Assembly (NCBI RefSeq): GCF_017377655.1 | Contig: NZ_JAFREL010000086.1 | Location: 1-57,996 of the forward strand | DNA length: 57,996 bases | Direction of reading: 5' to 3' | Source: Candidatus Enterococcus ferrettii | GTDB taxonomy: Bacteria > Bacillota > Bacilli > Lactobacillales > Enterococcaceae | Shown here: piece by piece, positions 1 through 57,996 of the stretch | Layout of the letters: the number at the start of each line of letters is the position of its first letter | How positions within the stretch are numbered: the stretch's first letter is position 1 | Made by a program: the position numbers and the translations under genes | Notes under the pieces: model-generated | Told to the model about the DNA's origin: nothing | The model's input: the letters and a program-made list of their open reading frames with translations, nothing else | Databases searched by the model: none

Positions 1-20
1 TTCGTGGCAAAAAAAAGAAA
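1..20. repeat. Left inverted repeat of integrase unit
   Basis: TTCGTGGC followed by eight A and GAAA. It is the exact reverse complement of 1533-1552. It lies at the very edge of the window, so the repeat may extend further left. Together the two copies enclose a single integrase gene. AT-rich terminal inverted repeats are known for Tn916-type elements, but assigning this as an element end is inference. Confidence 0.75.
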
Positions 21-60
21 TGCTGCAAACTATTGATAAAAAGGACTCTTTTAGGGTAGA

Positions 61-78
61 TTGACGGCGATTGACGGC
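61..78 (+). repeat. Subterminal direct repeats, left pair (TTGACGGC x2)
   Basis: Two exact TTGACGGC copies (61-68 and 71-78) separated by two bases, downstream of the integrase stop. The same octamer recurs in the same orientation at 1331 on the other side of the gene. Paired subterminal repeats are what the N-terminal arm-binding domain of Tn916-type integrases recognises; that role here is inferred. Confidence 0.6.
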
Positions 79-198
79 TTTAAAAAAAAAGCCTTATTAA
101 TGATCACAAAACAAATTTTTACGATCATAAAAGTTAGCGCTTTCATTATTCTCCATTTTTAAAAATTTAGATTGTCTATTCATTTTTTTGAAACCGTT

Positions 199-1311
199 TT
201 AGCTGATTTTCTTTTCCATATTGTTTATTGTGGTGACACGTTCCTCAATCATTGAATCCGCATAGATATCTAAAGTCATTTTTATAGATGAATGTCCTAA
301 TAACGAACTGACTGATACGGCATTTGCTCTTGACTCTAAGCATCTTGTTGCAAAAGTATGACGTAACTGGTGAAAATGGATACGATCCAAACCCGCTGCC
401 TTTCTAATTTTGTGAAAATGATAAGTAATTAAGCGCGGCTCATAAGGCTTTTCATTGTTTGATAGCACAAAACCATGTTTGGTTTGAAGGTAATGATCTT
501 TTAACCATTTTTTTATGGTGGAACTCATGGGAATAATTCTATTAGATGAACGTGTTTTCACCCTATCAATGATTACCTTCGTCCTATGCTCAACACCATT
601 TATCGGTATACGTTGTAAAGTTTTTTCAATGCGAATAATTCCCCTCTTAAAATCAATATTCTCCCATTTCAGTGCAGCTATTTCTCCAATCCTCAGCCCT
701 GTACGCAGACTTAGAAGTACTGCTAGTCCCATCCCATCTAATTTCTTTAGCGCAGCTTTTTCCAATTCTTTTTGTTCACCCGTGCTTAAAGCTCCGACCT
801 TGTTATAAGGCTCCTTAGGAAGAATCACCTTTGATGCAGGGTTTATAATCAATAACTGCTTTTCAACCGCTTTTTTTAAACAACTGTTTACCAGCCTAAA
901 AATTACCCTTATTGAAGCTGGCGATAACTTACTTTCCTCTTCCCAAACCGATACCATATCTTGGAGAAGCAACTCATTTATCTCGTTTAACGGAATTTCT
1001 CCTATGTAAGGAAAAATATATTTAAACATTTTGTAGGAATATCCACCATAAGTCGAAGTTTTTACTATCTTTTCCATATCTGTTAACCATTCGTTTATCC
1101 AATCACTCATCATGATGGATGAGACTCCGTTATTTTCTCTTAAAGTTTGATACTTTATTTTGTAAGGATATAATTTCGTCTTGACTTCTCGATAAGTTTT
1201 AGCATAAATATAGCCATATTGTATTTTTCCATTGCTTTTCCGGCCTTTTATATACCTTCCCTCCCATCGCTTGTCTTTTCTCTTATAAATGTTTTCACCA
1301 CGTCTACTCAT
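199..1311 (-). CDS. Tyrosine recombinase / integrase, Tn916-type
   Basis: A complete 370-residue site-specific tyrosine recombinase that cuts and rejoins DNA at core sites through a covalent tyrosine intermediate. Residues 6-50 form an AP2-like arm-binding domain (GENIYKRKDKRWEGRY). About 65-160 is the core-binding domain with an SAM-like helix set, and the catalytic domain follows. The active-site residues can all be seen: R207 (TGLRIGE), K252, H314 and R317 (HQLRH), H340 (LLGH) and nucleophile Y350 (DIYADS). The ATG has an AAGGAGG site nine bases upstream. No xis or other element gene is adjacent. The gene lies between inverted repeats at 1-20 and 1533-1552 and between TTGACGGC repeats. It should be active as far as the sequence shows. 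Confidence 0.93.
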   Translation of the reverse strand: MSRRGENIYKRKDKRWEGRYIKGRKSNGKIQYGYIYAKTYREVKTKLYPYKIKYQTLRENNGVSSIMMSDWINEWLTDMEKIVKTSTYGGYSYKMFKYIFPYIGEIPLNEINELLLQDMVSVWEEESKLSPASIRVIFRLVNSCLKKAVEKQLLIINPASKVILPKEPYNKVGALSTGEQKELEKAALKKLDGMGLAVLLSLRTGLRIGEIAALKWENIDFKRGIIRIEKTLQRIPINGVEHRTKVIIDRVKTRSSNRIIPMSSTIKKWLKDHYLQTKHGFVLSNNEKPYEPRLITYHFHKIRKAAGLDRIHFHQLRHTFATRCLESRANAVSVSSLLGHSSIKMTLDIYADSMIEERVTTINNMEKKIS

Positions 1312-1330
1312 TTTAATTCCTCCTTGTAAA

Positions 1331-1350
1331 TTGACGGCGCAACTGACGGC
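1331..1350 (+). repeat. Subterminal direct repeats, right pair
   Basis: TTGACGGC at 1331-1338 and a shorter CTGACGGC copy at 1343-1350, just upstream of the integrase ribosome binding site. Both pairs point the same way, as expected for arm-type sites rather than for a palindromic operator. They could also let the integrase repress its own promoter. Confidence 0.55.
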
Positions 1351-1532
1351 GTTAAAAAAACGAGTAATTTAAGCAATAATGGAGGAAAGTTAGTTTTTTT
1401 TAACCTCTCGGCCCCTAAATGGCTAAATGATTAGCATTTTGTTAAAAACTATTGACCTTAGGGTACCACTTAATTATAATTAGATTACAAAATGTCCCAT
1501 TTGCTCAAATTACTCTTCTTTTGTCGACCTTT

Positions 1533-1552
1533 TTTCTTTTTTTTGCCACGAA
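1533..1552. repeat. Right inverted repeat of integrase unit
   Basis: TTTC, eight T and GCCACGAA: a 20/20 reverse-complement match to 1-20. The identity stops at the inner side of both copies (base 21 and base 1532 do not pair), so the inner boundary is sharp. The outer boundary cannot be tested because the left copy starts at base 1. Confidence 0.75.
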
Positions 1553-2463
1553 AAAGAAAAAATTCTTCTTACGTATTCTTGTCGACTATATCTTCTTGCT
1601 CCATTTATTCCTTATAACTTCAACCTCTTACGTTCATTCCTTTTCTTTCTGATTAAAAATTTTTTTCAATAAACTTATATCATTCACCTTCCTGTTCCTT
1701 TCGCTTTTTTTCTTGAAATTCACACATAAAATTTTGCTATCCATCTAAAATCATCTTTGTTTATTTTTTCACAAATTTATAAACAAAAATTATCGATGGT
1801 CAAGGAATAAATAAAACAATAAGACGTAAAAATTATCTAATTACCCGAACAAACTATTCGATATAAAAATAACTATTACTCGCTTTACTTTTGATAAAGA
1901 TTAGCTTAATGAAAAATTTAGGAATAACTAGATAGCTACTTCACTAGAATAACTGAATAATAATTTGAATATTCTAAGTATTTTCAGTGAAATCAACAAT
2001 TTATATCAAATCATTGAAGAACTCATGAAAAAATACTTAGTCATTCGGTAATTTTTTTTGCGAAATACTTATTTAGAATTTTCATTAAGCTATTGAGCAA
2101 TTTAGTAAAGTCACGAATAGGATTGATAGTTTCGAAACAAGAACTCTTTCAACCAAAATAATTCTTCAGGAAAACAAGTCAATATTGAGAATAGGAAAGA
2201 AAAAACTGAGACTTCTTGTTCAGATGTGTCGTATAAGAAGGATGTCTAGCTTAACAGTTTTTATGTGACTACAATTCTCTTTTAAAAGATGGATAATTAA
2301 CATAAAATCATAATCGTCTGTCGAGCAGTGATGTCGATGATTGTTTTAGAAGCTACATAATGTTGTGGGGTAAACTGATGTCCTCTCGCCTATTCACGTG
2401 GGTTATTCCTTTAGAGTTTGGGACGTGATACACTAGAAGAAAATGTGACTGAAGGAGATCCTT
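1553..2463. other. Long AT-rich stretch without a recognisable gene
   Basis: About 910 bases with frequent stops in all frames and no ribosome-binding-site-led ORF of note. No transposase, tRNA or terminator was recognised. The last 60 bases should hold the promoter and leader of the HAD gene; a TGATACACT stretch near 2427 could be an extended -10, but no good -35 was found. Its composition is even more AT-rich than the surroundings, in keeping with an integration hot spot. Confidence 0.5.
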
Positions 2464-3138
2464 ATGAAGTGTGTGATATTCGATATGGACGGTACCTTAA
2501 TCAATTCAGAAAGTATCTATTATTCTGTCTGGAGCGAATTAGTTGAACAGGAAAATTATGCTTTGTCTAAAAAGTTTTATAAAAATATTTTAGGTTGTCC
2601 CACGGATCAAATCCAAGAATTATTCTTGAATTATTTTGGATCCGCTTTCCCTTTTGAGAAACTTTTTGCTAGCTTTATGGAGAAAAGAAACGAGCTGATT
2701 CAAACCGGCAGCTTCGATTTGACTGCTGGTGTGCGAGAATTTCTCGATCATTGTCATTCATCAAATATTACCTGTGGTATAGCCACCTCCTCTCACAAGG
2801 AAGAGGCTCTATGTCTATTAGAGAAGATGGGAATTTATAACGACTTCTCCTTTTTTTCATTTGGTGATGAAGTGACACAGGGAAAACCAAGTCCAGAAAT
2901 TTTCGAACTAGCCGTTGATCGTTCAGGAATCACTAAAGAGCAAACAATCGTTTTTGAAGATTCGAAGAATGGACTTTTGGCAGCTCATTATGCAAATCTG
3001 CCTGTTTTTTTAGTGAATGACTTCATCTCTTTAGAACCCAATCATGAAAAATTGTCTACTTACTCTTTCAAAAACTTTTTACAAGTCATGGAAAATTTAG
3101 AGCGCTTGAACATACCTGCAGATTCGATACAGTATTAA
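2464..3138 (+). CDS. HAD-superfamily phosphatase (beta-phosphoglucomutase-like, subfamily IA)
   Basis: A 224-residue cytosolic phosphohydrolase or phosphomutase of HAD class IA. Motif I is DMDGT with nucleophile D7 and D9. Motif II is the Thr/Ser in ATSSHK near 107. Motif III is the lysine of GKPSPEIF. Motif IV is the acidic pair VFEDSKNG. The helical cap lies between about residues 15 and 85. The GKPxPxxF and EDSxxG signatures are those of PGMB/YqaB-type enzymes that act on small sugar phosphates; the true substrate cannot be read. The start is the ATG preceded by GAAGGAGAT. The gene stands alone, flanked by long non-coding stretches, so there is no operon context. Confidence 0.9.
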   Translation: MKCVIFDMDGTLINSESIYYSVWSELVEQENYALSKKFYKNILGCPTDQIQELFLNYFGSAFPFEKLFASFMEKRNELIQTGSFDLTAGVREFLDHCHSSNITCGIATSSHKEEALCLLEKMGIYNDFSFFSFGDEVTQGKPSPEIFELAVDRSGITKEQTIVFEDSKNGLLAAHYANLPVFLVNDFISLEPNHEKLSTYSFKNFLQVMENLERLNIPADSIQY

Positions 3139-3960
3139 GTTTTAGAATGGTTGTGTCTAACAGACTTTAATTTGTATTGAAGGTGCCAAATGAAACAATA
3201 AAGATATAGTGCTTAAACTATTTTTTTAGTTACACACTTTGTATCTTGAACCGAAAATAATTGCCTTCTCATTTTTATTGAATAGAACTAAGTTGAACGA
3301 TCTAGTTCCGCTGTATTTTGTTTAAAACGAGGAAAGCTTTTTGAATGGACATGGTGTAAGAAGATAGGCAGGCTTATTGAGTGAAGTCATTAATACGATG
3401 GTTCCAATTTTACCGATATACCTTGTATCTAAGGAGCAATTGAGATGGCGGAGATTCAGCATACTAGCCTTGTTTATGTATAGCATGAATTTGTGCAGGC
3501 AATTTAGTAGGAATATATTCCTACTTGAAATACGAATGATTATTGAAGCTGTATTTACGTTCTCCAACTAGTGAGCCTATCACCATCCTTTTGGAGATTT
3601 ACAACGTTTACGTCGTCGATCCGTAAAGGAATCTTCTTGCATTTTGCAGCATAAATGCAACATGATTTGCATATTTCACTAACCGGTTTTAAGTATGATT
3701 CTGATTAGCAACTAAAGAACCCCGTAAAGTTTATTAGTTTTTTCTATGTCCTTATCATTCAACAAAAAGTGTTACAACATAGCCCATTATGATAGCTATA
3801 TCTTTACCAAAGCTATCGTCAATAGCATCAGACTTCATTACTTTAACAGCTAAGATAATTTACACTTTTCACTAAAAGACAGCAGTTTGTAGGCATTGTT
3901 TTGACCAATAGTTATTACTGGTACTTAAAATTTATTTTAATTAGCAAAGGAGAGTGTTTT
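3139..3960. other. Gene-poor stretch, possible decayed coding DNA
   Basis: About 820 bases. Short overlapping ORFs occur on both strands around 3322-3571, but none has a ribosome binding site or a family signature. Several frames carry protein-like runs broken by stops (for example an arginine-rich run near 3590-3640), so this may be an old, unrecognisable pseudogene. The last 15 bases hold the AAAGGAGAG site of the esterase. Confidence 0.35.
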
Positions 3961-4758
3961 ATGAAACTAAAGACCATTGAATTGCCTGCTTTTTGTGCAA
4001 CAGTTGATCTGTACCTGCGGAATAATGTTTCCCGTGGTAAGGATCTGCTTCCAGCGGTAATTATTTGTCCAGGCGGCGGGTATCAAATGATATCTGATCG
4101 TGAATCAGAGCCGATTGCTTTAGCTTTTCTGTCTCATGGCTATCATGCTCTGGTGGTTAACTACCCTGTACTGGCCAAAAATGAAACGATCACTTCTGAT
4201 TATTTAGACAACAATACACGATTGCTGGCTGACATTTTTAAGGAGATTGAAGACAAGCAGGACAAATGGAAGATTGATCCTAATGCCGTCTTTCTTTTAG
4301 GCTGCTCTGCGGGGGGGCACATGGCTTCGCTTTATGCTGGTCAATGGGAAAAAGTGGCAAAAACACAGAATCCTAGTCATTCGAAGCCTTTAGGTAATGT
4401 ACTTTGTTATCCAGTCATAGGCTTTGACTACGGTTGGCCAAATGCGAGTGGATTAGAGTCTGAGCTGTTGAAAGCTTATGATGCCGCTGCCCATATCAAT
4501 GCTGAAACACCGGATACTTTCATCTGGCACACAGTCAATGATGGCTTGATATCTGTTTTGCATTCATTAAAATATTGCGAGGGCTTAACTAAGCAAACAA
4601 TTCCTTTTGAAGGTCATTTTTTTGAAAATGGACGTCACGGACTCTCACTGGCTACAAGAGCTTCTGCTGAATCAAAAAAAGGAGAACAAATTAATCAGCC
4701 CGTTGCTAAATGGCTGCCGCTTTGTGTGGAATGGATGGAGCGAAGGTTGAATTACTAA
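3961..4758 (+). CDS. Alpha/beta hydrolase, acetyl-xylan esterase-like (BD-FAE type)
   Basis: A 265-residue serine esterase of the alpha/beta-hydrolase fold. An oxyanion-hole CPGGGYQ motif lies at 36-42 and the nucleophile elbow GCSAGGH has S116. The catalytic Asp is probably in the NDGLISV stretch and the His in GRHGLS near the C terminus. Related proteins deacetylate sugars or short-chain acyl esters and often sit with carbohydrate genes. There is no signal peptide, so it acts in the cytosol. The start is the ATG at 3961 after AAAGGAGAG; an upstream in-frame TTG at 3901 has no ribosome binding site. A strong terminator follows, so it is a single-gene unit. Confidence 0.88.
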   Translation: MKLKTIELPAFCATVDLYLRNNVSRGKDLLPAVIICPGGGYQMISDRESEPIALAFLSHGYHALVVNYPVLAKNETITSDYLDNNTRLLADIFKEIEDKQDKWKIDPNAVFLLGCSAGGHMASLYAGQWEKVAKTQNPSHSKPLGNVLCYPVIGFDYGWPNASGLESELLKAYDAAAHINAETPDTFIWHTVNDGLISVLHSLKYCEGLTKQTIPFEGHFFENGRHGLSLATRASAESKKGEQINQPVAKWLPLCVEWMERRLNY

Positions 4759-4795
4759 TGTGTTAGACTGCAAAAAAACGATAGAAGAGAATGCT

Positions 4796-4831
4796 AGGTG
4801 TGAAGATGTTTTTTGCTTCACACCTATTTTT
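4796..4831 (+). terminator. Rho-independent terminator of the esterase gene
   Basis: A ten-base perfect stem (AGGTGTGAAG / CTTCACACCT) followed by ATTTTT. It lies 38 bases after the esterase stop. Confidence 0.9.
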
Positions 4832-4891
4832 ATTATAAATGAACAAGTTCAGTTGAAGCCAAAGGTTCCGCAAACGGATGCTGCTGTCTTT

Positions 4892-5494
4892 TTATTCATC
4901 CATCGAAAATAGTCGATACGTCACTTTTTTTCTAAACAAATTTATTAGAGGACCGATCAATAAAGCTAGTAAGACAGTTCCAAAGTTGATAGGCCCTCCC
5001 AAAATAAAGGCTGCCACTGCAACAAATGTGTCAATAATCATTCTGAAGGTAAAGGGATTTTTCTTGATTCGTTCCCCAATTATAAAAGACAAACAGTCGT
5101 AGGGAACCATTCCTATTTCACACTCCATGTAAGTAGACATACCTAAAGCGATTATTAGCGCGCCACTGAGAAATATGAATAGATTTGATAAGAAATATTC
5201 CCCATTTGATATAACTTGAGGGATTGACCAATTAAAAAACTGCAAAAGATAGCCGAATAACACCATCGGAATTAATGTTCCTACGCCCAGTTTTGTTCTA
5301 TCAAATAAAAGAACAATGATTCCTAAAACTGCTTGCAGAATTAGAACCATATTTCCAAGCTGAATATTGAATATATTTGAAAAGGCTACACATAGTGCAT
5401 TAAAAGGATCAATACCTAAACCCGTGATAGTACAGACCGAAGCACCTAAAGCCATCAACGACAAACCTAAAATTAAAATAAGAATCCTTTTCAT
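4892..5494 (-). CDS. YczE/YyaS/YitT-family membrane protein
   Basis: A 200-residue integral membrane protein with about five hydrophobic helices. The N-terminal signature (GLSLMALGASVCTITGLGIDPFNAL) and the GPINFGT-LLALLIGPLINLF end are typical of the YczE/YitT group. The function of this family is not settled; members are often transporters of unknown substrate. It begins 27 bases after the arginase-family gene on the same strand, so the two are probably co-transcribed. That could hint at movement of a guanidino compound or its product, but this is speculation. Confidence 0.8.
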   Translation of the reverse strand: MKRILILILGLSLMALGASVCTITGLGIDPFNALCVAFSNIFNIQLGNMVLILQAVLGIIVLLFDRTKLGVGTLIPMVLFGYLLQFFNWSIPQVISNGEYFLSNLFIFLSGALIIALGMSTYMECEIGMVPYDCLSFIIGERIKKNPFTFRMIIDTFVAVAAFILGGPINFGTVLLALLIGPLINLFRKKVTYRLFSMDE

Positions 5495-5521
5495 CCTAAA
5501 ATCCTTTCAACAGCAGGTACT

Positions 5522-6391
5522 TTATCCTTTTTCATTGAAAATCGAAATCTGAGATAAGGCTTTACGTAAATTAATCGCGTCCCAAGGCATATGTTCGGCA
5601 ATACTCAATCCGACGATATCTGTTTGTTTCGAAGTATCGGTTAGAATACGAGTTACCTCTTGCAATGTTAATGATCCAATTGCAGCATCAAATTCTTTTA
5701 AATGAGGTTCCGCTGGGTAGATTGAACGAAAATCTTGCGGCGATAATACATCCAAATCAAAATGAACAGCTAGTTCCTTGATTTGATTTTCTTGAATCCA
5801 CTCAAGAATCGGCTGACTATTTTCTCTCAGCTTCTCAGGTGCGGCATGGCGTAGATTTAAGCGATTCACCTCTTGATCCCTTGGACGTAATTCATCATAG
5901 ATTAATCCAGCAAAAAATACGTTCTCAGGATTAATCACATTTTTAACCTTATGCGCAAATAGTGGGGCTCCTTTACCTAACAAATTACCTAAAACCATTT
6001 CGTGATCCCTAGTGGAATCCTTTATAGTAGCAACATCTGGATGCGCATCCAGCCATAAAATGCCTAAATTATTTTTATACCTGCCTGCTAAATAATCGAA
6101 GGGCGCTTGAGAAACAGCACAGTCTCCACCTAATATGATTATCTTGTCAGGATTCTCTTCTTCTAAAATTTCGGTCGTTGCTGTTAGCTGCTCCATCAGC
6201 TGACTAGCGCCTTCAATTCCATGCTCAATCGGTAACGGCTGATCAAATGCTTGATTAACAGGAATTCGGATTAATTTTTCTTGCTCATTCTGTGGAACAA
6301 TGTGTGCCAATAATTCAGCACCAAAATAATAATCTCTATTATTCCCACCTTGCCATTGAGGAAATAATAACCGGATTGTTTTTTTACTCAT
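5522..6391 (-). CDS. Arginase/agmatinase/formiminoglutamase (ureohydrolase) family enzyme
   Basis: A 289-residue cytosolic enzyme of the ureohydrolase fold, which uses a two-metal (usually Mn) centre to hydrolyse guanidino or formimino groups. Metal motifs: D115-A-H117-P-D119 and HFDLDVLSP. The first motif, normally GGDHS, is GGDC here (D90, C91), so the usual histidine ligand is replaced by cysteine. The replacement could retune the metal site. Substrate is therefore uncertain: agmatine, arginine and formiminoglutamate are all possible. The start ATG has GGAGGATAACG upstream. It is separated from the bgl genes by a strong hairpin and leads the YczE gene. Confidence 0.82.
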   Translation of the reverse strand: MSKKTIRLLFPQWQGGNNRDYYFGAELLAHIVPQNEQEKLIRIPVNQAFDQPLPIEHGIEGASQLMEQLTATTEILEEENPDKIIILGGDCAVSQAPFDYLAGRYKNNLGILWLDAHPDVATIKDSTRDHEMVLGNLLGKGAPLFAHKVKNVINPENVFFAGLIYDELRPRDQEVNRLNLRHAAPEKLRENSQPILEWIQENQIKELAVHFDLDVLSPQDFRSIYPAEPHLKEFDAAIGSLTLQEVTRILTDTSKQTDIVGLSIAEHMPWDAINLRKALSQISIFNEKG

Positions 6392-6416
6392 CGTTATCCT
6401 CCATTCTTTTAGATAA

Positions 6417-6448
6417 AGGGCTCTCTATAGAATCCTATTGAAAGCCCT
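6417..6448 (-). terminator. Terminator after the 6-phospho-beta-glucosidase gene
   Basis: Read on the minus strand: AGGGCTTTCAATAG, loop GATT, CTATAGAGAGCCCT, a 14-base stem with one mismatch and one wobble, then TTTATC. It separates the bgl operon from the arginase-family gene. Confidence 0.75.
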
Positions 6449-6475
6449 CGAATTGTTGCACTTATTTTAATCCTT

Positions 6476-7969
<1,494 letters not shown>

Positions 7970-7986
7970 CTAACATAACGATAATT

Positions 7987-9843
7987 TTAGTTTCTTTTGG
8001 CAATCAGCTTCATCAATGAATCACTAGCTTTTACCTGTTTGTTCTCTACTGTTTCTATCAATTCGTACATTGCTGAATTTGTAACAATGATTGGAGTAAT
8101 CAAATCGTAACCTGATTGCTGAATTGCTGCTTTATCAAACTCTAGCAACAGTTCACCTTTAAAGATGGTATCACCCTTTCTTACATGCATAGTATAGCCA
8201 ATACCCTCCAGCTCAACTGTGTCTAATCCAACATGAATCAACAATTCACAACCATCGTAACTCTTTAAACCAATCGCATGCTTGGTTTCAAATACTGCCT
8301 CAACGATTCCGCTAAAAGGTGCAACTACCTTACCTTCACTTGGTAGAATGGCCACCCCATCTCCCATCATTTTTTGAGAAAAAACATTGTCCTTCACATT
8401 TTCCAGAGGAACAATCTCACCTGACAAAGGGCTAAAAATCTCTTGGTCTAACGATATATCAATCTCTTCATTAGTTTGGATAGGTGCGGCTAATTCTTCT
8501 ACTGGTACATCTTCAAAACCAAGTAAATTAGTTAGGATGAACGCAACAATGAACGCAATGACAAATGAAACTACATACCAGACAAATGTTTTACCAATAA
8601 AGAGTGGAAGACCTATGATAGGGCCCGTTGCTACCCCTAATGCAGTAACCTTGAAATAGGCCGCTATTGCTCCACCAACTGCTCCGCCAATAACCACAGG
8701 ACCCAAGGTTTTTTTCAACTTCAAATGGACACCAAACAGAGCTGGTTCGGTAATCCCAAGTGTTGCACTAAATGCTGCTGCTTGAACAAGTTGCTTAAAT
8801 TCTTTATTTTTTGTTCTAAAGAATACAGCCCATGCTGAACCAGCTTGAGCAGAATTTGATGCAACCTGAAGTGCCAAAATATAATCCACACCGTATTTTG
8901 AAATTGTTTGAAGCGCAATTGGACCAAAACCGTTGTGCATACCAGTCATAACTAAGAATGGCATAAAACCACCTACTAAAGCACCCGCTAAAACTCTGAA
9001 GGGAGATAAATATAACCAGATTATTCCACTGCCAATCGCATCCCCAAGGACTTTTCCAAAAGGTCCAATCGTTGCCAAAACAATAGGTGCAGTAATTAGA
9101 ATGGTTAATAAGGGCACAAATACCGTACGTAAAATAGCCGGAAGAAGTTTTGTGACAAACCGTTCAACGTAAGACATAAAGAGGACACCAAATATAATCG
9201 GAATAACTGAACTGCCATAACTCATGCTAACAATTGGAATGCCCAAGAAGCTAAGACTAGAGGATTCATTCATCATAGCTACTAGATCGGGGTGCAGCAT
9301 GATAGCTGCCAACATCGCGGCAAGGTATGGATTACACTTAAACTTAATTCCTGCACTGTATGCTAAGAAAATAGGCAAGAAGTAAAATCCCGCATCAGAA
9401 AAGATATTAAGAAAACTGAATAATTGAGTATCAGCCTGTACTAATCCAGCAAACATTAATGCAAATAGAATACCTTTCACTAAACCAGCGCCAATAATTA
9501 CTGGTAATACCGGCGAAAAAATACCAGAGATCGTTTCCAAAAAGCGATTAAATAAATTTACTTTTTGTCCTGTTTCTGAATGATTCCTATTGTCTAACTC
9601 AACTAGAGGAACAAAAGCTTCATGAACGCTTTTTACCTTTCCACCTAGAATTATTTGAAGCTGATTACTGCCTACCTGATTAACACCTAAAACACTAGGC
9701 AGCTTTTCAAGTTCACTTACCCTGACAATATCATTATCTTTTACGCTTAATCTTAATCTGGTCATACAGTGTGTCACACCAGTAATATTAGAATTACCGC
9801 CACTAAGCTCAAGAATTTTTTCAGCGAGTTGCTTATCATTCAT
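7987..9843 (-). CDS. bglP: PTS beta-glucoside transporter, fused EIIBCA
   Basis: A 618-residue membrane permease that imports and phosphorylates beta-glucosides. The EIIB domain (1-85) has the phosphocysteine C26 in GVTHCMTRLRL. The EIIC domain (about 105-450) carries about ten membrane spans. The C-terminal EIIA domain (about 480-618) has the phosphohistidines in TKHAIGL and LLIHVGLDTVEL. The start is the ATG at 9843, seven bases after GGAGGAG; an upstream in-frame start at 9876 lacks a site. It is followed by bglA. A divergent antiterminator gene is absent; instead an RpiR-type regulator is encoded upstream, so control is likely by RpiR and CcpA. Confidence 0.95.
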   Translation of the reverse strand: MNDKQLAEKILELSGGNSNITGVTHCMTRLRLSVKDNDIVRVSELEKLPSVLGVNQVGSNQLQIILGGKVKSVHEAFVPLVELDNRNHSETGQKVNLFNRFLETISGIFSPVLPVIIGAGLVKGILFALMFAGLVQADTQLFSFLNIFSDAGFYFLPIFLAYSAGIKFKCNPYLAAMLAAIMLHPDLVAMMNESSSLSFLGIPIVSMSYGSSVIPIIFGVLFMSYVERFVTKLLPAILRTVFVPLLTILITAPIVLATIGPFGKVLGDAIGSGIIWLYLSPFRVLAGALVGGFMPFLVMTGMHNGFGPIALQTISKYGVDYILALQVASNSAQAGSAWAVFFRTKNKEFKQLVQAAAFSATLGITEPALFGVHLKLKKTLGPVVIGGAVGGAIAAYFKVTALGVATGPIIGLPLFIGKTFVWYVVSFVIAFIVAFILTNLLGFEDVPVEELAAPIQTNEEIDISLDQEIFSPLSGEIVPLENVKDNVFSQKMMGDGVAILPSEGKVVAPFSGIVEAVFETKHAIGLKSYDGCELLIHVGLDTVELEGIGYTMHVRKGDTIFKGELLLEFDKAAIQQSGYDLITPIIVTNSAMYELIETVENKQVKASDSLMKLIAKRN

Positions 9844-9876
9844 CTTAACTCCTCCAAAAGTATAAGTACTTATCAA

Positions 9877-9890
9877 AAAAGCGCTTTATC
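9877..9890 (-). promoter_or_regulatory. Possible cre (CcpA) site before bglP
   Basis: A symmetrical AAAGCGCTTT core 35 bases upstream of the bglP start. It matches the cre core but four of the 14 consensus positions differ. Placed downstream of any promoter it would act as a roadblock. This is a moderate-quality call. Confidence 0.4.
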
Positions 9891-9982
9891 GATGTCATAA
9901 GAATAGCATGTACAATCAAAACAATCAGCATAGTGTCACCACTTCGGTCTCTCAGTATCACTATTTAGCATATGTATTTGCC

Positions 9983-9995
9983 GGTTTTTGAAACC
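9983..9995. promoter_or_regulatory. Short palindrome in the bglP/rpiR intergenic region
   Basis: GGTTTTTGAAACC, a 5-base inverted repeat with a 3-base centre about 140 bases upstream of bglP. It could be the operator of the RpiR-type regulator encoded next to it. No second copy was seen. Confidence 0.3.
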
Positions 9996-10029
9996 ACAGT
10001 CTCAAAATATCAGCTATTTATGAAACTAC

Positions 10030-10064
10030 AAAAAACGACTTTCTATCCCTCTGATAGAAAGCCG
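10030..10064 (-). terminator. Terminator of the RpiR-type regulator gene
   Basis: Minus strand: CTTTCTATC, loop AGAGG, GATAGAAAG with flanking partial pairs, then CGTTTTTT. It begins 15 bases after the regulator stop codon. Confidence 0.85.
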
Positions 10065-10078
10065 CCAGTATATCCGAT

Positions 10079-10951
10079 TTATTCAAGAAAATTTTCATAA
10101 AAAGATTTATCCGCTTTATCAATGAATTTATTTTTTATTACATCGACCGAGTATTTTAAGTTTTTCTCGTAGTCTTCAATTAGTAACGCAGCAAACAAAA
10201 TATCCAAAACATAGGTTAAGGAGGTAAAGGGAGTTAAAATTTCCATGCTCATGACCAGCTCAAGATTGAACATTTCAATATACTCATCGCATACATCTTT
10301 AAGCTTAGAGGATTCTATTCCGCCGACCCCAACCACAAAAATGCCATTCTTTTTCAAATATTCTGCTATCTGAATCATTGTTGGGTTCTGACCAGTAAAG
10401 GATAAAAGCAAAGCGACCACTTTCCGATCACGATTGGCCATAATATAGTGTTCATTAACTCCAGAATGAGCATTGCAATCCATTCCGATAGATAAAAATT
10501 TAAATCTGGCCGCACTGGCACAGCTATAGGTGATTCCCCCACTGTAAATATCTACTTTGTCTGCTCGCTTCATGTAACCGATCACTCGACTTATCGTACT
10601 AAAATCCAACAGCATTTTGGTTTTACTGATAGCAGTCTCATAAACGGATGGGATAATTGAAATGATATCTTTTAAGGTTGTCTCTTTGCTTATAGGTTCT
10701 TGCTCTAAAAGAATTTTTAGACGGGTCTGTTCGTTACTTTCATGTTCTACCCTTCTTCTTAATTCGTCGTATCCACTGACCCCCATTTTTTTACAAAATC
10801 TAAAAACAGACGCTTTGCTGGTATAAGTTTTCTTACCAAGCCCTTCAGCCGTCAGCTCGCTTAATTCAAAAGGATTTTTCAATATGTATTCAGCAATCTG
10901 TTTTTCTGCATTTGTAAAGCTCTTCATTGCTTCTAACTGTTCAATAACCAT
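10079..10951 (-). CDS. RpiR/MurR-family transcription regulator
   Basis: A 290-residue regulator with an N-terminal HTH_6 domain (1-77; TYTSKASVFRFCKKMGVSGYDELR) and a C-terminal SIS domain (about 120-250) that binds a phosphosugar. The SIS sequence includes VDIYSGGITYSCASAARFKFLSIG and LLLSFTGQNPTMIQIAEYLK. It is encoded directly upstream of bglP-bglA on the same strand but is cut off by its own terminator. It most likely controls the bgl operon in response to a phosphorylated beta-glucoside. The ATG at 10951 has GGAAGTGG nine bases upstream and is preferred over a TTG at 10966. Confidence 0.88.
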   Translation of the reverse strand: MVIEQLEAMKSFTNAEKQIAEYILKNPFELSELTAEGLGKKTYTSKASVFRFCKKMGVSGYDELRRRVEHESNEQTRLKILLEQEPISKETTLKDIISIIPSVYETAISKTKMLLDFSTISRVIGYMKRADKVDIYSGGITYSCASAARFKFLSIGMDCNAHSGVNEHYIMANRDRKVVALLLSFTGQNPTMIQIAEYLKKNGIFVVGVGGIESSKLKDVCDEYIEMFNLELVMSMEILTPFTSLTYVLDILFAALLIEDYEKNLKYSVDVIKNKFIDKADKSFYENFLE

Positions 10952-11088
10952 AAAAACCACTTCCAATCCCAGTGCTTCACTAATTTTAACAATTATAGCA
11001 TATTGTAGAGGCTTGCTTCAGTCATTGTGGTAGTGATGACATCAATCCCATTGTATATTGTCCGCATAAATAGGCCATATTTACATTC

Positions 11089-11132
11089 AAAAAAGCTGGC
11101 TGAGTGAGCTATTAGCCCATTCAGTCAGCTTT
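11089..11132 (-). terminator. Terminator of the five-gene ABC operon
   Basis: AAAGCTGGCTGA pairs with TCAGTCAGCTTT around a 16-base loop with partial pairing. On the minus strand it is followed by TTTTTT. The hairpin begins right at the hydrolase stop codon. Confidence 0.85.
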
Positions 11133-11966
11133 CTAATTCACAAACTCCTCAATCGCCTTTGCAACCCTTTCCGGCTCTTCGTTATGCACATAGTGACCAC
11201 AAGTTAATTCAAGAAATTCTGTTTGTTGATTAGCAGCAAAATATTCCTTGTGGATCTTACCCCAACTTGGAATGTTCTTTAAATTGTTTTTGTCGTCGGC
11301 AAGAATACATAAGACCGGAATCTGAGGACAAGCGCCACCTGCTACTTTTTTTGCGTTTGCCTTCACGTAGTTTATTTCGCTCACCATGTTTTTGCTAAGA
11401 AGTTGCTGAGCAGTAATTTGCTTCATATCGTCCTGCTCTTCTTTGGTCAGCAACCCTTTTTTTACTGCTGAATGACTTCTGACCATTGCGGTAGCGATTG
11501 GTCGCCGCAGTATTTGTCCGATACAAACTGTGAGACCAAAAGCTTTTGGCAGTGCCATTTCTTCATAAGCTGCAGGAACAGCCATATCCAACCCAATGAT
11601 AGCCGAGACTTCCTCTCGATATTTTTGTGCCCAATAAATGGCTTCCAACCCTGACATAGAGTGAGCAGCGGGAATAAATGGTCCGCTGATCCCCGCCTGT
11701 TTTAAAGCTTCACGGGTTTCTTCCAATAAGGTATCGACATCTCGTGGTTTTTCGGTAATCTCGCTCCATCCATAGCCCGGGCGTTCAACAACAGCGATAG
11801 AATAGTCCTTCTTCAACAATTGCCACAGGGCCTTAAAATCATAAGTCGGGCAAGCAGTACCAGAACCGGCTAACAGTACGATTGTTGGTCGAAGAGGACC
11901 AGCAGCTTGGTAATAAACGTGCATTTGGTGCTGATTAACAGTAACTAGCTTGCCTGGTATCTTCAT
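11133..11966 (-). CDS. Alpha/beta hydrolase
   Basis: A 277-residue alpha/beta-hydrolase-fold protein. The nucleophile elbow is A-H-S103-M-S-G, the oxyanion region LLAGSGTACPTYDF, and the catalytic histidine sits in CGHYVHNEEPERVA near the C terminus. No signal peptide is present. It is the last gene of an operon with an ABC transporter, beginning 35 bases after the permease stop. Such hydrolases next to exporters can inactivate the exported compound, but the substrate is not known here. Confidence 0.85.
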   Translation of the reverse strand: MKIPGKLVTVNQHQMHVYYQAAGPLRPTIVLLAGSGTACPTYDFKALWQLLKKDYSIAVVERPGYGWSEITEKPRDVDTLLEETREALKQAGISGPFIPAAHSMSGLEAIYWAQKYREEVSAIIGLDMAVPAAYEEMALPKAFGLTVCIGQILRRPIATAMVRSHSAVKKGLLTKEEQDDMKQITAQQLLSKNMVSEINYVKANAKKVAGGACPQIPVLCILADDKNNLKNIPSWGKIHKEYFAANQQTEFLELTCGHYVHNEEPERVAKAIEEFVN

Positions 11967-12001
11967 CTTATCTCCCTACATGTTATCTTTTTTCAAGTAT
12001 A

Positions 12002-12766
12002 CTATAGTTTCTTGCGGTTTAGAATTAAGATTCCGCAGCCGACAAAGGAAAGAAACAGAACGGTTGAGATAATCATCGCAGGCAAATAAAATTCCAGCTC
12101 ACTACTTTTTTGTAAAAAAAACATATTTTCCGTAATCATGCTAAGTGGGTTGTATTCTTTAGCTTTATCAAAAATTTGCAAAATGAACAGGATGACGATA
12201 AATCCTCCTACCATTAATAATCCTTCATAACTATTTCGAGAAGCGGCTGATGCAGCCAGAATTACTCCAACTAATAAGATACCGAAGAGCCACATTGGAA
12301 AAACAGCGAACCAAACATGAGGACTCTTATTATCAGGGAAATAATATAAGGTATAGCCCCAAGTCACAAAAAAAGCAATACTGATGCAGAATGTCCACTG
12401 AACCATCAAGAATATAGCCTTACTTAAGACTACCGAAGTACGATTCAGACCTTTAGTTACTAAATTTACTAGCGTGCCGCGACTAACCTCTTGGCTAATG
12501 GTTCCATTCGCCAAAAGCACCATTACCACCAAGCCCATCTGAGAAATATTTTTGTAGAACTGGGTCCAAGAATCAAGGGAAGTAGGAGCTGGGATTGCCC
12601 CTGCTATCGCCTCTCCCATAGTACTTTTAATGATTTCCGGTAAAAACTTAGCCATCAAGGGATTCATTACGCCAAAAATTAGAAAAACAATTGCGAGGAT
12701 CCAAAGCTTGGAGGTACGCCAGCTTTCAAGGAATTCCTTTTTGGTAAAGTAAATCATCGCTCTCAT
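12002..12766 (-). CDS. ABC-2 type transporter permease (YxlG-like)
   Basis: A 254-residue membrane protein with six predicted spans and the arrangement of the NosY/YxlG type (ABC2_membrane). An ABC-2 hallmark stretch SQEVSRGTLVNLVTKGLNRT occupies about 86-105, the cytosolic coupling region. It overlaps the ATPase gene by four bases (ATGA), so the two are translationally coupled. The pair would export a hydrophobic compound or act on the membrane; no substrate can be given. Confidence 0.85.
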   Translation of the reverse strand: MRAMIYFTKKEFLESWRTSKLWILAIVFLIFGVMNPLMAKFLPEIIKSTMGEAIAGAIPAPTSLDSWTQFYKNISQMGLVVMVLLANGTISQEVSRGTLVNLVTKGLNRTSVVLSKAIFLMVQWTFCISIAFFVTWGYTLYYFPDNKSPHVWFAVFPMWLFGILLVGVILAASAASRNSYEGLLMVGGFIVILFILQIFDKAKEYNPLSMITENMFFLQKSSELEFYLPAMIISTVLFLSFVGCGILILNRKKL

Positions 12767-13683
12767 TTAACCACCTCCAAAAATATATCTTCTAAGGTTG
12801 GTTCAATCTTTTTCAAGGAAATCGGCAGCGTGTTCACCTGAACCAAATAGTTAAAAATTGCTTGAACTGACTCTTCGTAATCGCCCGTATAAGCTAAAGT
12901 AATTGTTTGCTGGTTTGGATTTTCTACAGTGATGATTGAAGGCAGTTGACCAAGCTGTTTTAACAGACTGCTTTTCGCTTCGTCAGCTAAAACAACTTCA
13001 ATTTTATTTTGAGAATACTGCGCCCTCAACTCTGGTAAAGAAGTACAAATTTTCAACTTCCCCTCGTCCAAAATTCCTACATAATCACAAATTCGTTCCA
13101 CATCACTAAGAATATGGGTGGAGAATAAGATTGTCACTCGTCCCTTCAAAGAAGCTAACAACTCCAAAAACTCATTGCGTCCACTAGGGTCCAAAGCAGA
13201 GGTTGGTTCATCACAAATTAATAACTCCGGATCGTTTAACAAAGCTTGGGCAATCCCTAACCGCTGCTTCATACCGCGAGAAAAACCCTTGATTCTTCCT
13301 TTATGAGTATCTAAGCCCACCAATCGTAGTATTTCCGGAATTTTCTTTTTTAGCTTTACTTTTTTCATTCCGGTTAGTTCACCACAAAGTGTTAAATATT
13401 CGCTAGCCGACATATAAGGATAAAAAGCTGGTACATCTGGCAGGTAGCCAGTATATCGATTGGTACGAGTGTTGCCAAAGCTGACTTTTTCACCCTTAAC
13501 CAAAATATTTCCGCTATCAGCTTCCTCTAAACCCAAGATCATTTTCATAGTGGTCGTTTTGCCAGCACCATTTTCGCCAACAAAGCCAAATAGCGATCCG
13601 TCAGGTACAACCAGATTTAATCGATCCAATACTTGTGTAGCACCAAAGCTCTTGGATATTTGCTGGATTTCCAGAATGCTCAT
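12763..13683 (-). CDS. ABC transporter ATPase (YxlF-like)
   Basis: A 306-residue nucleotide-binding protein. Walker A is GENGAGKTT (36-44), the signature is FSRGMKQRL, and Walker B is [12 protein letters not shown], followed by the H-loop STHILSD. A C-terminal extension of about 85 residues is typical of DrrA/NatA-type exporter ATPases. It overlaps both neighbours by four bases. The order HTH, PLDc_N, ATPase, permease is like Bacillus yxlEFG. Confidence 0.93.
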   Translation of the reverse strand: MSILEIQQISKSFGATQVLDRLNLVVPDGSLFGFVGENGAGKTTTMKMILGLEEADSGNILVKGEKVSFGNTRTNRYTGYLPDVPAFYPYMSASEYLTLCGELTGMKKVKLKKKIPEILRLVGLDTHKGRIKGFSRGMKQRLGIAQALLNDPELLICDEPTSALDPSGRNEFLELLASLKGRVTILFSTHILSDVERICDYVGILDEGKLKICTSLPELRAQYSQNKIEVVLADEAKSSLLKQLGQLPSIITVENPNQQTITLAYTGDYEESVQAIFNYLVQVNTLPISLKKIEPTLEDIFLEVVK

Positions 13684-13895
13684 TGCTCATCGCCTCTTCC
13701 AAAGGCAAAGTAAACCACTGGCCCGATTATTTGAATAATGACTACGATAAAAATCCATAAGACACGATTACCAAATCGGTAATGAGGATGCTTCAATACA
13801 TGGATCAATGCCGTAATCGTCAGTACCAATTCTAGTAAAATCAACGGCAATAGCAAAGCTAAATTATCCATAAAAAATTGCCAATTATTATTCAT
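13680..13895 (-). CDS. Small PLDc_N-domain membrane protein (YxlE-like)
   Basis: A 71-residue protein with two membrane helices (about 10-32 and 45-66) and the PLDc_N signature (ALIHVLKHPHYRFGNRVLWIFIVVIIQIIGPVVYFAFGR). Such proteins are not phospholipases; they act as regulators or accessory subunits, for example YxlE in Bacillus. It overlaps the upstream regulator by eight bases and the ATPase by four, so it belongs to the same operon. Confidence 0.88.
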   Translation of the reverse strand: MNNNWQFFMDNLALLLPLILLELVLTITALIHVLKHPHYRFGNRVLWIFIVVIIQIIGPVVYFAFGRGDEQ

Positions 13896-15015
13896 TGTGT
13901 TTCCTCCTTAATTGCTCTAGTCTCTGAAAAATTTGTTGCACACGCTCCTGATCCTTTAATTCTTGAATCATAGGATTAAGTAAAACAACCTCGATCAATT
14001 GTTCTCTCACCATCATCGAATTGCGCGGCAGCTGATTGCCGGTTTCCAGCGATTCAAACCATACATCAAGCTGATCAAAATAATCATCACCATGTAAGAC
14101 TGCTGGAAATTTTGTGTTTTCTAAGACCGTTAGCCACTCATTCAATAGTTCCAGTGCTGCCGTTTCCTTATGCTGTTGAATGAGACAATGAACAGCGGAC
14201 AACTGGAAATTCATCAAACTGATAGGATTTAACTGACCCAAATCAAAGATCGCCACAAATTGTTGTGCTCGTTTGATGGTCTCCTTCATTTTTTCAGGCT
14301 GATCAATTAGAAAATGTAAATAATTGGTGAACAGACTCATCACCACGGTCACATATTGATACAAAGCACTTTGCATCGTTTCTACGGAACGCTCATTTCG
14401 GCCTTTCATCTGAAAAGCTGCTGCAATCATACTTTCAATCGGAAAATTAACAGGAGTATGTTCACCTAGGATTTCCAAAACCTGATCTGGCTCCTGCAAG
14501 GTTAAAAGCACATACGCCTCAAAACGAGAGGCTTCGATAATTAATTCAGGCTCTTTTGCTTGTGTGCGTACATGGATAAACAGATCCAGGGCTTCTTTCA
14601 AATAGACTTGCTGCTTTTCTTTTTGATTTTTTCCTGGTAATTTATCGAAATGATTGATAATTAACATGCCCATCTGCAGCACCAATGGATAACAAGAATA
14701 ATAACGGCGGACAAAGCTTTGCACTGAAGCCAACACCTCCTCTGACGATTTGGTTTCAAAGGATTTTTTCAAAGAGATATAAATATGTTGGATCTCCTTA
14801 GTGCTTAACTGTGGTTCATAATTCAATAATTCGTCAATGCTAATATCAAAATAGGCAGCCAATAAAGGCAACGAAGTAATATCCGGATAGGTTTGACCAG
14901 TTTCCCACTTTGAAACCGATGCTTTTGAAACACTCATAAATTCTGCCAGCTCCTGCTGGGTAATTCTCTTTTCTTTACGTTTTTCAGCGATGACCGAACC
15001 AAGGTTCATGCGCAT
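13888..15015 (-). CDS. XRE-family HTH regulator with TPR-like C-terminal domain
   Basis: A 375-residue regulator. An XRE helix-turn-helix occupies about 5-58 (EKRITQQELAEFMSVSKASVSKWETGQTYPD). The rest is helical and TPR-like, as in Rgg- and PlcR-type regulators that bind peptides, though no peptide gene was found nearby. The ATG at 15015 has AAAGGACG nine bases upstream; a GTG at 15033 is less likely. It is the first gene of the five-gene ABC operon and probably governs it. Confidence 0.87.
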   Translation of the reverse strand: MRMNLGSVIAEKRKEKRITQQELAEFMSVSKASVSKWETGQTYPDITSLPLLAAYFDISIDELLNYEPQLSTKEIQHIYISLKKSFETKSSEEVLASVQSFVRRYYSCYPLVLQMGMLIINHFDKLPGKNQKEKQQVYLKEALDLFIHVRTQAKEPELIIEASRFEAYVLLTLQEPDQVLEILGEHTPVNFPIESMIAAAFQMKGRNERSVETMQSALYQYVTVVMSLFTNYLHFLIDQPEKMKETIKRAQQFVAIFDLGQLNPISLMNFQLSAVHCLIQQHKETAALELLNEWLTVLENTKFPAVLHGDDYFDQLDVWFESLETGNQLPRNSMMVREQLIEVVLLNPMIQELKDQERVQQIFQRLEQLRRKHNE

Positions 15016-15180
15016 ACCATCACGTCCTTTCACTTTAATTGTAGAGGTTCATAGACATACATTCAATGGAGTGGTTGTTAACTTTTATATCAAATAATCA
15101 ACTTTTGCGATACTTTTACAAATTCAATAGCTTTTTAGACGATTTATTGGGATAATTGCCAAAAATGGAGGGAACTGCTG

Positions 15181-15921
15181 ATGGAGTGGAATGCACAGAA
15201 TTATCAAAAAAATCATGACTTTGTTTTTCAATATGGAGCGGATTTGCTGGAACTGCTGCCAAAATCTTCAATGAAAATTTTAGATGTTGGCTGTGGAACT
15301 GGTGAGCTGAGCCACCAAATGACAGAATTAGGGCACCAGGTGTTGGGAATTGACGCTTCACCTAATATGATTCAGCAGGCTCAAGCACAATTTCCAGGTG
15401 AGAACTTTCAGGTAGCAAATGCCTTGACCTTTGAAACTTCTCAACCCTATGATGTTTTATTTTCCAATGCGGCTTTGCATTGGATTACTGATCATGAAAA
15501 GTTGTTAAGTCAATTTCAGCGTCTAGTAAATGTTGAAGGACTTCTCATTTGTGAGTTTGGTGGAGCGGGAAATGTTAGGAAGCTGACTAGTGCTTTTCAA
15601 GCAGAACTTGAAAAGCTTGGGAAAAACTATCAGTCTCCTTTCTATTTCCCATCCTGTAAACAATACCAGCCAATGCTGGAAGCTCATGGTTTTCACGTGC
15701 ATCTACTGCAAGAGTACGATCGTCCCACTCCCTTGAAGGGTTCGGAAGGATTGAGAAACTGGTTGAAGCAATTTTTCGCTAGTGATTTAGCTGCGTTATC
15801 GGAAGTAGAACAAGAACGAATCTTGTCAGAAGTGGAAGCTACTTTGGAAGACAGCTGCTGGAAGGAGACTTATTGGGAGGCAGATTATCATCGGATTCGA
15901 ATAGTGGCGGAGAAAAAATAA
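15181..15921 (+). CDS. Class I SAM-dependent methyltransferase
   Basis: A 246-residue methyltransferase. SAM-binding motif I is ILDVGCGTGELS (about 35-46), the acidic end of strand 2 is LGIDASPNMI, and post-motif LFSNAALHWITDH is like trans-aconitate methyltransferase (Tam) and UbiE-type enzymes. The acceptor is a small molecule of unknown identity. The ATG follows GGAGGG. It is divergent from the XRE operon and ends in a strong hairpin shared with the focA remnant. Confidence 0.88.
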   Translation: MEWNAQNYQKNHDFVFQYGADLLELLPKSSMKILDVGCGTGELSHQMTELGHQVLGIDASPNMIQQAQAQFPGENFQVANALTFETSQPYDVLFSNAALHWITDHEKLLSQFQRLVNVEGLLICEFGGAGNVRKLTSAFQAELEKLGKNYQSPFYFPSCKQYQPMLEAHGFHVHLLQEYDRPTPLKGSEGLRNWLKQFFASDLAALSEVEQERILSEVEATLEDSCWKETYWEADYHRIRIVAEKK

Positions 15922-15929
15922 AGCAAAAA

Positions 15930-15961
15930 GCAGTCAACTAACCCGCTGGTTATTTGGCTGC
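15930..15961 (+). terminator. Terminator between convergent methyltransferase and FNT remnant
   Basis: GCAGTCAACTAACC, loop CGCT, GGTTATTTGGCTGC: a 14-base stem with one mismatch and one wobble, followed by TTCGTTTTG. The right arm overlaps the stop codon of the minus-strand FNT fragment. Confidence 0.8.
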
Positions 15962-16273
15962 TTCGTTTTGTTTCTCGGGAACTAAAATATAATATAGCGG
16001 TAACGCCAGCAAACCAGCGCCACCAACTACGTTTCCTAAAATTGATAGGGAAATGCTCTCAGAAATCAATTTCCAATTCAATACCGATGGATCAACTAAT
16101 ACTTGCATTACGTAAAGTCCAATATTGGCAATACAGTGATCAAATCCACAAAGAACAAAGGTCATTATCGTCAGCAGCATAATAACTGTTTTGGCTAACT
16201 CATCTTTCACCTTCAAGGCCGTATATGTCGCAATACAGACAATCAAGTTGCAGAGAACTGATTTGATAAAAAG
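15950..16273 (-). pseudogene. Formate/nitrite transporter (FNT family), 5'-truncated remnant
   Basis: About 105 codons matching the C-terminal part of FocA/NirC-type channels. Homology starts at SVLCNLIVCIATY (the LCNxLVC motif of mid-protein) and runs through VLCGFDHCIANIG (the GFxHxxAN motif) to GNVVGGAGLLALPLYYI. The first half, about 150 residues, is missing. Upstream the frame runs into a stop near 16290. There is no ATG or ribosome binding site; a TTG at 16246 lies inside a membrane helix. The N-terminal break abuts the break of an oppositely oriented RpiR gene, so a deletion has joined the two genes head to head. Not functional. Confidence 0.88.
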
Positions 16274-17049
16274 ACTGATTAAGGTAGCCGCTCAAGAAAG
16301 CTTTACTTCGCCTTCAACCTTCATTAGAGTAGCCAACAAAATGGGCTTTGACGGCTGGAATGAATTAAAAGCCACATTTCTTCAAGAATTGGTTTATTTT
16401 GAGAAGAATGTTTCTGATATTGATTTGAACATTCCTTTTTCTAGAAACGATTCCGTATTAAGTATTGCCAGCAAAATTACTGAACTGAAAAAAAATACCT
16501 ACGATGACTTGCTGGAATTGCTTTCGTATAAGGAACTAACCAAAGCCGTTGATTTCTTAGTTCAAAAAAAAACAAATCACTATCTTTGCTAGCAGTATCA
16601 ATTTGCTGCTGGCTCAAGAATTCCAATTTAAGATGGAACGTTTGAAGTATCAACTAAAAATCAGTAATTTGGAGGGTGAACACATTTATGACGCATTGAA
16701 TATGCCCATAGATGCCTGCGCGATTATCATTTCCTATACTGGAAGCAACACCAAAATGAAGGAAATCATGGATGTCTTGAAGGAGAGAGCCATTTCTGTT
16801 ATTGCCATTACCAGCTTTTCTGAAAACATATTGTCGGCCAATGCCGATGCGATTTTGCACATGGCTACTAGAGAGCGTCTTTACTCAAAGGTCGGGCATT
16901 ACTCAACAAATACTTCAGTGACTCATTTACTGGATATTTTGTATTCCAGTATGTTTGCCCGCAATTTTGAGGACAACATGAACCATATTATTCGTACCTC
17001 AAAAATCGCTGACGTGCGTCAAGCTACTACTTCTACCATGAAAGAATAA
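16266..17049 (+). pseudogene. RpiR-family regulator, 5'-truncated and frameshifted
   Basis: The homology begins inside the HTH domain (LIKVAAQESFTSPSTFIRVANKMGF) and lacks about the first 30 residues and a start codon. The SIS domain is split: the first frame stops at 16590. The second frame continues with ITIFASSINLLLAQEFQFK and later IIISYTGSNTKMKEIMDVL. The break is at a run of nine A at 16564-16572. Removing one A gives an unbroken protein (LVQKKQITIFASS). So it is a +1 insertion on top of a 5' deletion. It probably once regulated the gene(s) lost between it and the FNT remnant. Confidence 0.88.
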
Positions 17050-17054
17050 AAAAA

Positions 17055-17089
17055 GGTTATCCAAATTCGCTGTTACGAATTAGATAACC
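17055..17089. terminator. Bidirectional terminator
   Basis: GGTTATC...AATTCG, loop, CGAATT...GATAACC with a one-base bulge. A run of seven A before it gives a T tract on the minus strand, for the DUF2187 gene. It also serves the RpiR remnant on the plus strand. Confidence 0.75.
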
Positions 17090-17095
17090 GGTTGT

Positions 17096-17314
17096 TTATT
17101 TAATTAATAGTTTGCCATAGCTAATCACAGTTTTTTCATTTTGATCTTTATGATTGGGTGATTCATCAATACTGACGATTGCCGAATTCACTAGCAGCAC
17201 TTGTACTTTCCCACGACATGTTACCTTATTGTACACAAATGATACCTCTTGCCCTTCGTCAAATGCTTGACTCTTATCTGATGCTTCGGTCTTTTTCCAT
17301 CCATTGAATCCCAT
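17096..17314 (-). CDS. DUF2187-like small protein
   Basis: A 72-residue protein. Residues 20-50 (EGQEVSFVYNKVTCRGKVQVLLVNSAIVSID) have the KOW-like beta pattern of the DUF2187 family (YkvS of Bacillus), whose function is not known. The start has AAAGGGGATAAGTGA upstream. It lies just downstream of the cold-shock gene on the same strand, but the csp terminator separates them. Confidence 0.65.
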   Translation of the reverse strand: MGFNGWKKTEASDKSQAFDEGQEVSFVYNKVTCRGKVQVLLVNSAIVSIDESPNHKDQNEKTVISYGKLLIK

Positions 17315-17382
17315 TCACTTATCCCCTTTTCTTTATAAAAAAATTGTGGTTCAAAAACAAACTGTTGACAATATTGGAAAAA

Positions 17383-17412
17383 AGAAGCGACCCAACCGTT
17401 TGGATCGCTTCT
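17383..17412 (-). terminator. Terminator of the cold-shock gene
   Basis: Minus strand: AGAAGCGATCC, loop, GGGTCGCTTCT with one mismatch, followed by TTTTT. Confidence 0.9.
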
Positions 17413-17425
17413 GACTGGATTTAAA

Positions 17426-17626
17426 TTAGTTTTTGATGATGTTCGTTGCTTGTAAGCCGCGTTGGCCTTCTTCAACGTCGAAAGTCACTGCTTGACCTTC
17501 ATCTAAAGTTTTAAAGCCGTCTCCTTCGATAGCTGAGAAGTGTGCGAACACATCTTGTCCGTTATCTTGAGTAATAAAGCCAAATCCTTTATCTGCATTA
17601 AACCATTTCACTGTACCTGTATTCAT
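17426..17626 (-). CDS. Cold-shock protein, CspA family
   Basis: A 66-residue OB-fold protein that binds single-stranded RNA and DNA and melts mRNA structure. Both RNA-binding motifs are intact: RNP1 KGFGFI (13-18) and RNP2 VFAHF (26-30), with W8 and the aromatic patch. The start has AGGAGGATACACAC upstream, with an A-rich leader that holds a TTGCAAAAAATTAATTGTGC stretch. It is a single-gene unit with its own terminator. Confidence 0.97.
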
Positions 17627-17639
17627 GTGTGTATCCTCC

Positions 17640-18200
17640 TAGTGCTTTTTGCACAATTAATTTTTTGCAATACCTTGCTGCTAAAAAAGAAGAATGACAA
17701 CACCCATACGAATGAAATGACTCTTTGATTTAAACGACAAATCTACTACAATTAACACTATACACGCTTTAGACAGCAATGTATATCTAACTCCCCTTTT
17801 AAACCGAATAAACAGTCTAACTTACACGTTTCTTAATGTTTGATGATAAATTTTTCATTTTTAAGTAAAGTGCATTAGATTGCAAGTTATTCACGATAAA
17901 GAGTAGTTAGTGAATTTCAAATCTTGCTTTCCAATTTAATTTTAATTGGAAGTCTCCCTTTGATCAAACGCCTAATTGAGTAATTCTCCATTCCACAATA
18001 GCAGCGTTTCATATTCAACAAACTAAAGTTTTTACTACTTTCTAAGCTGATCAAAGAATAAACCTAACCTCCCTTTAGATACCTATTACCATAATCGATT
18101 TACTTAAAATTATGAAGCAACTGTAAAAAAACAATCATTTAACCAGATATCAATAACCTACTAAATTGAGATACTACCCGACAGATTTTAATTTTTCGAG
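17640..18200. other. Non-coding AT-rich stretch
   Basis: About 560 bases upstream of the cold-shock gene. The first 80 hold its leader and promoter. No gene, strong hairpin or repeat was recognised in the rest. It borders the recombinase remnant and may be part of the same decayed element. Confidence 0.45.
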
Positions 18201-18235
18201 TCTTTTGTTGTCTCTAAATTTTGTCTAACTTTCCA

Positions 18236-18666
18236 ACAAATTGGTCAGCTTCAACATCATGATGGCGTTTTCTTTTCGTCTTTTGAACGAGATCAAAGGT
18301 CGCTTAGTAAATAATCGACTCATGAGTGTTTTTGAAAAACCTCCAGTCTTTTGGGTCATTTCTAATGTCTCTTTTGTCTCTGTAAGATTTTCTATATTAT
18401 TTGAAATTTACAATATGCCATAGATATTCAGGTCGCTCGAGAATCTCCATAATATTTTTTGCACACCATTTACAGGTTGGAAAAATATCTTTACGGTTAT
18501 ATTCTTGTGTTGTTGGTATTCGTTCTTTTTCTAATTTCTTAGAGAGTTGCACTGGTCCAAAATCATTTATACAATAATCAACTATTTTTGGCGGGACTTT
18601 CGCTGCTTCTTCACCTACTAACAACTAATTTTTGTTCTGAGGGTCTTTCTTGTAATTAAAGAAGCT
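18236..18666 (-). pseudogene. Large serine recombinase (TnpX/TndX type), decayed internal fragment
   Basis: One minus-strand frame reads YKKDPQNKN, stop, LLVGEEAAKVPPKIVDYCIN, then GPVQLSKKLEKERIPT, ILERPEYLWHIVNFK, stop, YRKSYRDKRDIRNDPKDW, FFKNTHESIIY, stop, ATFDLVQK. This is the recombinase-domain part of TndX/TnpX-type resolvases (GPxQIxxxLExExIxTP, ILERxEYLGHxVNF, YKxKKxxxNDPSxW, ENTHExII). Three in-frame stops break it, and the catalytic N-terminal serine domain and the C-terminal zinc/coiled-coil part are both absent. It is a relic of an integrated element. Confidence 0.85.
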
Positions 18667-18677
18667 GTTTCAAACAA

Positions 18678-19097
18678 CTAAGCCATACCGTTAACTGAAA
18701 TTTGCCAATTAATATTGTATTTATCAGCGAGTAGGCTGTAACTGTTTGCTGTTTCTGTAAGGGGTACGAAAACCGAGCCACCTTCTGCTAAACGGTCAAA
18801 AATCACTTTTGCCTCTTCAAAGGTTTTAAAGCTAACTATTAGAGCCATAGAATTTCCTCTAATGAATTCGAAGTTATCTGGCATGTCACTAAATTGTACA
18901 ACGGTGCCGCAGATTTCTAAACTAGTACTCGCAATTAACGCTTTGCCTTTGTCGGAAACCACTACATTTGAATCAAAAGATGCGTCCATATTGCCATACG
19001 TGAGAAACGTTGGGGTTTTTTTATTAAAAACTTTTGCATAAAATGTTACAGCTTCTCGACAAGTGCCATCAAAATTTAAAAATATACTAAATCCCAT
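18678..19097 (-). CDS. VOC-superfamily protein, PhnB/YjdN-like
   Basis: A 139-residue protein with the two beta-alpha-beta-beta-beta modules of the vicinal oxygen chelate fold, PhnB/3-demethylubiquinone methyltransferase-like group. Typical stretches are FLNFDGTCREAVTFYAKVF (5-24) and the end YSLLADKYNINWQISV. Such proteins are of unsure function, and some members bind zinc or small ligands. It has AAAGAGGAGGTAATGAAAA upstream, a strong site. It stands alone. Confidence 0.85.
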   Translation of the reverse strand: MGFSIFLNFDGTCREAVTFYAKVFNKKTPTFLTYGNMDASFDSNVVVSDKGKALIASTSLEICGTVVQFSDMPDNFEFIRGNSMALIVSFKTFEEAKVIFDRLAEGGSVFVPLTETANSYSLLADKYNINWQISVNGMA

Positions 19098-19273
19098 TTT
19101 TCATTACCTCCTCTTTCAGTTCTCATTGTATCAGATTTTATTTGTTCAGGTTTTTATTTATAACTAGATTCTAATATGGCCAAATTTTGTTTGATATAAT
19201 CTACTTTATGAAAAATTATGTATTATAAACGACTACATGAGATGGAATCCTAAATTAAGATATTTAAAAAAAT

Positions 19274-19500
19274 TGCAATCTTATTGACTGCAAGTTCTAT
19301 TCATCGCTTACTTAGTCGTAGCGTTCTCAATATCTTCTGTGTTAGAATGCTTTATTATTATTTTACAGTATATGACGAAATTAAAGAAGAAGCTAAACAA
19401 GAGTAAAAGTGCAAAAGAAAAAGCTTACAATCTCAATAATTGCAAGCTTTTATTGTATTTAGTTAGTCGTAGAGCTTTCATGTCTTCTATTAAATGGTTA
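19274..19500. repeat. Two imperfect direct repeats, each ending in a minus-strand terminator
   Basis: About 75 bases at 19274-19349 are repeated imperfectly at 19424-19495; both contain TTAGTCGTAG and a TCTTCT block. Each has a hairpin at its left side that reads on the minus strand as a terminator: TTGCAGTC, loop, GATTGCAA, T7 (near 19270-19294) and AAGCTTGCAAT, loop, ATTGTAAGCTT, T5 (19420-19452). This suggests two related short RNAs on the minus strand, possibly antitoxin-like, but no toxin was recognised between them. Confidence 0.5.
19420..19452. terminator. Bidirectional hairpin terminator inside the repeat
   Basis: AAAAGCTTACAAT / ATTGCAAGCTTTT, a 12-base stem with one mismatch and T or A tracts on both sides. 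It can stop transcripts of either strand. Confidence 0.7.
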
Positions 19501-19550
19501 TTGTAATTAGTGTTTTATGAAACGCTAGCTTTCTGACCATCTTTCTTCTA

Positions 19551-20012
19551 TTATAACTCTGCCACTACATCGCCTTGATTAGTTAAGTCGAACTTCTCTT
19601 TTTCAGCTTTGTCTAAGCTTGGGAAAACCACCATCACATCGGTACCTTTTCCTGCGGCTTTAATTGAGTCGAAATCAACAGTTGCGAGTTTTTGCTGCGC
19701 AATTACTTTATCTCCAGCCTTAACAACAATGTCAAAGCCTTCTCCATTCAATTCCACCGTGTCAGTTCCAATATGGAGCAGAATTTCTAAGCCTTTGTCC
19801 CCTTTAATTGTTAATGCATGCTTTGTCGGAAAAACGCTGTCAATTGTTCCGTTGATTGGTGAAACGATTTCACTTGAATCCGGTTGAACAGCAAAGCCTA
19901 TGCCCATCATCTCGCTGGAAAATACTTCATCCGCTACTTCCTGCAATGAAACAACTTTTCCAGAAACTGGTTGATAAACTGGTATTTTTTTCTTGAATAA
20001 CTTGTTAAACAA
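19551..20012 (-). CDS. PTS EIIA, glucose type (stand-alone)
   Basis: A 153-residue phosphocarrier domain that passes phosphate from HPr to an EIIB. Phospho-relay histidines are H65 (PTKHAL) and active-site H80 (LLHIGTDTVEL). The best start is the TTG at 20012, eight bases after AGGAGGAGA; this gives an N terminus FNKLFKKKIPVYQPVSG like other EIIA-Glc proteins. A longer reading from 20108 adds a non-homologous stretch. No partner PTS gene adjoins it, so it likely serves EIIBC proteins elsewhere. It is similar to the EIIA at 24446. Confidence 0.87.
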   Translation of the reverse strand: MFNKLFKKKIPVYQPVSGKVVSLQEVADEVFSSEMMGIGFAVQPDSSEIVSPINGTIDSVFPTKHALTIKGDKGLEILLHIGTDTVELNGEGFDIVVKAGDKVIAQQKLATVDFDSIKAAGKGTDVMVVFPSLDKAEKEKFDLTNQGDVVAEL

Positions 20013-20391
20013 AAAATCTCCTCCTGGTTGTCCTATTGTGAAACCTATTGGACTATTTGAATAGCTGCAGAAAATCATGGGTTGCAGAACCTTAGTCAGG
20101 CCCAACACAAAGTCATAATTCTCTTATTCTTAATAATAACGCATTTTTATCTTTTGCGACATAATTTCACAGAAAAAAGAAGAACTTTCGACAGTACTTA
20201 ACATTCACAATTAAACACTTTTTTTCTGAGGAAACTCAGCCATGGTAGTACCCAAAACCATTAAACAACGTTTAGAGACTGTATCTATCCAGTTGGACAA
20301 AGGGATAAAAGCGAATCTTGTATTGAATACAACATAGCTGATCAGCTTAGAACCCTTCGACTTTCACCATTCACGATAATAACTTTCGATC

Positions 20392-21105
20392 TTATCGAAG
20401 CTTCGCTGCAAAACGGCGGAAGAGTAAACATATGAAAAATACATTGATAGTCAGAGAGAGGATTAGAAATAGAATCTGACCTTCGATAACAAACTTTGCT
20501 ACCCAAAACGAGGGCATTGCCGCAAATAAATAGGACAGCTGGTCAGAAAGAAAATAAGGAGCAAACAATCCAACTGTGATTAAAGATGTCACCTTACCGA
20601 TAGCCATTCCCTCTACTTTATTTGAAGAAAGCGCAACGATCATTAAAGCAACTACTAATCCGTGCACTGCCCCAAACACACTGAATGCCAGAATAATAGA
20701 AGGTTTCAACTCCGTAATACTAAAATGAGATGTAACGAAAAGATTCAACGGAATAGCAAGCAATGTCATTAGTCCCAGTCTCGAAATTAGATATCCTTTT
20801 TTCCCTAAAGGTGTGATTGCCAGATACCGAACAATCCCATCGTCAGCTTCTTCCAATATAGTCAAGGCCACGACAAAGCTCAAAATGGTCGGTGTTAGCA
20901 AGCTGAGCAATACATCCACTAATTGATAATAAGGAGCCAAAATGACCGGCACAGAGAAAAAATTTGTTAGATAGCTTTCAGCAACTGGCAAACCAAAATG
21001 AAAGATTGTCCCAGCTAAAAAAGGAACAAAAAGCATGATCAATAATAAAGAATCGTTTCTTAGCTGCCTCATCATCTGCAGGAAGCTAGAGTGGATTGCA
21101 GTCAT
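20392..21105 (-). CDS. ABC transporter permease subunit
   Basis: A 237-residue membrane protein with six predicted helices, with a cytosolic EEADDGIVRYLAITPLGKKGYLISRL segment (about 84-110) as in ABC-2 permeases. The ATG at 21105 follows AGGAGGTG and overlaps the stop of the preceding permease gene by four bases. It is the last gene of a TetR-controlled exporter operon with two half-permeases. Confidence 0.83.
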   Translation of the reverse strand: MTAIHSSFLQMMRQLRNDSLLLIMLFVPFLAGTIFHFGLPVAESYLTNFFSVPVILAPYYQLVDVLLSLLTPTILSFVVALTILEEADDGIVRYLAITPLGKKGYLISRLGLMTLLAIPLNLFVTSHFSITELKPSIILAFSVFGAVHGLVVALMIVALSSNKVEGMAIGKVTSLITVGLFAPYFLSDQLSYLFAAMPSFWVAKFVIEGQILFLILSLTINVFFICLLFRRFAAKLR

Positions 21106-21782
21106 ATTTTCACACCTCCTAACGTTTGCCACATTCTTGAAGTACTTTTTTGTGCAGCGGCAAATAATATGAAAGATAAAAGCACTAGTCGACTAAAATC
21201 ATAGCTCAAACTTGAGCTGCTTTCGTTAATCAATGCGATTGCCCCACATAGCGGATGCAGTGTTAACCAGGATAATGGTTCAAACAAATAAACTAGGGGT
21301 GGAACAAAGCAAATTATTTCTAGCGGAACAATCGCAAACATGTAGTGGTTTAGACTACTGATTTTGGCGCCCACAATCAAGCCTAGCAAAGAAAAAATTA
21401 ACGAAGTAACCGTTGTAGCTGCAGCGATCATCAATAAATTTCCCAGCCCACCAATTATCGCTAACACTAATGAAGAAACCACTGAGATCAAACATAAAGA
21501 ACAAATCTTTGCTATTAAGTAATCCCGCACATTCACAGGAGAAACAGCCAGAGCATTTAAAACTCGCTGACTTTTCTCCAGCAAGATAATGGCTCCCATA
21601 AAAACCAGCCCCAAAGCAGCGGGATCAGAATAAATCATCGCCACTGCTGCTTTGGCTCGCCACGCTTGCGGTAACAAAAGCAAAAGAACTCCATATGAAA
21701 AAGTAACTATTCCATACAATAAATAGAACCCATAAATCGCTTGAAACTTAATATCTCCCAAAAACAACCGCCATATCCTCAT
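21102..21782 (-). CDS. ABC transporter permease subunit
   Basis: A 226-residue membrane protein with six predicted helices. The motif LEKSQRVLNALAVSPVNVRDYLIAK (about 68-92) is typical of fluoroquinolone-export-type ABC permeases. It overlaps both the ATPase and the second permease by four bases, so the three are coupled. The two permeases probably form a heterodimer on the ATPase. Confidence 0.83.
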   Translation of the reverse strand: MRIWRLFLGDIKFQAIYGFYLLYGIVTFSYGVLLLLLPQAWRAKAAVAMIYSDPAALGLVFMGAIILLEKSQRVLNALAVSPVNVRDYLIAKICSLCLISVVSSLVLAIIGGLGNLLMIAAATTVTSLIFSLLGLIVGAKISSLNHYMFAIVPLEIICFVPPLVYLFEPLSWLTLHPLCGAIALINESSSSLSYDFSRLVLLSFILFAAAQKSTSRMWQTLGGVKI

Positions 21783-22624
21783 ACCAGCTGCCTCCCAGTT
21801 ACTTCAATAAATATATCGTTTAAGTCAGGCTCGCTGCTATGGACAGAAGTTAATTGCTTTTCCCGCATCAGCTGAGCAAACAATTGATCTTCAGATAAAT
21901 CCTCCAGCAAACACGAATTCTTTTTTTCCCCTTCGTCAAAATAAGTATAGTGAACTTTTGCTGCTCCTTTTTGCATAATCATATGCTGAGGAGTATCCAA
22001 TGCCGCAATCTCGCCATTAACAATAAACGCAACCCGGTCACACAATTCTGCAGCATCTGTCATATTGTGTGTTGTTAACAAAATAGTTTTCCCTTGCGCC
22101 TTCTCAGCCAATATCATGTCTTTCATCATTCTGCTATTGGTGGGATCAAGCCCACTAGTGGGCTCATCTAAAAATAAAATGGCTGGGTCGTGAATGAGCG
22201 CTTTGACAAAATTTATTCTAGAACGCATCCCCTTAGAATACTCGGCAATTCGTTTGTCTGCATCATTTGCTAACCCAATTTTTTCTAATAACTCTTCCAA
22301 CGAACGCGTTTGCTTAGAATATAGTGAACCGAAAAAAGCCAAATTTTGTCGTGCTGTTAACTTCTCATACATTGTGGAATATTCAAAATCCACACCAATC
22401 GTTTCATAAAAGTGGTTGGGATGATTCTTACATTCCATACCTGCCAGCCGAGCACTTCCCGAATAATTGGTGATTAAGCCCGTCAAAATTTTTTGTAGTG
22501 TAGATTTCCCAGCACCTGATGGACCTAGAAAGCCAAAAATTTCTCCCTCTGCTACTTCAAAATTCATGTTTTGAATAAAGGATAGAGGGGTATAGCTAAA
22601 GGATAAATCTTTTATACTGATCAT
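21779..22624 (-). CDS. ABC transporter ATPase
   Basis: A 281-residue ATPase of the drug/antibiotic exporter type. Walker A is GPSGAGKST, the signature is YSKGMRSRI, Walker B is ILFLDEPTSGLD, and the H-loop is TTHNM. The best start is the ATG at 22624, seven bases after AAGGAGG; an earlier in-frame start at 22666 has no site. It follows a TetR gene with a hairpin between them and drives two coupled permeases. This may be a detoxification exporter. Confidence 0.92.
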   Translation of the reverse strand: MISIKDLSFSYTPLSFIQNMNFEVAEGEIFGFLGPSGAGKSTLQKILTGLITNYSGSARLAGMECKNHPNHFYETIGVDFEYSTMYEKLTARQNLAFFGSLYSKQTRSLEELLEKIGLANDADKRIAEYSKGMRSRINFVKALIHDPAILFLDEPTSGLDPTNSRMMKDMILAEKAQGKTILLTTHNMTDAAELCDRVAFIVNGEIAALDTPQHMIMQKGAAKVHYTYFDEGEKKNSCLLEDLSEDQLFAQLMREKQLTSVHSSEPDLNDIFIEVTGRQLV

Positions 22625-22682
22625 TTTAAAAACCTCCTTTTTGACCGCTTTAGTTCTTTTGGTCAAATAAATTTTAAAAATT

Positions 22683-22704
22683 AGTACCTGCGCAAACAGG
22701 TACT
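22683..22704 (-). terminator. Terminator/attenuator between tetR and the ABC genes
   Basis: Minus strand AGTACCTG, loop TTTGCG, CAGGTACT, followed by AATTTTT. It overlaps the tetR stop codon and lies 60 bases before the ATPase start. Either partial termination or a separate exporter promoter is implied. Confidence 0.65.
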
Positions 22705-23290
22705 ATTCGAACATTTGAATCACTAATCCTCGGATACATAAACGCAACGCTTCAAAAGCATGCGCTTCACCGACTTCCCGTTTATAAAGCATGGTCACAA
22801 ACAATCCGCGAAATGCTGCTGCATACCCATCAATTTTTTCTAAAGGTACTTCCAATAGAATAAAAATTGCTTCTACTGCATCAAAATCATCGGCTAAATG
22901 TGCTTGAAATACTTCATTAGGCAATTTACGATAAATTAAATCCAACTCGCCAGTGGTCATCATTCGCAGTAAGCCAGATTGATCAGCAAGCTTAAACAAA
23001 TCCAAAAGCGCATCGGTGACTAGTTCAACATTGCGGATATCTGTTAAGTCGTCGATTCGTTTGACTAATTCCTTTTCGATTTGTTCATGCAAATCCAACA
23101 ATGCCCGAAACAGCAGCTCTTCCTTCGAATCATAAAAAAGATAGAAAGTGCCCTTAGGAATCTGAACCCGTTTTACCAGTTCATCTACTGTGGTTCTTTT
23201 AACTCCAAAATTTGTGAGACAATACGCTGCTTCTTCCCGTAAGCGCTTATCAATAAATTTTCGTTCATCTTCTGAAAATACCTTTGGCAC
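22703..23290 (-). CDS. TetR-family transcription regulator
   Basis: A 195-residue regulator. The N-terminal TetR HTH domain (about 10-55; AYCLTNFGVKRTTVDELVKRVQIPKGTFYLFYDSKEELL) is complete, and the C-terminal ligand domain is helical and unrecognised. It precedes an ABC exporter in the same direction, so it is likely a substrate-responsive repressor of that exporter. Confidence 0.92.
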   Translation of the reverse strand: MPKVFSEDERKFIDKRLREEAAYCLTNFGVKRTTVDELVKRVQIPKGTFYLFYDSKEELLFRALLDLHEQIEKELVKRIDDLTDIRNVELVTDALLDLFKLADQSGLLRMMTTGELDLIYRKLPNEVFQAHLADDFDAVEAIFILLEVPLEKIDGYAAAFRGLFVTMLYKREVGEAHAFEALRLCIRGLVIQMFE

Positions 23291-23365
23291 AACAAAACTC
23301 CTTTTTGACTAAATTATTCTTCACAGTCAGTATAAATTCAAAAGAAAAGCTTGTCAACGAAAAAA

Positions 23366-23390
23366 AGAAACGGCAAATTACCGTTTCTTA
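23366..23390 (-). terminator. Terminator of the 149-residue membrane-anchored gene
   Basis: AAGAAACGG, loop, CCGTTTCTT with a run of A on the plus side that gives T7 on the minus strand. It overlaps the stop codon. Confidence 0.8.
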
Positions 23391-23837
23391 CTCATAATCT
23401 TGCTCCGACAGTTGTTTCCAGCGAATCAGCGTCTTATTCACATAATTTAACACCATAATTTTGCATTTTTCCTGTTCATTCACTTCTTTGCCCACCTGTT
23501 TAAACTGCTTTTGAAAACTTTTTAAACTATTAATCACTTCATCAATGGCAGCTTGGTCAATACCCGAAGAAGGGTCAGCTCGATTTTTCGTTAGTTTCTC
23601 AACGATTGCCGGCGTATGTTTCTCCAAATAAGCAAAACCAAAACGCTTTGTATCATCTCGATAAGTCTTTAAAATAGTACTTGGCGGTTCAAAGGATACT
23701 TTAGCTGTTGGTTTAGAAACGGCTTTTTCCGTCTTTGTTTTTCGTTTATGCCACCAATTAGTCAACAAAACAGCCACAATAAAAACAATTAGATTGGAGA
23801 ATAGGCTCTCCGTCGTCAATAAATTATGTAGGTTCAA
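23388..23837 (-). CDS. Membrane-anchored protein of unknown function
   Basis: A 149-residue protein with one N-terminal membrane helix (about 12-29) and a charged, mostly helical cytosolic part. No known domain was recognised. The cytosolic part carries a helix-rich KTYRDDTKRFGFAYLEKHTPAIVEKL stretch and may be coiled-coil. A GAAGTGAAG site precedes the ATG. It has its own terminator. Confidence 0.65.
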   Translation of the reverse strand: MNLHNLLTTESLFSNLIVFIVAVLLTNWWHKRKTKTEKAVSKPTAKVSFEPPSTILKTYRDDTKRFGFAYLEKHTPAIVEKLTKNRADPSSGIDQAAIDEVINSLKSFQKQFKQVGKEVNEQEKCKIMVLNYVNKTLIRWKQLSEQDYE

Positions 23838-23921
23838 ATCTTCACTTCCTTGGTGCTTATCATAGCAGGAAAAGAGTCGTTCACCAAGTACTTATTTTTC
23901 ATTTCACTCTATTTTTTAATC

Positions 23922-23964
23922 AAAAAAAGCTGGAGGGATTGAGTACTTTTCTTCCAGCTTTTTT
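23922..23964. terminator. Bidirectional terminator of the 22-codon gene
   Basis: AAAAAAGCTGGA pairs with TCCAGCTTTTTT around a 20-base loop with partial pairing. It has T tracts on both strands. It lies seven bases after the 22-codon ORF stop on the minus strand. Confidence 0.85.
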
Positions 23965-23970
23965 ATTACT

Positions 23971-24039
23971 TTAGTTGAGACTTGATAGCTTGGAATAAAC
24001 AAGCTGCTTTACGTTTTTGAATGAGTCAGAGCCACGCAT
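23971..24039 (-). CDS. 22-residue small protein (complete mini transcription unit)
   Basis: A 22-codon ORF (starting MRGSDSFKN, ending SKLSSLN). It has a strong AAGGAGGAG site eight bases before the ATG, a promoter with TATAAT at 24080-24085, and a strong terminator right after the stop. The peptide is basic with hydrophobic residues at intervals and no membrane helix. Family unknown. It could be a small regulatory protein or leader-type peptide. Too short for length-based statistics, but every expression signal is in place. Confidence 0.6.
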   Translation of the reverse strand: MRGSDSFKNVKQLVYSKLSSLN

Positions 24040-24079
24040 AAGAATCGCTCCTCCTTCACTCCATTAATATAAAGAATGG

Positions 24080-24108
24080 ATTATAATTCAACATGGAAAT
24101 GATCAAAA
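24080..24108 (-). promoter_or_regulatory. Promoter of the 22-codon gene
   Basis: Minus strand: -35 TTTTGA, 17-base spacer, -10 TATAAT (perfect). The predicted transcript starts near 24073 and ends at the hairpin near 23922, about 150 nt. The CCATT...AATGG palindrome at 24061-24079 lies over the start region and could be an operator. Confidence 0.6.
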
Positions 24109-24445
24109 ACTGTTTAAATCTTCTCAAACAGGAGCAGTCTAACTGAATATTTCGTCTATCGCTCAAGGTTAGCTACTGCCTGAAATACTTCATACATAGA
24201 GCCATATCTAATTCAAATGACTGAAAATGGTGAATGGAATTACACGCAGAGTTTATAAACTATTTTAGTATTCTAGAAGATTTAAATAGAATACTAATCC
24301 TAGCTTCTACTCTATTTATGCATTATAAAAAGATTACTTTTACAAACCCATAAGCAGAGATTTCCATTTCCATTCCTTCCAAAAAAAATCTAGAAACAAA
24401 TATCACCTGCTACCACAAATGGAAACTATCAGACAGTCATTTTTT
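24109..24445. other. Non-coding stretch after the LicT operon
   Basis: About 340 bases downstream of the last EIIA gene. No gene or clear T-tailed hairpin was seen, so the LicT operon may read through or end at an imperfect site. Confidence 0.4.
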
Positions 24446-24913
24446 TTAGCATTCAAGAGTTGCAAGCAGGTATGTTTTCCCGGTCAACTCAAAATCAAGA
24501 GCTTGATTCTTTATCTCAGGAAATACGATCAGAATATCTGTTGATTTACCTTTTTTACGTATAAAAGCCAAATTGATTCTAGCCATCAGGGTATTCTGAT
24601 CTACCCTTTGACCTTCCTCAACTAGAACCTCAATTCCTTCCCCAGCCAGTTCAACCGTATCAATTCCGATATGGATCAGAACCTTTATTCCAACATCACT
24701 TTCCACAATCAAGGCATGTTTTGTCGGAAAGATACTTTTAACGATTCCCTTAATAGGACTGTACAGTTCCTCTGATTGAGGCTCTATGGCAAAGCCGTCC
24801 CCCATCAACTTCTGAGAAAACACAGAATCTGAAACTTCTTGCAAGGGAATCAGTTTCCCTTCAATTGGTTGATAAACTTCAGTTGTTTTCTTTTTAAAAA
24901 ATTTAGTCAGCAT
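24446..24913 (-). CDS. PTS EIIA, glucose type (stand-alone)
   Basis: A 155-residue EIIA-Glc-type phosphocarrier. H66 (PTKHAL) and active H81 (VLIHIGIDTVEL) are conserved, and the N terminus LTKFFKKKTTEVYQPIEGK is complete. It starts five bases after the ADP-ribosylglycohydrolase-family gene and is the last gene of the LicT operon. That operon already encodes an EIIA domain after the EIIBC gene, so this one may be a backup or a phospho-signalling subunit. Confidence 0.92.
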   Translation of the reverse strand: MLTKFFKKKTTEVYQPIEGKLIPLQEVSDSVFSQKLMGDGFAIEPQSEELYSPIKGIVKSIFPTKHALIVESDVGIKVLIHIGIDTVELAGEGIEVLVEEGQRVDQNTLMARINLAFIRKKGKSTDILIVFPEIKNQALDFELTGKTYLLATLEC

Positions 24914-24917
24914 AGAT

Positions 24918-25922
24918 TTACTCCTCTTTATAGTATGGTGAGAAGGATAAAATAGATTCCGCCATTTTTCTAAAATTTAACCCATTAACCGTTTCTAATT
25001 TGTTAATTATTGTAGGCGAAAACTCTGGATTTATCCCTCCACAAATTGCGGCAGCAATCGCTCCAATCGTATCCGTATCCCCTCCCAAATTTGCTGCTAA
25101 CAGAGCTGCTTTTAGCGGATTCCCCTTCGCTAGCTTTACAATCGCAAATACACAAGGAATGGTCTCGATTGTCTCTACTCCAGTTCCCCATAATTCGTAA
25201 AGTTCAGACAACACAACTCTTTCCTCTTTAGTTTTTACTAATTCATTGACTGCTTCAATTCTTCTAATTAAGGAAGCCGAAGCTACGTCATATCCCTTTG
25301 TCATCCCTAATCGAATAGCCTGCTTTGCGATTTCAAGCATTTCATTGAACTCTCTTCTTCCTGAGGCAACATAACTGATTGCCGCTGCAACACTGCTCGC
25401 TCCAGCAATCGCTACAGATGTATTGTGTGTCGGGATACAGATTTGCTGTACTTTTTCAACTAGATCTGGCAAGTTCTGATAATTGGTTAACAGGCCAATC
25501 GGCGCAATTTTCATTGCTGCTCCATTAGTTGTTCCAAAACGGCCGGTTTGCGATAAAGGAACACCTTCATCCATCATCGCTAACGCTTTTCTAGTACTAG
25601 GTCCAGAAACCAACTCTGCTAACTGAGAATCCTTGCTCCAAATTCGCAGTTGCTCGATATAATTCTCTACATCAATTACTCCTTGATGCTTCACCAACAT
25701 ATCAATGATAAATTTCGTATTTATAGTATCATCGGTGACTTGTCCAGCCGCCATCTCTCTTAACACGGCTCCTTTATTCATGGCAGGCACAAAATGAGTT
25801 ACACCTTTAGGGAACTCTTCATAAATCATTTGTTGAGTCCAGAGCTCAGTGGGCATTCCCATTGCATCACCTAGAGCTCCACCTATTAAAACTCCTGTTA
25901 AACGTCTTGTTAATTGTTCCAT
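24918..25922 (-). CDS. ADP-ribosylglycohydrolase (DraG/ARH) family enzyme
   Basis: A 334-residue all-helical protein. The metal-binding motifs are visible: GGALGDAMGMPTE near the N terminus, QVTDDT, and GGDTDTIGAIAAAICGG near the C terminus with the Asp ligands of the di-magnesium centre. Family members cleave N- or O-glycosidic bonds of ADP-ribose; some act on other ribosides or nucleosides. Here it sits between two EIIA genes in a PTS operon, so it may hydrolyse a phosphorylated glycoside imported by the PTS. The ATG at 25922 is next to the EIIA stop. No transport or toxin partner gene is present. Confidence 0.88.
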   Translation of the reverse strand: MEQLTRRLTGVLIGGALGDAMGMPTELWTQQMIYEEFPKGVTHFVPAMNKGAVLREMAAGQVTDDTINTKFIIDMLVKHQGVIDVENYIEQLRIWSKDSQLAELVSGPSTRKALAMMDEGVPLSQTGRFGTTNGAAMKIAPIGLLTNYQNLPDLVEKVQQICIPTHNTSVAIAGASSVAAAISYVASGRREFNEMLEIAKQAIRLGMTKGYDVASASLIRRIEAVNELVKTKEERVVLSELYELWGTGVETIETIPCVFAIVKLAKGNPLKAALLAANLGGDTDTIGAIAAAICGGINPEFSPTIINKLETVNGLNFRKMAESILSFSPYYKEE

Positions 25923-25923
25923 C

Positions 25924-26364
25924 TTATTTACCCTCAATTTCTACAAATGGTTCTAAATAATTTAATTCATCTTTCCAGTTAAATGCTGCCTCATTTTCTA
26001 AAAGAACAACCATACTTCGAGAATCGATTCCCGCCTCTTTTAATTGTGGTAAATCAAATTCAATCAAACTATCTCCCGGATTGATACGATCTCCAGACGC
26101 CTTCTTAACTCTGAAGAGTTCACTGGAAGCTTTTTTACTATTTATCCCTATATGAATCAACAGTTCTATTCCCTCATCACTTCGCAAAGTAATCACATGC
26201 TGATTGGGCAAAATACTGACGATTTCTCCAGAAAAAGGCGAAACCAGCTTTCCTTCATAAGGCAGCACCACTATTCCATCACCTAAAATCCCCTGAGCTA
26301 ACGGATGTAGAGAAACCGTCTCCAATGGCGAAGCTTTTCCAAATAGTGGTGAGCCTATGCTAAC
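25924..26364 (-). CDS. EIIA domain of the PTS, in the -1 frame after EIIBC (probable frameshift product)
   Basis: About 146 codons of a complete EIIA-Glc-type domain (phosphohistidine in LLIHIGINSK, loop PNQHVI). No start codon with a ribosome binding site exists: the only candidate, TTG at 26325, lies inside the domain after the first beta strand (SPLFGKASPLE), and the frame opens after a TGA. But the frame joins the EIIBC gene exactly at its A AAA AAG heptamer (26364-26370) by a -1 shift. That yields a standard 631-residue EIIBCA. Either programmed frameshifting or a single-base loss (A8 to A7) explains it. The frame ends next to the ARH-family gene. Confidence 0.75.
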   Translation of the reverse strand, partial: VSIGSPLFGKASPLETVSLHPLAQGILGDGIVVLPYEGKLVSPFSGEIVSILPNQHVITLRSDEGIELLIHIGINSKKASSELFRVKKASGDRINPGDSLIEFDLPQLKEAGIDSRSMVVLLENEAAFNWKDELNYLEPFVEIEGK

Positions 26365-27818
26365 TTTTTTTCAGCAATTACCGTTTCGGTTTCTTCTTTC
26401 TTCTCGCTTTTTTTCGTGTCGTTATACGTAAGATAACCGAAAATAAAACCGACAGCTAAAGTGGCAAATGTCGCAATCACTGCGATGATAAAGCCAGAAT
26501 AATCAGCATTTGCTGGATTAATGAAGCCGCCAATTCCAAAAAGTCCGATCGTACTCGCATAATTTGGAACGTTAAAAGCGGATATAATTACTCCTCCAAC
26601 TGCACTAGCCAAACAACTGATGAAGAAGCGTTTTTTGACTGGCAAAGTCACTCCGTACATAGCTGGTTCAATAATACAAAAGACGGTCGAAATAATCGCT
26701 GAAATACAAATTGATTTTTCTTTTTTGCTTTTTGTTCTTAAGTACACCGCAAAGACAACGGCCATTTGGGCAAACGGAACCGTATAAATCATTGGCATCA
26801 GCTGATCATAACCTTGTGTAGCTAAATTATTAATGCCTAATGCAATTACTGGCCAGTGTAAACCTAATAAGACTAGCGGTTGATAAAATAACCCAACAAC
26901 TAAGCCGGTTACAACTGGTGAAGCACCATACAGGAAGCTGATAGCTGCTGAAATCAATGCACTAGCAAAATTAGCTAATGGTCCGAAAAGTAACATCGTT
27001 GCTGGAATTCCGATTAAGAGGGTGAGTAATGGGACTAACGTGAATCGTAAAACCTTAGGAATTACCTGAGTCAATTTCCTTTCAATCTTAGAAATAAAAA
27101 ACATAGCCAGAATAATCGGAATTACAGTGGAAGTATAGCCGTTTTCTGGAAAAATAATTGGTAAACCAAAAAAAGTTTTAAATACTGGTGTTGCAAAAAT
27201 CGTATGGTTAAACAGAGTATACAAGGGCTCTCCAGACGTTAGGTCTGTCAAAATTGAAGGAAATACCAATGTCGCACCGATCATCATTCCAATAAAACCA
27301 TCTGATTTAAAGGCTTTCGCACTTGTATACCCCAGGATGATCGGGAAGAAAGTAAAGAGTGCATTGCCCAGTGCATTCAAAATAATTGATTCACCCTGAC
27401 CTGGACCGGTTAGATTTGCAATGGTCAAAATCGATTGAATGCCCAGTACTAGGCTGGCTGCAATTAAGATTCCCAAGGTCGGTGTAATTACTTTAGTAAT
27501 GACTTCAATAAAGCGATTGATTAAACCCTTTTGCTCTGTATCTGCTAGCTGATTTTGCAGCGAACTCCTGCTGCCAAGAGCTTTGATAACTTCATCATAC
27601 ACATCTGCTACATGAGTTCCGATAACTACTTGATATTGCCCTCCTGAATACTGAGCAGTAATAATTTCTGAGTGGCTTAACAGACTCTTCTCATCCACTT
27701 TCTCAGGATCATTTAAGGTAAATCGCAGTCGAGTCATGCAATGAGTAACACTTGAGACATTGTTTTTTCCTCCTACATTTTGAAAAATAAACTGAACCAA
27801 GTCATCATACTTTTTCAT
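26355..27818 (-). CDS. PTS beta-glucoside-type EIIBC
   Basis: A 487-residue protein with the EIIB domain (1-85, phosphocysteine in VTHCMTRLRF) and an EIIC domain (about 105-460) with about ten spans. It ends with a charged tail (ETETVIAEKKLA). The ATG at 27818 has AGGAGCG upstream, ten bases after licT. A slippery heptamer A AAA AAG lies three codons before the stop. A -1 shift there continues in frame into the EIIA domain, see the next gene. Substrate unknown, of the beta-glucoside/sucrose class. It is related to bglP but distinct. Confidence 0.93.
   Translation of the reverse strand: MKKYDDLVQFIFQNVGGKNNVSSVTHCMTRLRFTLNDPEKVDEKSLLSHSEIITAQYSGGQYQVVIGTHVADVYDEVIKALGSRSSLQNQLADTEQKGLINRFIEVITKVITPTLGILIAASLVLGIQSILTIANLTGPGQGESIILNALGNALFTFFPIILGYTSAKAFKSDGFIGMMIGATLVFPSILTDLTSGEPLYTLFNHTIFATPVFKTFFGLPIIFPENGYTSTVIPIILAMFFISKIERKLTQVIPKVLRFTLVPLLTLLIGIPATMLLFGPLANFASALISAAISFLYGASPVVTGLVVGLFYQPLVLLGLHWPVIALGINNLATQGYDQLMPMIYTVPFAQMAVVFAVYLRTKSKKEKSICISAIISTVFCIIEPAMYGVTLPVKKRFFISCLASAVGGVIISAFNVPNYASTIGLFGIGGFINPANADYSGFIIAVIATFATLAVGFIFGYLTYNDTKKSEKKEETETVIAEKKLA
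26364..26370 (-). promoter_or_regulatory. Candidate -1 frameshift site (A AAA AAG)
   Basis: In the zero frame GAA AAA AAG TTA GCA TAG, the A AAA AAG heptamer is positioned as in dnaX of E. coli. After the -1 shift the reading continues GTT AGC ATA GGC into the EIIA domain. No upstream Shine-Dalgarno-like stimulator was seen, and no convincing strong stem-loop after it. Confidence 0.5.
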
Positions 27819-27828
27819 TTTCCCGCTC

Positions 27829-28671
27829 CTATTCTCTTTCAAAGATAATTTTTTGAATGTGCAAGGTTAAATACATTTTTTCTTCTGCCGATAGTTTAAA
27901 GTCATACTTCTTTGCAATATGTCTTTCAATTTTTAAAACACAACGATAGGTTTCGATATATTTTTCTTTGATCATCGATAACAGTTCGTCATTATCTAAC
28001 CCTTCCGAACCAGCAACACCTTTGATTACCCGTTGTGCAAAGAAACGCACATGAGTAATCAGACGTTGATAATAAAGAGACTCAGTATCGAATTCAATCC
28101 CAAAGTAATAACGGATACTATCGGTCACTTCTTGGACAATTTGAATGATCTTTTGAATCTCTCTTGGATCTTCAGTACTAAGATCAGCATTCAGCAAATG
28201 TAACGTGATAAAGCCAGCCTCCTCACTAGGTAAATTTAACTCAAACAGCTGATTAATACGGTCTCTACCATATACACCAATTTGGTATTCTTTCGGATAA
28301 AAATTGTGGATGTCCCAAATAAGCATATTCTTATAAGTGTACTCTTCTTTTGATCTTGTCAAAGAAAAGTTTAGATGATCTGATAGCGACAGATAGATGG
28401 CGTCACTAACCTCTTTACCAAATTCTTTCTTGTACAGCTCAACAATTTCCTCAACCACCTGAAAAACTTCCATTGGTACATTGTTGATAAGAAAAGCCAA
28501 TTTGTTGCCAAACTCGGAATTTGTCGTCACAAACTCCTTTTGAATACGATTCTGATCAACTTTTTGACCAATTTTTTTATTAAAGGCAATTCCCCGTCCC
28601 ATAATAATTTTTTCAGCACATTTTTCTTCAACAATTAGAAAATTGTTGTTCAAAATTTTCTTGATAATCAT
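27829..28671 (-). CDS. LicT/BglG-family transcription antiterminator
   Basis: A 280-residue antiterminator with an N-terminal RNA-binding CAT domain (1-55; NNNFLIVEEKCAEKIIMGRGIAFNKKIGQKV) and two PRD domains (about 65-170 and 175-280). PRD histidines are visible in LSDHLNFSL, LHLLNADLS, ITHVRFFAQR and TLHIQKIIFERE. EII-dependent phosphorylation of the PRDs controls it. It is the first gene of the operon and would act on the leader hairpin just upstream of it. The start ATG is at 28671. Confidence 0.93.
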   Translation of the reverse strand: MIIKKILNNNFLIVEEKCAEKIIMGRGIAFNKKIGQKVDQNRIQKEFVTTNSEFGNKLAFLINNVPMEVFQVVEEIVELYKKEFGKEVSDAIYLSLSDHLNFSLTRSKEEYTYKNMLIWDIHNFYPKEYQIGVYGRDRINQLFELNLPSEEAGFITLHLLNADLSTEDPREIQKIIQIVQEVTDSIRYYFGIEFDTESLYYQRLITHVRFFAQRVIKGVAGSEGLDNDELLSMIKEKYIETYRCVLKIERHIAKKYDFKLSAEEKMYLTLHIQKIIFERE

Positions 28672-28696
28672 GTTTTTCGCCCCCCGGAAGACAAAA

Positions 28697-28727
28697 AGAC
28701 CTATCTCCCCACTTGGAAGATAGGTCT
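28697..28727 (-). terminator. Leader terminator of the LicT operon
   Basis: AGACCTATCTTCC, loop AAGT, GGGGAGATAGGTCT (minus strand), then TTTTTGTC. This strong hairpin is between the promoter and licT, as expected for an antiterminated operon. Confidence 0.88.
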
Positions 28728-28758
28728 AGCTCATAAATTAATACGATTACTACCCTTT
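28726..28758 (-). promoter_or_regulatory. Putative RAT site (LicT RNA target)
   Basis: Minus strand AAAGGGTAGTAATCGTATTAA...GAGCTAGACC overlaps the left arm of the leader terminator. It resembles the RAT pattern GGATTGTTACTG...GCAGGCAAAACC, so binding of LicT would prevent the terminator. The match is partial. Confidence 0.5.
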
Positions 28759-28828
28759 ACTCAATGCAATTTCTCACAAAGAGGCATCTAGGTTTCCCTT
28801 TACGATGCTTATTCAATTGAACAATTAG

Positions 28829-28857
28829 AGATTAACACGCTTTCATTTCTCTGTCAA
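28829..28857 (-). promoter_or_regulatory. Promoter of the LicT operon with overlapping cre
   Basis: Minus strand: -35 TTGACA (28852-28857), 17-base spacer, -10 TAATCT (28829-28834). A cre-like ATGAAAGCGTGTTAA (28832-28846) overlaps the spacer and -10. The position predicts catabolite repression by blocking RNA polymerase. Confidence 0.8.
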
Positions 28858-28956
28858 TGACTATTTAAAGCTTACCTTAAAAAATGCCAAAACTACTGTT
28901 GACCTTCACGCAACGTCAACAGATATAGTAAAACTATAGAAATGGAGATGAAATAA

Positions 28957-29868
28957 ATGAAGATTCAATGTGTTCGGGCCGATCACGTCTATCAAAAGAT
29001 GATCGCAGCCCCCGTAGAAAAGCGCAACGACATTTATCGTTACGAACTGATGAAACCTTTTGAAAAGAAACTGGAAATCTATCGTATTCCCCTCAAAGCA
29101 AAGCAAGAGAACGGTTATGATGTCATCATGGCCAACACTATGCTTGGATATGTAGCTGCTGAAAAAATTGATGAGAGTCAAAAGGAAAATGTTTCCTTAC
29201 TCTCACAAGATTCCTTTTGGCAAACCTGTCAGGAAGCGATTGAAGATGGATTGGGACGTTTTGAAGAAGCCAAAAATACTTTACCAGTGCAGGAATATCT
29301 TTATACGATTATGCTGGCTGATCCGCAAAGTCCCTACACCATTCTAAGTGATGGCTATTCTGGTGATGGTGGGATTCCTGGATATATTTGGGGAGCAATT
29401 AATCCCAACAGCTTCACCTTGGACCGGATGCCTGCTGCCTTAGCCCATGAGTGCAATCACAACGTTCGCTTCCAGTTTGTTGAGTGGCGGGATGATATTA
29501 CTTTGGCTGAAATGATGGTTAGTGAAGGCTTAGCCGAAAACTATGCTACCTCCATTTATGGCAAAGAAAAACTCGGACCTTGGGTTAGTAAAGTTGATAT
29601 GGAAACCCTAAACGATTACATTAAACCTTTAATTAAGGATGCAATGGATGTTTCTGGTATGGATAATTTAACCGCTTATCTTTATGGTGATGAGATCGCT
29701 GAGATGAACAATTATTTCCCAGTTGGCTTACCTTTTTGCGCAGGCTATGCTTGTGGATATTACATGATTGAACACTACTTGAAGAAGACCGGTAAAACAA
29801 TTGTTGAAGCAACTATTTTACCGTCAGAAGAAATTTTAGAAGAGATTGCAGATTTTTGGGAAGAATAG
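28957..29868 (+). CDS. DUF2268-family putative Zn-dependent protease
   Basis: A 303-residue protein. The HExxH zinc motif is LAHECNHNVRFQ (about 163-174), followed by a downstream SEGLAENYAT glutamate motif, the third ligand region, as in DUF2268 peptidase-like proteins. No signal peptide is present, and the N-terminal 120 residues are helical. The substrate is unknown. The ATG follows GGAGATGAAATAA. It stands alone, ending in a strong hairpin. Confidence 0.87.
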   Translation: MKIQCVRADHVYQKMIAAPVEKRNDIYRYELMKPFEKKLEIYRIPLKAKQENGYDVIMANTMLGYVAAEKIDESQKENVSLLSQDSFWQTCQEAIEDGLGRFEEAKNTLPVQEYLYTIMLADPQSPYTILSDGYSGDGGIPGYIWGAINPNSFTLDRMPAALAHECNHNVRFQFVEWRDDITLAEMMVSEGLAENYATSIYGKEKLGPWVSKVDMETLNDYIKPLIKDAMDVSGMDNLTAYLYGDEIAEMNNYFPVGLPFCAGYACGYYMIEHYLKKTGKTIVEATILPSEEILEEIADFWEE

Positions 29869-29884
29869 AATTGGACGAAAAGAA

Positions 29885-29906
29885 GGCACAGGATTGCTCC
29901 TGTGCC
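29885..29906 (+). terminator. Terminator of the DUF2268 gene
   Basis: GGCACAGGA, loop TTGC, TCCTGTGCC, then CTTTAT. It lies 17 bases after the stop. Confidence 0.85.
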
Positions 29907-29948
29907 CTTTATATTAAGAATCGGCAGATTTAACTGCTGATTCGTAAT

Positions 29949-31430
29949 CTATTCTTTTTCGCGTCGGGTGTAGTTGGAATAGAGAAGCATCCCAACAATA
30001 GTAAAGCCGATTGGCCCGGCGATCATCCACAAGGTGTCACGCACACCGGCGCCTTCAATGATTGGTTGAAAAATCGTAAAAATATTTGCACCTAATACTA
30101 GTAAGAAAACAACGACACTGACAACCATTGTCATGCTTTTTGTTTTATATACTTCAAAGGTTTGAGGCATATTTTTCTGCTTGAACTTGGGAAACGCATA
30201 AATCAAGAACAAGTATGGCAAGGTCATTGATACGTTTGCCATCAAGGTTAAAATATTATAGAACGCTGATGGATCTGGTGTAGCAAATGACGCAATCAAG
30301 ATAATCGCAACAACTATCGCACATTGTGCCCACATCGCATAAGACGGCATTCCGTTGTTGTTCAATTCAGTAAATTTTTTAGGCCATAGTTTCTTTGGCG
30401 TACCCATGATCAAGGTTTTTAATGGTGAGTAAGTCAAAGTAAAGAAGGCACCACTGTATGCCAAGAACATACCCAAACCAGTATAACGAGCGAACCAGTT
30501 ACCTAAACTGATTGCCGCAGATTGGCTCATGCCCAAAGCATTACCAAATTCAACACCCAAGTTATTCATCATAACATAACTGATGTTACCTAGGTTCGTT
30601 GAGTCTCCTGAAAGAACAGCATCCCAGTTTGTACTTACTCCCCACAAGAAGATACCTAGGGCATAACCAACTGAAATAACTAAAGCTGAAAATACAACCC
30701 CTTTAGGAAAAGTTTTTTCTGGATTTTGGGTTTTATCAACCATGCCCCCAACCGCTTCGATCCCACCATATGCGAAGATCGCAAATACCGCAAAACCAAG
30801 CAATCCGATCGGACTTTGGTAGCTAGGATTTGGAGAGTGTAAAATGTGGTCAAAGGGTTGTGCCAATTGGCCTCCTTTGATCACCAAAATGATGCCAGAA
30901 ATAATAATTAATACAACGTTCAAGCTTGTTACGGCAATTCCACCAAGACTGGTGATTTTTACAATACCTTTGACCCCTTTAATGGATACCACAGTTACAA
31001 TAACCATCCATAGACATGCGAGTAAACCCACCATTTGGGTAGAGTTTAATCCGAACATTCCTAATTTTTGGGTCTGATCACTGCCAGCAAATGCTGTAGT
31101 AAATGGAATCCATACTTTGGAAGAAGTCGATACCATCCAAACAACGTAAGAGGCAAACCACATAAATGTTCCAATGAAAGCGAACCGTGGTCCTACGCTG
31201 ACTTCCAACCATTTGTACATTCCACTGTTCTCGCCTTTAATAGTTGAACCAAACTCTGCCATCATCAATGCAAACGGAATAAAGAATAAAATCGCTGCAA
31301 CGACATAGAAGACGATTGATCCATAGCCCATCAAGTAAAAGGCGACTGGTCCATTGGCAAAGCCGAAAACTGAGGTAAAGATCATCAGGACCAGTGCTCC
31401 CAGTGTCATGCCCTTTTCTGCTTTGGACAT
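29949..31430 (-). CDS. APC-superfamily amino acid transporter, YjeM-like
   Basis: A 493-residue membrane protein with about 12 helices and the YjeM/glutamate-GABA antiporter group signature (VFGFANGPVAFYLMGYGSI at the N terminus). Substrates of YjeM-type carriers are amino acids of unclear identity. The ATG at 31430 has TGGAG upstream; the in-frame start at 31547 gives a spurious 39-residue extension. Single-gene unit. A weak hairpin follows at 29915-29942. Confidence 0.85.
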   Translation of the reverse strand: MSKAEKGMTLGALVLMIFTSVFGFANGPVAFYLMGYGSIVFYVVAAILFFIPFALMMAEFGSTIKGENSGMYKWLEVSVGPRFAFIGTFMWFASYVVWMVSTSSKVWIPFTTAFAGSDQTQKLGMFGLNSTQMVGLLACLWMVIVTVVSIKGVKGIVKITSLGGIAVTSLNVVLIIISGIILVIKGGQLAQPFDHILHSPNPSYQSPIGLLGFAVFAIFAYGGIEAVGGMVDKTQNPEKTFPKGVVFSALVISVGYALGIFLWGVSTNWDAVLSGDSTNLGNISYVMMNNLGVEFGNALGMSQSAAISLGNWFARYTGLGMFLAYSGAFFTLTYSPLKTLIMGTPKKLWPKKFTELNNNGMPSYAMWAQCAIVVAIILIASFATPDPSAFYNILTLMANVSMTLPYLFLIYAFPKFKQKNMPQTFEVYKTKSMTMVVSVVVFLLVLGANIFTIFQPIIEGAGVRDTLWMIAGPIGFTIVGMLLYSNYTRREKE

Positions 31431-32140
31431 TTCAATCACTCCATTTCGAATGTTTTTAGTTGGGCGGCTAATTATATTGTGTAGAAAAATAAGTTCCAGT
31501 TCGTTATTGATTGAACAAGTACAATACAATAAAATAAGAGCTCCCAAGTAAGACTTTACTCTGAAAAAAGACGTCCGGCAAGAATAGCGCTCATTGCTTT
31601 CTTAGACAAAAAAGCCATTTTCTCATTGTTTTAAATCAATTAAATCAGAAAACAGAAAATTATAAAATAACAAAAATATATATAAGATAATAATTGATAC
31701 ATTTTATTAAATTCTGCACAAAGACTTTGAAACACAAGAAACTTCGTTATAGCAAATGATTACCTCACTTTTTTGTGCAAAATCTTAACTTGTATTATGA
31801 GAATTTATAGAATAGTTCCTTAAAAAAAACCATCTAAATGCCAGAAAAAACATGGAAAAATTTCGGATTCATCATAATATCTTCTGAGCAAATTTTTGAT
31901 AAGGTTTTCAATGAGTAATCAAAGTGAATAATTTTAGACAATTGCCCTTTTTATTTTATTTTTCTCACATCCATTCATCATCAAAATACTTCCATTGACT
32001 AATCTTTTTGAAAATTATTTCAATTAAATTGGTATGGTTGTGAGGACATAGTGAAAGTGAACAACAGAATTGATCGATTAAAAGGAACAAAAAAAAGAAG
32101 CGCCATCGCTATAATAGCTCTGGGCTCTCCTTTTTTATCT
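31431..32140. other. Non-coding AT-rich stretch
   Basis: About 710 bases between the YjeM-like gene and bceB. It should hold the YjeM promoter, and near 32090-32140 a hairpin followed by a T tract ends the bce operon on the minus strand. No ORF was recognised. Confidence 0.5.
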
Positions 32141-34126
32141 TTAGGTTTCTCGTTCAACGATTTGATAGTAACTGCGCGCAGTTAATTGGTACACAATGAA
32201 GTAAAGAATGGCGAAAATGAGTACCACTGCTATAGTGACAATTAGGAAAATATGCCAGTTCATTAAACCGAACAGAATCAGCAGCTTCTGAATAATTGGA
32301 AAAGCAAAAGCCAAATGAATCACCGCAACAACCAAGGGGAATAAAAAGACTGCTAACACTTGGCTTTGAATGACCTTCTTCACATCTATATGACTCATAC
32401 CTACCTTTTGCAGGATTTCAAATCTTAACTGGTCATCCATACCTTCTGATATTTGCTTATAGTAGATAATTAACGCAGTAGCCAAAGTAAAAGTTACCCC
32501 GAAAATCATTCCTAAAAAGAAGAATCCGCTAGAAAACGTTTTGTTCGAAAGCGCATACTCATCCTTGGAAGAAAGTTGGTAGGATTCCGTATCAAATTGC
32601 TGGGAATACTTCTTTGCCAAGGTTGCAGCGAAGTCTAAACGTTTGCTTTCTGAAGCAGCAATATCGAATGATAGAGAATATGTTGGAATTCTTAAGTGCT
32701 CATCGCCGGAAGCAACGGCTAAACGATCAATCAGCTGATCCATTTTGGCTTGGTCCTTTAATACAATCAGAAAAACATCACTTAGATTGTTCTGCTTACG
32801 TATACCAATGAATTCATCAATCACTTTTTTTATCTTAAAGTCTTCTCCCTCTAATGAGAGTCGATTGCCGATGATGTCGCCACTTTCAGCGAAAACAACT
32901 AACTCATTTTCCGCAAGCTGCACATTCCCATTTGATAGACGATTGTACTCCTGTAATGTGACAAAGGAAATAATTGCCGCTTTGGTCATATCATCCACCG
33001 TCAAATTCATTTTTAAGTCAAATTGATTTCCTTTTCCCTCACGCATGAAGGCCACTGAATCTGACATTTGAAGGACTTGAAAATTTTTCAAGGTAAGTCC
33101 TTGTTCTTTAGCTAAATCCTTTGCCGTCTGCTCCATCTGATCTGTAGGAACCGAGGCACTCACACTGATATCATGCGTGTACCGCGACTCGACCATATCT
33201 TTTCCACCAAAAAACAAACTCCCCGTTGTTGCCATCGTAACTAAAACCATAGTGGATAAAATACAAATACTTGCTAAACCTGCTGCATTTTGCTTCATAC
33301 GATAAATCATATTGGATACCGAAATAAAATGATTCGGTTTATAATAATAATTTTTTCGCTTCTTCAAACTCTTAAGCAAAGTGATACTGCCAGAAATAAA
33401 TAGACTATAGGTTCCTACAATAACTAAGATAACTGCAATAAAAAAATAGATTAGCGCATCGACTGGTGATTCAATCAATAAAGCAATTGCGTAACCTGTA
33501 AATAAACAAATCAATCCTAGAATTGAAAGAAACCAACGACTCTTAGGTTCCTTTTCACCCGATTTGCTGCTGTGTAATAAATCAATCGGGTTGGTCCGTC
33601 GAATTTGCAAACAGTTGATTAGAAATAAAAATAGAAAAATGAGTACAAATAAACCGACAGTTATTGTTAAGCCATCAAAGGTTAGCTGGAAAACAAAAGC
33701 CTCGCCTACACCCAACATTTTCTTTAAAATCAAAAACCCTAGTTTGCCAAAAATTATCCCACTAATAATACCGGAAATTAAAACAATCACAAAGCTCAAC
33801 AGATTTTCCCAAAACATTAAACAATATAATTCGCGTTTTCCGAGACCTAAAACATTGTAAAGGCCAATTTCTTTCTTGCGCTGTTTTAATAAAAAGCTGT
33901 TGGTGTAAATCGAGAAAATCACCGAGAAAATCATCAGAATTATGTTGCCCAAACGGAACATAATCATCGCACTATAGCTGTCCGGCAGCTTTTCCATCCC
34001 AGGATTGTTTACAATTACTTGTGTCATGGTAGTCACAGCCACTAAAAAGATCATTGAGATCAGAAATGGTAAGTAGGCTCGATGGTTTTTTCTCAAATTA
34101 TTAAGGGCTAACTTTATATAAAACAT
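32141..34126 (-). CDS. bceB: BceB-type ABC permease (antimicrobial peptide resistance)
   Basis: A 661-residue permease of the FtsX/BceB class with ten predicted helices and a large extracellular domain (about 320-530) between helices 7 and 8. The N-terminal FYIKLALNNLRKNHRAYLPFLISM is typical. It works with the ATPase to free lipid-II-cycle targets from peptide antibiotics such as bacitracin and also passes the signal to the kinase. It is the last gene of the bceRSAB operon, one base after the ATPase stop. Confidence 0.9.
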   Translation of the reverse strand: MFYIKLALNNLRKNHRAYLPFLISMIFLVAVTTMTQVIVNNPGMEKLPDSYSAMIMFRLGNIILMIFSVIFSIYTNSFLLKQRKKEIGLYNVLGLGKRELYCLMFWENLLSFVIVLISGIISGIIFGKLGFLILKKMLGVGEAFVFQLTFDGLTITVGLFVLIFLFLFLINCLQIRRTNPIDLLHSSKSGEKEPKSRWFLSILGLICLFTGYAIALLIESPVDALIYFFIAVILVIVGTYSLFISGSITLLKSLKKRKNYYYKPNHFISVSNMIYRMKQNAAGLASICILSTMVLVTMATTGSLFFGGKDMVESRYTHDISVSASVPTDQMEQTAKDLAKEQGLTLKNFQVLQMSDSVAFMREGKGNQFDLKMNLTVDDMTKAAIISFVTLQEYNRLSNGNVQLAENELVVFAESGDIIGNRLSLEGEDFKIKKVIDEFIGIRKQNNLSDVFLIVLKDQAKMDQLIDRLAVASGDEHLRIPTYSLSFDIAASESKRLDFAATLAKKYSQQFDTESYQLSSKDEYALSNKTFSSGFFFLGMIFGVTFTLATALIIYYKQISEGMDDQLRFEILQKVGMSHIDVKKVIQSQVLAVFLFPLVVAVIHLAFAFPIIQKLLILFGLMNWHIFLIVTIAVVLIFAILYFIVYQLTARSYYQIVERET

Positions 34127-34127
34127 G

Positions 34128-34889
34128 TTACCCCTCCTTTGACAACAGAGCTGTCATAGTTTCGTTGATCGTTTCTAAAAATTGAAAGTTTTTCCGTTGT
34201 CCACGATACAACTGATGAAAAACCTGCCCATCTTTAATAAAGAGCACACGATCAGCATGGCTAGCAGCGATTGAACTATGAGTAACCATCAAAATTGTTT
34301 GCCCATTCTGATTGATTTGTTGAAAAATTTGCAGCAGCTGATCCGAGGTTTTTGAATCTAACGCACCTGTTGGCTCATCAGCTAGCAACAATTCTGGCTC
34401 GGTAATAATTGCTCGTGCGACGGCGACTCGCTGCTTTTGCCCGCCAGAAAGCTCATAAGGATATTTTTCTAACAGCTGATAGATTCCTAATGATTTAGCT
34501 ATTGGCGCTAAGCGTTTTTCCATTTCTCCAACCTTTACTTGTGATAATACAAGTGGTAGTAAGATGTTGTCTCGAGCTGAAAAAGTATCTAACAAATTGA
34601 AATCTTGAAAGACAAACCCTAAGTGATCTCGACGAAAAGCTGCAGCATTTTTTTCTTTAATTTTCGTTAAATCCATCGCGTTTAATGTCATTGTTCCTGC
34701 TGTTGGTTTGTCCAGTGTTGCCACTAGATTCAATAGCGTACTTTTACCAGAACCAGATTCTCCCATGATTGCTACATATTCACCTGAATCAACACTAAAA
34801 TTGATGGAACGGAGTGCTTCAACGGATAGTCCATTCATTTGGCTTTGATAAACCTTTCGTACATCTTTCACATATAATAATTCATTCAT
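34128..34889 (-). CDS. bceA: BceA-type ABC ATPase
   Basis: A 253-residue ATPase with Walker [11 protein letters not shown]-loop FQDFNLL, signature LSGGQKQRV, Walker [13 protein letters not shown] and H-loop VTHS. The signature set is that of the BceA/MacB family. The start has AGGAGAGGAGGAGAG upstream. It is encoded after a hairpin that separates it from the kinase gene, which suggests a separate level of control. Confidence 0.93.
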
Positions 34890-34950
34890 AATCTCTCCTC
34901 CTCTCCTCTATCATATGGCTCATAGCCCTCCAGAACCACTTACAAAAAGA

Positions 34951-34982
34951 AACCCAAACTTACAGTTCTGAAAGTTTGGGTT
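34951..34982 (-). terminator. Terminator between bceS and bceA
   Basis: Minus strand: AACCCAAACTTTCAG, loop AACTGT, AAGTTTGGGTT, then TCTTTTTG. It overlaps the bceS stop codon. The space left before bceA (about 60 bases) is tight for a BceR promoter. Confidence 0.85.
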
Positions 34983-35973
34983 AGTTCATAGGCCTTCTCT
35001 TAGGAAAGAAAATAGAAACCGTGGTTCCTTGACCAATTGTAGACTCAATGGCAAGTCGACAACCAATTTTTTGAGCAATCTGTCGACTTAAATACAGTCC
35101 TAACCCACTTGCTCGTTGCTGTTCACGGCCATTGTAGCCAGTATATCCCTTCTCGAAAACACGTGGTAGATCTTCTGAGCGAATCCCTATGCCAGTATCC
35201 TGAATAATTAACTGATTGTCGATAAAACTGATTGTAATTTTTCCATCGATGGTATATTTGATAGCATTAAACAAAAGCTGTTCCAAAATAAAAATCAACC
35301 ACTTCTTGTCGGATAGCACGGTTCCACCCTCCAGTTGTTTCAATTCCAACTGAAGATTTTTCTGGGAGAAGAAAAAGGCATACTTCCGCAAAACCTCCTT
35401 AACGACTGTATCAATCGACAATTCTTCAATCATCAAATCCTGATTATCCAGGTTTTGTCGCAAATAATTTAACATCATCTGCAGATATTCGTTTACTTTG
35501 AACAATTCCGCCTTCATTTGCTGAGGATTGCTGTTACCTGATTGTATTAATAAGTCTAAAGCAGCAACCGGTGTCTTTATCTGATGCATCCACAGACCGA
35601 AGTCATCGAATATTTCCTGCTTGGCTTTTTGACCTTTTGATCTTTCTATATTGGTTTCTGCCAAAAGCTGACGAATGATTTCTTGATAGTACACTTCAGC
35701 TTGAGTATCTGCTCGCGGAAAAAGTGCCTTTGCCTCTGATTGCACTAGATTTTCGGTTAGAATTTTTAATTGGGCTTGTCTTCGCGCATATCGATAAAAG
35801 GATACTAGACTATACACGCCTAACAGAAAGACGGTAAACAGAAAGCTATCCCAAAAGGCTTGCAAAGGCAAACTATATAGATAGAAGGTAAATACTGCCA
35901 AGCCAATAATTAACAAATAAAGTAAGTACAATACCCGCCTTTCATAAAAGAAAGGAACGATTAATTTTTTCAT
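34981..35973 (-). CDS. bceS: BceS-type intramembrane-sensing histidine kinase
   Basis: A 330-residue kinase with two membrane helices at about 14-32 and 42-60 joined by a very short loop, so it has no extracellular sensor domain. The H-box LWMHQIKTPVAALD has phospho-histidine H130. The ATP-binding domain has NAIKYT (N-box), DTGIGI (G1) and GLGLYLSRQI (G2). Such kinases sense through the BceAB transporter. It starts three bases after the regulator gene. Confidence 0.92.
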   Translation of the reverse strand: MKKLIVPFFYERRVLYLLYLLIIGLAVFTFYLYSLPLQAFWDSFLFTVFLLGVYSLVSFYRYARRQAQLKILTENLVQSEAKALFPRADTQAEVYYQEIIRQLLAETNIERSKGQKAKQEIFDDFGLWMHQIKTPVAALDLLIQSGNSNPQQMKAELFKVNEYLQMMLNYLRQNLDNQDLMIEELSIDTVVKEVLRKYAFFFSQKNLQLELKQLEGGTVLSDKKWLIFILEQLLFNAIKYTIDGKITISFIDNQLIIQDTGIGIRSEDLPRVFEKGYTGYNGREQQRASGLGLYLSRQIAQKIGCRLAIESTIGQGTTVSIFFPKRRPMN

Positions 35974-35976
35974 TCA

Positions 35977-36651
35977 TTATTCCTCAATTAGATAGCCTTT
36001 ATTTTTGACTGTTTGGATCACATCAGTTAACCCAGCTGCTGCAAGTTTTTTGCGTAGACGCGTAATATTCACCGCTAATGTATTATTATCAATAAATTCA
36101 TCATTTTGCCACAACAGCTCAATGATCTGCTCCCTAGGCACAATTTGTCCGCGATGCTGACACAATAGTTGTAAAATTCGCGATTCATTTGGAGAAACCG
36201 GAACCGTGGTTAACTCATTTTTCAATAAATTTTCAGTAGGATGAAATTGAAAACTCTGCAGCTGATAAATTGTTTCTTGATGTCCGTACTCATAGCTTCG
36301 CCTTAAGAGCGCTTGAATTTTTGCTACAAGCAAGGATAGATCAAACGGTTTCGCTATGAAATCATCAGCGCCCATTGACATTGCCATAATCTGATTCATT
36401 TTTTCCTCCGCTGAAGACAAGAAAACGATTGGAACTTCGGAAAACTTACGAATTTCCTGACACCAGTGAAAGCCGTTAAAATAGGGCAACGAAATATCCA
36501 TAACGATTAAATCCGGTTTAGCCTGCTTCACTTCCTGACTTACCTGTTGAAAATTCTCAGGAGCTTCACATTCGTAACCCCATTGCTGTAAATGATCCTG
36601 TACAACCTTCACGATCGTAGGATCATCTTCTACTAAAAATAGTTTCGTCAT
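35977..36651 (-). CDS. bceR: BceR-type OmpR-family response regulator
   Basis: A 224-residue regulator with receiver domain (1-115; D9, D10, phospho-acceptor D52, K101) and a winged-helix DNA-binding domain (about 130-224; NTLAVNITRLRKKLAA and NKGYLIEE). It would activate bceAB. It is the first gene of the operon. A TATAAT box lies about 30 bases upstream of the ATG on the minus strand. Confidence 0.93.
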   Translation of the reverse strand: MTKLFLVEDDPTIVKVVQDHLQQWGYECEAPENFQQVSQEVKQAKPDLIVMDISLPYFNGFHWCQEIRKFSEVPIVFLSSAEEKMNQIMAMSMGADDFIAKPFDLSLLVAKIQALLRRSYEYGHQETIYQLQSFQFHPTENLLKNELTTVPVSPNESRILQLLCQHRGQIVPREQIIELLWQNDEFIDNNTLAVNITRLRKKLAAAGLTDVIQTVKNKGYLIEE

Positions 36652-36830
36652 CCACTCACTCCTTATTTTTACTATTATACTAAAATAGCTGAGTAGTTAG
36701 GAGTTTTTTCGTAAAATGAAACCATTTTTCACGAATCTATTTTTTGAATAAGCAGATTTCTTGTAACTTTTTCTCTTTCGTATTATTACTGTATATAGAG
36801 GTAAGTAAATTTGGAAGGAATGATTCAATT

Positions 36831-37046
36831 ATGTCAGAACAACCAATTGGAAACATGGAAAATGCACACGATCCAAAGAAACTAGGTCTACCAAAACCCG
36901 TCATCGTTACTTTATTAGATGGTGAAGTCATTGAAGGAACTTTGATTGCTGTTCATCCTAAACGAATGGATGTTGAATTGTCCGACAAACGAGTAATCAG
37001 TGTATTCAAGCACGCAATCAAATATTTTGAACATCCTGAAGGATAA
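36831..37046 (+). CDS. Small Sm/Hfq-like protein
   Basis: A 71-residue protein. Residues 23-34 (PVIVTLLDGEVI) match the Sm1 pattern of Hfq (PVxxxLxNGxxLxG), and residues 58-63 VFKHAI match the Hfq Sm2 motif VYKHAI, with K60 and H61 equivalent to K56 and H57 of E. coli Hfq and F59 replacing Y55. The distance between the two motifs fits an Sm fold. Enterococci are usually held to lack Hfq, so this is a candidate Hfq-like RNA chaperone; similarity is by eye only. The ATG at 36831 has GGAAGGA upstream. Possible promoter: TTGTAA, 17 bases, TATTAC (36763-36792 region). It ends in a strong terminator and stands alone, divergent from bceR. Confidence 0.7.
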   Translation: MSEQPIGNMENAHDPKKLGLPKPVIVTLLDGEVIEGTLIAVHPKRMDVELSDKRVISVFKHAIKYFEHPEG

Positions 37047-37056
37047 ACAGAAGAAA

Positions 37057-37100
37057 GTACCTAAAGCTTGTCGACTTGACAGGCTTTAGGCACTTTTTTT
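37057..37100 (+). terminator. Terminator of the Hfq-like gene
   Basis: GTACCTAAAGCTTGTC pairs with GACAGGCTTTAGGCAC with one mismatch and one wobble, followed by seven T. Confidence 0.92.
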
Positions 37101-37204
37101 GGAGTATTGTTTCAAACGTATTTCTGATAAATTTACCAAAGCAATTCGGAGGATTTTTGCTGACTTATAAAAAATATCTCTACAACCATGCTTAACTGTA
37201 CTAG

Positions 37205-38122
37205 TTATCTATTCCGGCTGTCCATTTCAAAATAAGTGTGACTAATGTTTCTCTCCGTCCAAAGATTATTGTCCTTCTTAAAAACAAACTTGCCAGTTGC
37301 TGCTGTCTTCAGTTCCTTCAGTATTTGATAAGTGAACTCCGTTAAAGGAAGCTCACTAAGATCAGGCTTCGTTACCGGTTCTATAGCGACATCTTGATAT
37401 GTATTTTTATTTAGCAAAATCAGTCGCTGGTCAAAATCTATGTCTTTCCACTGCAGAGACAAAATTTTACTTAACTGGAGTCTAGTTTCCTGCATGAGGC
37501 ATAAAGCAGCCTTTAGTTGATAGCTATCGCTTTCTGGCACCCCTGTCAGCACACCCTCTTTTAAGAAATAAGTAAAAAATTCCTTTTGGTTCGGCCGAGC
37601 AATGTAAGTGTAAGGGTTATACCGCAGCAACCCTTCTCGAACTGCTTTCGCCATTCCTCTGTTTACTAACCAAGCTGCCTCATGGGCAAGCTTCTTTCCT
37701 CGATTGTCAGCAAACATATCGTCAGTCATTTCTTTGATTGTCTCATGTGTAATCATACTAATAGGCATTTCACCAAAGGCAGGAAGAATAAAGCTGGCCA
37801 AAAGCATTCTATATTTTTCAAGTGTACGTTCACTCTTCGTTTGACGTTCAGCAACTAGGAAAAGAATGAACCATTTCTCACAACTATAAACCTTCGTTAA
37901 TGGTGACGGCTGATTGGGTAAGTCTCCCACAAAGCGATGGGTTCGTTTAAAATCTTCTTCAAGCTTCAACATAGATACTAAACGATTCTCAAGCGCCTCC
38001 TCCCTTGTCTCACCATAAACAGAGCGATATTTCTTTTCGCCGTTTACGTCTTTGGCAATCGCAAAACGAGCTTCCCAACGACCATCCTTTCTTAAGTAGA
38101 TATTATCTCCTACACGTGGCAT
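37205..38122 (-). CDS. Integrase-like protein lacking most catalytic residues
   Basis: A 305-residue relative of Tn916-type integrases. The arm-binding domain (5-50; GDNIYLRKDGRWEARF) and the core-binding domain are intact, and an R214 in ETRLQLSKILSLQWKDIDF matches the first catalytic arginine. The HxxR box, second histidine and nucleophile tyrosine are all absent, because the protein ends about 55 residues early (MDSRNR). GGAGGAG precedes the ATG. It may be a decayed integrase or a DNA-binding protein kept for regulation. No TTGACGGC-like repeat was seen near it. Confidence 0.82.
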   Translation of the reverse strand: MPRVGDNIYLRKDGRWEARFAIAKDVNGEKKYRSVYGETREEALENRLVSMLKLEEDFKRTHRFVGDLPNQPSPLTKVYSCEKWFILFLVAERQTKSERTLEKYRMLLASFILPAFGEMPISMITHETIKEMTDDMFADNRGKKLAHEAAWLVNRGMAKAVREGLLRYNPYTYIARPNQKEFFTYFLKEGVLTGVPESDSYQLKAALCLMQETRLQLSKILSLQWKDIDFDQRLILLNKNTYQDVAIEPVTKPDLSELPLTEFTYQILKELKTAATGKFVFKKDNNLWTERNISHTYFEMDSRNR

Positions 38123-38490
38123 TTTTTCTTCTCCTCCATATCAATAAATTCGTTCAGATAACTAAAAACATCTTGATTTGCTTATTTTACTATATTTCAC
38201 TTAAAATGTTTAGATAAATAATCTTTAAAGAATTGATTGTGACCAAAAGCTTGATATCATAGGGAGATGTAAAATAAAAATTAGGTTTACACAAATGAGT
38301 AATGACTATCATTAAAAATTTTTTTATAATCTGATGGCTTCTGCCAATTGATCCAGTTTTCCCTTTTTAAGCGGTCCACCGAATAAGGTAATTCAATAGA
38401 AAGCTAGCTATATTTTTCAAGAATATTCTTCAACTCAATAAAAAAGATAGCAGATATCTCTACAGACTATCCGCTATCTTACACCTTTTC
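38123..38490. other. Non-coding stretch with possible short protein remnant
   Basis: About 370 bases. A minus-strand frame at about 38296-38408 reads LSIELPYSVDRLKREN and INWQKPSDYKKIF, which looks protein-like but is preceded by a stop and has no start. The family is not recognised. The left end holds the integrase ribosome binding site and the right end the ABC terminator. Confidence 0.3.
38445..38481 (-). terminator. Terminator of the ABC-2 exporter operon
   Basis: Minus strand: AAGATAGCGGATA, loop, GATATCTGCTATCTT-type pairing with two mismatches, then TTTTTTA. Confidence 0.8.
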
Positions 38491-40086
38491 TTAATCTGAC
38501 AGCTTATTCCAAAAATAAGTCTGTTTATTTTTCAAATACAAACTGCTAATCACTGCTATCAGTAAGAAAACGCCCCCGTTTAACAGCCATGGATTGATTT
38601 GGAACATCACTGCCGCCACGTAAGCAGCAATAACAATACCACCCAAGATCATCACACCAAAAATCCAAAAAACTAAGGCAAAATTTCCACTGCCGCGAGT
38701 GAACAGCTCGCTGATATTGTTCCAAGTTAAATTCAACAACTGATAATCACGAATAAAGAAATGCAGCGAAATTAAAATCGTACCTAGAATGACCCCTGCC
38801 ATCATGGATAACAATAGTAAAAACGGCAAACGAAAAACCAGTCCTGCCAATAATCCAACTACTCCTGTGATGATGATTTGTACTGTGCAGGCAAACCAAA
38901 ATTTAATTCGCATATAGCTTTTAAATGATAACGGCAATGAACGGATAAACAAGAAGTTTTCCCGATCTAAAGAAATAATCGAACTAACAAAGGAGGTCTG
39001 GTTGATTGTCATGCCTGCTACAAAAATTCCGACTACAAAAAATACACCAAAAAATTGTAAGGACAGACCTTTAAAAGAAAAATCGCCAGTCGTCATAAAC
39101 GTGATAAAAAACACGATGGGCATGATTAACGAAGATGAAAGCATCTGCATCACTAAGTTTGGGTTTTTGATCAGCTGGATGTTGTAGCCTCGCATCAATT
39201 GAACTAGATTCTGATTCTCTTTACGTTTCCGTTTTTTATTTCTACCCTCTTGTGGGGTATCATTAACCGATTGATACAATTTTGGTACAATAGATTTTCT
39301 TAAAATGAAGAAAATGATCACTAAACAAACAACGAGACCCATCACACTTAACAAACCTGCAGCCGAAAATGGTGCAGTGACCGCATAAAAAAATGGCATA
39401 AAAGGTGTTAGGGCTGTTTTATCAACAAATTCGCCACTGTAGCTCGTGTTGGTCTGAGAAAAATTAATTAGTAGAATCCCACCAATGGATACGACCATTG
39501 ACAGCACCAGCATTCCAGTGGTAAAGGTCTTTTTGTGACGTGCGAACAGTTTCGTTTGAGTCAAGCCGAAAATAAACAAGCTACATAAGCCAAACAACAA
39601 TAAGACAAACGCCACAAACAATAGCAAGCTGGAAAGAATTGCCACTAGAATCATCTGTCCACTGCGCCAAGCAGCTAGAAAGAACACTACCGCTAAAGGA
39701 AGCAAGAAAGGTACGATGGTTAAACCCACCACTAAAAATTTCGATAAGAAAACCTCTCCCTGTCGAAAAGGCATCGAGAGATAATTTTCTAAATCACGAC
39801 TCTCAAAAAAAACATTGAAAATTGCTGACATTGCTTGAGAAAAACCAATCAAACCAAATAGTGCCATGTAATAAGTGAAATAACCTGGAAACTTAGAAAA
39901 ATCAATCATGAACATAATGCCTACGTAAACAACGAGAAAAATGATTCCTGAAAAAATATAAGAACTTAAGACTCCGCGAATCAGTTTTTTCCCAGTCTTC
40001 CCTTTTTTACGTGATTGATTGGTTGCTGAAGGATTCACATATAAGATATTCGTTCGCATCAACGCTTTTAATTGCTGAAGCTTCAT
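38491..40086 (-). CDS. ABC transporter permease (large ABC-2 type)
   Basis: A 531-residue membrane protein with 12 or more helices, of the large unusual ABC-2 permease class found with NatA-like ATPases. It overlaps the ATPase gene by four bases. An N-terminal basic stretch (KKGKTGKKLIRG) precedes the first helix. Substrate unknown. Confidence 0.83.
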   Translation of the reverse strand: MKLQQLKALMRTNILYVNPSATNQSRKKGKTGKKLIRGVLSSYIFSGIIFLVVYVGIMFMIDFSKFPGYFTYYMALFGLIGFSQAMSAIFNVFFESRDLENYLSMPFRQGEVFLSKFLVVGLTIVPFLLPLAVVFFLAAWRSGQMILVAILSSLLLFVAFVLLLFGLCSLFIFGLTQTKLFARHKKTFTTGMLVLSMVVSIGGILLINFSQTNTSYSGEFVDKTALTPFMPFFYAVTAPFSAAGLLSVMGLVVCLVIIFFILRKSIVPKLYQSVNDTPQEGRNKKRKRKENQNLVQLMRGYNIQLIKNPNLVMQMLSSSLIMPIVFFITFMTTGDFSFKGLSLQFFGVFFVVGIFVAGMTINQTSFVSSIISLDRENFLFIRSLPLSFKSYMRIKFWFACTVQIIITGVVGLLAGLVFRLPFLLLLSMMAGVILGTILISLHFFIRDYQLLNLTWNNISELFTRGSGNFALVFWIFGVMILGGIVIAAYVAAVMFQINPWLLNGGVFLLIAVISSLYLKNKQTYFWNKLSD

Positions 40087-40820
40087 ACCTCTGCCTCCTG
40101 CTCTTGGGCTTGACGTCCAGCCATTTTCAAGTAAACACTTTCTAAAGATTCATTTGGATAATCCTGTAATAACGCATCAACCGAGCCATTATAGATCAAT
40201 TCACCTTTCTTAAGAATTGCTAATTCGTCACAAAGCTGCTGCGCAGTATCTAAAACGTGGGTAGAAAAAATGACCGTTTTCCCTTTAGCTGCATGCTGTT
40301 TCATCATTTCCTTTAAATCAAATGCGGCCTGAGGATCCAATCCTTGCAATGGTTCATCCAAGATCCAAATGTCTGGATCTGGTAGCAATGCACCAATAAT
40401 AATCGCTTTTTGCCGCATTCCATGGGAAAAGCTTTCTAACGTCTCATCCACATGACTTTGCATATCAAACAGTCCAATTAATTCTTGTAAACGTGCTTCT
40501 TCACCACTCAATTCGTAAGCTGCCCGAATCAAATCCCAGTATTCGTTAGCGGTTAGCTGCAAAAACAAATCCGGAGTATCTGGAACGTAAGCAATTTTTT
40601 TCTTGATATCCAACCGGTTTTCTTTTAAATCCATGCCGTCAAAACGAATCGTTCCAGTAGTGGGTTCGATGATACTAACTAAACTTTTAATAGTCGTAGA
40701 TTTTCCAGCACCATTGTGACCTAAAAAGCCAAAAATTTCACCATTTTTAATTGACAACGTCAAATTATTTAAAGCCGCTTTTTTTCCATACATTTTGGTT
40801 ACATCAATTAATTCAATCAT
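40083..40820 (-). CDS. ABC transporter ATPase
   Basis: A 245-residue ATPase of the NatA/CcmA type. Walker A is GHNGAGKST, the signature is FSHGMRQKA, Walker B is IWILDEPLQGLD and the H-loop is STHVLD. It starts after AAAGGAGTGACAGG and is coupled to the permease. The export function is unknown. Confidence 0.92.
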   Translation of the reverse strand: MIELIDVTKMYGKKAALNNLTLSIKNGEIFGFLGHNGAGKSTTIKSLVSIIEPTTGTIRFDGMDLKENRLDIKKKIAYVPDTPDLFLQLTANEYWDLIRAAYELSGEEARLQELIGLFDMQSHVDETLESFSHGMRQKAIIIGALLPDPDIWILDEPLQGLDPQAAFDLKEMMKQHAAKGKTVIFSTHVLDTAQQLCDELAILKKGELIYNGSVDALLQDYPNESLESVYLKMAGRQAQEQEAEV

Positions 40821-40897
40821 CCTGTCACTCCTTTTTTTCTACTATACGTGAAAACCATTTATCTGACAATGTCTCTTCTGATTTACAATAGAAAAAC

Positions 40898-40936
40898 CGT
40901 CTTAATTTCCTGCTTGGTTGCCAGGCTTTTAAGACG
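40898..40936 (-). terminator. Terminator of the cstA-like gene
   Basis: Minus strand: CGTCTTAA, a 23-base inner loop with its own CCTGG/CAGG pairing, TTAAGACG, then GTTTTTC. Confidence 0.8.
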
Positions 40937-40948
40937 ATTCTTTCATTT

Positions 40949-42691
40949 TTATTCGGTAACGACTTTTTTCTTCGTCTTTTCACCTGTTTGGAAAAGTGCC
41001 TGCAAACATTTAGTTGCCACCATAATTCCTAATCCAAGCAATAAGAAAGCAAAAATTAGCTGCAAACCATCTGACAAGAAAACAAACTGACCTGCCGCAG
41101 GGGTTGCTGGGATAGTAACTAAGAAGTGCGTAGCATTTATCAGTTTATTTACTAGTCCATAAATCGACATGCCTAAGGCCGTAAAGGTAACAGCCAACAT
41201 AATCCCCATCGGAATATAGAACATGACACCCGATTTTTTCGAGGTTTTCATATAAACAGCTACTGCAATCATTACCATTGCGGCCAATAATTGATTGGCT
41301 GAACCAAACAGTGGCCAAACACTGTTGTATCCTCCTAAAGCCAAAACAAATCCAGCAGCTAAAGTTACAACTGTTGCCACATATTTATTAGTTAACAGCT
41401 TTGCAAGTCCTTTTTCTTTGCCCTCTTCAGAGAAAAATTCCTGTAAAGACATGCGGCCAATTCGAGCCACTGAGTCTAATGAAGTCAAAGCTAAGGCAGA
41501 AACACACATAGTCATAAAGCACTGAGCGACCTGAACAGGTAAACCAAACCTATTTAAAAAGCCCGCTACTGAGCTAGAAAAAATTTGAAATGGTGTTCCT
41601 TGTGGTAATTGCCCATTCTGTGCCACTGCTCCTGCTACAACTAGAGCAACAACTGCTAACACACATTCACACATCATCGCCCCAAAACTAATAGGACGCA
41701 TGTCTTTTTCATTGCGAACTTGTTTAGAAGAAGTCCCTGAAGAAACCAGACTATGGAACCCAGAAACCGCTCCGCAGGCTACAGTAATGAACAACATTGG
41801 AAACAAATATTTGACATTACCAGTTGCATCTACAACCGCAAAACCATTAAAAGCATTCAAATCCATCGCTGGATGTTCTACCAGCAAGCCCAATACTGCC
41901 GCTATAATCATACCTAACAGCATATAAGTACTCAAAAAATCTCGTGGTGCCATCAACAGCCACATAGGCATAACCGACGCCAAGAATAAATAAGCAAATA
42001 CAATTAACAACCATGTTTGCTTATTCGCAAAAATTGGAAAAGCAATTCCTAAGGCTAAGGTGCCTAACAATACAACGATTCCGAATATATGCATCACTGC
42101 ACCCTTCATGTGAACCTTCTTCATTACAAAGCCCACTAAAATCGCAGCAACAATAAACAACATAGAAATTGATGCTGCTGAAGCATTCGCAGTGTTTACA
42201 CTTTCGGCAACTTCAGGGGTAAAGCCATTAAAAGTAGTCGCCACAATATCACCAAAGGCTGCAATGACTAATAAAGCAAACAGCCAGCAAAACAACAAGA
42301 ATAGTTTCTTTCCGACCTTACCAATGTATTTTTCAATGATCAGTCCAATTGACTTGCCATCATTTTTTACTGAAGCGTACAACGCACCAAAATCATGGAC
42401 AGCTCCAAAGAAAATACCGCCAAACAAAATCCACAAGAAGGCTGGCACCCAGCCAAACATCGCGGCGATAATCGGTCCAGTAACCGGTCCTGCTCCAGTA
42501 ATCGAGGAAAATTGATGACTGAATACAACAAACGCCGGTTCTGGAACATAATCCTCTCCATCTTCCAATCTGATTGCTGGAGTAACTGCTTTAGGGTCAA
42601 TACCCCATTTTTTTTCAAGCCATTTGGAATAGCCGACATATGCGACGATAAAACAAATAATTGCAACTAACAAAATCATGACACCGCTCAT
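40949..42691 (-). CDS. cstA: CstA-family carbon starvation/pyruvate transporter
   Basis: A 580-residue membrane protein with about 16 helices and the CstA N-terminal signature (EKKWGIDPKAVTPAIRLEDGEDYVP and SITGAGPVTGPIIAAMFGWVPAFLW). Members take up pyruvate or peptides, often under carbon limitation. The ATG at 42691 is preceded by GGGTGAG. It lies downstream of the aldehyde operon but is separated by a terminator, so it is its own unit. The shared location suggests a carbon-starvation theme. Confidence 0.92.
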   Translation of the reverse strand: MSGVMILLVAIICFIVAYVGYSKWLEKKWGIDPKAVTPAIRLEDGEDYVPEPAFVVFSHQFSSITGAGPVTGPIIAAMFGWVPAFLWILFGGIFFGAVHDFGALYASVKNDGKSIGLIIEKYIGKVGKKLFLLFCWLFALLVIAAFGDIVATTFNGFTPEVAESVNTANASAASISMLFIVAAILVGFVMKKVHMKGAVMHIFGIVVLLGTLALGIAFPIFANKQTWLLIVFAYLFLASVMPMWLLMAPRDFLSTYMLLGMIIAAVLGLLVEHPAMDLNAFNGFAVVDATGNVKYLFPMLFITVACGAVSGFHSLVSSGTSSKQVRNEKDMRPISFGAMMCECVLAVVALVVAGAVAQNGQLPQGTPFQIFSSSVAGFLNRFGLPVQVAQCFMTMCVSALALTSLDSVARIGRMSLQEFFSEEGKEKGLAKLLTNKYVATVVTLAAGFVLALGGYNSVWPLFGSANQLLAAMVMIAVAVYMKTSKKSGVMFYIPMGIMLAVTFTALGMSIYGLVNKLINATHFLVTIPATPAAGQFVFLSDGLQLIFAFLLLGLGIMVATKCLQALFQTGEKTKKKVVTE

Positions 42692-42824
42692 TCGCTCACC
42701 CACTCTAATTTTATTTTAATTTATGCCATATGTTCCCACATTTAAAATAGAATGTAAAGAGAATTGCTGAAATTTTCTGATAACTCTGTCTGTTTTTCAT
42801 AAAACAACCAGTCAATTGAATTCA

Positions 42825-42862
42825 CAAAAAAATAGGCGGCTCGCTGTTAACGATCCGTCTAT
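42825..42862 (-). terminator. Terminator of the aldehyde operon
   Basis: Minus strand: ATAGACGGATCG, loop TTAACA, CGAGCCGCCTAT-type stem with two mismatches, followed by T7. It comes after the 225-residue membrane protein gene. Confidence 0.75.
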
Positions 42863-42889
42863 CCTTTCTCTCCCCAGAGAGTATTTTAT

Positions 42890-43567
42890 TTACGCAAGCT
42901 CTTCTTCTTCTGTAATTTTTGCTGGCTCACTGCCTTTTTTCGCAGCAAATGACAAGATTATTCCTAAAGCGATGGAGCTAAATGCCGCCACTGCTACACG
43001 AATATCTTCCGGCAACAAGAACACAATCGAATGAACTGGAATCCAAAAGAAAATACCAACTTTCAACCAGTTAAAGGTGACAAAGGTTCCCAAATCAATC
43101 CTATTGATTAACCCTTTGAACGTTACATTTTCACGATTATACTTGCTCTCAATCCATAAATCCGCCAATCGATGAAATGTATTCATTGCTGGAGCAAACG
43201 TCAAATTCATAATACTACTTCCAAAAATGGCCTGTGCAACAGGTACCTCAAAGAATGGTAATAGATGTCCTGCTTGGGCTTGACCCGCACCACCCATAAA
43301 AACAGGAAACACTAGAGTAACCATACAGCCAATGATTCCCCAAACCAATGCACTCCATGCAGTTTTTGAAGATAGTAAATACTCCCCTGAAACAATTCGC
43401 TTTCCTAAAACATCGCCCATCGTAGCTAAGATCGCAAATTTGATAAACCCGCTAATGTAATGGTGAACATTACTCGCACTCAAAATCATTTCCCGCGTAC
43501 TTGGTACGAGGAACAGTGTCAGTGCAACTAAGAACAGCAGGGCCCAAATAATATCTCCCTTTTTCAA
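42890..43567 (-). CDS. Membrane protein, possibly Mpv17/PMP22-like
   Basis: A 225-residue protein with five predicted helices. The stretch FFWIPVHSIVFLLPEDIRVAVAAFSSIALG near the C terminus resembles the signature of the eukaryotic Mpv17/PMP22 family (WP...NF..VP...R), as does the overall length. This similarity is by eye only, so the family remains unproven. The C-terminal tail is acidic (EEEEL). It follows adh by 12 bases, so it belongs to the aldehyde operon and might be a channel for a substrate or product. Confidence 0.6.
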   Translation of the reverse strand: MKKGDIIWALLFLVALTLFLVPSTREMILSASNVHHYISGFIKFAILATMGDVLGKRIVSGEYLLSSKTAWSALVWGIIGCMVTLVFPVFMGGAGQAQAGHLLPFFEVPVAQAIFGSSIMNLTFAPAMNTFHRLADLWIESKYNRENVTFKGLINRIDLGTFVTFNWLKVGIFFWIPVHSIVFLLPEDIRVAVAAFSSIALGIILSFAAKKGSEPAKITEEEELA

Positions 43568-43579
43568 TGTAATACCCTC

Positions 43580-44698
43580 CTAGCTTGGCGGTTGATATGA
43601 TTTATCCATCACCACAACTGCTTTAATAACATCTCCGCCTAATGAGTCAGCTTCTGCTTGGTTAATGTCCTCAAAATCATAGTATTTTACAAACTGATCA
43701 AATGGAAACTCACCACGTTGATAGAATTCAATCAAGTTTGGCAAGTGGAATTTAGCAATCGTATCACCAATTAGGACACCACGTATTTTTTTATTACCAA
43801 AAACTAAATCAAAGAAAGTATTCACTTCAAAATTATTTTTAGTTACAGCTAACGGAACAAAGGTCCCTGAATTCGTTAATGAGTGCATCGCTTGCGTCAT
43901 AATCGGCGGTACACCGGTTGTGTCAATCGAATAGTCTACTCCGGATCCACCAGTTACTTCCATAATGTAATCTTGTGCACTGGAGTCCTTACTGTTGAAC
44001 GTATGACTAGCCCCTAATTCTTTCGCTTTATCCAAACGAGCATCATTAATGTCCATCGCAATAATTGGGTAGCAGCCTGCAATTTTTGCCGCCATAACTG
44101 CCGCAAACCCTACTGCACCAGTTCCGAAAATTGCTACACTTTCACCTACTTTTGGTTTTAAAACACTAAGAATCGCACCACTACCCGTTCCTAATCCGCA
44201 ACCTAATGGTCCCACTAAACGCAGGTCAACGTCTTTTGATACTTTTACGATATTTGATTCATCCGTTAAACTGTAGGTAGAAAATGAGGATTGGTTAAAG
44301 AAGTTATTCACTTCCTGACCGTCTTCTGTATGAAGCACATATTCTCCTCGTGGATTTTTACCAATATTATTCACCGCAAACCAGCGATCACAAGAAGATG
44401 GGTGACCTTCTGCACAATGTTTACATTCTCCACAATAAGCGTAGGATAAAATAACGTGGTCGCCAACCTCAACTGAAGTCACTGCGTCACCTACTTGTTC
44501 TACAATTCCTGAGCCTTCGTGTCCCAAGATATTAGGAAATTCCAAACTATTGCCATTTCTTTCACCATAATCTGAGCGACATAACCCAGAAGCGACTATT
44601 TTGACTAAAACATCTTTGGCACCCACATCGGCTAATTCTACCTCAGTAATTTCATATGGTGCACCTTTTTCTTTTACTAACGCTGCTTTGATTTTCAT
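43580..44698 (-). CDS. Zinc-dependent alcohol dehydrogenase (MDR family)
   Basis: A 372-residue oxidoreductase. The catalytic zinc ligands are C40, H60-E61 (GHEGSG), and the structural zinc set is CGECKHCAEGHPSSC. The coenzyme fold has GTGAVGFAAVMAA and a D in AMDINDARL that favours NAD. The class resembles aryl/benzyl-alcohol dehydrogenases. In the operon it would reduce the aldehyde formed from an acyl-CoA to the alcohol, or the reverse. It lies 18 bases after buk. Confidence 0.92.
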   Translation of the reverse strand: MKIKAALVKEKGAPYEITEVELADVGAKDVLVKIVASGLCRSDYGERNGNSLEFPNILGHEGSGIVEQVGDAVTSVEVGDHVILSYAYCGECKHCAEGHPSSCDRWFAVNNIGKNPRGEYVLHTEDGQEVNNFFNQSSFSTYSLTDESNIVKVSKDVDLRLVGPLGCGLGTGSGAILSVLKPKVGESVAIFGTGAVGFAAVMAAKIAGCYPIIAMDINDARLDKAKELGASHTFNSKDSSAQDYIMEVTGGSGVDYSIDTTGVPPIMTQAMHSLTNSGTFVPLAVTKNNFEVNTFFDLVFGNKKIRGVLIGDTIAKFHLPNLIEFYQRGEFPFDQFVKYYDFEDINQAEADSLGGDVIKAVVVMDKSYQPPS

Positions 44699-44716
44699 TG
44701 AGTTGAGCTCCTCTCA

Positions 44717-45781
44717 TTAATTATATCGGAATTGTTGCGCTGTTTCTTGACCTAATGCGACCCGTTCTGCGCCTTTAGATAAGGCAATCATTTCATGTTC
44801 ACCTGCAACTTCCACCAGTGGTGCAATAAAACCTACCCTTTTTTCTACTTCACTAACTACCAATTTGGAATGTGCAACTCCGCCAGTTAGTATAATCCTA
44901 TCCACCTGGCCATTAGTCACTGTCGCTAATCCGCCAATGCCTTTAGCTATCTGATAAATGAAGGCATCATACACAACCTTTAGTGCCTCGTCCCCATCAG
45001 CTATTCGTGCTTCAATCTCCCTAGCATCACTTGTTCCAGCATAAGACTTTAGTCCACCCTCGCGCTTGTACAACCGCATCATTTCTTTTTCGGTTTTCTC
45101 ATAGCATAAGGAAATGATATGCTTCAATGGTACGCCGCCGGTCCGTTCAGTTGAGAAGGGCCCTTCATCATCAGAAATAGAGTCAATCATGCGTCCCTTA
45201 TGATGAATACTGATGGAATTACCTCCACCTAAATGGGCAACAATCAGGGTGGCTTCGTTATAATCTAATCCCTCTTCCCGTGCAACCTTCATGGCAACTG
45301 CACGCATATTCAATGCATGGCCAATACTTTTGCGTTCAATTCCTTCTAGTCCAGAAATTCTGGCAATATCCTCGAATTGGTCAACAGAAACTGGATCATA
45401 AATCAATGCAATCGTTTTATCATTACCCTTCAGCTTGATTTCGTTCGCTAAAATTGCACCTAAATTGGATGGATGTTCTACAGTCGTTACGTGTTTCAAG
45501 TAATGCATCATATCTTCATTTACTTCAAAGGCTCCAGCTGACACAGGCGGTAAAATACCCCCTCGTCCCACCACGGCATCCAGTTCTTTCGGATCAATCT
45601 TTCTCTCTTCCATGAAGCTTAAAAGAATGTCCCGGCGAAAATCAATTTGATCAATTGGTCGCTGGAAATGCTGCAGTTCCTCGGTAGTATGAGAAATACT
45701 TTGTTCTTCAATGATTTCTCCATTTACATAATAAGAAACTTTAGTGGAGGTTGAACCCGGATTAATTGCTAAGATTTTCAT
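44717..45781 (-). CDS. buk: Butyrate kinase (acyl-phosphate kinase)
   Basis: A 354-residue ASKHA-fold kinase that turns butyryl-phosphate (or a branched-chain acyl phosphate) plus ADP into the acid and ATP. It has the N-terminal NPGSTSTK phosphate-1 loop, VAHLGGGNSIS in the middle and ILTGGVAHS (phosphate-2). It directly follows ptb by four bases. It is the ATP-yielding step of the operon. Confidence 0.95.
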   Translation of the reverse strand: MKILAINPGSTSTKVSYYVNGEIIEEQSISHTTEELQHFQRPIDQIDFRRDILLSFMEERKIDPKELDAVVGRGGILPPVSAGAFEVNEDMMHYLKHVTTVEHPSNLGAILANEIKLKGNDKTIALIYDPVSVDQFEDIARISGLEGIERKSIGHALNMRAVAMKVAREEGLDYNEATLIVAHLGGGNSISIHHKGRMIDSISDDEGPFSTERTGGVPLKHIISLCYEKTEKEMMRLYKREGGLKSYAGTSDAREIEARIADGDEALKVVYDAFIYQIAKGIGGLATVTNGQVDRIILTGGVAHSKLVVSEVEKRVGFIAPLVEVAGEHEMIALSKGAERVALGQETAQQFRYN

Positions 45782-45785
45782 CTAC

Positions 45786-46676
45786 TCACCCTTTACTGCA
45801 ATACATTGCAACTAATATGGAATACGCTTTTTCTTCTTCAGTGGAGCCGCGGGAAGTCATCACGATAGGAACTTGAGCTCCCATAATAATTCCTGCCATT
45901 TTGGCACCTGCTAAAATCGTCAAGCTTTTCCCTAATACATTCATTGTGGTAATGTCTGGACCTACAACAATATCGGCATCTCCAGCAACTGGACTGTCAT
46001 AGTGCTTAATTTCAGCAACTTCTTTACTTAACGAAAGGTCTAAAGAAAGGGGTCCATCAATAAAGCAGGAATCTGGTGCTTCTTTTTGAAACTCTTCCAT
46101 GATCTCTTGTGCTTCAATCGTGGCTGGCACTTTTGGATTGACAACTTCTGCTGCTGCCAACAAACCAACTTTTGGTTTTTCAACTCCAATTTTATTCATG
46201 ACTTCAATCCCATGCCTAATCAGTACCTTTTTTTCTTCTTTACTCGGTGCCAATACCATACCGCCATCAGTTGTAAGAAGCAGCTTATGGTAAGCAGGAA
46301 TTTCATTTAAAGCAATGTGACTTAATAAACCACTTTTGGCAATCCCTTTTTCCTTATTGACGATCGCTTTTAGGAATGGACGTGTTTGAATGTGCCCCTT
46401 CATTAGAAAGTCGATTTTCCCTTCTTTAACAAGCTCAACGCCTTTTTCGGCACAGGCATCTTCTCCGTTGGCATCGATAACTGTAGCAGAATATCCTAGT
46501 TTTTCTAGGATATCTGCAATCGTAGCTTTGGGCCCGATTAGAACAGGATCAAGATATTTCTGAACCTTTGGATTGAAAACCGATTGAATGATTACTTCAT
46601 CACTAGCATTTACAACACCAATGCGAATCTTTTTATCACTAGAGAAATTGGCTAACAATTCATCAAATTTCTTCAT
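45786..46676 (-). CDS. ptb: Phosphate butyryltransferase
   Basis: A 296-residue phosphotransacylase of the Pta/Ptb family, which swaps CoA and phosphate on butyryl or similar acyl-CoA. Typical stretches are VFNPKVQKYLDPVLIG, FLMKGHIQTRPFLKAIV, LTTDGGM and VVGPDITTMNVLGKSL. The next gene is buk, so acyl-CoA to acid with ATP gain is the expected route. In E. faecalis, ptb-buk are linked to branched-chain keto-acid dehydrogenase; here an aldehyde dehydrogenase takes its place. Confidence 0.95.
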   Translation of the reverse strand: MKKFDELLANFSSDKKIRIGVVNASDEVIIQSVFNPKVQKYLDPVLIGPKATIADILEKLGYSATVIDANGEDACAEKGVELVKEGKIDFLMKGHIQTRPFLKAIVNKEKGIAKSGLLSHIALNEIPAYHKLLLTTDGGMVLAPSKEEKKVLIRHGIEVMNKIGVEKPKVGLLAAAEVVNPKVPATIEAQEIMEEFQKEAPDSCFIDGPLSLDLSLSKEVAEIKHYDSPVAGDADIVVGPDITTMNVLGKSLTILAGAKMAGIIMGAQVPIVMTSRGSTEEEKAYSILVAMYCSKG

Positions 46677-46686
46677 TTAACTCACC

Positions 46687-48027
46687 TTAATCCCATGGGG
46701 AACCAGTATCTGTCGGTTCAACAGGCATGGCAACGCGCGAAACATTAATCAAATGCTTATAATTTAAGTTTTCGGAAATAATATTGTTGCCCCAAGAACC
46801 GCAGCCTAAGGAAACTGTTGGGTTTAAGCCATTGGCTGGTGACCCCCCCGCGTCAATAGTTGGCTGATTAATTACAACCCTGCTGACTGGTAACTCTTCA
46901 CCTGCATAAACCATATGCTCTTTTGTATGAGTGAATACTCCTGCTGAGTGACCAGCTCCTTCTAATAGAAGGTTTTCTTTCGCATAAGCCACTGCTTCTT
47001 CAAATGTGTCGTAGCCTTTCAATGCTAAAACGGGCAACATTTTTTCTTTACAGAAGAGTTCTGCTTCACCAACTTTATCTACTCGAACAGCAATAATTTG
47101 CGAACCATCTGGAATGGAAATACCAGCCGCTTTTGCGATTACGTCTGGGTCTTGACCAATCATGTCTGGGTTTGCGCGGCCTTCTGGGAAGATTGTTTCT
47201 CTCAATTTAGCCAAGTCACCCTCATCGGTAATAACCGCTGCTTGTTTACTCTCTAATGCTTTAAAAACTTCTGCTTCTTTTTCCATTGGATAAATTAAGC
47301 TCTGCTGACAAGCGCATACAATTCCATTATCAAAGGAACGCCCAATCACTGTTAATTCCGCTGCTGCATCCACATCAAAATCTCGATCCAGAATAGCTTG
47401 TACGTTACCAGGACCAACACCGTAAGCTGGTTTTCCGCTTGAATAAGCTGATTTAACCAAGCCTGGTCCTCCAGTCGCAACAATTAAATCAACGGACTTC
47501 ATTAACTCCTGAGATTTTTCAATGCTAGGTTCTTCAATTACTTGCAGTAAGTCTCTTGGAGCCCCAACACTAACTAAAGCTTCACGCATTAATTCGATCG
47601 TTTCTTTAGTGGTTTTCTTCGAGCGAGGGTGTGGTGAGACAATCATGGCATTTTTCCCTTTAAGTGCCATCAATCCGTTTCCTAATGGTGTGATGGTAGG
47701 ATTAGTCGTTGGTGTCACTGACCCAATTACCCCAACTGGGTGGCCCACCTCAATTAATCCTTCTTCTGGGATTTCACGTAAAACACCGACGGATGGTTTA
47801 TTCTTCAAAGCTCCAAAAATGTTCGTCGCCATGCCTTGGTTTTTACCGATTTTGTGATCCAAACGTCCGAGACGGGTTTCTTCAATGGCCAACTTTGCTA
47901 AAGGTTCTGCTTGATCGAAAACTGCCTTAGAGATTGCCGAAAGCATTTTGTCTGTTTGAGCTTGATCGTAATCGCTGATTTCCTCCATTGCCGCACGTGC
48001 ATTTTTTACCATTTCTTCAATTGTCAT
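46687..48027 (-). CDS. CoA-acylating aldehyde dehydrogenase
   Basis: A 446-residue enzyme of the EutE/PduP/SucD/AdhE-N group, which converts an aldehyde, NAD+ and CoA to acyl-CoA and NADH, reversibly. The catalytic cysteine is C238 in FDNGIVCACQQS. The ends SLGCGSWGNNIISENLNYKHLINV are family hallmarks. There is no N-terminal encapsulation peptide of the kind seen in microcompartment enzymes. It is the first gene of the operon, under the palindromic operator and cre. Acetaldehyde, butyraldehyde or succinic semialdehyde are all possible substrates. Confidence 0.92.
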   Translation of the reverse strand: MTIEEMVKNARAAMEEISDYDQAQTDKMLSAISKAVFDQAEPLAKLAIEETRLGRLDHKIGKNQGMATNIFGALKNKPSVGVLREIPEEGLIEVGHPVGVIGSVTPTTNPTITPLGNGLMALKGKNAMIVSPHPRSKKTTKETIELMREALVSVGAPRDLLQVIEEPSIEKSQELMKSVDLIVATGGPGLVKSAYSSGKPAYGVGPGNVQAILDRDFDVDAAAELTVIGRSFDNGIVCACQQSLIYPMEKEAEVFKALESKQAAVITDEGDLAKLRETIFPEGRANPDMIGQDPDVIAKAAGISIPDGSQIIAVRVDKVGEAELFCKEKMLPVLALKGYDTFEEAVAYAKENLLLEGAGHSAGVFTHTKEHMVYAGEELPVSRVVINQPTIDAGGSPANGLNPTVSLGCGSWGNNIISENLNYKHLINVSRVAMPVEPTDTGSPWD

Positions 48028-48054
48028 AGCCCTTAAAACTCCCTTCTTTCATTT

Positions 48055-48076
48055 AAACATACATTGTTGTATGTTT
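48055..48076. promoter_or_regulatory. Palindromic operator of the aldehyde operon (TetR type)
   Basis: Half-sites AAACATACA and TGTATGTTT around the four-base centre TTGT, a perfect nine-base dyad. It covers the -10 box of the operon promoter (TATGTT, 48056-48061) with -35 TTGTAA at 48078-48083 (spacing 16). The TetR gene at 48173 is the obvious owner. Confidence 0.85.
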
Positions 48077-48101
48077 CTTACAACCTCATCATATCCAGGT
48101 T

Positions 48102-48115
48102 TGAAAGCGCTGTCA
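48102..48115. promoter_or_regulatory. cre site (perfect consensus) upstream of the aldehyde operon
   Basis: TGAAAGCGCTGTCA matches TGWNANCGNTNWCA at every position. It lies about 20 bases upstream of the -35 box, in the intergenic region between the tetR terminator and the operon promoter. CcpA could activate or repress from here; this position suggests activation or modulation. Confidence 0.85.
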
Positions 48116-48126
48116 ACATCGTGAAA

Positions 48127-48167
48127 AAAGTAACTTGTCCATTATTTAACGATGGACAAGTTACTTT
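48127..48167 (-). terminator. Terminator of the tetR gene
   Basis: AAAGTAACTTGTCCAT and ATGGACAAGTTACTTT form a 16-base perfect stem around a nine-base loop, with T tract on the minus strand. It is six bases after the tetR stop and isolates tetR from the operon. Confidence 0.93.
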
Positions 48168-48172
48168 AGCAG

Positions 48173-48751
48173 TTAAATCATTTTAAATATAAATGAAATA
48201 TTTTGGCTGATGGTTGAAAGAGTGTAATTATCTTTAACTTCCTGTGGAGTAGCTGAACCATACATACCTTCGAAGTAGTTATAAAATAGACTAGCCAGCG
48301 CTTGAGAATCAGCTTGATTTAGTCCCTCCTCAGTCAATCCTTCTAAGAAAAACTGATATAAACGATGTTTGGATTCACGAATTTCCTGCAGCAGCTCTTC
48401 AAATTCCGAATGAAGTTCAATTGTTTTTAGCGACTGCTGTAGAAATTTAAAGTTCATACTGTTATTGTAAGGAACAAAAATCACCTCAACGACCTTTTCT
48501 CTAAAGGTTAATTCTTCATCTTCCATAATTAGTTGTTTTTCAGCCTGAACTTCATTTAAAATTTCTAAAACCAGCTGATAAAAAAGCTCTGTCTTATTGG
48601 CGAAGTGCCAGTAGGCTGCGCCACGGCTTACATGAGCGTCCCTTGAGATCTTTTCCAGTGATGTATTTTCGAAGCCTACCTCATAAAAGTTCTTGAATGC
48701 GGCATCCATAAGATCTTGCTTGGTAATCTGACTGTCTTTCTTTCGTGCCAT
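48173..48751 (-). CDS. TetR-family regulator of the aldehyde operon
   Basis: A 192-residue TetR protein. The HTH domain (about 12-58; GFENTSLEKISRDAHVSRGAAYWHFANKTELF) resembles AcrR/QacR-type members. The start ATG at 48751 has AGGAGGACAGGC upstream. A matching palindrome lies in front of the next operon. It likely senses a metabolite of that pathway (acyl-CoA or aldehyde), but the ligand is not known. Confidence 0.92.
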   Translation of the reverse strand: MARKKDSQITKQDLMDAAFKNFYEVGFENTSLEKISRDAHVSRGAAYWHFANKTELFYQLVLEILNEVQAEKQLIMEDEELTFREKVVEVIFVPYNNSMNFKFLQQSLKTIELHSEFEELLQEIRESKHRLYQFFLEGLTEEGLNQADSQALASLFYNYFEGMYGSATPQEVKDNYTLSTISQNISFIFKMI

Positions 48752-48920
48752 GCCTGTCCTCCTCACTAAAAATAACAAAAGAGATATAATTCAATTTGTT
48801 TTACATTTTTCAAAAAAAATGTTTAAAAATCGAATTTTTCAAAAGTTTGTGAAATACATCTCTTTTGCTGTTAATAAAAGTACTTCCTATTTCATGAAAA
48901 ACCAGCTATTTATTCATTTT

Positions 48921-48959
48921 ATTATACCATGGGACAAAGTGAAAGAGAAAACGCTTTAA
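48921..48959 (-). promoter_or_regulatory. Extended -10 promoter and cre-like site for tetR
   Basis: Minus strand: TGGTATAAT extended -10 (TATAAT at 48921-48926), weak -35. A cre-like AGAAAACGCTTTAA on the plus strand (48946-48959, two mismatches to consensus) covers the -35 region. It implies CcpA control of tetR as well as of its target operon. Confidence 0.5.
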
Positions 48960-48970
48960 GTAAAGAGAAA

Positions 48971-49000
48971 AATCCAATAGCTTTATTCAGCCATTGGATT
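48971..49000 (-). terminator. Terminator of the AraC-type gene
   Basis: AATCCAATGGC, loop, GCTATTGGATT with one mismatch, followed by TTTTTC on the minus strand. Confidence 0.85.
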
Positions 49001-49005
49001 CTGCA

Positions 49006-49863
49006 TTAACTTCTTTTCAGTCTTACTGGTAACCAAATTTGAAACTCGGCATCGCCCGGATTATTGTCCAGATAGACTTCCATATCTGGTAGTTCCGCAT
49101 ATTCAAAGCCTGAAGTTGGCAACCATTCGGTGAACACCTGCTTGCCCAATTCTTGAATAGCATGCGGCATCGCACCTCTTCCTGAGAAAATTGCCCATTT
49201 TGCTGCAGGAACTTGATATTGCTTAAACCCCGACGGCACCTCATTTGAAACAACAGCAATCACATATTCCCACTTCTCTTGCACTGCCTCAGTCATCATA
49301 CTAATCCCCAATATTCCAGGACTGGTAGGATCCATTATTGGAAATAATTCCTCTAGCTTGCCTGAAGCCGAGAATTTATTCCAAAATGCCGGAATTTTTT
49401 GTTGATTCTCTTCCATACTTTTTCCAAGCTCCAGCCCTACCCCAGTAACATAAAACGCTTCTTTTTCAACCAATTGATATTCCACTGCGTGCACCCCTTT
49501 TACTGTAATCGCGAAGGTCAACATGGGATAACTGGTCAGCTTAGCCCCATCTTTCTTAGCTTCTTGTGGAGTAATTCCATGCACAGTTTTAAAAACACGA
49601 TTGAATGAAGTAGGTGATTCATAGCCGTATTTAATGGCTACATCGATCACCTTTTTCCCCTGCTGCAAATCCACACCAGCTAAGCTCATTTTTCTGCGAC
49701 GAATGTATTCTCCTAAAGTCACACCAGCGATGTATGAAAACATCCGCTGATAATGATAGGTAGAGCACTTTGCCAGGCGGGCTGCTTCGTCTAAGTCAAT
49801 CGTATCTGTTAACTGTTCCTCCACATAACCAATGCTGTCGTTAAACCAATCTAACCATTCCAT
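49006..49863 (-). CDS. AraC-family regulator with GyrI-like effector domain
   Basis: A 285-residue regulator. The N-terminal AraC double HTH (about 1-105; CSTYHYQRMFSYIAGVTLGEYIRRRKMSLAG and KYGYESPTSFNRVFKTVHGITPQEAK) is followed by a GyrI-like/BmrR-type small-molecule domain (about 115-285). The ATG at 49863 has GGAGG eleven bases upstream. The regulated genes are not evident. It may respond to a lipophilic drug or metabolite. Confidence 0.9.
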   Translation of the reverse strand: MEWLDWFNDSIGYVEEQLTDTIDLDEAARLAKCSTYHYQRMFSYIAGVTLGEYIRRRKMSLAGVDLQQGKKVIDVAIKYGYESPTSFNRVFKTVHGITPQEAKKDGAKLTSYPMLTFAITVKGVHAVEYQLVEKEAFYVTGVGLELGKSMEENQQKIPAFWNKFSASGKLEELFPIMDPTSPGILGISMMTEAVQEKWEYVIAVVSNEVPSGFKQYQVPAAKWAIFSGRGAMPHAIQELGKQVFTEWLPTSGFEYAELPDMEVYLDNNPGDAEFQIWLPVRLKRS

Positions 49864-49949
49864 TTTTATAGTTTCCTCCGACACTTTTAGTTTAAAGGGA
49901 ATATCCAAGTGCTTCCTCTTTATTCTTGCACACTTTTACGAGGATTGCA

Positions 49950-51101
49950 TCAAAAAGTCAGTTTTTCTAATCGGTCAAAGGCTTCTTTCAATAATTCTTT
50001 TGGTTGAGTTGCAGCTAAACGAATATATTCGTCTCCCACAGTTTCCCCAAAAGCTTTTCCGGGTACAAATAGTACACCACTTTTTTCCAACGCGGTTTCT
50101 ACAAATTCCACAGATCCCAAGCCACTATGACTGATATTAATGAAGGCATACATACTGCCCGCAACTGGTGATAAGGACAAGTAAGGAATTTGGGTCACAC
50201 GTTTTTCAATGTATTCTAAACGTTCACGGAAAATAGCGACATTTTCTGGTACAATTTCTTGATAATGCTCCAAAGCATACATCCCTGCGTGTTGAGAAAC
50301 CGTTGGTGCCGAATAAGTGACACTTTCATTAATTAATCCAGCAATGTCGTTAACAAAACCTGGAGCAATCATGTACCCAATCCGCCAACCAGTCATGGCA
50401 AAGCCTTTAGACAATCCGCTAATAGTAATAGTATTGTCTGGTGCAAACTTTGCCATAGGAACAAAAATTTCTTTGTAAGCGAAATCTTCATAAATTTCAT
50501 CAGAGATAATGAATAAATCATTTGTGATTGCCACTTCTGCAATTTCTTTTAAAGTTTCCGGTGAGAAGACGGCACCCGTTGGATTGTTGGGAGAGTTGAT
50601 AACGATCGCCTTAGTTTTTTCTGTAATTGCCTTTTTTAAATCCGTCACATCTAATTGAAACTGATTTTCTTCATAGGTGGGGACTAAAACTGGGGTTCCT
50701 CCAGCTAAAAGCACTTGCTCTTTATAAGGAGAGAAGAAAGGCTCATGAATAACCACTTCATCTCCTGGATCTAAAATGGCTTGCATCACTAAGTACATGG
50801 CATGCAATGCCCCGACTGTTGCTCGGATTTGACTTGTCTCAAATGATAGATCGTATTTCTTCTTATAATAGGAAGCAATTGCTTCTAAAAATTCTTTTTT
50901 CCCAGCTGGTGAAGTATATTTAGTCGCACCATTCTTTAAATCCTGATACGCTGCATCAATAATCGTTTGATGGGTAATAATATCCGGATCACCAATTGAT
51001 AAATCAATAATATCTTCTGTTTCTTTAGCTAATACAGCAATTTGCATCAACAAATTTTCGACCGGTTGTTGAAAACGTTGCGCTAATTTTGTTTGATCCA
51101 T
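49950..51101 (-). CDS. Class I/II aminotransferase (PatA/aspartate aminotransferase-like)
   Basis: A 383-residue PLP enzyme. The Schiff-base lysine is K232 in TISGLSKGFAMTGWRIGY, with NNPTG and D201-E-I-Y204 in the PLP pocket. The class transfers amino groups between amino and keto acids. It starts 17 bases after glnQ and shares its operon. Coupling an aminotransferase to an amino-acid transporter suggests use of an imported amino acid as nitrogen source. Confidence 0.9.
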   Translation of the reverse strand: MDQTKLAQRFQQPVENLLMQIAVLAKETEDIIDLSIGDPDIITHQTIIDAAYQDLKNGATKYTSPAGKKEFLEAIASYYKKKYDLSFETSQIRATVGALHAMYLVMQAILDPGDEVVIHEPFFSPYKEQVLLAGGTPVLVPTYEENQFQLDVTDLKKAITEKTKAIVINSPNNPTGAVFSPETLKEIAEVAITNDLFIISDEIYEDFAYKEIFVPMAKFAPDNTITISGLSKGFAMTGWRIGYMIAPGFVNDIAGLINESVTYSAPTVSQHAGMYALEHYQEIVPENVAIFRERLEYIEKRVTQIPYLSLSPVAGSMYAFINISHSGLGSVEFVETALEKSGVLFVPGKAFGETVGDEYIRLAATQPKELLKEAFDRLEKLTF

Positions 51102-51118
51102 CCTACTTCCCCCTATTT

Positions 51119-51841
51119 CTATAAAACTTTATTCAGGAAATCCTGTGTCCGTATATTTTGCGGGTGGTCAAAAATTTCTTCTGGTGTACCTTCTTCCTGG
51201 ATCACACCATCCGCCATAAAAATTACCCGATCAGCTACCTCTTTCGCAAAACCCATTTCGTGGGTCACTACTACCATGGTCATCCCTTTTTCAGCTAAAT
51301 CCTGCATGACACTCAGCACTTCTCCAACCATCTCCGGGTCAAGAGCTGAGGTTGGTTCGTCAAACAGCATGACATCTGGATTCATGGCTAACGCTCTAGC
51401 GATTGCCACTCGCTGCTGCTGTCCCCCGGATAAACTAGAAGGGTATGCCTTCGCTTTGTCATTTAATCCAACTTGCTCCAACAGTGATAGAGCTTTTTGC
51501 TTAGCCTGCTCCGGGTCTTCCTTTTTAACTTTAATCGGTGTGATTGTTAAATTATCCAAAACACTCATATGTGGAAAAAGGTTGAAGTTTTGGAAAACCA
51601 TCCCCATTTTCTGTCGTAATTGATCGATGTTTACATCCGCTGATGTAATATTTTGTCCTTCAAACGTAATTTCACCAGAGGTCGGTGTTTCTAATAAATT
51701 TAAACAACGTAAAATAGTGCTTTTCCCACTGCCGGAAGGACCGATAATTACGACTACTTCTCCCGTATTGACAGTTAAATTAATTGATTTCAATACTTCA
51801 TTCTCACCAAAAGTTTTAGTTAAGTTCTTTACATTAATCAT
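51119..51841 (-). CDS. glnQ: Amino acid ABC transporter ATPase (GlnQ-like)
   Basis: A 240-residue ATPase. Walker A is [10 protein letters not shown]-loop [10 protein letters not shown], signature LSGGQQQRV, Walker [13 protein letters not shown] and H-loop VTHEM. It overlaps the fused binding-protein/permease gene by eight bases. It powers polar amino acid uptake. Confidence 0.95.
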
Positions 51842-53288
51842 TAACCCCTAGTCTCCTTTCTGCCAGTCCTAGTAGACGTGAAATACAGAAGGTCATCACA
51901 AAGTAAATCAGTGAGACGATCACATAAGGCAAGAATGGCTTAAAGCTGGCACCTTGAACCACACCAGTTTGGAAAATCAATTCCGATACCCCAATTACAG
52001 ATACTACCGAGGATTCCTTAATGATAGTCACAAATTCATTTCCTAAAGCCGGTAAAATATTTTTAATCGCTTGAGGGAAGACGATATAGCGCATTGCTTC
52101 TTTTTGATTCATTCCCAATGAACGTGCTGCTTCGGTTTGCCCCTTATTTACTGCATTAATTCCGGCCCGTACAATTTCTGCAACATACGCTCCACTATTT
52201 AGTGAAACAGCGATACATCCTGCAACTAGTTTGGATAAATCTAAGCCTAATACGCCAGTTCCAAAGTACACAATAAAAATTTGAACTAACAGTGGCGTGC
52301 CACGAACATATTCAATATAAGCAATGGCTAAAAAGCGTAGAATCTTGTTTTTACTTAATTTCATCAATGCCAGCAAGCTGCCGACAATCATCCCAAATAA
52401 TACTCCCACGAAAGCTAATAAAATAGTGTATTTAGCACCCGTTAGATAGTAAGGTAAGTACTTTTGGAAAAAGGTTTGGTCCTCCTGGAACATTAATTTA
52501 TTGGCGTCTTTTAAATAGCCATCAAGCAAATTTTGGTCATTAATCTCAGCAATAGATTCATTGACATGCTGCTTCAACACAGGAGTATCCTTCGAAAGCG
52601 CGATGGCCGTAACCTTTTCTCCCTGCTCAAACTCAACTGGAGCAATAGCTACATTATCACTTTGCTGCACATAGGCCTCTGCAATCGGTTCTTCTAAAAC
52701 TACTGCATCAATTTTCTGGTTAATCAGATTATTAATCAAATCGGGTACTTTTTGTAAAGAAGTAACCTCTGATCCAGTCATTTCATTCTTAGCCAGATCT
52801 TCTTGTGTTGTTTGCTTTTGAGCACCGACAGGTACACCATTAAAATCAGCTGTTGATTTGAACTTATTGGCATCATCTTTTCGTACTAAAACCTTTTGTT
52901 TTACGATGTAATACGGGTCAGAAAAATCTACTTCCTTCAGACGTTCTTCCGTAATCGACATCCCTGAAATAACCATATCGATTTTACCAGTTTTCAAGGC
53001 TCCTAAAAGAGCATCAAAACCTAATTCTTCAACTTTTAATTTTACGCCCATGTCCTTGGCGATTTTTTCTGCAATCGAGATATCAAAACCGACAATTTTA
53101 TCCTTGCCGTCAACCTCTGCATGAAATTCATAAGGACCGTAGTCTGCTGACAACCCAACGACTAGCTCCCCGCTTTGTTGAATCCGTTCATAAATCGGAT
53201 CTGTTTCTTCTGCTTGTGCTGATACAAATGGAAAAATACTTGCCAGTAACATAAGTATCGCTAAGAAGGCTGTTGCTTTTTGTTTCAT
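51834..53288 (-). CDS. Fused amino acid-binding protein/permease (GlnHP-like)
   Basis: A 484-residue fusion. A signal peptide or anchor ([25 protein letters not shown]) comes first, then the substrate-binding domain (about 33-255; [29 protein letters not shown]). A permease with about five helices and [14 protein letters not shown] follows (about 275-484). Fused GlnHP proteins are common in lactic acid bacteria and take up glutamine or other polar amino acids. Operon with glnQ and the aminotransferase. The initiator lies after AGGGAGCG. Confidence 0.93.
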
Positions 53289-53428
53289 TCTATCCGCTCC
53301 CTAATTAATGAATAATAATAATGATATGCTATGATTTAAGAATAAATATGCAGCCTTTAATGGATTTATCCTACCACAAGTTAGAGAGTAAGACAATGGG
53401 TTTCTTTTTTACTTTTACGCATAAAAAA

Positions 53429-53461
53429 ATGAGAGCCTTTTTATGCAATAAGGCTCTCATT
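53429..53461 (-). terminator. Terminator of the secreted repeat-protein gene
   Basis: AATGAGAGCCTT and AAGGCTCTCATT form a 12-base perfect stem, then T6 on the minus strand. Confidence 0.9.
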
Positions 53462-53476
53462 GTTAACTATCAATTT

Positions 53477-54010
53477 TTACTTAATCGATTCAGCGTAGAA
53501 ACCAATTCCTTCGTCTTTCCAGCCTACACTTACCAGCATGTCTCTCTCAGCACCATCTACTGTAAAATGGTGAGCGCCAGTCTCAGCATTTGGGTTATAT
53601 ACACGATAAATTGGAACACCATCGTCATTTGCAGTTGGGAATGACAACATATCATCTTGCCAGCCAACTTTTAGTAAGTGAGCTTTCTCATTTTCGTCTA
53701 CTGTGTAATGATGATCACCAGCATTAGGGTTATAAACACGATAAATTGCAAGATCTCCATAATTTTTAGGTGAAACCCAAGCTGTTCCTTCGTCTTTCCA
53801 GCCTAAAGTAAATAGCGTTCTTGATTCAAACATACTTGGAGTATAAAGATGCTCTCCAGAGTTAGGATTGTACATTCTGTATACAGGATTTCCTGGCAAT
53901 GGAAGAATATCTTTTGTTCCTTCCTCATCCGTTGTCTCCGCTTGCACAGACCCAGCAACACAAACAGTAAAACCAGCAACCATCAAAAAGCTTAATACCA
54001 TTTTTTTCAT
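53477..54010 (-). CDS. Secreted DUF5648-type repeat protein
   Basis: A 177-residue exported protein. A signal peptide (MVLSFLMVAGFTVCVAGSVQA, about 4-24) is followed by three repeats of about 45 residues, each with YRxYNPNxGxHxYT and GWxDEG. The repeats begin near residues 43, 89 and 134. This is the DUF5648 pattern found on peptidoglycan-hydrolase or glycan-binding secreted proteins. It probably binds cell wall or a surface sugar. No catalytic domain or sortase motif is present. It has its own terminator. Confidence 0.87.
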   Translation of the reverse strand: MKKMVLSFLMVAGFTVCVAGSVQAETTDEEGTKDILPLPGNPVYRMYNPNSGEHLYTPSMFESRTLFTLGWKDEGTAWVSPKNYGDLAIYRVYNPNAGDHHYTVDENEKAHLLKVGWQDDMLSFPTANDDGVPIYRVYNPNAETGAHHFTVDGAERDMLVSVGWKDEGIGFYAESIK

Positions 54011-54215
54011 TTTGACGCCTCCTTTTCTACAAATTATTATACCACGAAGTGAAAAAAGCTAGGAATATTTCACTATTTTTTAATATTTTTAACCTATTTT
54101 TTATATTCATTATGCATAAAAATTGACCGGCACCTTAGGATTATTGCAGTATAGACTTCAAACGAACAAAGGCTTATACTAAAAAGATGAAAATTTGACG
54201 AAAGAAGCGGATATT

Positions 54216-55310
54216 ATGGCAACAAACTTGATTGTACGTGGAGCCCCACAAGAATATGAATTGAAAACAGCAGCTTGGCAGGATTTGCCCAAACATTTAG
54301 AACGAAGAAATTTAAGAAAAGTTATGATTATTCATGGAGAGACTTCCTGGCAGGCAGTAAAGGGTTATTTCCCGGACTTGTCAGCTTACGAAACTTCCTT
54401 CTATTATTATGGAAAGGACTGCACTGATGAAGCCGCTGATCATTTTGCAAAACTTGCTACAGAGGATCAGGCTGAGGCACTAATTGCAGTTGGTGGCGGA
54501 AAAGTTGCTGATCTGACCAAGCTTACAGCTTATCGTTTGAATTTACCTGTCATTATTTTACCAACTTTAGCTGCTACCTGCGCTGCCTACACTCCCTTAA
54601 GTGTTGTTTATAATCATGAAGGGGTGATGTTGCGGTATGATATTTTCCCTAAGGCAACGGATTTAGTTTTGATTGACCCACAGGTTTTATTGGAATCGCC
54701 CTATGAACTGATGGTGGCTGGGATTGGTGATACCTTAGCAAAATGGTATGAATCTGATGCTATCATCTCACAATTAGCAGTTAAGCCGCTTGAAATTCAA
54801 GTAGCGGAATTTGCTGCCAAAAAATGTCGGGATATACTGCTTGCTGAAAGCAGTGCTGCATTGCAGGCTATGAAAGAAAAGCAATTGAATCAAGCGTTTA
54901 TCGACATTATCGAAACGAATATTTTATTAGCCGGTATGGTAGGCGGTTTTGGTGATGAATATGGTCGAACCTCTGGTGCTCATTCTATCCACGATGCTTT
55001 AACGGTTTTACCTGATTCTCATAAGCAGCTTCATGGAAATAAAGTAGCTTATGGTATCTTAGTTCAATTGATGATTGAACAGAAGGTTTCAGAAATTCGA
55101 CAACTGTTACCCTTCTATCATCAGTTAGGACTGCCGACTAATTTACAAGACATGTCACTTGATTTGACTGAGAAAGATTACCAGCAAGTGGCTGAGCGGG
55201 CTGCTGCTCCGGATGAAATGATCCATTTTATGAAAGAAACCATTACACCGGAAGTAATCATTCAAGCTATGAGAGATTTGGAAACTTTAACAACTGACGC
55301 ATGGAGCTAA
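54216..55310 (+). CDS. Iron-containing alcohol dehydrogenase family (GldA/HcxA-like)
   Basis: A 364-residue dehydrogenase. The NAD-binding motif is AVGGGKVADLTK, and metal-site residues lie in GIGDTLAKW, GAHSIHDAL and HGNKVAYGILVQL, the arrangement of glycerol dehydrogenase and HcxA/YbdH hydroxycarboxylate dehydrogenase. The ATG at 54216 is preceded by AAAGAAGCGG, a weak site. The substrate is not known. Single gene ending in a hairpin. Confidence 0.88.
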   Translation: MATNLIVRGAPQEYELKTAAWQDLPKHLERRNLRKVMIIHGETSWQAVKGYFPDLSAYETSFYYYGKDCTDEAADHFAKLATEDQAEALIAVGGGKVADLTKLTAYRLNLPVIILPTLAATCAAYTPLSVVYNHEGVMLRYDIFPKATDLVLIDPQVLLESPYELMVAGIGDTLAKWYESDAIISQLAVKPLEIQVAEFAAKKCRDILLAESSAALQAMKEKQLNQAFIDIIETNILLAGMVGGFGDEYGRTSGAHSIHDALTVLPDSHKQLHGNKVAYGILVQLMIEQKVSEIRQLLPFYHQLGLPTNLQDMSLDLTEKDYQQVAERAAAPDEMIHFMKETITPEVIIQAMRDLETLTTDAWS

Positions 55311-55323
55311 TCCATGCGTTTTT
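55297..55323 (+). terminator. Terminator of the Fe-ADH gene
   Basis: ACGCATGGA, loop GCTAA, TCCATGCGT, then TTTTTG. It overlaps the stop codon TAA. Confidence 0.9.
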
Positions 55324-55399
55324 GTTATGAAAAGTTAATTAGACCCCATCGTTATATACTTCAGCACGCTATAGTGGTTATTTGAATTGGTCTATTAAT

Positions 55400-55435
55400 A
55401 AAAAAGAAGAACGCACCTTTTCAGATGCCTCCTTC
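55400..55435 (-). terminator. Terminator of the 41-codon gene
   Basis: Minus strand: GAAGGAGGCATCT, loop GAAA, AGGTGCGTTCTTC, a 13-base stem with one mismatch and two wobbles, followed by TTTTTTATT. The stem overlaps the stop codon. Confidence 0.85.
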
Positions 55436-55559
55436 AAAATAACTTTCCAGTTTTTACGGCATAAATCGTTAACGAAATCAGAATGAATAACGCTAGCATT
55501 TCCAGTAAAACATCACTTGATTTCACCTGGTTCCTAGGACTATTCTTTTCTCTCTTCAT
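55434..55559 (-). CDS. 41-residue membrane peptide, holin-like/toxin-like
   Basis: A 41-codon ORF. A basic N terminus (MKREKNSPRN) is followed by one hydrophobic helix (LLEMLALFILISLTIYAV, about 18-35) and a basic end (KTGKLF). The layout is that of small type I toxins or holin-like peptides, though the assignment is by pattern only. GAGGAGG lies 11 bases upstream of the ATG. A strong terminator overlaps the stop. No antisense RNA was recognised, so type I toxin status is open. Confidence 0.55.
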   Translation of the reverse strand: MKREKNSPRNQVKSSDVLLEMLALFILISLTIYAVKTGKLF

Positions 55560-55749
55560 ACACTATTTTGCCTCCTCATTTCTCTCCCTCACACCTTAAC
55601 ATTTTCGATTGGTCTAGGTAAAGAATAGAATGGATTGATTTTAATGAGAATACGATGATAAAGCTCTTGCTCATTTTTATGCGGATTGATTGCCTTCTTT
55701 CATCCTTATGTGGTTGAATAAACAGAATACTATTTTTTAGGAGGAATCC

Positions 55750-57183
55750 ATGGATAAGCAACCGGCAAATACTTCTTCACATAAAGAAGTTGGATTATTA
55801 GGGTTAACTATGATTGTGGTGGGGTCAATGCTTGGCGGTGGTGTTTTCAATCTACCTAGCAGTATCTCACAATCAGCTGGCGCAGCTGCTTCTTTGATGG
55901 CTTGGACGATCACCGGGATAGGTGTTTTTTTCATCGCCAAAGTGTTTCAAACGCTGGCTAATGAGCAGCCAGAAATTACTGGCGGTATTTACTACTATGC
56001 CAAAGATGGGTTTGGATCATATGTCGGCTTTAATTCGGCCTGGGGATACTGGCTGAGCAATATTATTGGAAATGTTTCCTTTGTTATTCTTTTTTTGGAT
56101 GCCTTGAGCAAATTTTTCCCACAGATCGGTGGAGCTAAAGGAACCATGGGCTTCTATTTGGGTAGTTTGATGATTTGGCTAGTTGTCCTTCTGGTCTCTC
56201 GCGGGATTCGAGCTGCTAATGCCTTAAATGTCCTAGCGACCTTTGCTAAAGTGGTGCCGATTTTTATCGGAATTTTTATTTTGATCGCTCATTTCCGCTA
56301 TTCAACCTTTTCGGTGGATTTATTTGCTAAAAATATTCAAACGAACAGTGGTGGTTTGGGTAGTCTTTCTACTCAAGTAAAACATGCTATGCTGCAAACT
56401 ATGTGGGTTTTCGTGGGAATTGAAGGGGCTGTTGTCCTTTCTGGTCGAGCTAAACGAGCAAAAGATGTAGGTAGAGCTACTTTGATTGGGTACGGAACCA
56501 CCTTGGCCATTTATGTATTAATTGTAATGCTGAGCTTTGGCATTTTACCTCAGGAAACATTAATGCAGCTTCCTAATCCTTCTCTAAGCGGTGTGCTAAA
56601 TGCTGCTGTTGGACCTTGGGGAGCTCGCATGATCGATGTCGGCGTGATTATCTCTGTACTAGGTGCTTGGATTTCCTGGACCATCCTAGCGGCTGAAATT
56701 TCTTATGATGCCGCTAACGACCAGATGTTTCCAGCCTTTTTAGGTAAGGAGAATCGACACCAAGCACCCGTCAATGCTCTGATCCTAAACGGCTTGATTA
56801 TGCAGGTTGTCTTCATTTTCTCGCGTCTAGCCATGGATGCCTTCCAGGCAGTCACTGATACAGCCACTACGATGGTTTTAATTCCTTATGTTTTGTCGGC
56901 AGGCTTTTTATGGCGACTTTCTAACAACAAAAAAGTTCACAATCATCGACTTCTGGCTCTTGGTGCTATACTTTACGGAGTTTACATGCTTTACTCATCC
57001 GGCTTCATGAACTTGCTCTATTGTGTCGGGATTTATGCTTTGGGCTTCAGCTTTTGGTTGTGGAACAGCCATACTTATCAACGGCCTTTATTTCAGAAGA
57101 ACAAAGAAAAATATTTATTTGCTGCTATTACAGCATTGGGTATTCTGAGCCTAATTGTGCTGCTGATACAACTCAATGCTTAA
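55750..57183 (+). CDS. Basic amino acid/polyamine antiporter (APA family, ArcD-like)
   Basis: A 477-residue APC-superfamily carrier with 12 predicted helices. The N-terminal IVVGSMLGGGVFNLPSSIS is the signature of APA antiporters such as ArcD and LysP-type arginine/ornithine exchangers. It would exchange amino acids across the membrane. The ATG follows AGGAGGAATCC. The next gene begins 60 bases later, so the two may be co-transcribed. Substrate remains unknown. Confidence 0.9.
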   Translation: MDKQPANTSSHKEVGLLGLTMIVVGSMLGGGVFNLPSSISQSAGAAASLMAWTITGIGVFFIAKVFQTLANEQPEITGGIYYYAKDGFGSYVGFNSAWGYWLSNIIGNVSFVILFLDALSKFFPQIGGAKGTMGFYLGSLMIWLVVLLVSRGIRAANALNVLATFAKVVPIFIGIFILIAHFRYSTFSVDLFAKNIQTNSGGLGSLSTQVKHAMLQTMWVFVGIEGAVVLSGRAKRAKDVGRATLIGYGTTLAIYVLIVMLSFGILPQETLMQLPNPSLSGVLNAAVGPWGARMIDVGVIISVLGAWISWTILAAEISYDAANDQMFPAFLGKENRHQAPVNALILNGLIMQVVFIFSRLAMDAFQAVTDTATTMVLIPYVLSAGFLWRLSNNKKVHNHRLLALGAILYGVYMLYSSGFMNLLYCVGIYALGFSFWLWNSHTYQRPLFQKNKEKYLFAAITALGILSLIVLLIQLNA

Positions 57184-57243
57184 GCATTGAACTTGCCCCA
57201 GCTCGTCTTTCTAAGTTATTCTGACAATAGGGGGATGATCTTT

Positions 57244-57960
57244 ATGACGCTTATGCTCTTTATCACCATCATCTTTAACTTATTTGCTTTACTGCTGATT
57301 GTCATTCGGCCGAAAATTTTCCAAACAAAACTGTTTAAACCAATGATTTACAATTTTAAACTATCTGTGATTCCTTTGTTCATTTTACTGGGAACTTTAG
57401 CACTGCAATTATTTTTTGGCTGGTTATCAGCTGTGACTTCGTTTGAATTTCTAGGAATAATTAGTGGCTTCATCTTAATTATTGGCTTAATTATTTGGTT
57501 GATTTTCCTGCCTAATGCTGGATATTTAGTCACAGAATTAAACCTAACCCATCGTGAAATGGATAAAATCGAGGTGCCGATTTGGTACGACATTATTGCT
57601 GTGCTGAGCTTGGCTATTTCTGGTGTATTGAATACGGCTTTAAATATTGTTTTGCTGCAATTCACTTTTATTATTTATCTCGATCCTGTTAACATTACCA
57701 GTATTAATACTCCTCTATTCTGGTTATTGACCTGGCTGGTTTTCCCTGTACTAAGCTTTGGCATTTATTTAGGTCGTTATATTCGCTTTTATACTTGGGA
57801 TTTGTTTCATCCAATCCAGTTTCTTCAAAAGTTGTTAGAGCACTTTCATGAAAAAGAGCATCGCCGGGATGCCTTTTTGTTCACCCTGTTGTACGGATTA
57901 TTCTTTGCTCTGTTTTATGCTGTAACTTTCTTAAATCCTTTGTGGCAGATGCTGCGCTAA
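57244..57960 (+). CDS. Multi-spanning membrane protein of unknown function
   Basis: A 238-residue membrane protein with about seven predicted helices and no recognised family. The best start is the ATG at 57244, eight bases after AGGGGGATG; a TTG at 57187 and an ATG at 57235 are less well placed. It follows the antiporter gene. The hydrophilic loop RPKIFQTKLFKP is near the N terminus and a charged HEKEHRRDA loop is before the last helix. The gene ends 36 bases before the window edge. Confidence 0.7.
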   Translation: MTLMLFITIIFNLFALLLIVIRPKIFQTKLFKPMIYNFKLSVIPLFILLGTLALQLFFGWLSAVTSFEFLGIISGFILIIGLIIWLIFLPNAGYLVTELNLTHREMDKIEVPIWYDIIAVLSLAISGVLNTALNIVLLQFTFIIYLDPVNITSINTPLFWLLTWLVFPVLSFGIYLGRYIRFYTWDLFHPIQFLQKLLEHFHEKEHRRDAFLFTLLYGLFFALFYAVTFLNPLWQMLR

Positions 57961-57996
57961 AAAAACGTCAATCACTTTTTGATATGCTACCCCTAT

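Follow-up and report, generated by a model that had tools for sequence, protein, structure and literature searches.

A conserved small gene in a chromosomal islet

The window, a stretch of 57,996 nucleotides from Candidatus Enterococcus ferrettii, includes a gene for a 71-amino-acid protein (P0001) located in an islet between a response regulator gene and a membrane permease-like gene. The features of this region are listed in Table 1. Translation of the reading frame gave 71 residues and a stop codon, with PVIVTLLDGEV at residues 23–33, VFKHAI at residues 58–63, and the pair K60 and H61, as a first-pass annotation of the same DNA had described.

Table 1. Features at and around the gene for P0001 (positions in the window)
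Feature	Position	Strand	Evidence or remarks
Response regulator gene, conserved left neighbor, separate from the Hfq-like gene	35977..36651	-	PF00072, PF00486; same neighbor in E. pallens and 669A
Upstream block CTTTCGTATTAT..TATATAGAGGTAA, candidate promoter region	about 36775..36804	+	Common to window, E. pallens and 669A (alignment)
Candidate ribosome-binding site GGAAGGA	36813..36819	+	11 nt 5′ of the ATG; read from the sequence
CDS, diverged Hfq/Sm protein, 71 aa (P0001)	36831..37046	+	Homologues, selection, relation to Hfq
Terminator-like stem-loop, 14 pairs, and T run	37060..37097 (stem 37060–37090)	+	3′ of the 71-aa gene
Incomplete tyrosine-recombinase-like gene in the islet	37205..38122	-	PF00589, profile positions 18–97 of 172 only
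Membrane permease-like gene, conserved right border of the islet	38491..40086	-	Conserved position; no Pfam match

Homologues of the gene were found in E. pallens (L001) and Enterococcus sp. 669A (L002). Over the 71 codons on which all dN/dS comparisons of this gene are based, the E. pallens copy differs by 26 bases, 21 of them at third codon positions, with two amino acid changes (dN 0.012, dS 0.87); the 669A copy differs by 39 bases, 28 at third positions, with nine amino acid changes (dN 0.072, dS 1.23), and the dS of the pallens–669A pair was saturated and gave no value. The adjoining response regulator gene had a dN of 0.044 and a dS of 2.26. The codon-position pattern and the dN/dS values ruled out a chance reading frame, and these results indicated that this is a real gene under strong purifying selection. 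Translation probably starts with the ATG at 36831, since the stop-to-stop frame of the 669A homologue opens two residues before the equivalent ATG. The consensus scan listed no plus-strand promoter in the candidate promoter region, and one terminator-like stem was found against 0.3 expected in shuffled sequences. The genome has no second copy of the gene, the next match having an E-value of 0.33. A phage gene was also considered and rejected, as P0001 had no match in 50,697 phage records.

The position of the gene is syntenic in three species: in E. pallens and 669A, as in the window, it is flanked by this response regulator gene on one side and this membrane permease gene on the other. The distance between these two genes is 1839 bp in the window, 1959 bp in E. 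pallens, 4192 bp in 669A and 103 bp in a relative, G002, the only informative empty site among the eight loci whose surroundings were read (the response regulator is present in 13 genomes of the genus). The missing gene in G002 may instead reflect a loss there. The recombinase-like gene is present in the E. pallens islet and absent from that of 669A, which has other genes in its place, including an IS-type transposase-like open reading frame. It codes for 305 aa, and the E. pallens copy has equal length and 75% identity (dN 0.156, dS 2.08); it is apparently a conserved, incomplete integrase. No rep, mob, antitoxin RNA or Fst-like peptide was found in the islet of the window, and the Rfam search near the 71-aa gene gave one sub-threshold match (E = 0.62). 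An RNA or toxin partner inside the islet was rejected because no Rfam match at gathering score and no Fst-like peptide were found there. The one Rfam match at gathering score in the whole window was a cspA thermoregulator at 17381–17746 on the minus strand (78.4 bits, against a threshold of 78).

The gene was found in 3 of 20 genomes of the genus and is chromosomal in the E. pallens group; the named carriers of the window-type gene are E. pallens, Enterococcus sp. 669A and AZ109. Searches with P0001 matched 5 of 147 relatives. In the taxonomic family, 6 of 105 genomes had a match to the family profile, and in the order a profile of five sequences (A1) had matches in 8 of 395 genomes, three of which were weak (E from 1.5e-4 to 9.2e-4). 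The nearest environmental relative, P0010, did not turn up in the samples of the order, class, family and phylum, and no confirmed relative was found in the viral contigs searched with P0010 and a larger profile, A3. The first-pass annotation had assigned the DNA to a Lactobacillales-type genome, which is correct, the genus being that of E. pallens. The Pfam Hfq model PF17209 matched 7 of the 147 relatives, all belonging to one genus of another family, which by its sequence we take to be Listeria. This distribution agrees with the view, also put forward in that annotation, that enterococci lack Hfq; the available text of two papers states this for E. faecalis and E. faecium and describes enterococci as having many small RNAs and as lacking Hfq, ProQ and CsrA (PMC10117718, PMC7724050). 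None of the open-licence papers among the matches listed dealt with an enterococcal relative of Hfq.

Relation of P0001 to Hfq

As a single sequence, P0001 stayed below every curated cut-off, including those of PF17209 and TIGR02383; it weakly matched LSM (E = 0.071), Hfq_1 (E = 0.092) and SM-ATX, and had no NCBIfam match. Its best match among solved structures was the archaeal Hfq-like protein MJ1435 (E = 0.0031). Profile A1 matched MJ1435 at 1.5e-8 and Staphylococcus aureus Hfq at 0.0088, and a profile of 27 sequences (A2) matched MJ1435 at 9.5e-11, S. aureus Hfq at 2.4e-6 and Bacillus subtilis Hfq at 1.5e-4. Some rows of A2 and of the 31-row A3 pass PF17209 by themselves, which in part predetermines what these two profiles match; A1 is the cleaner test of homology. 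A3 matched 64 of 398 Bacilli genomes, and 22 of the 30 loci in the list of matches are canonical Hfq genes with the motif (F/Y)KHAIS(T/A). It also matched proteins other than Hfq, among them spore-type proteins and repeat proteins that contain an Sm-like stretch, and therefore column shuffles and RimP were added as controls. In hhalign, five window-group sequences aligned to 27 canonical Hfqs of Bacilli with 92% and a score of 36.7, while the best of 60 column shuffles reached 1.2% and 14.0, and RimP 1.3% and 14.7. Relatives of P0001 also weakly match RimP C-terminal models; nonetheless, a RimP-like barrel (RimP C-terminal domain, PF17384) was rejected, since its hhalign result was at the level of the shuffles. 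The relative P0012 scored 36.8 bits with the Pfam Hfq model, above the cut-off of 27, and 31.7 with TIGR02383, under the cut-off of 61.7. As far as sequence comparison goes, the homology of P0001 to Hfq is sound, and it stands without the status of Hfq by any curated cut-off.

The canonical set consisted of the 27 of 31 loci that passed a motif filter. Among the four dropped, L060 and L061 code for long MVSPYE-repeat proteins whose N-terminal stretch was matched by the family profile, and L047 and L048 code for 96-aa proteins that end in LIPKHSIAY and are Hfq-like too, in a form that departs from the canonical motif.

We take H57 to be the E. coli Hfq number of the site matching H61, and the E. 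coli numbers of all positions besides Q8, Y25, I30, K31 and K56 (F42, N28 and S60, for instance) are likewise our assumption. The number of K56 is that of E. coli Hfq in the available text of PMC5348863. In the profile–profile alignment K60 and H61 fell on the K and H of the (Y/F)KHAI motif of Hfq, as the first-pass annotation had claimed in equating them with K56 and H57. The Sm2 motif is present as VFKHAI, and the rows of the tree alignment keep K56 in 37 of 37 and H57 in 35 of 37 cases. Other positions depart from canonical Hfq. The uracil-stacking aromatic at position 42 is K in all four window-group rows and aromatic in the 33 others; shifting the position by one residue gives R or P, likewise non-aromatic. 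At the distal-pocket positions Y25/I30 the window group has T27/E32 (4/4) and the canonical rows have F or Y at both (12/12). By eye, the Q8-D9 motif of the N-terminal helix is missing from the window group in the tree alignment, and QD is present in the canonical rows. Position 28 is D in 25 of 25 non-canonical rows and N in 12 of 12 canonical ones, and position 60 is K in 24 of 25 non-canonical rows (R in the other) and S in the canonical rows. The calculated pI of P0001 is 6.0, and those of seven compared plasmid and environmental rows lie between 8.0 and 10.0.

The tree was built from 67 columns and 37 rows (22 proteins, three locus translations and 12 of the 27 canonical Hfqs), leaving out near-copies, P0009, P0029, P0032, P0033, L020 and L026. 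One branch (100/100) separated the 12 canonical rows from all others, and another (100/98) set off the four rows of the window group; the program warned of joined long branches. P0001 grouped with plasmid-borne relatives, outside canonical Hfq. Judged by its sequence, it is a diverged Hfq/Sm protein outside the canonical branch. The first-pass annotation had left the choice between a diverged and an independently kept chaperone; the relation to Hfq stands on the profiles and hhalign, and independent keeping is unlikely because P0001 groups with plasmid-borne relatives and the islet is missing from one close relative.

Plasmid-borne relatives

With the relative P0005 as the tblastn query, 153 of 72,556 plasmid records gave a match; 129 of them are from Enterococcus and 17 from Macrococcus/Macrococcoides, and 143 of the 153 are predicted to be mobilizable. 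P0001 itself gave 19 matches to plasmid records, all weak (E of 0.01 or above). Gene context was examined in 18 plasmid stretches. In E. faecalis pL11 the first base of the Hfq-like gene is the final base of rep, and mobV comes next; in E. faecium Aus0004_p3 the Hfq-like gene and the end of rep overlap; and beside some plasmid copies there is a MobQ gene. On the genome contig L080 it lies 3′ of a primase-domain replication gene. Some of the enterococcal plasmids with an Hfq-like gene are small (L083, L118 and L028, from E. faecium and E. faecalis, 3.2–4.4 kb); the gene touches or overlaps rep in L028 and L083. In all seven Macrococcus loci examined (L030, L087, L088 and L114–L117, out of 17 listed), an annotated Fst type I toxin gene faces the Hfq-like gene, convergent and 117–122 bp downstream; because the seven backbones look related, this pairing may represent one event. 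In E. faecalis pJXZ076-25K a holin-like toxin, RatA and an rli28-type RNA are found beside the Hfq-like gene. The remaining 10 of the 18 stretches had no annotated type I toxin (L119 bears no annotation), and Rfam found no antitoxin RNA at gathering score in the Macrococcus loci. Where the plasmid members examined have an annotation, it is that of a hypothetical protein, and the others have none. The name Hfq is given to P0010, P0013 and P0019 by JGI, and a relative from E. faecium bears the name LSM domain-containing protein. A Mammaliicoccus sciuri plasmid (L032, 5758–6228) codes for a 156-aa protein with an N-terminal extension and an Hfq-like C-terminal part.

Interpretation and comparison with known systems

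The reading that we favor, at somewhat better than even chances, is that P0001 is a ring-forming RNA binder of a diverged Hfq branch that derived from plasmids and was taken over by the chromosome. The gene would encode an Sm-fold protein of a branch marked by LDG(K/E) and FKHA(I/V)KY. It would most likely have originated in the plasmid-borne part of this branch and reached the chromosomal islet before the species of the E. pallens group separated, and it would now be a gene standing alone there under purifying selection. An origin of the chromosomal gene in a plasmid lineage is likely. P0001 probably assembles into a ring of the Hfq type, in which K60 and H61 would bind RNA on the pore side, and it probably tunes RNA pairing or stability. 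The plasmid relatives would probably serve antisense-controlled functions of the plasmids themselves, and the chromosomal copy would have been taken over for host RNAs. A bolder version, possible and offered tentatively, is that a distinct FKHA(I/V)KY branch, found largely on Gram-positive plasmids, brings Hfq-type RNA control to hosts lacking Hfq. Its members would be the plasmids' own RNA chaperones, serving type I antitoxins and the antisense control of replication, and the E. pallens group would have domesticated one of them as a chromosomal riboregulator with a rebuilt RNA site, in which PKR replaces the uracil-stacking aromatic.

The proximity of the plasmid copies to rep, a primase-type replication gene, MobQ or type I toxin genes, the seven Fst pairings in Macrococcus, and RatA with the holin-like toxin on one E. 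faecalis plasmid could also point to an accessory factor with a narrow duty, serving one antisense RNA, one replication or mobilization transcript, or DNA, of which the chromosomal copy would be a domesticated one-target leftover. We consider this somewhat unlikely: the window islet has none of these partners, the related Macrococcus backbones may count as one event, and many type I antitoxins act without the need for Hfq according to the available text of a review (PMC8167048). It is improbable that P0001 is a fully functional Hfq which, like the protein of E. coli or Listeria, serves the E. pallens group as global matchmaker of small RNAs and mRNAs. The homology, the retention of K56/H57, the conservation in at least three species and the failure of PF17209 to find another Hfq in the genus agree with such a role; however, the distal-pocket aromatic and F42 are lost, the rim and Q8 motifs were not seen, P0001 lies outside the canonical branch, and the gene is missing from 17 of 20 genomes of the genus. 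A different small SH3-like beta barrel, resembling Hfq by chance or deep ancestry only, would explain the weak LSM and SM-ATX matches, the RimP matches of the relatives and the spore-type proteins found with A3. It is very improbable, since RimP scored at shuffle level, far from the canonical Hfqs, and MJ1435 and bacterial Hfqs top both profile searches.

The lack of Hfq in enterococci would then hold for the canonical gene only, given that one group has a chromosomal Hfq relative, and the relatives on E. faecium and E. faecalis plasmids limit it in the same manner. The question of who handles enterococcal small RNAs can now be approached through this single 71-aa protein and its relatives on plasmids.

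Canonical Hfq of Bacilli and Listeria-like genomes (PF17209) shares with P0001 the Sm core, K56/H57 and the GG spacing, but it has N28, FKHAIST, F42, the Q8-D9 motif and the distal aromatic, all of which P0001 lacks. A plasmid-borne Hfq of a Gram-positive bacterium is Hfq3 of Bacillus anthracis on pXO1, which has a short tail and, in the table of PMC5348863 and so compared here by description, keeps the proximal Q, ED and K and the distal F and V; in the portion of that paper available, its host also has chromosomal Hfqs. Another plasmid-borne Hfq is mentioned for pQBR0137 in the available text of PMC9928087. The closest solved protein, MJ1435 (PDB 2qtx, 4x9c, 4x9d), has GEV...VFKHAI.Y and 71 aa in common with P0001; it is archaeal, has Y at the site of K44 of P0001, and no gene-context link connects the two. 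Hfq-like proteins are encoded directly downstream of replication helicase genes on Thermococcus and Methanocaldococcus plasmids, and they were aligned to 2QTX and 1KQ1 by the authors, as given in the accessible part of PMC3543421. Most of these archaeal plasmid proteins are, in the same text, fused to a zinc finger, whereas P0001 is a lone domain encoded on the chromosome.
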